DNA of 42,726 nt from the NCBI GenBank assembly GCA_003164715.1, contig PLTZ01000077.1, forward strand, positions 1 through 42,726. Reading direction: 5' to 3'. The position numbers and the translations under genes were made by a program. Positions 1 through 42,726 of this stretch are shown piece by piece (within the stretch, counting starts at the first letter, position 1; every line of letters begins with the position of its first letter). The notes beneath the pieces are model-generated. The model ran no database searches. It worked only from the letters and a program-made list of their open reading frames with translations, and had not been told where the DNA came from. Origin of the DNA: Opitutaceae bacterium (GTDB lineage: Bacteria; Verrucomicrobiota; Verrucomicrobiia; Opitutales; Opitutaceae).

Positions 1-86
1 CTATTTCGGGAAATATCCGGGCTAACTGCCTATGCCCGTGCAGCCCGCGGCGGCGGCACGGGAACCTCCGTGGCGCGCGCAGGCCC

Positions 87-419
87 CTACCTCGAGGGCT
101 CTTCGGGCCATTCCTGCGCCGCGCGAACGGGGATGAAGGGCTCGGCCCGCTCAACGACAAGCACCACCTTCTCGGCGCTCGGCGCCGGCACGGCGGGGGC
201 GCGCCCGCCGCAGGTCTCACGGACCCTGCTCAGCACCCGGCACATTGCGCACGGGCGCTCCGGGTCGAACGTATCCCCCGCGGCGGCCGCGAATGACTCC
301 GTGCGCGTGTAGCCGGCAAACATCCGCGCCCACGCGACCACCTGGGCCATGTCCAGCATCGCCCAGCTGGCGCAGAACCAGGCGCAAAGGAGCGAGATCG
401 ATGCAAGCCGCCGAGACAT
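87..419 (-). CDS. small secreted protein with PCxxC motif, function unknown
   Basis: A 110-residue protein that starts at the ATG read from 419; a GGAG lies about a dozen bases upstream. The first ~20 residues (MSRRLASISLLCAWFCASWA) look like a signal peptide or N-terminal membrane anchor. A short central part contains ERPCAMCRVL, a CxxC pair that could bind metal or form a disulphide. The C-terminus is proline- and glutamate-rich. I recall similar short proteins (hydrophobic start, then a PCxxC motif) from Opitutaceae genomes, without a known role. It is divergent from the sugar operon that starts at 660. The frame is also open further upstream of 419, but that extension has no signal-like start and looks non-coding. 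Confidence 0.6.
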   Translation of the reverse strand: MSRRLASISLLCAWFCASWAMLDMAQVVAWARMFAGYTRTESFAAAAGDTFDPERPCAMCRVLSRVRETCGGRAPAVPAPSAEKVVLVVERAEPFIPVRAAQEWPEEPSR

Positions 420-659
420 TGCCCGGGACACTCCAATCTGCGCCGCGGACCTGCAAGCACTTTGGGGGCGAACCCCTAATTCGTCCGAATGCCGGCCAGG
501 GCCGAGCCCGGCGCGGGCGTCTTGCGCCAGATGGCGCCTGCTCTGGACAATCCGGGGGCAACGCGCCAATAGTGAGGTTCCGACGCCATCGCAGGACAAC
601 CCCGGTCAAGCCAGGTGGCACCCGGCGCGGCAATCCCCAGCAGCAAACCCACCCCCGCC
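420..659. other. divergent intergenic region
   Basis: About 240 bases separate the minus-strand PCxxC protein from the plus-strand Tat/DUF1080/Gfo operon, so both promoters should lie here. I do not see a convincing -35/-10 pair or a palindromic operator. Several frames are open across it because of base composition, but none looks like protein. Confidence 0.4.
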
Positions 660-1571
660 ATGGACGAGAAGCTTCTGACCCGCCGCGACGCCATCAAGAA
701 AGCCGCCCTTGCGGGATTTCTCCTGCCTCTGGCCGGCGCGGCGCCACGCACCTTTGCCGCCGACACCGGGGTCCCGCAGGCGCCCTCCGGCGCCGCGCCC
801 GGGCTCAACCTGGGGCTCGTGGGCTACTCCCTAAGGAAGTCTTCAATCGACCAGGCGATCGCGATCATGAAGGACCTCCGGATCACGTCCATCTCGGTCT
901 TCAAGGTGCACGTGCCGATCCAGCTGAGCACGCCGGACGTCTGCCGCGAGATGGCCCAGAAGTTCAGGGATGCCGGCCTCTCGATACCCGCCACCGGGGT
1001 CGTGTACCTCGACAAGAGCGAGGCGGTGATAAGGAAGGCGTTCGAGTGCGGGCGGGCCGCGGGGCTAAAGACGATGACGGCCTCCTACGCGACCCCCCCG
1101 GACAGGGACGCGCTCCTGATGACGGAGCGCTTCGTCAGGGAGTACGACATCCGGCTCGCGTTCCACAACCACGGGCCGGAGGACAAGATCTTCCCGTCGC
1201 CGTACGACGTCTGGGACGCCGTGCAGCCGTACGACGAGCGGCTCGGGCTCTGCATCGACGTTGGCCACTCGGCGCGGGCGGGGGTCGACCCGACCGAGGC
1301 GATCCTCAAGTGCCGCAGCCGGCTTTACGACGTCCACATGAAGGACACCCTCTCCCCAGCCGGCGACAAGAAGGACAAGGGGGTCGGCCTCGGGTTCGGC
1401 CGGCTCGACATCCGGGCCATCATGGCGGCGCTTCTGGAGATCCGGTTCAAGGGCCAGGTCGGCCTCGAGTACGAGATTGAATCCGAGGACCCGGTGCCCG
1501 GAATGGCGCAGTCGTACGGATACATGCGCGGCATGCTGGCCGCGCTCGCGCCGGACCAAAGACCTGCATGA
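660..1571 (+). CDS. Tat-exported sugar phosphate isomerase/epimerase-like TIM-barrel protein
   Basis: A 303-residue protein beginning at the ATG at 660. The N-terminus has a twin-arginine signal (LTRRDAIKKAALAG, then a hydrophobic stretch and AAPRTFAAD), so it should be exported folded. The rest is an AP-endonuclease-2/xylose-isomerase-type barrel: LGLVGYSLRKSS near the mature start, FHNHGPEDKIF, CIDVGHSARAGVDP, DVHMKD, and GLEYEIE near the end; the His, Asp and Glu residues are the usual metal ligands. The stop overlaps the next start (ATGA at 1568-1571), so the three genes are translationally coupled. In related Bacteroides clusters such proteins act on 3-keto-glycosides as lyases or hydratases. 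The family is clear; the exact reaction is inferred from the neighbours. Confidence 0.85.
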   Translation: MDEKLLTRRDAIKKAALAGFLLPLAGAAPRTFAADTGVPQAPSGAAPGLNLGLVGYSLRKSSIDQAIAIMKDLRITSISVFKVHVPIQLSTPDVCREMAQKFRDAGLSIPATGVVYLDKSEAVIRKAFECGRAAGLKTMTASYATPPDRDALLMTERFVREYDIRLAFHNHGPEDKIFPSPYDVWDAVQPYDERLGLCIDVGHSARAGVDPTEAILKCRSRLYDVHMKDTLSPAGDKKDKGVGLGFGRLDIRAIMAALLEIRFKGQVGLEYEIESEDPVPGMAQSYGYMRGMLAALAPDQRPA

Positions 1572-2362
1572 CTGCGCTCCGCCACGCGCTTCGCTGGGCG
1601 CTTGCCGCCGCCGCGCTCGCGGGAGGGGCCCGCGCGGCCGACCCCGGCACCCGGCCGCTGACGCCCCGGGAGATCGAGGCCGGCTGGCGGCTGCTTTGGG
1701 ACGGCAGGACCACCCGCGGATGGCGCAGCGTCTCGGGGCCCGCGTTTCCGGAGCGGGACTGGCGGATCCGGGACGGTGTCCTAACGTCGATTCCGCCCGG
1801 GGGCGGCGCCCACCCCGGGGGCGACATCATCACGGTCGACCGGTACGCGGACTTCGAGCTGATGGCCGACTTCAAGGTCACGCCCGGGGCCAACAGCGGC
1901 ATCAAGATCTTCGTCGATCCGGAGCGCAACCGCGTCCCCGGGGCCTCGATCGGCCTCGAGTACCAGATCCTTGACGACGCGCTCAACGCCGACGCCAGGG
2001 CCGGCAGGGACGGCAACCGCTCGCTCGGCTCCCTCTACGACCTCTACGCCCCGGCACGCGACAAGAGGCCGAGCCCGGTCGGCGACTGGAACACGGCGCT
2101 CATCGTCTCCCAGGGCCCCCGCGTCGAGCACTGGCTTAACGGCCGCAAGATCCTGGAGTACACCCGCGGCGCGCCGGAATTCCGCGAACGGGTCATGCAG
2201 AGCAAGTTCAGGAGCGTGCCCGGCTTCGGCGAGCTGCGCACCGGCCACATCCTCCTGCAGCACCACGGCGACGAGGTCTCCTTCCGCAACATCAAGATAC
2301 GCGAACTGCCCGCCGGGACCGACGCACCGGAACCCGAGGCCAAAAACCCCAAGAGCTTATGA
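1568..2362 (+). CDS. DUF1080 (3-keto-disaccharide hydrolase-type) secreted protein
   Basis: A 264-residue protein with an ordinary signal peptide (MTALRHALRWALAAAALAGG, then ARAADPG). The body is a single DUF1080 concanavalin-like beta-sandwich: GWRLLWDGRTTRGWRS, a D-W-R-I-R-D-G-V-L strand, the hallmark FELMADFKVTPGANSGIKIF, GLEYQILDD, and the closing ILLQHHGDEVSFRNIKIREL. DUF1080 proteins are known to hydrolyse or hydrate 3-keto-glycosides. Here the gene is sandwiched by 4-base ATGA overlaps between a Tat-exported isomerase-like protein and a Tat-exported Gfo/Idh/MocA oxidoreductase, which is the expected company. Family assignment is secure; substrate unknown. Confidence 0.88.
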   Translation: MTALRHALRWALAAAALAGGARAADPGTRPLTPREIEAGWRLLWDGRTTRGWRSVSGPAFPERDWRIRDGVLTSIPPGGGAHPGGDIITVDRYADFELMADFKVTPGANSGIKIFVDPERNRVPGASIGLEYQILDDALNADARAGRDGNRSLGSLYDLYAPARDKRPSPVGDWNTALIVSQGPRVEHWLNGRKILEYTRGAPEFRERVMQSKFRSVPGFGELRTGHILLQHHGDEVSFRNIKIRELPAGTDAPEPEAKNPKSL

Positions 2363-3690
2363 ACCAGCTATCCGACCGCCGGGAATTCATCATGAAGAGC
2401 GCCGCAGCGGGCATCGGCCTGGCCGCCCTGCCCGCGTGGCTGCGGGCCGGCGCGCAGGGCCCGAGCGCCACGGTGCGCCTCGCCGTCATCGGCACCAACA
2501 GCCGGGGGCTTGACCACATCGAGGCCCTGGGGGGGATCGACAACGCGCAGATCGCCTACGTGTGCGACGTGGAGGACGGGGCGCTGGCCAAGGGCGTAAA
2601 GCAGGCCGCGAAGCTGCCGGGCCCGCAGCCTAAGGCCGTGAAGGACTTCCGCAGGATCTTGGACGACAAGTCGGTCGACGCCGTGACGATCGCCGTGCCG
2701 GACCACTGGCACACGCCGATGGCGATCCTCGCGATGGCCGCGGGCAAGCATGTCTACGTCGAGAAGCCGTGCAGCCAGAACCCCCGCGAGGGGGAGCTCC
2801 TCCTTAAGGCGATCGCGAGGTACGGGCGCCTGGTGCAGATGGGCAACCAGCGCCGCTCGTTCCCCAACATGCAGGTCGCGATCAGGGAGATCCGCGCCGG
2901 GGTGATCGGCAGGGCGTACTTCGCCAAGGCGTGGTACGACAACAACCGCGCGAGCATCGGGCGCGGCACGGTGGTTGCGGTGCCCCCCACGCTCGACTAC
3001 GAGCTATGGCAGGGGCCCGCGCCGCGCCGGCCGTACCGCAGCAACGTCATCCCCTACAACTGGCACTGGTTCTGGCACTGGGGGACGGGCGAGGCCCTGA
3101 ACAACGGCACGCACGAGGTGGACGTCTGCCGGTGGGCGCTCGGCGTCGACTTCGCCACCAAGGTGACGTCGACGGGCGGCCGGTACCAGTTCCAGGACGA
3201 CTGGGAGACGCCCGACACCCAGGTGATCGGCTGGGACTTCGCGGGCGAGAAGTCGATCTCGTGGGAGGGCCGCTCCTGCAACGGGTACCCGACCGAACGG
3301 CTCTCGCGCGGCGTGTACGTCTACGGCACGGAGGGCGCCGCCCTCCTCGAGGGCAACAACTACACGGTCTTCGACAGGAAGGGCAAGCAGGTCAAGGGGC
3401 TGAACGAGGCCTCGGAAGGCAGCGGCACGAACACCCAGAGCGCCAGCGGAATCCGGCTGGACCGCATGCACGTGAAGAACTTCGTCGACGCGATCGTGAA
3501 CGGGGCCCCGCTCAATTCCCCGATCGAGGAGGGCCACAAGAGCGTCGCGATGCTCCACCTGGGCAACATTGCGCAGCGGGTGGGCCGCACCCTCGACTGC
3601 AGCCCGGCCGACGGGCACATCCTGCACGACGACGAGGCGATGAAGCTCTGGGGCAGGGACTACGAGCCGGGCTGGGCGCCGGCCGTGTAG
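2359..3690 (+). CDS. Tat-exported Gfo/Idh/MocA oxidoreductase (probable glycoside 3-dehydrogenase)
   Basis: A 443-residue protein starting in the ATGA overlap with the DUF1080 gene. The N-terminus SDRREFIMKSAAAGIGLAAL is a twin-arginine signal. A Rossmann domain follows (LAVIGTNSRGLDHIEAL, then DHWHTPMAILAMAAGKHVYV and the conserved EKPCSQNP with the catalytic-region Lys). The C-terminal alpha/beta domain contains WHWFWHWGTGEALNNGTHEV and ends in the usual EGHKSVAMLHLGNIAQRVGR motif. Tat export is typical of enzymes that carry a bound nicotinamide cofactor out already folded. With its two upstream partners it fits a periplasmic pathway that oxidises C3 of a glycoside and then breaks the bond by elimination/hydration. 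The role is inferred from family and operon. Confidence 0.88.
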   Translation: MNQLSDRREFIMKSAAAGIGLAALPAWLRAGAQGPSATVRLAVIGTNSRGLDHIEALGGIDNAQIAYVCDVEDGALAKGVKQAAKLPGPQPKAVKDFRRILDDKSVDAVTIAVPDHWHTPMAILAMAAGKHVYVEKPCSQNPREGELLLKAIARYGRLVQMGNQRRSFPNMQVAIREIRAGVIGRAYFAKAWYDNNRASIGRGTVVAVPPTLDYELWQGPAPRRPYRSNVIPYNWHWFWHWGTGEALNNGTHEVDVCRWALGVDFATKVTSTGGRYQFQDDWETPDTQVIGWDFAGEKSISWEGRSCNGYPTERLSRGVYVYGTEGAALLEGNNYTVFDRKGKQVKGLNEASEGSGTNTQSASGIRLDRMHVKNFVDAIVNGAPLNSPIEEGHKSVAMLHLGNIAQRVGRTLDCSPADGHILHDDEAMKLWGRDYEPGWAPAV

Positions 3691-3739
3691 CCTTCGGGGG
3701 CGGCCGGTGCCGCGCCGCCCCGCCCCCACTGCACACTGG

Positions 3740-3767
3740 CCACGGACCCGGTTTTCGGGTTCCGTGG
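3740..3767 (+). terminator. strong hairpin after the sugar operon
   Basis: A near-perfect stem: 3740-3750 (ccacggacccg) pairs with 3756-3767 with a single bulged T at 3760 and a T-rich loop. It lies 50 bases after the oxidoreductase stop and 12 bases before the acyltransferase ATG. There is no U-run after it, so it may be a Rho-helped terminator or a structure that hinders translation of the next gene rather than a classical intrinsic terminator. Confidence 0.5.
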
Positions 3768-3779
3768 GTACGACCCCGG

Positions 3780-4967
3780 ATGCAAGCGATCGTCGTCGCC
3801 AAGCCCTACAAGTTCGTCCCCCCGCGCCGCGGCAACCTCTGGCCAACCCTGCTAAGGCCCGTGCTCCCGTGGTTCCTGCGCAAGGAGGGCGTCACCTCGG
3901 TCGACTGCCGCGGGGTGGAGAAGCTGGCCGCGTCGGTCTCCGCGGGGCACGGCGTCATGCTGGCGCCGAACCACTGCAGGCCCGGCGACGCGTTCGTGGT
4001 GGCCGCCCTGGGGCGCGCCGTCGGCAAGAATGTCCACATCATGGCAAGCTGGCACATCTTCATGCAGGGGCGGATCCAGCGCCTGCTGCTTTCGCGCGCG
4101 GGCGTGTTCAGCGTGTACCGTGAGGGCCTCGACCGCGAGGCGCTCAAGTGCGCCATTCAAATCCTCACCGACGCGCGCCGGCCCCTTGTGATCTTCCCCG
4201 AGGGGGTCCTTTCTCGGCACAACGACAAGCTCAACCCCCTGATGGACGGCACCGCGATGATCGCAAGGGCCGCCGCCAAGCACCGGGCGGCGGCCAAGCC
4301 CTCAGGCCGCGTCGTCGTCCACCCGGTGGGGATCCGCTATTACTTTGAGGGAAACCTCTCCGAGGCCATCGAGCCCATGCTCGCGGACATTGAGAGGCGC
4401 TTGTTGTGGCAGCCGAACCCCGGGATGGCGCTCGTCGAAAGGCTTGCCAAGATAGGAGGGGCCCTCCTGGCCCAGAAGGAGGCCGAACATCTCGGGATCC
4501 CCGGAACGGGCGACCTGGACGGGCGGATCCGCGACCTCATCGACCACCTGCTCAATCCGATCGAGGACGCATGGCTCAAGGGCCGGCACGAGGGGGATGT
4601 CGTGGGGCGGGTAAAGCTGCTCCGAACTGCGCTGCTTCCGGACCTTGTGGCCGGCCAACTGACCGAGGCCGAGCAGGATCGGCGCTGGTCGCTGCTTGCC
4701 AAGCTCTACCTCGCGCAGCAACTCGCGCTTTATCCCCCGGGATACCTGGCCGCAAACCCAACGCCGGAGAGAATCCTGGAGACGGTCGAGCGCCTCGAGG
4801 AGGATACGACCGACCGCGTGCGTGCGGTGTCGCCGCTTCGGGCCGTTGTGAGCGTGGGCGAGGCGATCGAGGTTTCGCAGGAGCGCGCGCGGGGCGGCGA
4901 GGATCCGCTGATGGTCGTCCTGCGCGAGCGGCTCGAGGCGCTTCTTGCGCTTCGCCAATCGGGGTAG
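3780..4967 (+). CDS. PlsC-type 1-acylglycerol-3-phosphate acyltransferase family protein
   Basis: A 395-residue protein starting at the ATG at 3780 (MQAIVVAKPYKFVPPRRGNL). The frame is open far upstream, but that part is a shadow of the oxidoreductase gene. Acyltransferase motif I is NHCRPGD (His65, Asp70, H-x4-D), there is VYREGLD near 112, and motif III is FPEG at 139-142, so the catalytic apparatus is intact. About 230 extra residues follow the PlsC domain; these are helical, without membrane segments, and I do not recognise them. The gene converges with an LplT-like MFS carrier only 21 bases away, a pairing that recalls the Aas/LplT lysophospholipid salvage system. No signal peptide; probably a membrane-associated cytoplasmic enzyme. 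Confidence 0.85.
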   Translation: MQAIVVAKPYKFVPPRRGNLWPTLLRPVLPWFLRKEGVTSVDCRGVEKLAASVSAGHGVMLAPNHCRPGDAFVVAALGRAVGKNVHIMASWHIFMQGRIQRLLLSRAGVFSVYREGLDREALKCAIQILTDARRPLVIFPEGVLSRHNDKLNPLMDGTAMIARAAAKHRAAAKPSGRVVVHPVGIRYYFEGNLSEAIEPMLADIERRLLWQPNPGMALVERLAKIGGALLAQKEAEHLGIPGTGDLDGRIRDLIDHLLNPIEDAWLKGRHEGDVVGRVKLLRTALLPDLVAGQLTEAEQDRRWSLLAKLYLAQQLALYPPGYLAANPTPERILETVERLEEDTTDRVRAVSPLRAVVSVGEAIEVSQERARGGEDPLMVVLRERLEALLALRQSG

Positions 4968-4988
4968 GAGCACCGGGCGGGCCGCCGT

Positions 4989-6308
4989 TCACAAGCGCCG
5001 TTCGGCTGAGCCCGGTTTCCTCGTCGGCAGGCCCATCCCAAAGGAACTCAAGGCAACCGTGAAGCCCAGGACGATCAGGTCCTGGTTGGGGCTCAGGCTG
5101 AAACGCGACAGGAAGGATAGATATGCAGCCCCGGCCGCGATCCCGATGTAGTCCGTGAAATTCTGGATCGATACGGTCTTGCCCAGCCTGCCCGGATCGG
5201 TCTCGGACTGCAGCGCGGCGTTGAACGGCACGACGAGGAGGCCCGCGGACGCCCCGGTGGCGACGAGGACGAGCACCACCGGCGCCAGGCCGTATGCGCC
5301 CCCGAGAAGCCCCAGGCCGGCGAGGCCCACAGCCAGGATCAGGGCATACCTCCGCGCCCATGAGAGGTCGCCCGTCCTGTGAAACTGGCCCGCGAGGACC
5401 GCCCCCGACACGATGCCCGCCACCAGGCCGACCTTCAGGAGCACGAGCTTCAGGTTCGTCACGTTCCCGATTCCGGCCTGCGCAAACACGCCGAGGCCCC
5501 AGCCCTGGAGCGCGGATCTGAGCGTCGAGGCCGCGAACCAGAAGAGCGCGGACCCGAGGAGAATTCGCCCGAGCCGCGGATTGCAGACCAAGGAGAGGAA
5601 ATTGGACACGAACTCGCCGGCGCTGTGCCGCAGCGACGCCCCCGCATTGAACGGGGTTGCGGTCATCGCGGCGTTGCATGCGAACGCGGCCCCGTAGAGC
5701 GCCGCGCTGGATAGGTAGCATACCGGCAACGAGAACGTGTAGTCATAGAGGACTCCGCCGCTGCCAAGCCCCGCGACGATCGCGACCAGCGTCAACATCT
5801 CGACCGTGCCGTTGGCCTTGACCAGCCGATCGGTGGGCACGATCTCGGGAAGAATCCCGTACTTTGCGGGCGAATAGACACACGCTCCAACCCCCACGAT
5901 GCCGTAGGCGGCAATCTGAACGACGTGGCTCGCGGCGCCCGCGAGGGCCCAGACCCCCGCGAGCCCGACCACCGTCCCGGCGAGCTTTATCAGGTTTCCT
6001 CCCACAAGCCACGTGGTCTTCGGCATCCGGTCGTTGAGGAAGCCCGCCGCGGGAGCGAGCACGATGAACGGCACGCTGAAGACCAAGCCGAACAGGGCGT
6101 TCTCGCTGTTGACGACCGCCTGCGTGATGCCTCCCTTGCCGGAGGCGTAGGTCAGCGGGCCGAGAATGGCCGCCAGGAGGAAATTGTCCCCGAAGGCGCC
6201 GAGAAACTGCCCGACAAGGAGCAGCGGGTAATTGCCGCGGGCCAAGCCCGGCGAATCTGGGCTCATGGGATCGGAAGGGTCTCGCTGCCGCGGCCGGTCA
6301 TGCGACAT
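4989..6308 (-). CDS. MFS transporter, LplT-like
   Basis: A 439-residue major facilitator with about twelve hydrophobic segments. It opens with YPLLLVGQFLGAFGDNFLLA, the N-terminal signature of the LplT/acyl-glycerophosphoethanolamine-acyltransferase MFS branch (G-Q-x-L-x-x-x-x-D-N), followed by FNDRMPKTTWLVGGNL in the first cytoplasmic loop. Neither the ATG at 6308 nor the internal ATG at 6266 (MSPDSPG) has a good ribosome site; the shorter form removes a charged, low-complexity start and is possible. It faces the PlsC-type gene, so movement of lysophospholipid for re-acylation is a sensible but unproven role. Intact, no frameshift seen. Confidence 0.82.
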   Translation of the reverse strand: MSHDRPRQRDPSDPMSPDSPGLARGNYPLLLVGQFLGAFGDNFLLAAILGPLTYASGKGGITQAVVNSENALFGLVFSVPFIVLAPAAGFLNDRMPKTTWLVGGNLIKLAGTVVGLAGVWALAGAASHVVQIAAYGIVGVGACVYSPAKYGILPEIVPTDRLVKANGTVEMLTLVAIVAGLGSGGVLYDYTFSLPVCYLSSAALYGAAFACNAAMTATPFNAGASLRHSAGEFVSNFLSLVCNPRLGRILLGSALFWFAASTLRSALQGWGLGVFAQAGIGNVTNLKLVLLKVGLVAGIVSGAVLAGQFHRTGDLSWARRYALILAVGLAGLGLLGGAYGLAPVVLVLVATGASAGLLVVPFNAALQSETDPGRLGKTVSIQNFTDYIGIAAGAAYLSFLSRFSLSPNQDLIVLGFTVALSSFGMGLPTRKPGSAERRL

Positions 6309-6422
6309 TGCTCAGGGATGGTTGGATGGGAAGCAAGTCTACTCCCGGTTGCGTCCTCGGATTCCGCCAAACGCGCCATGATGGCGATTGCGGCCCGGGC
6401 GCTCCGGCGGAATAATTGGCGC

Positions 6423-6698
6423 ATGTCCTCCGCGTGCCGCCTCGCCGTGAAGACGATACCCAACGCCCCCGGCGACAGGATTGTCGGATGGATGGGCGAA
6501 TCCCTGAAGGTGAAGGTCCACGCACCGGCCCTCGACGGACGGGCAAACGAGGCCCTCTGCGATTTCATGGCGCAGGCGCTCGGCGTGCCGAAGGGCGCGG
6601 TCGCGCTCGCGCACGGCGCCAAGTCGAGGGTCAAGGTTCTCGAGATCCGCGGCTTGACCCTGGCCGAAGTCAGGGCACGGCTTGCCCCGACCTGCTGA
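6423..6698 (+). CDS. DUF167 (YggU-like) family protein
   Basis: A 91-residue protein starting at the ATG at 6423 (MSSACRLAVKTIPNAPGDRI). It has the family pattern in order: V-K-x-x-P-N-A near the start, SLKVKVHAPALDGRANEAL in the middle, and GAKSRVKVLEIRG before the end; its length matches the family (about 80-110). The family has no firmly established function. Earlier in-frame starts exist, but the sequence before 6423 does not resemble the family. The gene is followed by about 200 bases with no gene and then the tRNA. Confidence 0.8.
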   Translation: MSSACRLAVKTIPNAPGDRIVGWMGESLKVKVHAPALDGRANEALCDFMAQALGVPKGAVALAHGAKSRVKVLEIRGLTLAEVRARLAPTC

Positions 6699-6910
6699 CG
6701 ACGACCCGCCACCGGACCCTCCCGCGGGCAAGGACAAGACCCTCTCCACCCCTGCTCGAGGGCCAGACAACCGGCATCAGTATTTTAGCATTTCCCCCGT
6801 CGAGACCTTGATCCTCCAACAACGCCCTACGCCCCAATTTCCTCAAGAACGGATTCCTATTGAGAATGAAATGAGGTCTACCCACGCTCCTTCGGATCTC
6901 GAAATCTCAC

Positions 6911-6986
6911 GGGCCTATAGCTCAACGGTTAGAGCAGAGGACTCATAATCCTTTGGTTCAGGGTTCGAATCCCTGTGGGCCCACCA
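6911..6986 (+). tRNA. tRNA with CAU anticodon, probably tRNA-Ile2 (lysidine)
   Basis: A 76-base cloverleaf with encoded CCA (6984-6986). Acceptor GGGCCTA (6911-6917) pairs with TGGGCCC; the D arm is GCTC/GAGC; the anticodon stem GAGGA/TCCTT closes the loop CTCATAA, so the anticodon is CAT; the T arm is CAGGG-TTCGAAT-CCCTG. CAU tRNAs can be initiator Met, elongator Met or Ile2. The acceptor begins with a proper G-C pair, so it is not an initiator. The variable region TGGTT resembles E. coli ileX rather than metT, so Ile2, whose C34 is modified by TilS, is my preferred call. Its 3' half is duplicated in diverged form at 11593-11639. Confidence 0.9.
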
Positions 6987-7164
6987 TTTCCACCAACTAC
7001 TTGGGAGACATTCAGCCATGACGGGAAACACATCTGCCCCGTTTTTTGGGGTTAAGGATGCTTAGGATCCGCCAAGGGTATTCTGGTGGCCCACTACATG
7101 AGTAGATAGGGCCCCGACGCATCAAGTTTGCCATCCCGGCGTTGGTGGGACAGAAGGAGTTTCC

Positions 7165-8361
7165 ATGAACAAGAGCTTTGCTCTCCTGGCGGAACAGTAT
7201 CGCCGAGCGCTGCTCGAGGATGTCATCCCTTTCTGGGGAAATCACTCCGTGGACAGCGAGTGCGGCGGCTTTTTCTCCTGTCTCAACCGCGACGGATCGG
7301 TCTACGACACCGACAAGTTTGTCTGGCTTCAGGCGAGGCAGGTGTGGACGTTTTCCATGCTCCATAACCGCCTTGAAAAGCGAGAACCCTGGCTTCGGAT
7401 CGCTCGCCATGGGGCGGAATTCCTCGCACGCCACGGAAGTGACGAGGCCGGAAACTGGTACTTCAGCCTCACTCGGGAGGGGCGGCCCCTCGTAGAGCCC
7501 TACAACATATTCTCGGACTGCTTTGCGGCCATTGCGCTCAGCCAATTCGCACTCGCGGCAAGCGATGACCGCGCCAGGCAGGCGGCGGCCCGAACCTATC
7601 AGAATATTCTCGCTCGCAGGGGCAATCCCAAGGGGAAGTACGCAAAGACCGTCCCCGGGACGCGCCCGATGGTCTCCCTGGCGCTGCCCATGATCCTCGC
7701 CAACGTGGCCCAGGAACTGGAGTGGATGCTCGATCCGGGCACCTTTGACGGCACGCTCAACGCGTGCATCGAAGAAGTCTTTTCGCTCTTCCTCGATGAG
7801 GGCCGTCAGGTGCTCCATGAGCATGTGGCGCCCGACGGGTCGAAGTTGGACTGCCATGAGGGGCGCCTGCTCAACCCGGGCCACGGGATAGAGGCCATGT
7901 GGTTCATGATGGACATTGCGGAGCGCCGCAATGACCGGGCGCTGGCCGCGCGGGCGGTCGAAGTCGTCGTGAGAACGCTGGAGCTCGGCTGGGACGCCAG
8001 CCACGGGGGGATCTATTACTTTCTTGATGCGCAGGGACACCCCCCGCAGCAGCTCGAATGGGACCAGAAGCTGTGGTGGGTGCACGTGGAGGCGCTTGTC
8101 GCCCTCCTCAAGGGTTACCGGCTGACGGGCCGGGAGGACTGCTGGTCATGGTACGAGAGGCTGCACGCGTACACGTGGGGGCATTTTCCCGACCCCGGGT
8201 TCGGCGAGTGGTACGGATACCTCAGCCGCCGCGGTGAGGTGCTGTTGCCGCTCAAGGGCGGAAAATGGAAGGGATGCTTCCACGTCCCGCGCGCCCTGTA
8301 CCTGTGCATGAGGGAGTTCGAGAAGCTGTGCGCGGGACCCCTCGGGAAAGGCGCCCTATGA
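7165..8361 (+). CDS. AGE family sugar epimerase/isomerase
   Basis: A 398-residue protein of the N-acylglucosamine 2-epimerase (alpha/alpha-6 barrel) family. The ATG at 7165 has an AAGGAG site at 7154-7159. Recognisable blocks are [30 protein letters not shown], the conserved [13 protein letters not shown] (His240) and [18 protein letters not shown]. His and Arg residues at these sites act in catalysis in characterised members. Members interconvert GlcNAc/ManNAc, mannose/glucose, or epimerise cellobiose and mannobiose; the substrate cannot be told here. The stop overlaps the start of the DUF4127 gene (ATGA at 8358-8361), and a GPH-type sugar symporter follows, so the three form a sugar-use operon placed directly after the tRNA. 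Confidence 0.9.
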
Positions 8362-10016
8362 ACCGCGTAGCGCTTCTGCCGCTGGACGATCGCCCGGTAA
8401 ACTACGACTATCCGCGCTACCTTTCGCGCGCGGCCGGCTTGGAGATCCTCCTGCCCCCGCGCGAGTGGCTGGGAAGCCCGTGGCGCCCGAGCCGGCACGC
8501 CGAGCTCGTGGACTGGCTTGAGCAGGCGGCCTCTGAAGCGGATGCGGCGGTGGTTGCGATCGACACGCTGGCCTACGGCGGCCTCATCCCATCGCGCACC
8601 TCCTCCGAATCAGCCGAAACCGTCCTTGCTCGGCTCGGGGTCCTGCGCCGCCTGAACGCAGCCCATCCCGGGAAGCCGATCCTGGCCTCGAGCGTCATCC
8701 TACGCATCTGCCGATCAAATTCCAGCGAGGAGGAGAAACCGTACTGGTTGGAATACGGCAGCCGGATGTTCCACCTCTCCATGCTTGAGCACAAGGCGGA
8801 GCTCGGGGACGCCACGCCGGCCGAGATGGGAGAGCGCGACACCCTTCGCTCCGAGATTCCCGACGAGGTCTACCTGGACTACCGCCGGGGGCGGGCCCGC
8901 AATCATGCGGTCAACCGCGCCATGCTGGATTGGGCGGAGGAGGGGGTGCTCGACTACCTGCTCCTGCCCCAGGACGACACGGCGGACTACGGGTGGAACG
9001 TCGCCGAGGCCCGCAGCCTCCAGGCGCTGATCCGCGCCCGCCGCCTCGGCGAAAGGGCGATAACGTACCCGGGTGCGGACGAGATCGGGTGCCTGCTGTT
9101 GGCGCGCTGCGCCTGCCGCCGGGCCGGCTTTGCGCCCAGGGTCTGGCCCCGGTACTCGGGCGTTTCCGGCCCCTCCGTGGTGACGGCCTACGAGGACAGG
9201 CCCCTCCACGAGCTGATCAAGGCACATTTGGCGCCGCTCGGCGGAGTCGTGGCCGATTCGCCGCAGGAGGCGGACCTCATTCTGTACGTCAATGCACCCG
9301 TCGAGACGCAGGGCAACGGGGACAGCCAGTGGCTGATCCAGCGGGGAGTAAGCACCATCCGTCGGCAACTGCCGCCAGAGTTCCATCCCTGGCTTGAGAG
9401 TTTCACGGGCAGCGAGGGATTCCGTGTCACTCGCCGAGAGATGCAGTCGCCCGGCCGAAACCCCGAGGAGTTCGTGCGCGCGCTGCTGGCGGAGTTGAAT
9501 TCCGGACGGCCCGTCGCGGTGGCTGACGTGGCCTACGTCAATGCCGCCGATCTCATCCTAGGCGAGCTTCTGCGCCTGCATCCGCAGGTCGCGACCCTGG
9601 CGGCCTACGGCGGTTGGAACACCGCCGGAAACACCTTGGGCACGGTCCTCGCCCAAGCCGTCATTCGGGTGCTGGCGCTTCGCGCCGGCCCCACGCGCGA
9701 GCAGCGGGCGGCGCATGTCGAGTTCCTGTTCCTGCGTTTTCTGGACGACGACCTGTACCAGGGTCGCGAGCGCTCCCGCTGCATGGTCGAGGATCTGCCG
9801 GCCGCGGGCGTCGTTCCCTCGCTGGAACGCCTGCCCGATGACAAGGCCGCGATCGTCGAGGCCAGCGTGGATTCCCATCTGGGTCAGGCCGCCGCCGTCC
9901 TACGCGACCTCTTCGTCAGCTCCAGGCTGGTGCGCGATGTGCACGTGAGCCACATTCATCTCCCGTGGCGGCGGCTCTTCGAGGTGGGCTTCGACGTGCG
10001 GGTTGAAGTCGATTGA
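8358..10016 (+). CDS. DUF4127 family protein
   Basis: A 552-residue protein that starts in the ATGA overlap with the AGE epimerase gene. The opening [20 protein letters not shown] is the characteristic DUF4127 N-terminus; later come [25 protein letters not shown], and [20 protein letters not shown], all in the order of the family. It has no signal peptide and no membrane segment. The biochemical role of DUF4127 is not known to me. Acidic clusters ([12 protein letters not shown]) and the neighbouring AGE epimerase and GPH symporter suggest carbohydrate chemistry, which is inference only. Confidence 0.85.
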
Positions 10017-10146
10017 CCCCTGGGGCCGGTGCCTTTCCGCCGGGTCGTCATCGCCGAGGAGATCGTCTCCAGATTTCAGCTGCCAATCACCGGCACTTCG
10101 GCTTCGATGCCCCCCGGGCCAGCCTCGGCTTCCTAGGCCCACCGCT

Positions 10147-11604
10147 TTGTCCACCCCGCCCCTCCAAGCGTCCCAAGCGCCCGTCCCCGAAGCGCTGAGC
10201 ATTCGCGAGAAACTCTCGTTCGGCTTCGGCAACCTGGCGTCCTGCATCTACTGGCAGACGTTCATGGTGTACCTGGCGATCTTCTACACCGATGTGTTCG
10301 GGCTGGGAGCCGCTGCGGCGGGCACGATGATTGGACTAAGCCGGATCGTGGACGCATTTGTCGACCCCGTCATGGGAATGCTCGCCGACCGGACCAAGAC
10401 GCGCTGGGGCAAGTTCCGGCCCTTCCTGCTCTGGTTCTGCGTGCCGCTGGCGGCCATGGGCGTGCTGACATTCACCGTGCCGGCCCTCGGCGCCTCCGGC
10501 AAGCTCGTCTGGGCCTACGCCACGTACAACGCGATGATGCTGATCTACACCGCCATCAACATACCGTATACGGCGATGCTCGGCGTCATTTCACCTAACC
10601 CGATTGAGCGGACCGCGCTATCCTCGATCCAATTCGTGGGCGCCTTTGCCGGAGGCATCATTGTGTCGGCGACGCTGCTTCCCATGTCGAAGGTGGGCGG
10701 ATGGCTGGGCGCCAGGACCGTGGAGCGCGGTTGGCAGATGGCATTCGTGATCTATGGCATCGCCGCGGTGCTCTTCTTCCTCGTCACTTTTCTCAACACC
10801 CGGGAGCGGGTCAGCCCTCCAAGGGCCCAAGAGACGTCAGTCCTGCGCGATCTTGGGGACCTGGTCACCAACGGGCCGTGGCTGATCGTGCTTGCGGCGA
10901 CGATAACCTTCATCCTTTCCGTGGCGCTCAGGAGCAGCGTGACAGCGCATTATTTCAAGTATTACGTCGGCTCGCAGACACTGACCCTGCCCTCTTACCT
11001 GCCTAAGCTAGCCGCGGGAACGCAGGCCTGGTCCTGGGAAAGCCTCGTCTCTGCGTTCAATACCAGCAATCAGGTCGCGTCCCTGGTCGGCGTCCTGGCC
11101 ATTCCGTTCATCGCACGGATCGCGGGCCGAAAGCCAGCGGTTGTGATCATGTTCGTCATCGCGATCGCGTCGAACGCCTCATTCTATTTCCTCAAGCCTA
11201 GCCAGCTTCTGATGATCTTTGGGATCAATCTGATTGGATCCGTCACCAGCGGCCCGCTGACAGCCCTCCTCTGGACCATGTACGCCGACACAGCGGACTA
11301 CGCCGAATGGAAGAGGGGCCGCCGCGCCACGGGCCTCATCTTCTCGGCGTCCATCTTCTCCCAGAAGCAGGGTTGGGCGATCGGGGCCTGGGTGGCCCTT
11401 GCCCTGATGCAAAGCGTGGGCTTCGTAGCCAACACCGCACAAACTGCGCGCTCGCTTCACGGGCTCGTGCTCCTGATGAGCGTGCTTCCGGCGGCGCTCA
11501 GCATCGTATCAGTCCTATTCGTCCTCTTTTATCCGCTGAATGAGGCTCGAATGTCGCAAATCGCGTCCGACCTGCGGGTTCGCCGCGCTTTTGAGGCCTC
11601 ATAA
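10147..11604 (+). CDS. GPH-family sugar/cation symporter (MFS)
   Basis: A 12-helix carrier of the glycoside-pentoside-hexuronide type, about 485 residues. It begins properly at LSIREKLSFGFGNLASCIYW and contains the family loop VDPVMGMLADRTKTRWGKFRPFLLW and later MYADTADYAEWKRGRRATGL. There is no ATG in the right place. A TTG at 10147 is the most likely start; a TTG at 10003 would overlap the DUF4127 gene and add about 48 residues of unlikely sequence. The stop TAA (11602-11604) lies inside DNA that derives from a tRNA 3' half (11593-11639), so the last codons (EAS) may have been created by the recombination that put that fragment there. Probably imports the sugar handled by the two upstream gene products. 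Confidence 0.8.
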   Translation: MSTPPLQASQAPVPEALSIREKLSFGFGNLASCIYWQTFMVYLAIFYTDVFGLGAAAAGTMIGLSRIVDAFVDPVMGMLADRTKTRWGKFRPFLLWFCVPLAAMGVLTFTVPALGASGKLVWAYATYNAMMLIYTAINIPYTAMLGVISPNPIERTALSSIQFVGAFAGGIIVSATLLPMSKVGGWLGARTVERGWQMAFVIYGIAAVLFFLVTFLNTRERVSPPRAQETSVLRDLGDLVTNGPWLIVLAATITFILSVALRSSVTAHYFKYYVGSQTLTLPSYLPKLAAGTQAWSWESLVSAFNTSNQVASLVGVLAIPFIARIAGRKPAVVIMFVIAIASNASFYFLKPSQLLMIFGINLIGSVTSGPLTALLWTMYADTADYAEWKRGRRATGLIFSASIFSQKQGWAIGAWVALALMQSVGFVANTAQTARSLHGLVLLMSVLPAALSIVSVLFVLFYPLNEARMSQIASDLRVRRAFEAS

Positions 11605-11639
11605 CCCTTGGGTTCAGGGTTCGAATCCATGTTGGCCAA
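11593..11639 (+). repeat. diverged copy of the tRNA(CAU) 3' half (att-like scar)
   Basis: By hand alignment this matches 6937-6983 of the tRNA gene at 41 of 47 positions without gaps. It runs from the anticodon stem (gaggcctcataa) through an exact 18-base block ggttcagggttcgaatcc to the acceptor arm. It has no 5' half and the acceptor no longer pairs, so it is not a tRNA gene. Same orientation as the intact tRNA, 4.6 kb downstream. Confidence 0.75.
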
Positions 11640-12168
11640 AGAATCCAAGCCGACTGGTTCCAGCTTCACCCAATCCTATGTCTGTCGCACCTTACTTTTC
11701 AGAAATCACTTAGGCAATTCAGGCGCATGCATTAGATTGCGGGCGGCCTTTGGCATCGACCCGTCGGGCATGGGAAAGCCTTCTTCAGGCGCTGACTCGA
11801 TCTGCAACGGGTGACCTTCGAAGGCCGTGGTGGACTGAACACCCGCCCACGTCGATTCTGGCAGTCGCGGGTCAGATGGCGGAGAGAGGGGGATTCGAAC
11901 CCCAGCACGGTCCCGCCCGCTCCCTAATGAAGGCGACCTGCGCACTATTTGCGGGACTTGGGCCGATACCAATATTTGCATAGTGAATCCCTAGGAATGC
12001 GTAGCCCACCGGCTGCAGGCAGAGCACAATTGTCATGCGAGAATGGCCGTGAGAGCCGGCCGGACCACCGCTTTACCCACCCCACTCAATGCACGAGCTC
12101 GGTCGCCCCCTTCCCCGTCGATTCACGATTATCGCAACGGCATCTGCTGACGCCGCCGCCTCGTTGTG
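11640..12168. other. gene-poor stretch with tRNA debris
   Basis: Between the GPH symporter and the aminotransferase gene there are about 600 bases with no convincing gene. Short open frames in it are translations of tRNA-derived DNA or have no family resemblance. It contains the two tRNA scars and, at its end, a palindrome just before the aminotransferase gene. I read it as a recombination junction. Confidence 0.5.
11877..11904 (-). repeat. 3' end fragment of a tRNA-Ser-like gene
   Basis: Read on the minus strand, these bases give the T arm and acceptor end of a class II tRNA: GGGGTTCGAATCCCC, then TCTCTCC, a discriminator G and CCA. This is the usual 3' end of bacterial tRNA-Ser with a GGAGAGA acceptor. 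No matching 5' half, anticodon arm or long variable arm is present within about 100 bases on the minus-strand upstream side, so it is a remnant, most likely an attachment-site scar. Confidence 0.6.
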
Positions 12169-12181
12169 TGCCATTATGGCA
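12169..12181. promoter_or_regulatory. 13-base palindrome upstream of the aminotransferase gene
   Basis: TGCCAT-T-ATGGCA is a perfect palindrome with one central base, ending 31 bases before the ATG at 12213. Its place and symmetry suit an operator for a dimeric repressor, or part of the promoter. The regulator is not identifiable. Confidence 0.35.
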
Positions 12182-12212
12182 TGATTACCAAAATCTTGGA
12201 GATATCCTTATC

Positions 12213-13598
12213 ATGACAGCTCATCCAATCGTCCCACGTCCAGGCCGCGCCCTAAGGAAAGGTGCAGTCCCGGCCCGTACGATCAAACCCAAGGCGCGCA
12301 CAAGTCTTTACTCCGCCCAAATCGGCTTGCTCGGCAGTGAAAACGCGTTCCGCATCGGCCCGCAGATCAAGGTCCTTGAGGATCGGGGGCTCAAGGTGAT
12401 CAAGTGCAACCTTGGCGAGCCCGATTTCCCGCTGGCGGCGCACATTGCCGAGGAGGTGAAAAGCCAGATTGATCTTGGTCTCACGCACTATTGCGACCCG
12501 CAGGGGATCCTGCCGCTCCGCGAGGCCATCGCCCGTACGGTGGCGCAACGCCGCGGTATCGAAGTTACGCCCGAACGGGTCGTGGTCTTCCCGGGCGCCA
12601 AGCCGCCCATTGGCCTGGCAATGCAGGCCTACTGCGATCCCGGCGATGAGGTTATCTACCCTAGCCCGGGGTTTCCAATCTACGAATCATTTGCCACCTA
12701 TGTGGGCGCGCGGCCCAGGCCCCTGCATCTGCGCGAGGAGACCGATTTCAGCTTCGGCGGACGCGATCTCGCGCCGCTCATAAACCCCCGCACGCGGATC
12801 ATCATACTCAATTTCCCGTCCAACCCGACCGGTGGGGTCGTGACCCGCGAGCAACTGGGCGACATCGCCGATGTCATCAAGCGCAAAGCCCCAGCCCAGG
12901 TCCGCGTCTATTCGGACGAGATCTATGAGGACATCCTTTTTGACGGCAACCGCCACCACTCGATCGCCTCTCTTCCCGGAATGGACGAACGCACGATCAT
13001 TGTCAGCGGAGTATCGAAATCCTACGCGTGGACGGGCGGGAGGGTCGGTTGGGCGGTATTCCCGACAGCTGACGAGGCGGCCGTCTTCAAAAATCTCAAC
13101 ATAAACTATTTCTCGTGTGTGCCGGCCTACAACCAGATGGGCGCGCGGACCGCGCTCGAGTCACCCCTGAGCCAGGCCAGCATTGCCCGGATGTGCGAAG
13201 CTTTCGCCGAGCGGCGCGATCTCATGGTGGCGGGGCTCAACGCTATCCCCGGCATCCGCTGCCGAAACCCTGGAGGGGCTTTTTATCTTTTCCCCAATAT
13301 CGCGGGCCTATGTGAACACCTTGGCGCCATCGGGGCGCACCGGAAACTTCCGATAAAGGACCGCGGCCGGACCAGCCCCTCGACGTTGGTGCAGATGTTC
13401 CTCTTGTGGCAGTATCAGGTCGCCACGATGGACCGGCGCTCGTTTGGCCGTATCGGCTCCGATGGCCTGCATTATCTTCGCCTCTCGATAGCGACGGGGC
13501 TGGAGGATCTAAAGACGGGGCTCCAGCGCATGCGCGCGGCCGCGGCTGACCGCGATGGGTTTCAATCCTTCATCCGGGAGGGCAAACACCTATGGTAG
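12213..13598 (+). CDS. class I/II PLP-dependent aminotransferase
   Basis: A 461-residue fold-type I aminotransferase. The ATG at 12213 has GGAG at 12198-12201. Conserved landmarks in order: CNLGEPDFPLA, LTHYCDPQGILPLREAIA, IYPSPGFPIYESF, ILNFPSNPTGGVV (Asn and Pro of the PLP pocket), VYSDEIYEDILFDG (Asp and Tyr), and SGVSKSYAWTGGRVGW with the PLP-binding Lys. An insert of about 45 residues before the final RLSIAT block is longer than in ordinary aspartate aminotransferases. Its stop overlaps the start of a transketolase gene by seven bases (ATGGTAG at 13592-13598), so the two are almost certainly one functional unit. The amino acceptor is unknown. Confidence 0.88.
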   Translation: MTAHPIVPRPGRALRKGAVPARTIKPKARTSLYSAQIGLLGSENAFRIGPQIKVLEDRGLKVIKCNLGEPDFPLAAHIAEEVKSQIDLGLTHYCDPQGILPLREAIARTVAQRRGIEVTPERVVVFPGAKPPIGLAMQAYCDPGDEVIYPSPGFPIYESFATYVGARPRPLHLREETDFSFGGRDLAPLINPRTRIIILNFPSNPTGGVVTREQLGDIADVIKRKAPAQVRVYSDEIYEDILFDGNRHHSIASLPGMDERTIIVSGVSKSYAWTGGRVGWAVFPTADEAAVFKNLNINYFSCVPAYNQMGARTALESPLSQASIARMCEAFAERRDLMVAGLNAIPGIRCRNPGGAFYLFPNIAGLCEHLGAIGAHRKLPIKDRGRTSPSTLVQMFLLWQYQVATMDRRSFGRIGSDGLHYLRLSIATGLEDLKTGLQRMRAAAADRDGFQSFIREGKHLW

Positions 13599-16000
13599 CC
13601 GAAACGACCCCAGGACGCGCTGCGCCCGGACGAACGGCCGCCGCAGGGTTTTCCCTCGGGCCCCGCCGCGGCGTCTTTATCGACGCCGCCGAGCGGGTGA
13701 CGGCGGACGGCGCGCCACTCGACGCCGCGACCGTGTCACATTTCGACACGCTCGATCTGTTCTACCGGACCCTTTGCGCGGTGATGTACAACTATGTTCC
13801 GCTCTCGGGCCATCCTGGAGGCTCGATCTCGTCCGGACGTTTCGTAATGCGGCTGCTGTTCGACGCAATGGACTACGATTTGGCGCGCCCCGAACGCCGG
13901 GATGCGGACATCATATCCTACGCGGCCGGGCACAAGGCGCTCGGTCTTTACGCACTGTGGGCGTTGCGCAACGAAGTGGCGCGCCTCGCGGCGCCGGAGC
14001 TGCTGCCTCACGACGAGAAACTCCAGCTGCGCCTCGAGGATCTTCTCGGCTTCCGCCGCAACCCGTCCGCCCAGACCCCTCTCTTCGGGAGGCTGCGGGC
14101 CAAGGCGTTGGATGGCCATCCCACGCCGGCGACCCCGTTTGTGCGACTTTCCACGGGCGCGTCCGGCGTGGGCCTGCCCGCCTCGCTTGGTCTTGCCTGG
14201 GGCGCGGCGGACCTCTTCGGAACAGATACGCCAAGAATCCATATCATCGAGGGTGAAGGCGGCCTGACGCCCGGCCGTGTGGCCGAGGCCCTTGCAGCCG
14301 GTGGCACCGCTTCGCTCGGTAACGTTGTCCTGCATATCGACTGGAACCAAGCCTCGATCGACTCGAACCACGTCTGCCGCGAGGGAGAAATTCCAGGCGA
14401 TTACGTGCAATGGACTCCGGCGGAGCTGGCCTATCTCCACGATTGGAATGTCATCCTAGTTCCGGAGGGGTTCGACTGGCAGCAGATCGCGAAGGCGCAG
14501 CAGATCGCGCTCGCCCTAGACAATGGCCAGCCGACGGCGATCGTCTACCGCACGGTGAAAGGCTGGCAGTACGGAATCGAGGGGCGCGCGTCCCATGGCG
14601 CCGGCCACGCCCTGTGCTCGGCGGGATTCTTTGCCGCCGTGGCGCCGCTCCTGCCAAAGGACGTCGCACACCTGCCGTGCTGCGACGGGGTGCCCCAACG
14701 CTGCAACGCCGGCAGCGACGGGGCTGTCGTCGAGCAGTGCTACTGGGAGACACTGGAAATCATTCGCAACGCCTTGGCCTCTCGGGGGCCTGCGGTGGAC
14801 GCATTGGCAGCTCGGCTGCGCGTCGCCAAACAGCGGCTCGAGAGTCGGCGGCGCCAGCCCCGGCCGGATTCGCCCCACATCGAGGCCGCCTATAGGATTG
14901 CCAACGGAGCCGGCGCCGATGCTCCGCCCGAACTCGTGCTGAAACCGGGAGTGAAGACCACGCTGCGCGAGGAACTCGGGCGCGTGCTCAATTACTACAA
15001 TCGCGCCAGCGGCGGCGCCTTCGTGGTGGCGTCGGCCGATCTTCTCGGCTCGACCAGTGTCAGCAAGATCAGCGAAGGATTCCCGTCCGGTTTCTATAAT
15101 CGGCGCAGTAATCCCGCGGCACGGCAGCTTTCGACCGGCGGCATCTGCGAGGACGCGATGACCGCAATGCTAGCTGGCATTTCGACGTTTGGCTGCCACG
15201 TCGGAGTCGGGTCATCCTACGCCGCCTTCAGCGCGCCGCTTGGACATATCGCCGCCCGGCTCCACGCCATCGGCAACCAGGCTCGGGTGGCGGTCGAGGG
15301 CGGAGCCTATCGCCCGTTTATCCTCGTCTGCGCGCACGCGGGACTCAAGACGGGCGAGGACGGCCCAACGCATGCCGACCCGCAGTCCCTCCAACTGCTC
15401 CAGGACAATTTCCCGATCGGGACCATGATCACGCTCACGCCCTGGGAACCGCAGGAAATCTGGTTCCTCGTGGCGGCGGCGCTCGCACACCGGCCCGCGG
15501 TCATCGCGCCGTTCGTTACGCGTCCCCCGGAAACTATCCTAGACCGGGCCGCCCTGGGTCTGCCATCTGCCGGAAGCGCGGTCCGGGGTGTCTGTCGCCT
15601 GCGGGCGGCGCGAGGGCGGGGACAGGGCACCGTCGTCTTGCAGGGGACCGGCGTCACCTATGAGTTCGTGACCAAGACGATGCCGCTACTGGAGCGCGAG
15701 GGCATCGACGTTAACGCCTACGTGATCACGTCCTGCGAGCTGTTCGATCTGCTGCCTGCAAATACGCGCGAACCCCTTTTCCCCGAGGCCCATCAGATGG
15801 AAGCGATGGGCATCACGGACTTCACGCTGTCAACGATGACACGCTGGGTGCGCTCAGACTACGGCCGGGCCCATTCGCTGCATCCGTTTCGCCATGGTCA
15901 CTACCTCGGCAGTGGTGCGGGATCCGTGGTGATGAAGGAAGCCGGCCTCGACGGCGACAGTCAGTTTGAGAACGTGCGCGCTTATGTCCGCGATCGTTGA
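13592..16000 (+). CDS. transketolase-like protein, unusual thiamine-site sequence
   Basis: An 802-residue TPP enzyme with the whole transketolase order: LSGHPGGSISS (invariant His near the N-terminus), the TPP/Mg motif, the pyrimidine-domain catalytic-Glu block GGICEDAMTAML, EDGPTHADPQSLQ, and a C-terminal domain. The metal/TPP motif reads EGEGGLTPG (Glu220-Gly223) instead of the usual GDG, with the Asn after it in DWNQASIDS, so Asp is replaced by Glu. The protein is about 140 residues longer than the classical enzyme, partly by a ~60-residue N-terminal extension. It is translationally coupled to an aminotransferase gene, which ordinary pentose-phosphate transketolases are not. I infer a dedicated pathway in which a keto-sugar is both aminated and transferred, but no product can be named. 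Confidence 0.85.
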   Translation: MVAETTPGRAAPGRTAAAGFSLGPRRGVFIDAAERVTADGAPLDAATVSHFDTLDLFYRTLCAVMYNYVPLSGHPGGSISSGRFVMRLLFDAMDYDLARPERRDADIISYAAGHKALGLYALWALRNEVARLAAPELLPHDEKLQLRLEDLLGFRRNPSAQTPLFGRLRAKALDGHPTPATPFVRLSTGASGVGLPASLGLAWGAADLFGTDTPRIHIIEGEGGLTPGRVAEALAAGGTASLGNVVLHIDWNQASIDSNHVCREGEIPGDYVQWTPAELAYLHDWNVILVPEGFDWQQIAKAQQIALALDNGQPTAIVYRTVKGWQYGIEGRASHGAGHALCSAGFFAAVAPLLPKDVAHLPCCDGVPQRCNAGSDGAVVEQCYWETLEIIRNALASRGPAVDALAARLRVAKQRLESRRRQPRPDSPHIEAAYRIANGAGADAPPELVLKPGVKTTLREELGRVLNYYNRASGGAFVVASADLLGSTSVSKISEGFPSGFYNRRSNPAARQLSTGGICEDAMTAMLAGISTFGCHVGVGSSYAAFSAPLGHIAARLHAIGNQARVAVEGGAYRPFILVCAHAGLKTGEDGPTHADPQSLQLLQDNFPIGTMITLTPWEPQEIWFLVAAALAHRPAVIAPFVTRPPETILDRAALGLPSAGSAVRGVCRLRAARGRGQGTVVLQGTGVTYEFVTKTMPLLEREGIDVNAYVITSCELFDLLPANTREPLFPEAHQMEAMGITDFTLSTMTRWVRSDYGRAHSLHPFRHGHYLGSGAGSVVMKEAGLDGDSQFENVRAYVRDR

Positions 16001-16087
16001 CGGGGGCCGAGCGTCAAATTTCCTATAGATTTTTTGGCGTGATTAGCGCATTCCGCGGTGCCTGCGTCCAATCGCGCGCCGCCCGAC

Positions 16088-18142
16088 TTAATGGGTCAAT
16101 GTCGTCTCGACAAACTCCGGCTGGTAGGGTTCGAGGGTGAAAGCGCCCACGTAGTCACGATCGTGCAAAATGCTGCGGGCCTTCCCTTTGAGCCCGATCC
16201 GCTTCGCCGTCCCCTCGAGGTTCAGGTAAAGGAGATGGTTGGAATCGATCCGACGCGCCATCACTCCCGCAGGCACGACTGGCCCTGTGTCGATCCCCAG
16301 CCGGTCGATCAGGTCGCCAAGGATCGGCCCAAGCACGTTCTCCCGGGCTGGCAGGCCGACATAAATTGCCGTGCCAGCGCCATAGTGATAAGAGGTAACA
16401 ATCGGGTAGTCCTGGTCCAGGCTGACAATTTGGCCCAGCACCGTGGCGCCTAGGGGATGAATCACATCAAACCAGGGCGCCTGGCAGTCAATGTCGTGGC
16501 CGTTGTAGGAGAGGCGCAGCGCACCGCCCTTCAGACCGAGCCTCGAGAGCTCGTTGAATTGGCCGGTCTCCTCGAAGCCGGACACCCGGATCCCGAAGAC
16601 GTCGCTCAGGCGCCCGGGCAGCGTGCTGGAGAAGACCTGGCCGCGCTCGTCGACCATGGCCGAGTACCCCGTCATGACGACCGTCCCGCCCTGGTGCACG
16701 TATTCTCGGATCTTCGCTGCCGTCGGCTCGTCCATGAGTGCGACACCGGGAACCACCAGTAGCTTGTAGTGCAGGGGGCTCCGGCTGATTTCCACCACGC
16801 TCGAGTCGACGTTCCGCCTGTTGAAGACATTGAATGCCGTCTGGATCTGTTCATCGTGCGGCTCCGGGAAGCTGGCGCTCGCGATCTGGCTGTCGAACGA
16901 GAAAGCCAGAGCGACCTCCGGATGCGGGTGGTAGGGGAACCCGTAGGGCCCGATCTTCTTAAACTCCGCGGCGATCGTTCGGTACTCCTCGTACTTCCGG
17001 TTTGGCAGGCCGTCCCAGTCGACCATTCCCTGGAGGTACTGCTCCTCGCCCCCGTGCATGGCCTGCCACGTCCAGCCGCAGACCATCTGGTTTCCTTCCA
17101 TCAGCGAAGCGTAGGCCGACTTGCGGATGGAACCGGGCACTGCCGTGTGGGTCGTGAACTCCGTGCACCAGAACGGGGTCGAGTTCTCAAACTGGATCCG
17201 CGCTATCCCGAAGAGCGCGCGCTCGATGCCCTCGTTATTCTGCAGCGAGTTGCCCGGGTAGAACCCGCAGCCGCCGCGGGTGATCCTCCCTGAGTAGGCG
17301 ATCCCCGAGTAGTCGAAGTACTTCATTGAGCTGTAGTACCACATGTTGGTGGTCGTCAGGACGCCGGGGGCGTTGGCGTTCACCTTGGTGATAACCTGAT
17401 CGAGGAACCCGCTTACCTCCGCGGAGACGAAGCGCCGGAAATCGAGCACACGCTCCGGCGGACCCTCGACCGGACCGGAAGCCGGCAGGCCCACCTCGTC
17501 AAAAGCGCTGATTCGCCGGGACCACCGCTGCGACGCCCATGCGGCGTTCAGGTTCTGCACGGTGCCGTACTTCTGCTGTAACCAAGCTACGAAGCGCGCC
17601 CTCACGGTCGCGGAGTACGAGATCGGCCCATCACCGGGCTCGTTATCTATCCCAAAGGCCAGCAGCGCGGGATGCCTGGCGTAGTGCCGGGTCAGGGTAT
17701 CGGTGAAGCGGAGGGCGTACTGCTGGTACGCGGGGTCACCCACGTCCTCCATGTAGCGGTGGTTGGGATAGAGGACATTTCCGTTGCTGTCCGTGATGTT
17801 TATCGACGGGTGCTCTTGGTGCAGCCAGACAGGCGCCGGCCGCACGGCGACGTCCAGGATCACCTTAATCCCGGCGCCGTTCATCATATCCATCACCTCG
17901 TCAAACCAGGCGAAGGTGAACTGCCCGTCGCTGGGCTCGTAGCTGTCCCAGGCGAGGTGCCCCATCCTCACAACCCGGAAGCCCGCAGCCTTCATGAGCG
18001 CAATGTCGTGCTTCCAGGTCTCCGGGTTCGAGTCATGGGGATGGTAGTTTGCGCCGACATAGAGCTCCTGGGCCGAGGCGGCGCAGACGGGAGACAGGGC
18101 CGCGGTCAGAATGGCCGTGCGCAACAGATGAGAAACTCGCAT
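16088..18142 (-). CDS. secreted GH42 beta-galactosidase-type glycosidase
   Basis: A 684-residue protein; the ATG read from 18142 gives a signal peptide (MRVSHLLRTAILTAALSPVC, AASAQ). The longer open frame adds an unlikely 35 residues. The GH42 catalytic barrel starts at LYVGANYHPHD and shows VRMGHLAWDSYEP, the acid/base motif GIDNEPG (Glu168) and the nucleophile region FWCTEFTT (Glu328). A trimerisation-like Rossmann domain follows (VVPGVALMDEPTAAKIREYV, GGTVVMTGYSA) and a small beta domain ends the protein. It lies 52 bases behind the GH39 gene on the same strand, so both are probably co-transcribed and act outside the cytoplasm on a plant-type glycan. Intact. Confidence 0.88.
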   Translation of the reverse strand: MRVSHLLRTAILTAALSPVCAASAQELYVGANYHPHDSNPETWKHDIALMKAAGFRVVRMGHLAWDSYEPSDGQFTFAWFDEVMDMMNGAGIKVILDVAVRPAPVWLHQEHPSINITDSNGNVLYPNHRYMEDVGDPAYQQYALRFTDTLTRHYARHPALLAFGIDNEPGDGPISYSATVRARFVAWLQQKYGTVQNLNAAWASQRWSRRISAFDEVGLPASGPVEGPPERVLDFRRFVSAEVSGFLDQVITKVNANAPGVLTTTNMWYYSSMKYFDYSGIAYSGRITRGGCGFYPGNSLQNNEGIERALFGIARIQFENSTPFWCTEFTTHTAVPGSIRKSAYASLMEGNQMVCGWTWQAMHGGEEQYLQGMVDWDGLPNRKYEEYRTIAAEFKKIGPYGFPYHPHPEVALAFSFDSQIASASFPEPHDEQIQTAFNVFNRRNVDSSVVEISRSPLHYKLLVVPGVALMDEPTAAKIREYVHQGGTVVMTGYSAMVDERGQVFSSTLPGRLSDVFGIRVSGFEETGQFNELSRLGLKGGALRLSYNGHDIDCQAPWFDVIHPLGATVLGQIVSLDQDYPIVTSYHYGAGTAIYVGLPARENVLGPILGDLIDRLGIDTGPVVPAGVMARRIDSNHLLYLNLEGTAKRIGLKGKARSILHDRDYVGAFTLEPYQPEFVETTLTH

Positions 18143-18194
18143 GGCAAAGGGACGAGAGGTATGGGGATTGTGCCGGTCGGGCGTGGAATCTAGC

Positions 18195-19805
18195 CTAATG
18201 CAAAGGACGCAGTTCCACGAGCCACACGTCGTTCTCACGCATCGCAAATCTACGGGAGAAGGTAGCGTCGGGTCCTACCCGTACCTCCTCGTCTAGGCAA
18301 GGCTCGCCGGAGGATGCTTTTCTCAGCGTTTCGACCTGCGCCCTCGTCAACTGGGAGGGCGAATCTAAGTCTCGCCAAGCCGACTGGACGTCGTTCGCCC
18401 GATAGCCGACCTTGTAGGCACGCATGCGATAGGCGCCTGCGGCCAGGTGCGAGAGCCGCAACTCGGCCGAACCCCTTTTTCCTGCGGGGTGATCGGCCTT
18501 GTAGTACTCTTGGTTGATGACAGACGGCCCCGGGCTTGAGATCGTGAAATCCCAGAAGAGGGCCTGGATGCCGCCGGCGTCGTCCCGGCAGACCAAGGCC
18601 TCGGGATCATTGCAGGTCAGCTCAACCGGGCCCAACCGGTTGAGAAACTGGTAGGCGAAATACGAGGGCTTCTGCAGGTCCTGATAGTTGAGCAGGCCAA
18701 AGCCGCCATGGAACGGCGTCATGCGCGGACCGGCCTCCTCGAAAATGTCCGTGAACGTCCAATACGACATCGACGTTGCGGATGCCCCGATATTGCGGAG
18801 CTTGTCCAGAATGAAGGCGGCGCTGTGGTAGCTGTCATGGATAGGATCGAACGGCGTATAGGACGAGCTCCACTCGGTATAGTGAAGCTCCGACGCGGCA
18901 TATACGGAGCGGTCTATTCGCGCACGCACACTCCTTACCTCGCTGGTGATGGCGTTTCGGTCCGATGAGAATACCGTACCGGCGTTGCCGTTCTCATCGA
19001 GGTAACCGCTAGACGTCGCATAACTGTGCGTGCTGACAAAATCCAGCGGCAGGCCCTTCCCGGCACAGTAGGCGAGGGTCTCGTCGATCCAACCGCTTCC
19101 CGCAGTTGCAGGACCGCCCACGCGGTAGGCCGCATCGACCGACTTCACGGCGCGCACCGTGGTTTCGTAGAGTTTGTAGTATTCACCGCGGGCGATCGGA
19201 ACGAACTCGGCATCGCTCTTTCCTCCCGTTGTGCCCATCCAAAAGCCGGTGAGGTTCGGCTCGTTCCAGACCTCGAAATACCACGTGCGAATCTCCCGCT
19301 CCCCGTACCGCTCCGTGACGTGGCGAACGAACGCCGCGATGAAAGCCTCCCATTTGGCATAGTCCTTGGGCGGTGTCACATTAGCCTTGTACCAAAATAT
19401 CGTCTGCGGGCCGCTGGCGAGGGCTCCCGGCATGAAGCCCAGTTCCACAAAGGGCTTCATTCCAATGCCCTGCAGAAAATCGAAGAGCTCATCCACATAC
19501 TGCCAGTTGTAGAGGGGATGGCCCTGCTTGTCCTCTTGATATACTCCCATGTCGTCACAAAAAAGCCCATGGAAGCGGATGTAGCGAAATCCGCACTCGG
19601 TGCGGACACGGCGAAGTTGACGCTGCCAATCGGCTCGCAGGCCTTCATTCGCGCGACCCGCGCCGACGCAGAAGTTATACATCCGATTGGTCGGTCCGCG
19701 GGAGGCCATGAGGTCAGCGTCGATTACGCGCAACGTCGAACCCGTCTGTGCATTCATGCACAAGGGTGCCATGAGGAGCGGGAGCAGAAAACGATATTCC
19801 AGCAT
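18195..19805 (-). CDS. secreted GH39-type glycosidase (beta-xylosidase-like)
   Basis: A 536-residue protein; the ATG read from 19805 opens a signal peptide (MLEYRFLLPLLMAPLCMNAQ). The longer open frame starting near 19997 is Cys-rich and unlikely. The barrel contains CGFRYIRFHGLFCDDMGVY, MKPFVELGFMP, the acid/base WYFEVWNEPN (Glu182) and the nucleophile HYTEWSSSY (Glu311), in the order seen in GH39. A C-terminal beta-sandwich follows, ending at ENDVWLVELRPLH. GH39 includes beta-xylosidase and alpha-iduronidase; the xylosidase side is more likely in this bacterial setting. First gene of a two-gene unit with GH42; the transposase remnant begins directly upstream. Confidence 0.85.
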   Translation of the reverse strand: MLEYRFLLPLLMAPLCMNAQTGSTLRVIDADLMASRGPTNRMYNFCVGAGRANEGLRADWQRQLRRVRTECGFRYIRFHGLFCDDMGVYQEDKQGHPLYNWQYVDELFDFLQGIGMKPFVELGFMPGALASGPQTIFWYKANVTPPKDYAKWEAFIAAFVRHVTERYGEREIRTWYFEVWNEPNLTGFWMGTTGGKSDAEFVPIARGEYYKLYETTVRAVKSVDAAYRVGGPATAGSGWIDETLAYCAGKGLPLDFVSTHSYATSSGYLDENGNAGTVFSSDRNAITSEVRSVRARIDRSVYAASELHYTEWSSSYTPFDPIHDSYHSAAFILDKLRNIGASATSMSYWTFTDIFEEAGPRMTPFHGGFGLLNYQDLQKPSYFAYQFLNRLGPVELTCNDPEALVCRDDAGGIQALFWDFTISSPGPSVINQEYYKADHPAGKRGSAELRLSHLAAGAYRMRAYKVGYRANDVQSAWRDLDSPSQLTRAQVETLRKASSGEPCLDEEVRVGPDATFSRRFAMRENDVWLVELRPLH

Positions 19806-20034
19806 GTTATTGAGGTGAAGCTGAACAACGGGAGGGCAACAGACGTGGCAGCATGAGTTGTCGCAGGTTTCTTCGGCGCCAAAAAGACTAAAGAGATCCT
19901 TCCAATGGATTCTGGACCAAAGATGACCGAAGGAGAAAAATCGCAGCGTCGAAGCACAGAACGCACTCATGGAATTGACGGGCCTTTGGCAAGGCAACCC
20001 GCGGGATAAATATGATTCTGCTTCATTGGCGTCT

Positions 20035-20665
20035 CACGGGATAAAGGCGAGCGGGCATAGTGGCCCTTAAGCATGATCAATTCATGCTTGAGGATGCGCT
20101 TGCTCGAAGACTTGGGCAGGCGCCGTTTCAGCCGGATGCCGTGTTGTCTTTGGCCCGGGTGACAACGAAGATGCCCCGCTGCATGAGCGCCCAGAGGTGG
20201 CCGAAGTCGACGTAAGCTTTGTCAAAAGTCACGATTTCTCCCTCGAAGAGGCCGGCGCACAACTCCCGGGTCCGCGCGTTGTCGTGCTGACGGACTGTGT
20301 CCACGATCGCAAAGCCCGGCAGCAAGCTCTGAAGGTTCAAAGGGTTCAATCGGAGATGGCACCTGACCGCTGCCCTGCGTCGGCAGTCCTTCGCCCAGTT
20401 CATGCAGGAGGCCATCATTTGGATCGTCGCAGAGTCCGCCGCGTCGATAGCACGCCGGAACCACCAGATTAACCCGCATTTCCCGCAACCTCGAAGAAAC
20501 GAGGGACACAACGACTAAAAATGCTGAGCATCGCCCAGAACAACTTCTCGGCCATGGCGCATCCTCGGGCCTTGTTCGCATGGCTGAGCGTGTTCTTAGC
20601 CGGCGGCCGCTGGAATAGGTCCGAACCGTATAGGTGGACGGCGGGCCACCTCGAACGAAAGCAAT
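20035..20665 (-). pseudogene. broken IS4-type transposase
   Basis: Three reading frames on the minus strand, read from about 20665 downwards, together give an IS4-like transposase: first LFQRPPAKNTLSHANKARG and MAEKLFWAMLSI, then after a frame change AIDAADSATIQMM (catalytic-region DS), CHLRLNPLNLQSLLPGFAIV, DTVRQHDNARTRELCAG and EIVTFDKAYVDFGHLWAL, then after another frame change near 20130 KSSSKRILKHELIMLKGHYA. The first ~100 residues of a normal transposase are missing, and I find no clear terminal inverted repeats. Dead element. An 8-base inverted repeat (20069-20076 with 20082-20089) sits inside the decayed C-terminal part. Confidence 0.75.
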
Positions 20666-20815
20666 GGCGGCGTTTCGCAACAAGACCTGCTCCTGAAGCA
20701 TCAATTGCGACAAGGTCTCATGGCATGGCAAATTAATTGTCATTAATCTTTCTGCTTGACTTTCGGCCCAAAACATGACTCACGTAAGAACTGTATTCTC
20801 TGAATACGAATAAGA

Positions 20816-20821
20816 TATAAT
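20816..20821 (+). promoter_or_regulatory. candidate -10 box in an AT-rich island before the RiPP genes
   Basis: A perfect TATAAT at 20816-20821 lies in a strikingly AT-rich stretch (about 20720-20910) in otherwise GC-rich DNA, about 160 bases before the first precursor gene. No good -35 lies 16-18 bases upstream (the best is a weak tattct-like hexamer). The AT-rich tract may also be a target for a nucleoid protein, or the edge of acquired DNA. Confidence 0.4.
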
Positions 20822-20981
20822 TTTATACAACTATTTTGCACCGCTTGGATGAAGCTCGTATGTTAATGTTTGTAATAAGCATTGTTAATTAATTTGTTTG
20901 GAACAGGCGTGGTGCCGCCGCCAACTGCTCGACGACACCGCTCCAAGGATAAGTCAAAAGCAGCCAAAGGGAGTATAAACC

Positions 20982-21128
20982 ATGCCAAAATCAGAGAAAA
21001 AGGCTCAAAAGATTAAAGGTGCGCCGCTCAAGGACCTCAGAGTGCGCAAAGACGTTAAGGGCGGCGGTGCTTGCCCGTGTACGTCGATGCCGAATGATCC
21101 GGGCGGCAAGCAATTGAGGAGGATGTAG
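20982..21128 (+). CDS. RiPP precursor peptide 1 (Gly-Gly leader, CPC core)
   Basis: A 48-residue peptide. The ATG at 20982 has a very good ribosome site, AAAGGGAG at 20966-20973, eight bases away. The leader is Lys-rich (MPKSEKKAQKIKGAPLKDLR), then VRKDVKGG, with KDL at 17-19 and KGG at 26-28. The core after Gly28 is GACPCTSMPNDPGGKQLRRM, with two Cys (31, 33), three Pro and a basic tail. The leader matches that of the peptide encoded at 23206 in the exact same register. The next gene is a SPASM radical SAM enzyme, and the locus encodes a C39 peptidase-exporter that would cut after Gly-Gly. Too short to match a family by eye; the call rests on leader, position and ribosome site. Confidence 0.8.
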   Translation: MPKSEKKAQKIKGAPLKDLRVRKDVKGGGACPCTSMPNDPGGKQLRRM

Positions 21129-21165
21129 GCCCCTTCCGAGGGGTGAGTTGAGAATCCGGGGCAGC

Positions 21166-21251
21166 AGTCGCTGGCTCCCCTTGGGCGAGGACGTAACGCC
21201 GCGTTGGCGGCGTGTGGCGCGGCAACCTGTAGGGTATCCGAGCCAGCGACT
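21166..21251 (+). promoter_or_regulatory. structured RNA between precursor 1 and the radical SAM gene
   Basis: An outer stem of 12 perfect base pairs is formed by agtcgctggctc (21166-21177) and gagccagcgact (21240-21251); after a two-base bulge a further gcagc/gctgc pairing (21161-21165 with 21254-21258) extends it. Inside lies a 7-bp hairpin, acgccgc (21196-21202) with gcggcgt (21207-21213), loop gttg. There is no U-run after it. It lies 38 bases after the precursor stop and 122 before the enzyme start, so it could stabilise the precursor mRNA or attenuate transcription into the enzyme gene. The 244-base gap contains no other gene that I can support. Confidence 0.5.
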
Positions 21252-21372
21252 TTGCTGCCGTCGCAAAGGGAAGGCGGACGGCCGCTAGCCCGGGGTCGCG
21301 GGTCGACCTCGAACCAGAGCCAACTCCCCGTCGAAGCAAGGAACACCTGTTGCACCGCGCCTGCCCGTAGCC

Positions 21373-22887
21373 ATGGCACCGACTTCGCGAAAAAGGAAAC
21401 CGGCGTGCACGGCCGACTTCAGCCGTTCCGTCGACAAGGACGGGACGGTGATTCATTTCTCGGTCCGGGGCAGGTCGATGCTGTTCAACGGGCACGCAGG
21501 GAAGTTCTACGACTCGTTGCCGCGCTGGGCCGAGGCCGAGCTCCTTGAGGCTGCGCAGGACGGCTCGACCCAGGCGCCCCGAAGCCACGGGGTGCGCGGG
21601 ACAAAGGGCGCGGGCGCTTCCGCATTCCGCAGGGAGCTGCGCCTGTTCCGAACTGGGCTGCATCCCTCGCTCGCTCCGGAGGAACGGCAGGGCGCCTTCG
21701 AGCGGCGCGGCCAGCCACGGGTCATCAATGTCTTTGCGGGCCAGGCGTGCAACCTGGGCTGCCGGTACTGCGTGAACCGCCAGGGCACATTCGGAGGCGC
21801 GCCGTCCGTGATGTCGCAAGAGACAGCGCAAAAGGTGCTCAGGTTCATTCGCGGGGTCTGGGAGGCGCGCGCGGACGGCCGCATGAGCGTCAATATCCTG
21901 GGAGGCGAGCCGCTGCTCGCGGGGGATGCGGTCTACGCCCTCGTCCGCGGTCTCCAGGACTTGAATCACGCAAGCGCGTCGAACGAGATTCGCGTCGTGC
22001 TCATCACCAACGGGACCATTTACAACAGCAAGGTGTTCGAAGTGCTGGCCGAGCGTCCCGATCTTTGCGCGGTGGCGGTCAGCCTCGACGCATTCCAGGC
22101 GGCGCATGACCTGAACCGGCCCTTTGCGAACTCCGGGCGCGGCTCCTACGCGACGGTCCTCGGCACCATCGAGAGGATGACAAGCGAGCGCATTCCGTTC
22201 TCTGTAACCTGCGTCATTCCCTATCCGTACGACTACATCGGCGCAGCCGAGGAACTACACCGCGCCGGAATCACCAACCTGGAGCTTAAGGACCTCATCG
22301 ATTACGTCTATGGCGGCTCCGCGGTGCCCGAGGATTGCACCGGCCGGCTGGCCACCTGGCGCGCAAATTACCTGGCCTACACGGACTATTTTATCGAATA
22401 CCTGCATTCAAAGTCGCCGGCAAGGCACGGTGACCGGAACGCCCTGGTTAAGTATTACGGCGGTGTTTTCAATCCGAGGGTGGGGTTCTACCGCACCCTC
22501 GCCTGCGGTATAGGCGACGAGAAGCTCGGGATCGGGGCCGATGGCGCGATCGTGCCCTGCGAGTTGCTGCTCGGACACGCCGATTTTGCCGTGGGCAATG
22601 TGCGGGACGGCTTCGATCCAGGGAGAATGCAGCGGTTCGAGAGGCAGGTGTTGGACCAGGGGCAGTTCCGGACCGACCACGAGAAATGCCGCCGATGCTT
22701 CGCCAAGCTGATCTGCGGGGGAGGATGCTACACGCAGAGCTACGACGCAACGGGCCGTTTCGATCCGTGTGAGGAGAGGACCTGCGAGCTCATTCGGGAG
22801 AAGGCCCGGATCGACCTTTACTTCCTTGCGCGCTTGAAGGACGAGCACCCCGCGACGTTCGCCGAGTGGGGCGGCATCCTCGATTGA
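21373..22887 (+). CDS. radical SAM/SPASM peptide-modifying enzyme
   Basis: A 504-residue protein. The radical SAM cluster motif is ACNLGCRYC (Cys126, 130, 133), followed by NILGGEP (GGEP 177-180) and VVLITNGT. The SPASM end has Cys378 and 396, then Cys439-x2-Cys442-x5-Cys448-x3-Cys452 (CRRCFAKLICGGGC), Cys466 and Cys471, the full set for two auxiliary iron-sulphur clusters. The first ~100 residues (FSRSVDKDGTVIHFSVRG, then MLFNGHAGKFYDSL) resemble a PqqD/RRE-type winged helix that could hold the leader; this is inference. It sits between two genes for Gly-Gly leader peptides. It most likely forms a cross-link or thioether or epimerises core residues. The ATG at 21373 lacks a clear ribosome site. 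Confidence 0.88.
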   Translation: MAPTSRKRKPACTADFSRSVDKDGTVIHFSVRGRSMLFNGHAGKFYDSLPRWAEAELLEAAQDGSTQAPRSHGVRGTKGAGASAFRRELRLFRTGLHPSLAPEERQGAFERRGQPRVINVFAGQACNLGCRYCVNRQGTFGGAPSVMSQETAQKVLRFIRGVWEARADGRMSVNILGGEPLLAGDAVYALVRGLQDLNHASASNEIRVVLITNGTIYNSKVFEVLAERPDLCAVAVSLDAFQAAHDLNRPFANSGRGSYATVLGTIERMTSERIPFSVTCVIPYPYDYIGAAEELHRAGITNLELKDLIDYVYGGSAVPEDCTGRLATWRANYLAYTDYFIEYLHSKSPARHGDRNALVKYYGGVFNPRVGFYRTLACGIGDEKLGIGADGAIVPCELLLGHADFAVGNVRDGFDPGRMQRFERQVLDQGQFRTDHEKCRRCFAKLICGGGCYTQSYDATGRFDPCEERTCELIREKARIDLYFLARLKDEHPATFAEWGGILD

Positions 22888-23205
22888 GGCAAAGGGCCTG
22901 ACGCCTCCGCGTCTGCCCGGGAAACAGGCCATCTGCAGCGGCAAGGGCGGCAGGCGCGCGGGTTAAACGCAATCTCAGAAATCGCTCACGGACAGGCCTT
23001 TGGCCGATAGCCAGGACCATCGGATATCAGGATCCATAATTCGCCCCCTACCGGTGCACGATGGGAAAGCGATGGATTCGGCAACGAGGATTCCTTGGAT
23101 GCATCTTGCCATTCACCCAGATTAAGTTAATGCAACTGGACGGCGTTAATCGGGCGCTCGTGGCCCGAAACCAAGAACAAATGCCCCTAAAGGGGCCCTA
23201 CAGAA
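22888..23205. other. gap between radical SAM gene and precursor 2
   Basis: 318 bases without a supported gene. Just before the second precursor a small hairpin, gcccc-taaa-ggggc (23183-23196), contains the only plausible ribosome site (aaagggg), so it could limit translation of that peptide. A short open frame from 23061 overlaps precursor 2 out of register and has no recognisable sequence. No third leader-like peptide was found. Confidence 0.45.
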
Positions 23206-23358
23206 ATGAAACCCGCAAAGAAGATAGCCACGGCAAAAGGCAGCGTTAAATTCAAGGATCTCCAAGCAAAGAAGAATCCCAAGGGGGGCGCCCTGACATC
23301 CGGGAGCGATACGCTGAAAATCGGGAGCGATACGCTGAAGTCGGCTTTTTTAAAGTAA
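23206..23358 (+). CDS. RiPP precursor peptide 2 (Gly-Gly leader, GSDTLK repeat core)
   Basis: A 50-residue peptide starting at the ATG at 23206, with an aaagggg ribosome site about ten bases upstream, partly inside a small hairpin. The leader (MKPAKKIATAKGSVKFKDLQ, then AKKNPKGG) has KDL at 17-19 and KGG at 26-28, the same positions as in precursor 1, with the same Lys-rich character. The core after Gly28 begins ALTS and contains two copies of GSDTLK (33-38 and 40-45), ending SAFLK. It has no Cys, so any radical SAM product would have to be a carbon-carbon, ether or epimer modification. Two Lys and two Asp/Thr pairs recur every seven residues. Confidence 0.8.
   Translation: MKPAKKIATAKGSVKFKDLQAKKNPKGGALTSGSDTLKIGSDTLKSAFLK
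23301..23339 (+). repeat. tandem 21-base repeat inside precursor 2
   Basis: cgggagcgatacgctgaa occurs at 23301-23318 and again, without a mismatch, at 23322-23339. The period is 21 bases, seven codons, so the peptide repeats the heptad GSDTLK plus I or S. The exact DNA identity points to a recent in-frame duplication of a core unit. Confidence 0.9.
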
Positions 23359-23475
23359 AGACTACCTGAGATTAGTTGAGGGGACCGTTAGGGAGGCTTT
23401 TGCAAAGTCCAAGCGGCTGTGCCCGCGTGGACCTGATTGTCTCTTAGAAGGCACCGGCAAGACAGCCCGGAGAAG

Positions 23476-23501
23476 CGCCCCGCGGCTTATCGCGCGGGGC
23501 G
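23476..23501 (+). terminator. GC hairpin between precursor 2 and the convergent maturation gene
   Basis: cgccccgcg (23476-23484) and cgcggggcg (23493-23501) form a perfect 9-bp stem with an 8-base loop. It lies 118 bases after the precursor 2 stop and before the 3' end of the minus-strand gene at 23589, where a shared terminator would be expected. No U-run follows on either strand. The rest of 23359-23588 holds nothing I can identify. Confidence 0.45.
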
Positions 23502-23588
23502 ATGTGCCGCGTAGGCAGGCACTAATGGGGGATTGCGCGCCATAGCAATTCACCGATCCCCATCAAACGGCCAAACGGCGCCGGGCCA

Positions 23589-24647
23589 CTACCAGAAGAG
23601 CCAGCGGATCTTGCTGCCCGCGGCCTCGGAGAAATGGCTGTCCAGGATTCTCCGCACCACCCTGCCCTTGACACGGGCATCGTCCAGGGTGGGCTCGCTT
23701 CTGCGCAGGACGCGGCGGACGCGAAAGACGCCGCCTGAAGCCGCCGGGCCGCGGGGCTCACCGATTCCGGCGAAAAGCAGTTCCTGCCGCTCGGCCTCGG
23801 GCAGGTCCTCTGCGAGCAGGTCGATCTGCTCGCACGGATAGCCGGCCTCGCGCGCCACCTCCTCCAGCGAGAGCCCGTCGTCCCGGACACAAATCAGGGC
23901 CTCGCGCGCAGCGTCCTCCGAATCAAACTCGGCTGTTTCCACCTCAAGCCGGGTCAGCGGGAGGCGCAATGTGACAAGGGCCCTCGCGAGCTTCTCCGGA
24001 GTCGACACAGAATCGCATACCGCGCGGTACGAACCCTCCATCGCGAGCATCTCCTGAAACCACTCCTCGTTTCGGCGCAGGGCCCCAAGCCAATCCCCAA
24101 GGCCCTCGGCATTCATTCCAAAGCGCACGAGGAATCGGCCTCGCTCTCCTTCCAGGTCCAAGGCATTCCCTCCCTGTCCCCAAGTGTGGCGCGCCACAAG
24201 CCGCCGGCTGTGTTCCGTCGCCAGCGGCCCGAAGGATCCCGATAAGAGCAGATCGGGCGCCACGGCCTCGATTCGGCCCAAATCGATGGCACCGGCATCG
24301 GTACGGTCGGCGGAGACCCTCTCCCTGAGGACTTCCCACCAATGGCAGCGAATGAAGTAGCCCTCCAAGCCCTCGGTGCTAAGGCCGCGCGCACTGAGCC
24401 AAGCCTCGGTATCCTCCGCGGAGATAAGGTCCCGGTCGAATCGGAATTGGTTGATCTTTTGCTCGATAACATCCTCTTCGATCTCAAGCCCCAGTCGCGA
24501 CGCCTCGCCCTCGCAATCAGCCTGCCATTCAAGGCGGGCCAACAACGGTTGGAGCTCATTCCGGAACTGGGCCGCGCACAGCACATCGGTGGTGCTGACC
24601 ACCGCGCCATTGAATTCAAAAGTCGCAAGATCCCCAGTCGATGGCAC
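23589..24647 (-). CDS. PpiC/SurA-like peptide maturation protein
   Basis: A 352-residue protein. I choose the GTG read from 24647, with GAGAGAG about seven bases upstream; the open frame continues further but is then a shadow of the divergent methyltransferase gene. Residues ~1-120 are a SurA-N-like helical domain: FEFNGAVVSTTDVL, LGLEIEEDVIEQKINQFRFD, AWLSARGLSTEGLEGYFIR. The last ~110 residues look like a degenerate parvulin domain (FDSEDAAREALI, LSLEEVAREAGYP, GEPRGPAASGGVFRVRRV). Such proteins accompany HlyD and C39 exporters of Gly-Gly peptides and are described as PpiC-related maturation proteins (TIGR04500-like, from memory). No signal peptide. It may chaperone the precursor to the enzyme or exporter. 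Confidence 0.72.
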   Translation of the reverse strand: MPSTGDLATFEFNGAVVSTTDVLCAAQFRNELQPLLARLEWQADCEGEASRLGLEIEEDVIEQKINQFRFDRDLISAEDTEAWLSARGLSTEGLEGYFIRCHWWEVLRERVSADRTDAGAIDLGRIEAVAPDLLLSGSFGPLATEHSRRLVARHTWGQGGNALDLEGERGRFLVRFGMNAEGLGDWLGALRRNEEWFQEMLAMEGSYRAVCDSVSTPEKLARALVTLRLPLTRLEVETAEFDSEDAAREALICVRDDGLSLEEVAREAGYPCEQIDLLAEDLPEAERQELLFAGIGEPRGPAASGGVFRVRRVLRRSEPTLDDARVKGRVVRRILDSHFSEAAGSKIRWLFW

Positions 24648-24812
24648 AAGAAACTCTCTCTGCGTCTGCGCGCCGAAGGTCAACGTATTTGGCCCAGGTG
24701 TCCGCGATTTGCCCGGTCCGCTGCAGGAGGGGGCATTGCCAAGCCGTGCGCAGCCCCGGTATCCGTTTGCCAAGCCCTCGTTTGACGCCTGAGACTGCCA
24801 GCCCAACGGGAT
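24648..24812. promoter_or_regulatory. divergent promoter region, maturation protein / methyltransferase
   Basis: 165 bases lie between the minus-strand GTG at 24647 and the plus-strand ATG at 24813, so two promoters must be here or further inside. I see no strong -35/-10 pair or palindrome. Confidence 0.35.
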
Positions 24813-26021
24813 ATGAACATCGCCGCGCAGGTCCGGGAGATTTACGAGCAGCGCCCGTATCCGTTTGGAGGCAGGCGGTCGAGGCGCCAGCCGTGGATCC
24901 TGAACCTGGACTGGGTCGATGCGTTTGGCCGCGACGCCGGCGCCGTCAAACCCGCGCGCGTCCTCGTTGCCGGATGCGGGGACGGAACTGAGGCGTTGCA
25001 GTTCCAGCGCCTGCTTCCCGAAGCCATGATCGTCGCCGTCGACTTCAGCGCTCGCTCTATAGCGCTCGCAAGGCGCAGGCAGAGAAGCGAGCGCGACATG
25101 CAGCGAATCCGTTTCCTTGTGGCCGACATCGCGGATCCCTCCCTTGCGAGGACGCTCGGGGAAACCTTTAACCTCATCGCATGCCACGGCGTGCTCTCCT
25201 ATGTCGCCAGCCCCGTTCAGGTATTCAGGAACTTCGCCCGGTGCCTGGAAGGTCGGGGCGTGCTTTACCTCGGAGTCAACGGATCGAGGCATGTGAGCAC
25301 CGTCTTTCGGCGGGCGCTGCCGGCACTGGGAATCGGCCTCGACCGATTCGTCGCATCCAAGCGGGTGAGCGATGCGCTGAGGTTGTGCGACGCCGTGATC
25401 TCGCGCGATGGGTTCCCGCGCGTGTCGGGCCTGGGGCCGACCTTCCTTGCCGGCGACGTGTTCGGACCGTTGAACCGGTGCCTGTCCCTGACCGAATGGA
25501 CCCTTTTTGCGCGGCGGGCGGGGCTTCACTTCCGCGGAAGCGGCTCATCCGTCAGGCTGTTTCGGCAAGCCGCCGAGAGCGGCCTCCAAGGCGTGCTGAT
25601 GCCGAGGTCCCGCGGGGAGGTTTGCGACCTTCTGGAGCGTCTGAGCCCATCGCAGTTTCATCGCCTGCTGTTCTCAAGGGCTCCCGAGGAGAATCCGCCG
25701 TGGGAAAACCGCCGCAGTCTCCTTAGGTGGAGGATCGAGCTTTCCCGCCTTAATTCAATTATGCTTCCGCGCCCCCCCAAGAGAATCCGCGACCGCCTGA
25801 GGCCCGTGACGATCGTCAGCTCTGCCGCGAGTCTCAGTTCGGAGTGGCAGATGCCCGAGTGGGAGGTCGAACTGCTGCGCCGTGGCCACAGCATGCGCTC
25901 CGTGGGGAGCATCCTCGACGCAATCCCCCTCCTCGTGCCGTTCGCCGTGCTGAGGAGCCAGCTCTATCTCCTCCATCAGATGGGCGTCATCACCCTGCGG
26001 CCCCCGGCGGGCCCGGCTTAA
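24813..26021 (+). CDS. class I SAM-dependent methyltransferase in the RiPP locus
   Basis: A 402-residue protein. The start MNIAAQVREIYEQRPYPFGG carries the Y-x-x-x-P-Y-P entry common in this methyltransferase group. Motif I is VLVAGCGDGTE (50-60), with the acidic motif II loop IVAVDFSARSI, FLVADIADP, and FNLIACHGVLSYV after it. About 180 residues beyond the Rossmann domain end in LLVPFAVLRSQLYLLHQMGVITL, which looks like a winged-helix or regulatory domain. It is divergent from the maturation protein gene and ends four bases from the convergent HlyD gene, so it lies inside the locus and not at its edge. It may methylate the peptide; a separate metabolic role cannot be excluded. Confidence 0.8.
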   Translation: MNIAAQVREIYEQRPYPFGGRRSRRQPWILNLDWVDAFGRDAGAVKPARVLVAGCGDGTEALQFQRLLPEAMIVAVDFSARSIALARRRQRSERDMQRIRFLVADIADPSLARTLGETFNLIACHGVLSYVASPVQVFRNFARCLEGRGVLYLGVNGSRHVSTVFRRALPALGIGLDRFVASKRVSDALRLCDAVISRDGFPRVSGLGPTFLAGDVFGPLNRCLSLTEWTLFARRAGLHFRGSGSSVRLFRQAAESGLQGVLMPRSRGEVCDLLERLSPSQFHRLLFSRAPEENPPWENRRSLLRWRIELSRLNSIMLPRPPKRIRDRLRPVTIVSSAASLSSEWQMPEWEVELLRRGHSMRSVGSILDAIPLLVPFAVLRSQLYLLHQMGVITLRPPAGPA

Positions 26022-26025
26022 AGAG

Positions 26026-27171
26026 TCAACGGGGAGATCCGGCCATATTCTCGCGAAGCTGGCGGATGGGCTCCAGGACGTACTCGATCGGGGTCCGACT
26101 TCCGACCACCACCCGGGCCTCGCCCCTCATGCCTGCACGCAGCGGCAGCGCCTGCCCCCCGACTTGGATCGTGTCCCGGTCGAGCTGGGCGGCGGCGATG
26201 AACTGCCCCCCGTCGCGTGAGGAGACGGCCGACGGGCTTATCCAGGTGATGGTTCCCGTGATGGTACCGTAACGCTGGAAGGGGAATGCTTCGGCGAGGA
26301 ACCGGACCCTCTGGCCGACGGCAAGACGGGACATCGCCGGCTCGGACAGGAGCAGTCGCAGCCTCAGCTTCCCGCTCGTCCGGGCGAGCTGGCATAGCTC
26401 CTGCCCCTGCTGCACAATGCTACCCGGGTTGTTCTCGGCCATCGAGATGACAACGGCATCGTAAGGGGCGCGAATCGACACGAGGTTCTGGTCGGAGTCG
26501 CCGAGCTGCCTGCTCAGGGAGCCGAGCCGAATCTCAATCTTCTTAATGTCCGCAAGCCGGTCCGAGCGCTGCCGTTCCTGCTCGTTGGCCATCTGCTGGC
26601 GCTGCAGGACGAGCTGCTGGCGCGTCCTTTGGGCCACGCTGAGATCCTTCTCGGCCCCAGTAACCTCGAGGCGGCGCAGGATGAGGTCGGTCTCGGCATA
26701 GATCCCCAGCTTCAGCAGCTTCTCGACCCGGCTGGCGAGGTCGCGCTCCACCTCAAGAGTGGCCCCGCGGAACCGTATCTCCTCGTCGGTCTGCGCTATC
26801 TCGTGGTCCTTGATCTGAAGGTCCGCCGCATCCGTGACTTCGGCCCGCTTTAGGTCGTTGCGGCGCAGGGCCAGATCCGCGTCAAGGGAGCGGGCCTGGG
26901 CATCGCGGTCGTCGACATCCTCGGAACTCAGGACAAAGAGCTCCTCGCCGGCCGCGACCGCGCGTCCCTCCTGGATCCGGACCTGCCGCACAACCGCGGC
27001 GCGCGGCGCCTGAATCGGGTCGGCCCCGGCCTCTGGAACTAGCAGGCAAGGGCAGCGGATCGTCTCCGGCACGCGGACGAGGACCAAGGCGAGCAGGCCC
27101 GCCGCGAAAATCCCGATGACCAACCACGCCGCAGCCCGGAACACCCAGTTGGGCGGATCCCTAGAAAGCAT
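26026..27171 (-). CDS. HlyD-type membrane fusion protein of the peptide exporter
   Basis: A 381-residue protein. The ATG read from 27171 has AAAAGGAG about seven bases upstream and is clearly better than the GTG at 27225, which has no ribosome site. A single membrane segment lies at about residues 11-32 (FRAAAWLVIGIFAAGLLALV). A lipoyl-like half (IQAPRAAVVRQVRIQEGRAV), a long coiled coil rich in Arg/Glu/Gln (about 80-215), the second half (VSIRAPYDAVVISMAENNPG) and a beta-barrel (LPLRAGMRGEARVVVGSRT) follow in the standard order. It lies 68 bases behind the C39 exporter gene on the same strand; together they would form the inner-membrane part of a type I secretion path. Confidence 0.88.
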   Translation of the reverse strand: MLSRDPPNWVFRAAAWLVIGIFAAGLLALVLVRVPETIRCPCLLVPEAGADPIQAPRAAVVRQVRIQEGRAVAAGEELFVLSSEDVDDRDAQARSLDADLALRRNDLKRAEVTDAADLQIKDHEIAQTDEEIRFRGATLEVERDLASRVEKLLKLGIYAETDLILRRLEVTGAEKDLSVAQRTRQQLVLQRQQMANEQERQRSDRLADIKKIEIRLGSLSRQLGDSDQNLVSIRAPYDAVVISMAENNPGSIVQQGQELCQLARTSGKLRLRLLLSEPAMSRLAVGQRVRFLAEAFPFQRYGTITGTITWISPSAVSSRDGGQFIAAAQLDRDTIQVGGQALPLRAGMRGEARVVVGSRTPIEYVLEPIRQLRENMAGSPR

Positions 27172-27239
27172 GGACGACTCCTTTTCCAATGCCTCCCGGT
27201 CGGACGTCCTTGCGTTGGATTTCACGGTTGTGGTTCGGG

Positions 27240-30200
27240 TCAGAGTCCCAGTTGCTGGCTTGAGAGGTAGAAGTAGAGTCCCCGCTTGGCCATGAGCTCC
27301 TCGTGGTTCCCGGCCTCGGCTATCTCACCCTTTTCAAGCACCACGATCGTGTCAGCCTCCCTGATAGTGCTCAGCCTGTGGGCAATCACGATGCTGGTGC
27401 GCCCGGACATGAGGCGGCCCATGTTCTCCTGGATGGTGCGCTCCGACTCGGTGTCGAGGGCGCTCGTGGCCTCGTCGAAGATGAGGATCGGTGGGTCATT
27501 GTAGACCGCACGGGCGATCGCGATGCGCTGGCGCTGCCCCCCCGAGAGGGCCAGCCCGGATTCGCCGATCATGGTTTCGTAGCCCATCGGCAGGCGCATG
27601 ATGAAGTCGTGGGCGTTGGCGACCTCCGCAGACCAGAGCACGCGGTCATAGTCGGGCTGGCTGTCGCCGAAGGAAATGTTGCCGGCTATCGTGGCGTCAA
27701 AGAGGTAATTCTCCTGCAGGACAAGGCCGATTTGCCGCCGTAGGTCACGGTGGTTCAGCGTCTTGAGGTCAAGGTGATCGATGAGAATGGAGCCCTCCGT
27801 CGCCTCCATGAGTCCGGAGAGAAGCTTGATCAGCGTGGTCTTGCCGCTGCCGCTGCGGCCGACGACCGCGACCATCTGCCCCGGGGCGATGTTCAGCGTG
27901 ATGCCCTTGAGTATGGCCGGCGCCTCGGGCCCCCCGTATCTGAAGCCGACCTGCCTGAGCTCGATTCGCCCCTCAAGGCTCCTGACCGGCAGCAACCGGG
28001 AGCGGTCGGCTCCCTGCTCCGGCTCGTGCTCAAAGATGTCGTTCATGCGGTTCAGAAGCACCGCCGCCATCTGGACCGAGTCCCAGATCCCGAGCGCCCG
28101 GAGGATGGCGGCGTAGGCCATGGCCGTCAGGGAACTGAACGCGACGAAGCCGCCCACCGTGAGGCGGCCCTCGATGACGCTATGGGCACCAAACCAGAGG
28201 AAGAGTCCCGTCGAGATGAGTCCGATGGTCTGGAGGATCCCGTCGTAGGACATCACGATGAAGTTGCTCCGGAAGACCTTTCTCGAGACCGAGAGGAACT
28301 CGGAGAGCATCGTCTCGCGGAACGCGAGCTCGGCAGATGCCGCCTTGACCGCCTCGATTCCCTTGATGGCGTCAATCTGGCGCGAGTTGTACCTGCCCTG
28401 GCTCTGCTCGACGTCGGCGAAGAGCGGACGGAGGATCTTGACGGAGAAGACCATGAGCGCGGCATAGAGGGGGATCGTGGCGAGGAACACGACCGTCAGC
28501 CTGCCGCTGAAGGCAGCCATGAAGCACAGCGCCCCCGCCAGCTGGACAAAGGCGAGAATACCGCCGATGCCGTGCTGCACGAAGAACTGCCTGACCTGGC
28601 GCGCTCCGTCGAGCCTTCGCTGGATGTCTCCCGTGCGCCTGCTCGCGAAATACGACATCGGGAGCGACAGCAGCCTGCGCGTGAGGTAGTCGAGGAGGGC
28701 CGTGTCGATGCGCAGGGTGGCGAACCCGAGCAGGTACTGCTGCAGGAGATTGGCCAGCTGGTAAAAGACAAGGCAGACACCAAGCCCGAGCACGATCACG
28801 TTGAGAAGGCCGAGGTCGTTCTCGACAATGACCTTGTCAACCACGGCCTGGGTGAAGACCGGGAAGAGCAGCTGAAGGAAGCTCGTCACGCACGCAAGCA
28901 GGACGGCCGGGACAAGGACGCTGCGGGACTGCTTCAGGAACGGCAGCAGCCACGCCAGGGTTGGGCGGTTGAGCGGCGCGTTCTCGAACGCGATCGTGTA
29001 GTCGAAGAGGGCCGCGTATCCCGACCACTTCTCCCTGAACTCCTCGACCGGGATGCGGCGGATTCCCCTGGCAGGATCCGCCACCCGGACGCGGGAGGTG
29101 CCGACGTCGAACAGCACCATCCAGTGGTTGCCTTCCCAGTGCACGATCGCCGGCAGGGGCATCTCCGGAAGGTTGCGCATCGAGGCCTTCACGCTGCGCG
29201 CCGCGAGGCCCAACTCGGTGGCTGCGTGGCAAATGGCCTTCAGGCTCGTCCCGTCCTGCGAGACGTGGCACAGCCGCCTGATAACCGAAAGGCTGATGTC
29301 GCGCCCGAAATGCCGGCAGACCATCGAGAGGCTCGCGGCGCCGCAGTCCATCTCGTCGATCTGCTGGACAAACGCCATCCTCCGGATCTTGTGGGCGCGC
29401 CTGCCAAAGTGCCCCTTCTCGTCGGCAAAGGGGGCCTCGCCCTCCTCGGGTCCCTCGGCTTCGGCCTCCCCTGTTCGCGCCCCCTCCTGGAGGACGGCGC
29501 CTGCCTCGGCCGGCAGCGATTCTATGGAAAAGTCGAGCGGGACGCGGGCCTCGGTGTCCTTGTTGTACTGGGCCACGCGCTCGTCGAGCAGCTTCGAGAA
29601 GTCGGCAAACCGCTTTCTGAGGTCGTTGACGACCTCAGGCTGCAGCGCGAACAGCTCCGTATCGGCCGACGCCTCGGCCGAGGCCGCGCGCGGAGACCCG
29701 GTGAGCAACGAGAGTTCGCCGAAGAAGTCCCCCTCGCGGCAGAAGGCCAGGTTCCTGACCTGGGTCCCCTTCGCGGCGAAGATCCGCACCCGCCCGGTCC
29801 TCACGATGTACATCGGCCCCCCGGGGTCTCCCTCGCGCAGGATCATCTGCCCCTTCGAATAGCTCACAGGAGAAAGGTTCTCCACTAGCTCCCTGAGGGC
29901 CTGCGGCGACAGGCGTCCGAAATTGCTGAACTCGTACAGAAACCCGTGGAGGGCCCTGAGGCGGACCGAAAGCTCGACGTGGCGCCTCATCTCCGGGTAA
30001 CGCTCGAGAAGCTCCAGGAAATCGTCTCGTCCGAGCCTGAGGACCTCGACCGAGGTGCTGCAACGCACGGACGCCGTGCGCAGGCCACTCTCCAGGAGCG
30101 CGGAGTCGCCAAACTCTGAGCCGGGCCGCAGGGAGGCGAGCACGATCTCGTCGCCCTTCTCCGTCCGCTTGACCACCCGGGCCCGCCCCGTCGCGAGAAC

Positions 30201-30359
30201 GTAGAAGGCGTCCGACTCGTCTCCCTCGCGTACGATCAGGTCCCCAAAGTCGAAGCGCTCCACGCGAAACTTGTCGCAAAGCTCCGCCCGCTGGTCATCC
30301 GGCAGGAATCTGAGCAGAGGCGATCCGCGCAGCAGTTCATCGGTGTTGTCCGTTCGCAT
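27240..30359 (-). CDS. C39 peptidase ABC exporter with two N-terminal cNMP-binding-like domains
   Basis: A 1039-residue protein. Two cyclic-nucleotide-binding-like domains come first (about 15-130 and 150-265), each with the phosphate-cassette-like G-E-x-x-L/A core: GSEFGDSALLESGLRTASVR and GDFFGELSLLTGSPRAASAE. An acidic linker leads to a C39 peptidase with Gln333 and Cys339 (QQIDEMDCGAAS), His412 (VHWEGNHWMVLFDV) and Asp428 (VADPARG), all catalytic residues present. Six membrane helices follow (about 475-755), then the ATPase: Walker A GRSGSGKT (834-841), LSGGQ (938-942), Walker B ILIFDE (958-963). It should cut precursors after Gly-Gly and export the core. ATG at the end of a 257-base gene-free gap. 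Confidence 0.92.
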   Translation of the reverse strand: MRTDNTDELLRGSPLLRFLPDDQRAELCDKFRVERFDFGDLIVREGDESDAFYVLATGRARVVKRTEKGDEIVLASLRPGSEFGDSALLESGLRTASVRCSTSVEVLRLGRDDFLELLERYPEMRRHVELSVRLRALHGFLYEFSNFGRLSPQALRELVENLSPVSYSKGQMILREGDPGGPMYIVRTGRVRIFAAKGTQVRNLAFCREGDFFGELSLLTGSPRAASAEASADTELFALQPEVVNDLRKRFADFSKLLDERVAQYNKDTEARVPLDFSIESLPAEAGAVLQEGARTGEAEAEGPEEGEAPFADEKGHFGRRAHKIRRMAFVQQIDEMDCGAASLSMVCRHFGRDISLSVIRRLCHVSQDGTSLKAICHAATELGLAARSVKASMRNLPEMPLPAIVHWEGNHWMVLFDVGTSRVRVADPARGIRRIPVEEFREKWSGYAALFDYTIAFENAPLNRPTLAWLLPFLKQSRSVLVPAVLLACVTSFLQLLFPVFTQAVVDKVIVENDLGLLNVIVLGLGVCLVFYQLANLLQQYLLGFATLRIDTALLDYLTRRLLSLPMSYFASRRTGDIQRRLDGARQVRQFFVQHGIGGILAFVQLAGALCFMAAFSGRLTVVFLATIPLYAALMVFSVKILRPLFADVEQSQGRYNSRQIDAIKGIEAVKAASAELAFRETMLSEFLSVSRKVFRSNFIVMSYDGILQTIGLISTGLFLWFGAHSVIEGRLTVGGFVAFSSLTAMAYAAILRALGIWDSVQMAAVLLNRMNDIFEHEPEQGADRSRLLPVRSLEGRIELRQVGFRYGGPEAPAILKGITLNIAPGQMVAVVGRSGSGKTTLIKLLSGLMEATEGSILIDHLDLKTLNHRDLRRQIGLVLQENYLFDATIAGNISFGDSQPDYDRVLWSAEVANAHDFIMRLPMGYETMIGESGLALSGGQRQRIAIARAVYNDPPILIFDEATSALDTESERTIQENMGRLMSGRTSIVIAHRLSTIREADTIVVLEKGEIAEAGNHEELMAKRGLYFYLSSQQLGL

Positions 30360-30616
30360 CTGGCTACAGGGGCCGTTGTATCAGGGTGTGAGTGCAATCC
30401 CTCCACCGGAGTATGTCATCGAAAGGCATTCGCGGATGAACTGCAAGAGGCCATTCGCCGCCTGCAGCACCCCATCCCCCGAATGGCGTCGCCGCGTTTC
30501 ACAAGCGCCCCGTCGCTACCGCTCCCTGACCTCTAGAATCGAATGAACGGCAAGCCGCGCCAGGTGCATGCTCGCCCCGCCATCGGCGTATTCGAACGGC
30601 ATGTTGGTTCTTCACC

Positions 30617-33039
30617 TCAAAGCCCAGGCACCGAGGAGTAAATCCCTGTCTGCTTCAGCAGACCGAGGTAGGCTTTGAAGTCAAAGGGCGGAGCACCGTA
30701 CAAGTAGTGGTTAGCCCGGGTCTGTCCCGCATGCTCGTACCGGACCAGCAGCATGCCCTGCCCTTGCTGGTGCGGCAACTCCGCGACCCTCTGTCGTCCA
30801 TTCGCGGCGACAGCGTAGCTTCCCGAGAAAAGCTCCCTTCCCGAGGCTAGCTCAGTCACCGTCACCCTGCCCTGCGCCGCCTCCAGGCTATCGTTCACCG
30901 CCACAAGGGGATAGTACCCCTCCACGGGATCGTTGATCATCAGGCACACGGTGGGCTGCACGTTCTTCAGGAAGTAGAAGGCGAGTTTCCTCGAGTTGTA
31001 ATAGTCCACCACGGAATCCGAGATGATAGGCCAGCCATCACGCAGGTTCCACCAGATGATGCCCGAGCGCTCGAATTTGCCCGCGCGCCAAAGCTCCACG
31101 AAATACTTCATCGCCTCGGCCTGCACCGACTGGGACGCGAGGATGAAGGTATCCAGATCCTTCGGCACATCGCCGAAGAGGATGCGGATCTGCTTCAGCA
31201 TGAGATCGTTTCTCCCCGCGGTGCTTTGCGAGAGGGGAAACTTGCGCACCGACTTCGTGAGCCAGGCCTCGTTCCAGACAAAGTCCCGCGTCCAGGGATA
31301 CACGTCCTCCGGTTCGAACATCCTTTCGAGCGAGCTTCGGTTAGGACAGCCGTGATAGCCGATCTCGCTCACGAAATGCGCCGACGACTTTGTGTAAAAG
31401 TCGGCCTTGTAGTAGCCGCGCGGCCCCCAAAGGTGATCCTCGGGCAGAAAGTTGCCGCTGTTGCCCTGCTCGTAGCACGCACGGCTCACATACGGCGAAC
31501 TCGGCAGATACGGCCGCGTGGGATCGAGTTCGTAGAGAACCGCCGGAATGACCGTTCGGCTGATGAGGTCGCGGTTTGGGTCGATGTTCAGGGAGCCCAA
31601 CTGCCAGCCGAGCGCGACATCGTTTTCGTTGTTACCCGACCAGAGCGCGAGACTCGGATGATTGCGCAGCTTGCGCACGACACTCCGGACTTCGGTCTCC
31701 ACCTTCTTCGCAAAGTCGGAATTCTGCGGGTAAAAGGAGCAGCCCATCGCAAAGTCCTGCCAGACGAGCAGGCCGTCGGCGTCGCAATAGTCGAAGAAGG
31801 CCTCGTCTTCATAGACATTGCCTCCCCAGCAGCGCAGCAGGTTGCAGTTGAGCTCCGAGGCTAGCTTGAGCACATCGATCACCTGCGAGGCGTCGCGGCT
31901 GTGCAGGGCGTCGACCGGCACCCAGTTCGTGCCGCGGATGAAGATCCTCTCCCCATTGACGACAAGGCAAAAGCGGCCCGGCTTCTCCGGCGTCGTGATT
32001 TCCGTGCGGTCGAGCTCTACCGTGCGCAGGCCGATGCGCGCGACCCTCGACGCGAGCACCTGGCCGGCGGCGTCCAGAATCTGGACGCCGGCTTCGTACA
32101 ATGCCGGCTCGCCGTAGCCTTTGGGCCACCACAGCTGCGCGTCCGGGATTCGCAGGGAGATGCGCCCCGAATGCGAGAGCAGGGCCTCGCTCTGCTGGAG
32201 GACCTCCTTGCCCCCGAACCTCAGCGTAGCCTTCACGCGCAGGCCGTCGATCCGCGCAAAGGGCACACGGATCTGGTAGTCTGCGCAGAGCTCGGCCGTT
32301 TTCGCGGTGCGGTCGATGCGTAGGGTCATCCAATGAAGATCCTCGAAACGCACCGGCTCAAGGACGCGCAACTCCACGCCGCGCCACAGTCCGGCGCTCA
32401 CCAAACGGGGCATGATGTCCCAGCCGTAGGCGTGCGGCGCCTTCCGGATATTCTCGGACTCCGAGTTGCCGTCCACGCGGACGCCGAGCGCCCCGAGGGG
32501 ATAGTCTTGGGCCTCGATCACCGCCGAGCGCAGGATCACCCGGAGTTCATTCTCGCCTCCCTCGGCCAGAAGCTCGGTGATGTCATAGTCGTGTTCGATC
32601 AGCATGTTCTCGGCCTCTCCCACGTGGCGCCCATTGAGCCAGATCGAGGCTAGGCAGTCGATGCCACCGAAATGGAGCTGCAGGCGCTGCCCGGGCTGGA
32701 GCGCGCGGGGCTCCCAAAGCGGCGCGAATAAGACCACTGGTAGCCTTCGTACTTTCGCAGCGCATACACGTGGCTTCCGATCATGGGATCGGCGATTCTT
32801 CCTGCGGCGAGCAGGTCGAGCTCGACGTTGCCGGGCACCGTGGCAGCGACGGTTTCGACCGCGAGTGACGTTAACTGCCCCGGCTCCGTCACCGGTTTTT
32901 CCGCCTGGGGCCAGTAGGCGAGCGTCCAACGACCGTTAAGGGAGATGACATTGTCAGGCGCCGCCAGGGCGAGATTTGGGAACGAGCTCATGAACAAGAG
33001 TAGAAGCAGGCAAGAACGGGGGGAGGACGTTTTGCGCAT
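30617..33039 (-). pseudogene. secreted GH2 beta-mannosidase-type glycosidase with a frameshift
   Basis: The ATG read from 33039 gives a signal peptide (SCLLLLLFMSSFPNLALAAP) and the start of a GH2 sugar-binding domain (ISLNGRWTLAYW, ATVPGNVELDLLAAGRIADP, YEGYQWSYSRRF). The sequence then continues in another frame: EPRALQPGQRLQLHFGGIDC, IWLNGRHVGEAENM, and the whole rest of the enzyme. The break is in the G-run at about 32713-32715; one added G restores SRRFGEPRALQPGQ. The catalytic regions are otherwise fine: SGNNEND (acid/base Glu) and FVSEIGYHG (nucleophile Glu). Repaired length is about 805 residues, normal for the family. Either a recent inactivation or a sequencing error in a homopolymer. 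Divergent from the sugar porter gene at 33321. Confidence 0.8.
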
Positions 33040-33320
33040 GGTGGAAGGTGGTTCTTTCGGGGTAGCGTGCGCTAGGGTCCAAGAGCGCCAAAGAGCATGG
33101 ATACTGGGCGCGGAGGACACAGATGAGCCAATTCCTATTTTCGCACTGCCTCCAGGGCCTGTCTGGATGATAAGTCGATATTGATACCGCTTGCGCGGGT
33201 TGTCCATCCCTGGTGGAGGCGAGGCCCGGCTCTGCGGGCCTGCTCGGAGCCCGGGATGGGTATTTGGCTTGGAGCGGCCGTCCCAAATCCACAGGTTCTC
33301 CGATACCCCACCCCGCGAAA
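33040..33320. promoter_or_regulatory. divergent region between GH2 gene and sugar porter gene
   Basis: 281 bases that must hold the promoters for both the minus-strand glycosidase and the plus-strand porter, which suggests common control by a sugar. I found no clear symmetric LacI-type operator. Confidence 0.35.
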
Positions 33321-34646
33321 ATGAAGGCCCGCATCTATTACTGGTCACTGACGTCCGCCCTGGCCGGATTCCTGTTCGGCTTCGACACGGTCGTCATTTC
33401 CGGAGCCGAGCAGGCGATCCAGGCGCATTGGAATCTAAGCGCCGCCCTGCACGGCTTCGTCCTCGCATCGGCACTTTACGGCACCGTGCTTGGCTCCCTC
33501 TTCGGCAGCTGGCCGACCGACCGGTTTGGCCGGAAGGCCACGCTCATCGGCATCGGGGTGCTCTATGTGGTCTCGGCGGTCGGCTGCGCCTTCGCCGGCG
33601 GCGTGGGCTCGTTCATCCTTGCCCGCCTCATCGGAGGCCTCGGCATCGGGATCTCGACGGTGGTGGCGCCGCTCTACATCGCCGAGATCGCTCCCCCGGC
33701 CTACCGCGGGCGCCTGGCGGGCATGTTCCAGTTCAACATCGTCTTCGGCATCATTGTCGCGTTCCTCTCGAACTTCCTCCTTAAGGATGTCGGGGACAAT
33801 GCCTGGCGCTGGATGCTCGGCGTCGCCGCTTTCCCGTCACTGGCCTATGTCCTTCTCTGCTTCGGGCTGCCCGAGAGCCCGCGCTGGCTGCTGGGCCGGC
33901 GCCGCGACCGCGCCGCCGGCCTTGCGGTCCTGCGTCGGATCTCCCCGGAGGCGTCGCCCGAGAGCCTCGAGGCGGTGGCGGCCGAGATCATCGCCGCCTC
34001 CCACGAGCGGGTGGAAGAGGGGCCCTTCTGGACCCGCCGATTGCGCGTGCCGATCCTGCTGGCCGTGCTCGTCGCCTTCTTCAACCAGCTCTCCGGAATC
34101 AATGCCATCCTCTACTTTGCCCCCAGGATCTTCGAACTCACCGGCCTCGGGGCCAAGGCGGCGCTGCTTCAGTCGGTGGGGATCGGGATCACGAACCTCA
34201 TCTTCACCTTCGTCGGGCTGTGGCTCATCGACCGCATGGGCCGCCAGACCCTCCTCTACATCGGCTCGTTCGGCTACATCCTGTTCCTAGGCCTCACCTC
34301 GTGGGCATTCTTCTACGGGCATTTCGCCATCGTGCCGGTGTGCATCTTCGGCTTCGTCGCCGCCCATGCGGTCGGCCAGGGCACGGTGATCTGGGTGCTA
34401 ATCTCCGAGATCTTCCCGACTCGCCACCGCGCGACGGGACAGGCCCTGGGCTGCTTCACGCACTGGTTCTTCGCGGCGCTGATAACGACCGTGTTTCCAA
34501 GCGTTGTGACCGCGTTCGCTCCGGGCTACGTGTTCCTGTTCTTCTGCTGCATGATGGTCCTGCAGCTGGCCTGGGTGTGGCTAATGGTGCCGGAGACAAA
34601 GGGCGCGACCCTCGAGCAGATCGAGCACCAGCTGGCACGGGAGTGA
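33321..34646 (+). CDS. MFS sugar porter (XylE/galactose-type)
   Basis: A 441-residue twelve-helix carrier starting at the ATG at 33321 (MKARIYYWSLTSALAGFLFG). All sugar-porter signatures are present: GFLFGFDTVVISGAE in helix 1, FGSWPTDRFGRKATL in loop 2-3, PLYIAEIAPPAYRGRL, the PESPRWLL motif after helix 6, FFNQLSGINAILYFAPRIF in helix 7, LIDRMGRQTLL, and PETKGATLEQIE at the end. It is divergent from the frameshifted GH2 enzyme, so a mannose- or glucosamine-type sugar set free by that enzyme is a plausible substrate. Proton symport is the usual mechanism. Intact, normal length. Confidence 0.9.
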   Translation: MKARIYYWSLTSALAGFLFGFDTVVISGAEQAIQAHWNLSAALHGFVLASALYGTVLGSLFGSWPTDRFGRKATLIGIGVLYVVSAVGCAFAGGVGSFILARLIGGLGIGISTVVAPLYIAEIAPPAYRGRLAGMFQFNIVFGIIVAFLSNFLLKDVGDNAWRWMLGVAAFPSLAYVLLCFGLPESPRWLLGRRRDRAAGLAVLRRISPEASPESLEAVAAEIIAASHERVEEGPFWTRRLRVPILLAVLVAFFNQLSGINAILYFAPRIFELTGLGAKAALLQSVGIGITNLIFTFVGLWLIDRMGRQTLLYIGSFGYILFLGLTSWAFFYGHFAIVPVCIFGFVAAHAVGQGTVIWVLISEIFPTRHRATGQALGCFTHWFFAALITTVFPSVVTAFAPGYVFLFFCCMMVLQLAWVWLMVPETKGATLEQIEHQLARE

Positions 34647-34783
34647 GCGGCCCGACGCAACTGTGGGCAACCGCCTTGGCGCCTCAAGAGGCGCAAACCC
34701 GTTCTCGCCGCATCGCTCCGTTTGCTCCCCGAACCAGCATCCGGCGCGTGCAAACCTGCGTATAAGTGACTATTACCCGGCCC

Positions 34784-35311
34784 ATGGACATTCCTCGCGT
34801 CAGGTGCTGCCTCGCTGCGGGCACCCTGCTCTATTGCCTGTTCGCCTTGAGCGGCGTCCCGGGGCGGGCCCAAACAACCCCTGCCCCTGCGGCCGCCACC
34901 CGTGAGCTGACCATAGTCGTCGTCGAGTCGCTCGTCCGCGGACCCGGAAGGATCACGGACTTCGACAGGATCAAGACCGTGTTCACCGACGTGTTCGAGC
35001 ACCGCAAATGGCCGGTCAAGATCAAGGTCGAGCGGTTTGCCGCAAACACTTCCCCGAGCGACATCGAGTTCCAGGTCTTCTACAAGGGCATTTACAAGGA
35101 GACACCGGTCGACCTGACCTTCCACGCGTGGATGACGCTGTACGACCACGGGGTGAAACACGACTTCGGCGTGGTGCGGTACCGCTACTCTCCGCGCCCG
35201 CTGCAGGACGAGGAGGACGTCCTTGAGCGCGTGGTCCGCGGAGCGGCGGAAATCGCCGCGTCCAAGATCGAGGCGGTCCTCTTTCCCAAGGCGGAAGGCC
35301 CGAAGCACTGA
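34784..35311 (+). CDS. secreted protein of unknown function
   Basis: A 175-residue protein from the ATG at 34784 (MDIPRVRCCLAAGTLLYCLF, then a further hydrophobic stretch and VPGRAQTTPAPAAA), that is, a signal peptide and a Pro/Ala-rich linker. The mature part (ELTIVVVESLVRG, KTVFTDVFEHRKWPVKIKVER, then FQVFYKGIYKET and LTFHAWMTLYDHGVKHDFGV) reads like a small alpha/beta domain. I do not recognise a named family; I recall similar secreted proteins as hypothetical in Verrucomicrobiota. It lies 24 bases before the ECF sigma gene and could be transcribed with it. Confidence 0.65.
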   Translation: MDIPRVRCCLAAGTLLYCLFALSGVPGRAQTTPAPAAATRELTIVVVESLVRGPGRITDFDRIKTVFTDVFEHRKWPVKIKVERFAANTSPSDIEFQVFYKGIYKETPVDLTFHAWMTLYDHGVKHDFGVVRYRYSPRPLQDEEDVLERVVRGAAEIAASKIEAVLFPKAEGPKH

Positions 35312-35335
35312 CTTCTGGTTCCGCCCCTCCCGCCC

Positions 35336-35920
35336 GTGGCGCCCCATCCCGAGAACGCAGCTGTCATCGAGGAGGCCTGCCTGCTCGCCCAGTCCGGCGT
35401 GGGCGACCACGAGGCGTTCCGCCAGCTCTATGCCCGCTACAGCGCGCCCCTGTTCTCGCTGGCCGTCCGCATCGTGGGCGACGTCGGCGAGGCCGAGGAG
35501 ATCCTGCAGGATGCCTTTGTTAAGATCTGGCGCAACGCCGCTTCCTTTGATTCGCGCAAGTCGCGGCCGTTCACATGGGCCGTCACGATCGTGCGCCGCA
35601 CCTGCTTCGACCACCTGCGCAAGCACAGGCGCCTGCCCCCTACGGGACCGCTGCCCGCCGACGACGGCGCGCCCGAGGGCTACTTTCCGGTAGAAACCGT
35701 CCGGAGGGAAGCCGAGGCCCGCGAGGATTCCGAGCGCGTGCTCGGCGCGCTAAATGGGGTTCCGGCGAATCAGCGGCGCGCCCTCGAACTCGCGCTCTTT
35801 TCGGGGATGACCCAGTCCGAGATCGCGCAGCGCCTCGAGCAGCCGGTCGGCACCGTCAAGTCCTGGATCCGCCGCGGGATGCTCGACCTGCGCGCCAACC
35901 TCAACGAACCCGCACCATGA
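35336..35920 (+). CDS. ECF-type RNA polymerase sigma factor
   Basis: A 194-residue sigma factor. It starts with GTG at 35336 (MAPHPENAAVIEEACLL); no ATG is available before region 2. Region 2 is YARYSAPLFSLAVRIVGDVG, EAEEILQDAFVKIW and the -10-binding RPFTWAVTIVRRTCFDHLRK. Region 4 is MTQSEIAQRLEQPVGTVKSW with IRRGMLDLRANL, a helix-turn-helix for the -35. No long C-terminal extension. The stop overlaps the anti-sigma start (ATGA at 35917-35920), the typical arrangement of RskA-controlled sigma factors. The stress or signal it answers to cannot be read from the sequence. Confidence 0.9.
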   Translation: MAPHPENAAVIEEACLLAQSGVGDHEAFRQLYARYSAPLFSLAVRIVGDVGEAEEILQDAFVKIWRNAASFDSRKSRPFTWAVTIVRRTCFDHLRKHRRLPPTGPLPADDGAPEGYFPVETVRREAEAREDSERVLGALNGVPANQRRALELALFSGMTQSEIAQRLEQPVGTVKSWIRRGMLDLRANLNEPAP

Positions 35921-36753
35921 ACCCGCAAATCGAAGAACTCGCGTGCCTCTATGTGATCGACCGGCTCGACGCCCGTGAACGGGCCGCCTTCGAAGCGCGC
36001 CTGCCCCACGACCCGGAGCTCGCGGCCCTCGTGGGCGAGCTCGAGTCCGCGCTCGCCCGTCGCGTCCGCGCGCTTCCGCGGCACGAGCCGCCGGCCGGCC
36101 TTCTCTCGAGCATCGAGGCCCGGATCGGCCGCCTGCCCGCTGATGGGGCGCCTGCCCGCGCACGCTCCGTCACGCCCCAATGGATGTCGATTGCGCGCTG
36201 GGCAATTGCGGCGGTCATCGCCGTCAGCGTCGGAACAATCGCCCTCAACCTGCGGCGGGCCAACGTCGCCGCCGGCCGCCCGTTCGTTATCATCGTCGGG
36301 CTCGACTCGAGCCGGAGCGCGCTTGCCGAGCTGCCGCTGCAGCAGACCCCCCAGAACGCCGATGCCCGATTCATCCAGCTCGCCTCGCTGGCCCGGCAGT
36401 TCTGGGAGAAGCCTGACGACCTTCCGGTCAAGATGGCGGCCGGGAGCGGACGCGGCTACGCGCTCTTCGACCCCGCGAGCAACCAGGGCTTCATCGCGAT
36501 CCGGCAGCTTCCCGCAACCGATCGGGGCAAGCGCTATCACCTCTGGGTTCTGGACACCGGCTCGGGCCGGATCCGAGAGGCCGGCACCCTGCCGGCCACG
36601 GACTCGGCCCGCGGGCTCTACTTCTTCTCCGTTGCGCCGGCCGCGGGAGTGAATCCCGAAAGCCTGAACTTTTTCGTCACCTCCGAGGACGCCGCCGCGC
36701 CCGATTCGAGCCAGCCCAGGGGCAAGGTGGTGCTCGGCGACCGGCGGATCTGA
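35917..36753 (+). CDS. anti-sigma factor, RskA-like, membrane-bound
   Basis: A 278-residue protein. The N-terminal cytoplasmic anti-sigma domain (IEELACLYVIDRLDARERAA, FEARLPHDPELAALVGELES) lacks the zinc His/Cys set. One membrane helix lies at about 91-112 (SIARWAIAAVIAVSVGTIAL). The periplasmic part of about 165 residues is the RskA C-terminal beta domain: GYALFDPASNQGFIAIRQLP, RGKRYHLWVLDTGSGRIREA, and GLYFFSVAPA. It is coupled by a 4-base overlap to its sigma gene and should hold that factor at the membrane until a periplasmic signal triggers cleavage. Confidence 0.88.
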   Translation: MNPQIEELACLYVIDRLDARERAAFEARLPHDPELAALVGELESALARRVRALPRHEPPAGLLSSIEARIGRLPADGAPARARSVTPQWMSIARWAIAAVIAVSVGTIALNLRRANVAAGRPFVIIVGLDSSRSALAELPLQQTPQNADARFIQLASLARQFWEKPDDLPVKMAAGSGRGYALFDPASNQGFIAIRQLPATDRGKRYHLWVLDTGSGRIREAGTLPATDSARGLYFFSVAPAAGVNPESLNFFVTSEDAAAPDSSQPRGKVVLGDRRI

Positions 36754-36791
36754 CAACGCGCCCCGGGGATCGCCCGTGGGTGACGGGTCCG

Positions 36792-38432
36792 TCAGTGCAC
36801 CTCGATTGACGGTCCCGCCGCCTCCGGCCGCACGCCCGCCATCCTCCCGCCCTCCGCGCGGCGGCTGCGCACGAACTCGGCCGCCCGCTCCAGCGCGGTC
36901 GCGATGCGCTGCCCGTCAAAGGGCTTGAGCACGTAATCGACCGCCCGGACGTCGAAGGCGTCCACCGCGTACTTCGGGTGCGCCGTCACGAAAACGACGG
37001 CCGGGCGCTCGGAAGGCTCCAGCCCGGCGACCGCCTGGAGCCCGTCGCATCCCGGCATCTGCATGTCGAGGAAGGCCACGTCTGGCCTGTCGCGTCGCAT
37101 GGCCTCCATAGCATCGGTCCCGGTGCCGTACTTGCCGACGATGTCGATGTCCTTTGGCAGGAGCGCCAGCAGGCGGGCCAGGGCCAGCGGCTCGTCGTCC
37201 GCGACCAGCACGCGAAGCCTTGCGCCGAGGGGGGCGCGCGCCGGCTCCGAAATGGCCGCGCTCGCCGCGGGCCGGGCGCCGGCGTCCCCCTGCCGGTCCA
37301 TTGCGGCCTCGGGGGCCGCACACGGGGCGTCCCTAAGCTGCCTGCGGACCCTGACCGCGAGCGCAAGCCCCTCGAGGACGGGCACGGTGTCCTCCCAGGC
37401 AAGGCACCCGTCGGTGATGCTCTGTCCATAGACAAGGGGCCGCTTTGCCAGACTCTGCGCCCCGCCGACAAGGTTGCTCTCGAGCATGATCCCGGCGATG
37501 GCGCGCTCGCCGGCCCGGATCTGGGCCGCAAGGGCCGACGCCACCGCAGGCTGCCTCGACGGGTCCTTGCCGCTGTTCGCGTGGCTGCAGTCCACCATGA
37601 GGTGCGGGGCAAGCCCGTGCTTCCTCAGGATGGCGGCGGCGGCGCGCACGTCCGGCGAGGAGAAGTTGGGGCCGCTGGTGCCGCCTCGCAGGACGATGTG
37701 CGTCTCGTTGTTTCCTCCGGAGACCCTGACCGTGTGCGACCCGTCCCGGGCGAGCATGGGAAAACGGTGCGCGGCGCGCGCCGCCCGGACCGCGTCCACG
37801 GCCACAAGGAAGTCGCCGTCCGTCCGGTTCTTGAACCCAACTGGCATCGGCAGCCCCGAGGCGAGCTCCCTGTGGGTCTGGCTCTCGACCGTCCTGGCCC
37901 CGATGACCCCCCATGAGACCAGGTCCGCATAGAACTGCCCGAGGATGCTGTCCAGGAATTCGGTCCCCGCGGCGAGGCCGAGGCGGTTGATGTCCACCAA
38001 TAGACTCCGGGCGCGCTGGAGGCCCTCGTTGATGTCGAAGGAGCCGTCGAGGCGGGGATCGTTGACGAGGCCCTTCCAGCCGACAACGGTCCTCGGCTTC
38101 TCAAAATAGACCCTCATGACGACCCGCAGGTCGTCCGCGTGCGCGGAAGCGAAGCCGGCAAGGCGCCCGGCATACTCCAGGGCCGCCGCCGGATCGTGGA
38201 TCGAGCACGGGCCCACGACGACGACAAGCCTGTCGTCGCGCCCGGCAAAAATCCCCGCGATCTCACGCCGGGCCGCGGCGACAAACCTCGCCCCTTGGTC
38301 GTCCAGGGGATAGCGCCCAAAGAGGTCCGCCGGCGCGGGCAATTGCTTTGCGGCGCGGACCTGCGCCTCCGGCGCCGAAACCCGGGCCTCGGCGGGAGCC
38401 GCCTGGTCTTTCAGGAAGTTCGCGAAATTCAT
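36792..38432 (-). CDS. DAHP synthase fused to a response-regulator receiver domain
   Basis: A 546-residue protein in one unbroken frame. Residues ~15-365 are a class I (AroFGH-type) 3-deoxy-7-phosphoheptulonate synthase with all metal ligands: Cys76 in VVVGPCSIHDP, His284 in DCSHANSGKD, Glu318 in IMLESNLVGG, Asp341 in SITDGC; also MRVYFEKPRT and GFKNRTDGDF. A ~40-residue Ala/Pro linker follows. Residues 405-525 are a receiver domain: LVADDEP (Asp412/413), FLDMQMPGCDG (phospho-acceptor Asp456), VFVTAHPKYA (Thr483), YVLKPFD (Lys503), of the kind found in LytTR regulators but without a DNA-binding end. Known DAHP synthase fusions carry ACT or chorismate mutase domains. This one suggests control of shikimate entry by phosphorylation. 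Followed, on the same strand, by no further gene; preceded 25 bases upstream by a chorismatase-like gene. Confidence 0.88.
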   Translation of the reverse strand: MNFANFLKDQAAPAEARVSAPEAQVRAAKQLPAPADLFGRYPLDDQGARFVAAARREIAGIFAGRDDRLVVVVGPCSIHDPAAALEYAGRLAGFASAHADDLRVVMRVYFEKPRTVVGWKGLVNDPRLDGSFDINEGLQRARSLLVDINRLGLAAGTEFLDSILGQFYADLVSWGVIGARTVESQTHRELASGLPMPVGFKNRTDGDFLVAVDAVRAARAAHRFPMLARDGSHTVRVSGGNNETHIVLRGGTSGPNFSSPDVRAAAAILRKHGLAPHLMVDCSHANSGKDPSRQPAVASALAAQIRAGERAIAGIMLESNLVGGAQSLAKRPLVYGQSITDGCLAWEDTVPVLEGLALAVRVRRQLRDAPCAAPEAAMDRQGDAGARPAASAAISEPARAPLGARLRVLVADDEPLALARLLALLPKDIDIVGKYGTGTDAMEAMRRDRPDVAFLDMQMPGCDGLQAVAGLEPSERPAVVFVTAHPKYAVDAFDVRAVDYVLKPFDGQRIATALERAAEFVRSRRAEGGRMAGVRPEAAGPSIEVH

Positions 38433-38457
38433 CGGGAGGCGGTCGCGCGGCGCCGCT

Positions 38458-39726
38458 TTAGATCACCGCTACGGCCTCCATCTCGACCAGCAGGTCGTGG
38501 CGGCACACGTCCGCGATCATGCAGACCTTGGGGAGCGCCGGGATCCCCAGTAGCCGCGTCACCCGCTCCCATGCCTCCCACGCCTCGCGATTCTTGCAGA
38601 ACAGGGTCGCCGACGTGATGTTCTTCAGGCCGCCGCCCTGCTCCTCCAGAATCGCCGCGATGCACATCAGCGTCTCGAGGCTCTGGCCCTCCGCGTCGCC
38701 GACATGCGTGCTCGCGCCCACGGAGTCAATGCTCGCGGTGCCCGAGATGAAGACCGTGCGCCGGCCCTCGATCTCGAGCGCCATTCCGCGCGAGAACGAC
38801 GAGCCGTAGTTGAACGAGGAGTCCTGCCTCGGGCTCCGGCTTATCGGCGTGGCCCTGGCGGCGCCCGGGTCGTCGGCGTCGAGCGCCAGAACGTCCAGGA
38901 TGCACTCCTCGTCCCCGCTCTGGCCCATGATCCCGGTGCTCGCCGGAAACGCCGGCCCGCCCTCCAGCCCGAGCCCCTCTTTGCGGTAGATCGCGGTGCG
39001 GACGCCGTTCAGCTCGCCGTACCAGTCGAGCAGGCGCGCGACATAGATCCATGTCCGCAGGATGCTGGTGAACCTCATGCCGTGGGCCTTCAGCGCGAGC
39101 CCCATGTTGGTGAACATCTGGGTCGCCTGGGCGACGCGGTCCGCGCCGGGTTGGCCGCTGATGCTCGGAAGATGGAGCAACCTGAAGCCGCTGCCGGTCC
39201 AAAGGCGACCGCGACCGGTGACCGGGTTCTCGACCGTCTTGACGCACACCTCGCCATCGCGCGGCGAGGTTCCCCAGATCTGCACGCCAACGAAATCGCA
39301 GCCCTGAAGCGGGGCGCCTTGTATCCAAGTCACCGCCATCGTTCGGTCGAGGCCGCGCTGGCGGTAGATGGTGTCCCGGCGCTTGAGCACCGCGGTCCTC
39401 ACTCCGGTACGGCCGTAGACCTTCTCCTGAAACGGCTGGATTCTCTTGAGGACGAGCGCCGCGGCGACCTGGGAGAAGACCTCCTCGGCCGCGGCGGAGG
39501 CGGACAGGGGCTTTTCGACGGTGGCCGTGATGAAATAATCCGTGAATGACTCGCGTTCCGATTGCCTGATCTCGAGCCGGCATGAGCCCGAGGTTTCGAC
39601 GACATTGGTCTTCATGTTGGGCGGGCTATCGGCAGGCGCCGGGTTAAGCGGGTTCTCTGCAAGCTGCGATCGGTCTTGATCTCGGCGCAGCGGTGCCAAT
39701 TCGGGAGGTACATTCAATAAGGACAT
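38458..39726 (-). CDS. chorismatase-like protein (FkbO/Hyg5/XanB2 family)
   Basis: A 422-residue protein from the ATG read from 39726; an internal ATG at 39615 (MKTNVVET) gives a 385-residue alternative, and neither has a ribosome site. It consists of two RidA/YjgF-like halves: an N-terminal one with TWIQGAPLQGCDFVGVQIWG and a C-terminal one with RTVFISGTASIDSVG, HVGDAEGQSLETLMCIAAIL and the final VCRHDLLVEMEAVAVI. This two-part RidA fold is that of chorismatases, which convert chorismate to dihydroxycyclohexadiene carboxylate or 3-hydroxybenzoate plus pyruvate. The DAHP synthase gene follows after 25 bases on the same strand, so flow into and out of the shikimate pathway would be linked. The subfamily, and hence the product, needs active-site residues I cannot assign by eye. 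Confidence 0.75.
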   Translation of the reverse strand: MSLLNVPPELAPLRRDQDRSQLAENPLNPAPADSPPNMKTNVVETSGSCRLEIRQSERESFTDYFITATVEKPLSASAAAEEVFSQVAAALVLKRIQPFQEKVYGRTGVRTAVLKRRDTIYRQRGLDRTMAVTWIQGAPLQGCDFVGVQIWGTSPRDGEVCVKTVENPVTGRGRLWTGSGFRLLHLPSISGQPGADRVAQATQMFTNMGLALKAHGMRFTSILRTWIYVARLLDWYGELNGVRTAIYRKEGLGLEGGPAFPASTGIMGQSGDEECILDVLALDADDPGAARATPISRSPRQDSSFNYGSSFSRGMALEIEGRRTVFISGTASIDSVGASTHVGDAEGQSLETLMCIAAILEEQGGGLKNITSATLFCKNREAWEAWERVTRLLGIPALPKVCMIADVCRHDLLVEMEAVAVI

Positions 39727-40185
39727 TTAATGTAACTGTGTAATATGGCCGGAGATGTGTGGTGCATTTCGATCAGAGTCTCATGGGAGACACAGCCCGC
39801 ATCCTCAGCTGTTCCCGTCACGGGCGGCGCACAAGGCGTATACCTGATCCCTTGAGCTGTATAGAGCCTAGGGGCGAAGTGCTGTATTTACATGGCGAAA
39901 AGCGAGATCTGGGGGGCGAGATTCGGACCTAATGGCGACCCTGAACGCACGCATCTACGACCGGAATACGTGTCCGTTCGCGGGCAATCGGAGCCAGGCC
40001 TAGGTCGATTGAAGATTGGCGCTCAGAAGCGGCCAGATACAGATAAGAAATGCTAATGAGGCGACAATATTTGCCTTATTCAGGCCCGTGCCGCTCACCT
40101 CGGTTCACCTGCATTTTGCCCTAGGTCACCGAACCTGAATCAGCGCTTCCATGGAAATCATTCTTGACTCGGCTCATTTTGAAAT
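39727..40185. other. long intergenic region without a gene
   Basis: About 460 bases between the chorismatase-like gene and the Fur-controlled pair, with lower GC than the surroundings toward 40020-40200. No open frame is convincing. It must contain the promoter of the minus-strand shikimate-type pair; I see no clear box. TTGACT at 40164-40169 may be a -35 for the cupredoxin gene. Confidence 0.45.
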
Positions 40186-40204
40186 GAGAGTGATACCCAT
40201 TATC
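40186..40204 (+). promoter_or_regulatory. Fur box upstream of the cupredoxin gene
   Basis: GAGAGTGATACCCATTATC at 40186-40204 matches the classical 19-base Fur consensus (GATAATGATAATCATTATC) at 15 positions by hand count. It ends six bases before the ATG at 40210, so bound Fur would cover the promoter or the start. This predicts induction when iron is scarce. Confidence 0.7.
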
Positions 40205-40209
40205 ATATC

Positions 40210-40560
40210 ATGAGCTTGCGTGGCGCAATATTCATTTTGCTGATATGCATTGGGTTACAGTCGACGTTCGGTTCAATGGCCGAGCCGGGCGGAAAAGAGA
40301 CGTCCTTTGAAATCCGTTTTTCTGATCACCATTTCACGCCGCAGACGTTGGTTGTTCCCGCTGGGCAACCCCTCGTGCTGACGGTCGTGAATTCGAGCCA
40401 CGAGCGGATCGAGTTCGAAAGCTTCAAGCTCAACCGGGAGAAGGTGGTTGGTCCAGGCGAGACCATCAAGGTCCGCCTGCCCGCGCTTCCCGCCGGCACC
40501 TATGACTTCTTTGACGATTTTCACCCGGACGTGGCCGAGGGAGAGATCGTTGCGAAGTAG
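40210..40560 (+). CDS. secreted cupredoxin-fold protein, iron-regulated
   Basis: A 116-residue protein with a signal peptide (AIFILLICIGLQSTFGSMAE) and one cupredoxin domain: FEIRFSDHHFTPQTLVVPAG, LVLTVVNSSHERIEFESFKL, VVGPGETIKVRLPALPAGTY and FFDDFHPDVAEGEIV. The usual copper-ligand Cys in the last loop is replaced by Asp (FFDDFH), as I recall for cupredoxins encoded with FTR1-type iron uptake genes. There is no visible ribosome site before the ATG at 40210, and the Fur box ends only six bases upstream, so translation may be nearly leaderless. It is followed after 18 bases by an outer-membrane barrel gene. No FTR1 permease gene lies in the window. Confidence 0.78.
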   Translation: MSLRGAIFILLICIGLQSTFGSMAEPGGKETSFEIRFSDHHFTPQTLVVPAGQPLVLTVVNSSHERIEFESFKLNREKVVGPGETIKVRLPALPAGTYDFFDDFHPDVAEGEIVAK

Positions 40561-40578
40561 CCCCGGCGCCAAAGGCAC

Positions 40579-41427
40579 ATGAGACCATGCCCCTGCTCCC
40601 ATGCGTTTCTCTGCGTAGCCGCGTTTTGCTCTCTCGGCGCCCTTCGCTGCGCCGCGCAGGTTGATCCCTGGGAGTTCGAGGTCTATCCCTATTCCACGAC
40701 GCCCAGGGGAATGGCCGAGTTTGAGACCGACAACTCCGTTGTGACCAGCGGCCATGACGAGGGCGGCGAAGGCACAGCAGCCGGCACGATCCGCAGCCAG
40801 GGAATGTGGAGCAACGCCTATGAGTTCTCCTACGGCCTCACCGACCGGATAGAGGGCGCAATCTACCTGAACATGGCCCAGCCCGATGGCGGCGGTCTCC
40901 GGTGGGCCGGTGACAACATCCGGCTCCGCGGCAGGTTGTTTGACCAGGGAGTGCTTCCCGTCGATGTCGGCTGGTACGCCGAGCTCGAGTGGCACAAGAC
41001 GCCGCAGTTTGACGACGCGATGAGGGAACTGGAATTCAGGCCGATCCTGGAAAAGGACGTCGGGGCGTTCTCGATCCTGGTGAACCCCAAGTTTGAGAAG
41101 GTCCTGGCCGGAGTCGGCCACGACCAGGGATTCGAGTTCGGCTACGACGCCGGCATCCACTACCGTTGGACGCGGGCCCTGTCTCCCGGGCTGGAGCTCT
41201 ATGGCGGCGCGGGGCTCGTCGACCAGCTCGGCCCTTTAAACGGGCAGCAGCATTATGTCTTTCCCGTCGTTTGGGGCGAACTTCCGCACGGCCTCGAGTA
41301 CAATTTCGGCGCGGGCTACGGCCTTACCCACGGCTCGGACCGCGTAATCGTGAAGTCCAACCTTGAGCTGGAGCGGTTTGTCGGCGCGCTGTTCAAGGCC
41401 TCGGCTGACAGCGGCTGGTTTTTCTAG
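40579..41427 (+). CDS. outer-membrane beta-barrel protein
   Basis: A 282-residue protein with a signal peptide (HAFLCVAAFCSLGALRCAAQ). The mature part alternates short amphipathic strands typical of a barrel: AYEFSYGLTDRIEGAIYLNM, VGWYAELEWHK, GFEFGYDAGIHYRW, GLEYNFGAGYGLTH, and it ends in the aromatic SADSGWFF, with a terminal Phe that suits the BAM machinery. No TonB box, plug or known family signature. It lies 18 bases behind the Fur-controlled cupredoxin gene, so it is probably iron-regulated and may help a metal cross or bind at the outer membrane. Confidence 0.72.
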   Translation: MRPCPCSHAFLCVAAFCSLGALRCAAQVDPWEFEVYPYSTTPRGMAEFETDNSVVTSGHDEGGEGTAAGTIRSQGMWSNAYEFSYGLTDRIEGAIYLNMAQPDGGGLRWAGDNIRLRGRLFDQGVLPVDVGWYAELEWHKTPQFDDAMRELEFRPILEKDVGAFSILVNPKFEKVLAGVGHDQGFEFGYDAGIHYRWTRALSPGLELYGGAGLVDQLGPLNGQQHYVFPVVWGELPHGLEYNFGAGYGLTHGSDRVIVKSNLELERFVGALFKASADSGWFF

Positions 41428-41512
41428 GCGCCGCGCGACGCTCGAAGCGCGGCCGCTCCAGACCCTCCCAAGGGGCGCTTGCACTCCGGCGGTTCCCGCG
41501 CTCATTCATCGC

Positions 41513-42487
41513 ATGATAGCCTCGCTTCTTAGCCACGACGAGCGCCCGAATACGGACGAAGCCCTCATCGACGCCTACTCGAGCGCCGTGTCCGGCGCGG
41601 TGTCGGCCGCGCACCCGGCAGTCGTTCATATCGAGGTCCGCGGCGGCAGCGCCCCGGGCGGAGCCGGTTCCGGCTTCCTCATCTCCCCCGACGGCTACCT
41701 GCTGACCAACAGCCACGTCGTCCACGGCGCGTCCGAGATGCGGGTCTTCCTGGCGGACGGACGGCGGCTCGCGGCGGATCTCGTCGGGGACGACCCCGAT
41801 TCCGACCTCGCGGTCCTTCGGGTGAGCGCGGACGACCTGGCCCACCTCACGCTCGCCGACAGCAACGCGGTGCGCCTCGGGCAGATCGCCATCGCGATCG
41901 GCTCGCCCATGGGGTTCCAGCAGACGGTCACCGCGGGCATCGTGAGCGGCCTCGGCCGGTCGTTGCGCGGTGCCTCCGGCCGCCTCATCGACAATGTCAT
42001 CCAGACCGACGCCGCGCTCAATCCCGGCAATTCCGGAGGACCGCTCGTCAACACCCGCGCCGAGGTGATGGGCGTCAACACCGCCATCATCCGCCCGGCG
42101 CAGGGCATCTGCTTCGCGATCGCGAGCAACACCGCCCGCTGGGTCGCGGCATGGCTCATCAAGGACGGCCGGATCCGCCGCAGCTTCATCGGCGTGGCCG
42201 GCCAGAACGTGCCGCTCCTTCGCAAGCTGGTCCACCATCACCGCCTGCAGCAGGAAACGGGCGTGCTGGTGGCGGCCATCGAGCCGGACAGCCCGGCCGC
42301 CCGCGCGGGCCTTCTGGAGGGGGACATCCTCCTCGCGCTCGACGGCGTGGCGACGCCCGCGGTCGATGCGCTCCACAAGCTCTTGACGGGCGACCGCATC
42401 GGCGAGCGGGCCATCGTGGGGTTCATTCGCGGCGTCGAGCTGCGCCGCCATGCAATCATCCCCCTTGAGATGCCAAGCCGGGGCTGA
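41513..42487 (+). CDS. HtrA/DegP-type S1C serine protease with one PDZ domain, no signal peptide
   Basis: A 324-residue protein from the ATG at 41513. The protease domain has the full triad: His68 in LLTNSHVVHG, Asp98 in DDPDSDLAVL, Ser174 in LNPGNSGGPL, plus the upstream GSGFLISPDGY strand. A single PDZ domain follows (about 225-320: GVLVAAIEPDSPAARAGLLE, GDILLALDGV). Usual HtrA proteins have an export signal or a membrane anchor; here the start MIASLLSHDERPNTDE is hydrophilic, and the upstream in-frame sequence offers no signal either, so it may be cytoplasmic. It converges with the partial kinase gene 14 bases away. Confidence 0.85.
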   Translation: MIASLLSHDERPNTDEALIDAYSSAVSGAVSAAHPAVVHIEVRGGSAPGGAGSGFLISPDGYLLTNSHVVHGASEMRVFLADGRRLAADLVGDDPDSDLAVLRVSADDLAHLTLADSNAVRLGQIAIAIGSPMGFQQTVTAGIVSGLGRSLRGASGRLIDNVIQTDAALNPGNSGGPLVNTRAEVMGVNTAIIRPAQGICFAIASNTARWVAAWLIKDGRIRRSFIGVAGQNVPLLRKLVHHHRLQQETGVLVAAIEPDSPAARAGLLEGDILLALDGVATPAVDALHKLLTGDRIGERAIVGFIRGVELRRHAIIPLEMPSRG

Positions 42488-42501
42488 GCCCGACGACGCC
42501 C

Positions 42502-42726
42502 CTACCGGTGGCGCATGAGCAGGAAAAATAGCCCGACAAGGAAGGCGAGCGAACCGACGCCGATGATGACCCCGGCCAGTATCGGCGTGCCGTGAAGGCT
42601 GATCCGGAAATGCGGCGCCTGAAGCCTCCCGCTTAGCCCCGTGACGTGCACCCGCTCCGGGGCGTCCAGGTCCGCGCGGAACGCTGCGACCGTCTGGTAG
42701 CGCTCCTCGGGCGCGCGCCGCAGGGC
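42502..42726 (-). CDS. C-terminal end of a membrane-anchored serine/threonine protein kinase (partial)
   Basis: The last 74 codons of a gene that runs off the right edge. ALRRAPEERYQTVAAFRADL is the standard end of a bacterial Hanks-type kinase domain (R-x-P-x-x-R-Y-x-T). After a short linker there is one membrane helix near the C-terminus (ILAGVIIGVGSLAFLVGLFF), then LLMRHR. The catalytic part is outside the window. A C-terminal anchor with almost nothing outside suggests a kinase held at the membrane without a large sensor domain. Confidence 0.75.
   Translation of the reverse strand, partial: ALRRAPEERYQTVAAFRADLDAPERVHVTGLSGRLQAPHFRISLHGTPILAGVIIGVGSLAFLVGLFFLLMRHR

Follow-up and report, generated by a model that had tools for sequence, protein, structure and literature searches.

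The closest known systems are the cyanobacterial group I/II bacteriocin-type clusters and HetC, which we compared by published description. In the cyanobacterial group I/II clusters, small GG precursors are numerous and their cores poorly conserved (PMC3140520), and the nucleotide-binding domain of HetC bound ppGpp, not cAMP (PMC10986499). In the NHLP leaders, conservation reflects the transport cassette, tailoring enzymes being mixed and matched (PMC2887384). A role in biofilm formation has been assigned to EbfG1-4/PteB (PMC4997328), and TIGR04500 is listed among graspetide-associated genes (PMC8939145). The locus analysed here lies in an Opitutaceae window (the whole stretch of DNA analysed, 42,726 nucleotides) and contains the following predicted features; counts out of 13 refer to clusters from 12 genomes, in all of which (13/13) the PpiC-like, exporter and HlyD genes were found together.

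20982..21128, plus strand: precursor P1, a 48-aa ORF, with a leader at 20982-21065 ending in KGG and a core at 21066-21125, GACPCTSMPNDPGGKQLRRM
21373..22887, plus strand: radical SAM/SPASM enzyme, 504 aa, with PF04055 and TIGR04085 above cut-off and a match to 5wgg
23206..23358, plus strand: precursor P2, a 50-aa ORF, with a leader at 23206-23289 and a core at 23290-23355 containing a GSDTLK repeat
23589..24773, minus strand: PpiC/SurA-like partner protein, at most a remote relative of TIGR04500; its start codon is uncertain
24813..26021, plus strand: class I SAM methyltransferase (PF08242 and others), in 5/13 clusters
26026..27225, minus strand: HlyD-type adaptor (PF13437), in 13/13 clusters
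27240..30359, minus strand: exporter, 1039 aa, with two cNMP-binding stretches, a C39 peptidase (C339, H412), an ABC membrane part and an ATPase, all assigned with Pfam

As in the cyanobacterial group I/II clusters, a long-type exporter with an N-terminal nucleotide-binding domain was combined with HlyD and a SurA-like protein (PMC3140520). A Nostoc plasmid (PLSDB) combined an exporter of this kind with HlyD and a PpiC-type gene; when the exporter of the window was the query, 69% of it aligned with the plasmid's protein, at 38.4% identity. When compared with the text on HetC of Nostoc PCC 7120, the order of parts was the same (cNMP-binding, C39, membrane part, ATPase), and the catalytic Cys and His were placed alike, C347/H420 in HetC and C339/H412 here (PMC10986499). 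HetC acts in heterocyst formation and its substrate is unknown (PMC10986499), whereas the likely substrates here adjoin the exporter gene. The leaders themselves differed from those described. Unlike the cyanobacterial NHLP/N11P leaders, which are called mostly negative, the leader here was Lys-rich, and only K-x-x-D-L was in common with the cyanobacterial HetP motif KIxDLxYLEx10GG (PMC3140520). The long leaders of the NHLP/N11P type are relatives of nitrile hydratase or Nif11, whereas this leader had about 28 residues and was unrelated by eye; the free variation of the cores and the location of some precursors far from the cluster were alike (PMC2887384). P1 and P2 had no NCBIfam match to NHLP or N11P precursor models up to 0.001. 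In EbfG1-4/PteB of Synechococcus elongatus, several small GG-motif proteins are likewise secreted via one C39 transporter, but mature EbfG proteins are 6-7 kDa (PMC4997328) and the cores here were 6 to 52 residues long, mostly below 30. MirC (TIGR04500) is likewise a PpiC/SurA-like protein with a C39 exporter as its neighbour; the Mir cluster has a graspetide synthetase (PMC13097080), whereas none was seen here among the flanking proteins scanned. Against TIGR04500 the PpiC-like protein scored 31.6 bits in the window and 46.1 bits in the relative G365 (cut-off 180), which would make it a distant relative at most, and no Pfam match to it was found. No description of this leader was recognised in the openly licensed literature, judged by titles and abstract starts.

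The two ORFs were found as the initial annotation had given them, on one strand with their starts 2,224 bases apart and the 504-aa ORF between them. Its identical leader register was also confirmed, since K17, D18 and L19, a basic pair at 22-23 (RK in P1, KK in P2) and K26, G27 and G28 were all present. After Gly28, the sequence was GACPCTSMPNDPGGKQLRRM in P1 and ALTSGSDTLKIGSDTLKSAFLK in P2, which are unrelated; the P1 core contained CPC and the P2 core was without Cys. The two leaders were identical at 10 of 28 positions (36%); when the P1 leader was shuffled 100,000 times, 362 of the shuffled sequences scored that high. Searched at the DNA level, the window's own genome had one further place, on contig C67, which encodes a third precursor with a leader nearly that of P2 (MASQKKKATAKPTLKFKDLQAKKNPKGG) and a different core. 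P2 was recognised strongly by a leader model built without P2 and without this third copy (51.2 bits, E 5.4e-14), the best of 5,000 shuffles reaching 13.5 bits. P1 was the most divergent member of the family (36% identity to P2), scoring 13.3 bits (E 0.029) against a model without P1, for which the best of 5,000 shuffles reached 9.4, and 10.4 bits (E 0.2) against the class-wide leader model, a score that at least 3 of 20,000 shuffles equalled or passed. P1 is therefore taken as the weakest member, with a statistically modest claim to membership as judged by these scores. An Rfam scan of 20500-24000, which takes in a hairpin at 21129-21290, gave nothing up to E 0.1.

When the scan for small ORFs with this leader that the initial annotation had called for was run on 141 relatives, using a profile of the three own-genome leaders (P1, P2 and C67), 25 matches were obtained in four genomes, all in the genus of the window (3 in G000, 4 in G005, 2 in G007 and 16 in G010); the three in G000, the window's own genome, are circular, as those leaders built the model. 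Alignments A2/A3 comprised 24 of the matches, G010:C232 being excluded for an ambiguous base. An upstream box was chosen from the very sequences in which it was counted, and its count is descriptive. The leader was constant across copies, with the translated consensus MASxKKKAxAKxxVKFKDLKSKKNPKGG, and the cores had few words of five or more residues in common (LNPQPLPP in three cores, SIKTDL in one pair). In the 22 copies with exactly 28 leader residues, mean DNA identity collapsed at the GG codons, from 0.75 over the last 12 leader bases to 0.27 over the first 12 core bases. In other families, cores were often repeats, for example GHTGHIGHTGH or VAGRQVAGHTVAGRQ. The shared leader with unrelated cores is thus genuine, and more general than first described. 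Some cores (AIDAYLKIES, AFNAYVKVDT) have what we take to be a resemblance to the start of Hcp proteins. A link to Hcp was considered and rejected: PF05638 was above cut-off in two of nine genomes, the full-length match was without such a leader, and none was seen at two other loci.

The leader tracked the exporter, not the radical SAM enzyme. At 1e-150 the exporter was found in the same four of 141 genomes as the leader. In a class sample of 384 genomes, a broader leader model (A4, built from 14 of the 24 genus leaders and 8 from G365 and G151) matched 10 genomes and the exporter 9, with 8 having both; three of these eight are circular for the leader because A4 included leaders of G000, G151 and G365, five (G281, G597, G679, G698 and G717) gave the model no leader, and related genomes in this co-occurrence are not independent. 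The leader-only genomes G511 (E 0.009) and G602 (E 0.008, with a stop) were counted as matches and judged to be chance, up to about four chance matches being expected at E 0.01 in 384 genomes. The ninth, exporter-only genome, G611, also had a precursor just after HlyD, seen by pattern listing and not by the leader model. In another scan, 7 of 387 genomes matched; G000, G365, G151 and G281 were judged real, G281 only after the broader leader and exporter searches of the class sample, and G189, G416 and G437 were judged by eye to be chance. Precursors found by the leader model lay in the same stretch in 11/13 clusters; in G281 the stretch stopped at a contig end and the precursors started another contig. 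The C39 Cys and His of the exporter were kept in 13/13 clusters, Asp being N in 1/13. FGE and the following Arg, which we take to be a cyclic-nucleotide signature, were present in the second nucleotide-binding domain in 13/13. By sequence, the C39 domain, at about residues 325-460 of the exporter, resembled LahT and PCAT1 (6mpz, E 4.2e-20; 4ry2), and no second good match to it was found in the window's own genome. A C39-ABC fusion with catalytic Cys and His and small GG-ending precursors beside it, two of the marks of a PCAT system, were thus both present. A sigma-54-type activator was found in 6/13 clusters, and PADLOC gave matches to generic domains only.

We therefore favour, with somewhat better than even confidence, a reading of the sequence data in which the shared leader serves the PpiC-like/C39-ABC/HlyD system as its signal for recognition, cleavage and export, P2 and the C67 precursor are its ordinary cargo, and P1 with the enzyme is a tailoring add-on. 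The 28-residue leader would be read by the exporter, with its two cyclic-nucleotide-binding domains and C39 peptidase, together with the HlyD adaptor and the PpiC/SurA-like partner. The C39 domain would cut after Gly27-Gly28, and the core would be released by way of the ABC exporter and HlyD, with the PpiC-like protein as a possible chaperone. We propose that export reads the leader and that this is what lets the cores diversify. Neither P2 nor the C67 precursor would need the radical SAM enzyme, and the product of P1 and the enzyme would leave by the same exporter. Modification of P1, nucleotide gating and any role for the cargo are likewise inferred. Sequence, synteny and co-occurrence support the leader family, its coding status, its sharp boundary, the conserved system and the absence of the enzyme from the other system genomes searched.

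The predicted enzyme fits the broad class of radical SAM/SPASM peptide maturases, with a CX3CX2C core at residue 126 and a SPASM domain with CX2CX5CX3C at 439, scoring 56.6 bits for PF04055 and 51.7 bits for TIGR04085 (cut-off 27). It stayed below the curated cut-offs of the named maturase families PapB ranthipeptide, SCIFF and nif11 (134.7 vs 340, 132.1 vs 425 and 128.4 vs 518.7 bits, respectively). No second good match was found in its own genome. At 1e-6 it was found in 1 of the 12 system genomes, its own, with no match in the three other genus genomes, two of which are only 64% and 87% complete. At 1e-20, 2 of 141 relatives matched, its own genome included; in a phylum sample 3 of 377 did, again its own included, the other two at 24-25% identity. 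Thirteen plasmid records matched at 23.5-28.9% identity, short exact patterns found none in viral contigs, and no close relative was seen among relatives, phylum sample, plasmids or viral contigs. P1 lies 244 bases upstream on the same strand, and because of this position, its most divergent leader and its CPC core, the enzyme most likely tailors P1. P2 also adjoins the enzyme, which counts against this assignment. Cys was present in 6 of 41 cores, and the five besides P1 come from two genomes in which the enzyme was not detected, G005 and G010, so core Cys is no marker of enzyme substrates.

The initial annotation had suggested that one enzyme may accept both precursors through the common leader, and a radical SAM enzyme that recognises the leader and modifies P1 and P2 alike has in its favour that both flank it on one strand in a common leader register. 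About 115 residues precede its radical SAM core, leaving space for a leader-binding domain; a single-sequence model placed three strands and then helices there at very low confidence (pLDDT 40). We nevertheless consider this explanation unlikely, as 22 of the 25 leader matches were in genomes without a detected enzyme, the exporter explains the leader, and the P2 core is without Cys. The explanation offered first by the annotation is thus not supported as the main reading, and its second alternative, different tailoring for each core, fitted better, with the enzyme probably serving P1. Under the export reading, a single exporter handles many cargoes, of which one probably has its own enzyme, in place of a single enzyme that acts on two substrates.

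Another common tailoring step, by the PpiC-like partner or the methyltransferase, could be the main reader of the leader, all cores then being modified before export. The PpiC-like protein was present in 13/13 clusters and the methyltransferase in 5/13, and MirC (TIGR04500) is needed by a graspetide synthetase, its N-domain weakly resembling a leader-binding element (PMC13097080). Against this, the methyltransferase was not found in 8/13 clusters, and no graspetide synthetase, LanM, YcaO or other maturase was found with Pfam among 20 flanking proteins from five clusters, which covered part of the flanks; such a step appears improbable. P1 could also stand outside the leader family as the enzyme's own precursor, resembling the others by chance or convergence, which its left-out scores of 10.4-13.3 bits and the shuffles described above would allow. 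The same length, the ten-position register, the GG end and the shared cluster speak against an outsider, and we give that possibility little weight in comparison with the export reading.

In the true frame of the leader, pS was 0.61 and pN 0.25 (22 leaders, 231 non-independent pairs), and pN exceeded pS in the two other frames; leader pairs share ancestry, so the comparison is descriptive and not a test. Arg made up 2.4% of the cores in frame vs 5.4-16.1% in the five other frames, and none of 5,000 resamples from 1,593 random downstream peptides was as low; third positions of the core DNA were the richest in G+C. That the small ORFs are untranslated, as their very short length and Lys/Ala-rich N-termini might suggest, is extremely improbable: only the true frame has a pN far lower than its pS, and the in-frame composition of the cores and the co-occurrence of leader and exporter also speak for translation. 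The initial annotation had named a lack of conservation in relatives or of a coding signature as grounds against it, and neither was seen, since related genomes conserve the leader and its DNA shows a coding signature. Random capture, in which a leader lands and the sequence downstream, of whatever kind, becomes the core, was rejected, the cores being coding-like in frame and Arg-poor.

In LahT, a studied C39 protease, positions -4, -7 and -12 of the leader sit in a hydrophobic groove, and peptides with a charge at -4 or -7 were not processed (PMC6363468). The hydrophobic residues of this rule were not found at -4, -7 and -12 in the leaders here. Position -4 was Pro in 23 of 24 leaders and Val in P1, Lys/Arg occupied -7 in 21/24 and -12 in 23/24, and hydrophobic residues (VLIMFWY) were seen at -10 in 23/24, at -13 in 23/24 and at -15 in 17/24, with a net charge of +4 to +11 over the 24 leaders. 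The system is accordingly classed as a variant of the C39/PCAT type, and it cannot be taken for granted that this C39 domain cleaves such leaders. A HAMP-cyclase gene encoding a membrane cyclase lay divergently upstream of the exporter in G005 and G010 (two of four genus clusters), with no cyclase relative in the other stretches of the 27 compared, the window included; as a lead only, it suggests nucleotide gating. We offer as a possible though rather doubtful extension that these leaders follow a separate C39 code (cationic and Lys-rich, Pro at -4, basic at -7/-12, hydrophobic at -10/-13/-15) read by a nucleotide-gated exporter lineage, with cyclic nucleotides turning the secretion of hypervariable small peptides on or off and radical SAM tailoring joining in through substrates that carry the leader.

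Taken together, the leader family, the exporter and the partner protein are tied to one another, and the export signal is separated from tailoring. Mining by gene neighbourhood would overlook precursor genes that lie dispersed at a distance from their cluster, and the leader model picks these up as well. The departure of the leader from the motif of studied C39 proteases raises the question of how recognition works. The HetC-like domain order with adjoining likely substrates makes the question of such exporters' cargo testable, and a separate leader code, if true, would predict what the substrates of HetC-type exporters look like.

Upstream of precursor start codons, a ACGTCACAACCC-like box was found 20-25 bases 5' of the ATG in G000:C67 (the own-genome contig carrying a third precursor) and in three other genomes of the genus (G005, G007 and G010). 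At least 9 of 12 box positions were matched at 14 of 24 precursors vs. 374 of 20,000 random 60-base stretches, the box having been picked from these same sequences. The box was absent upstream of both P1 and P2.

Two features lie close to P1 in the window:
21129-21290, long, stable hairpin in the interval separating P1 from the radical SAM enzyme
20128-20511 (-), transposase-like remnant (PF01609, below cut-off)
The hairpin had a folding energy of -80.9 kcal/mol (z -2.1), equalled by 7 of 200 shuffles, and had no Rfam match; it is possibly an attenuator or processing site. The remnant lies a short way upstream of P1 and might fit horizontal gain of the P1-enzyme pair. Elsewhere in the window, a single ORF (36792-38432, -) unusually pairs a match to DAHP synthase with one to a response-regulator receiver domain.

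In relatives' stretches L077, L079, L115, L116 and L122, a second precursor type lay alongside the variable-core precursors, its RLDDL/KLDDL leader preceding a core of conserved, FG[AS][TS]-like sequence; it was the first precursor after the sigma-54-type activator wherever a stretch held both. A leader-like ORF was also noted in the class-sample genome G281:
L078:8406-8618 (G281:C5), KLRDMQAKKNVSGG
Its C-terminal end looks by eye like the Hcp C-terminus, and no exporter was found in this stretch.

HAMP plus adenylate/guanylate cyclase genes were found in two relatives:
L052:3502-5238 (-; G005)
L054:2426-4162 (-; G010)
In these 2 of the genus's 4 clusters, the cyclase gene sits upstream of the cNMP-binding exporter gene in divergent orientation, at distances of about 0.4 and 1.6 kb, an arrangement hinting at nucleotide-gated export.
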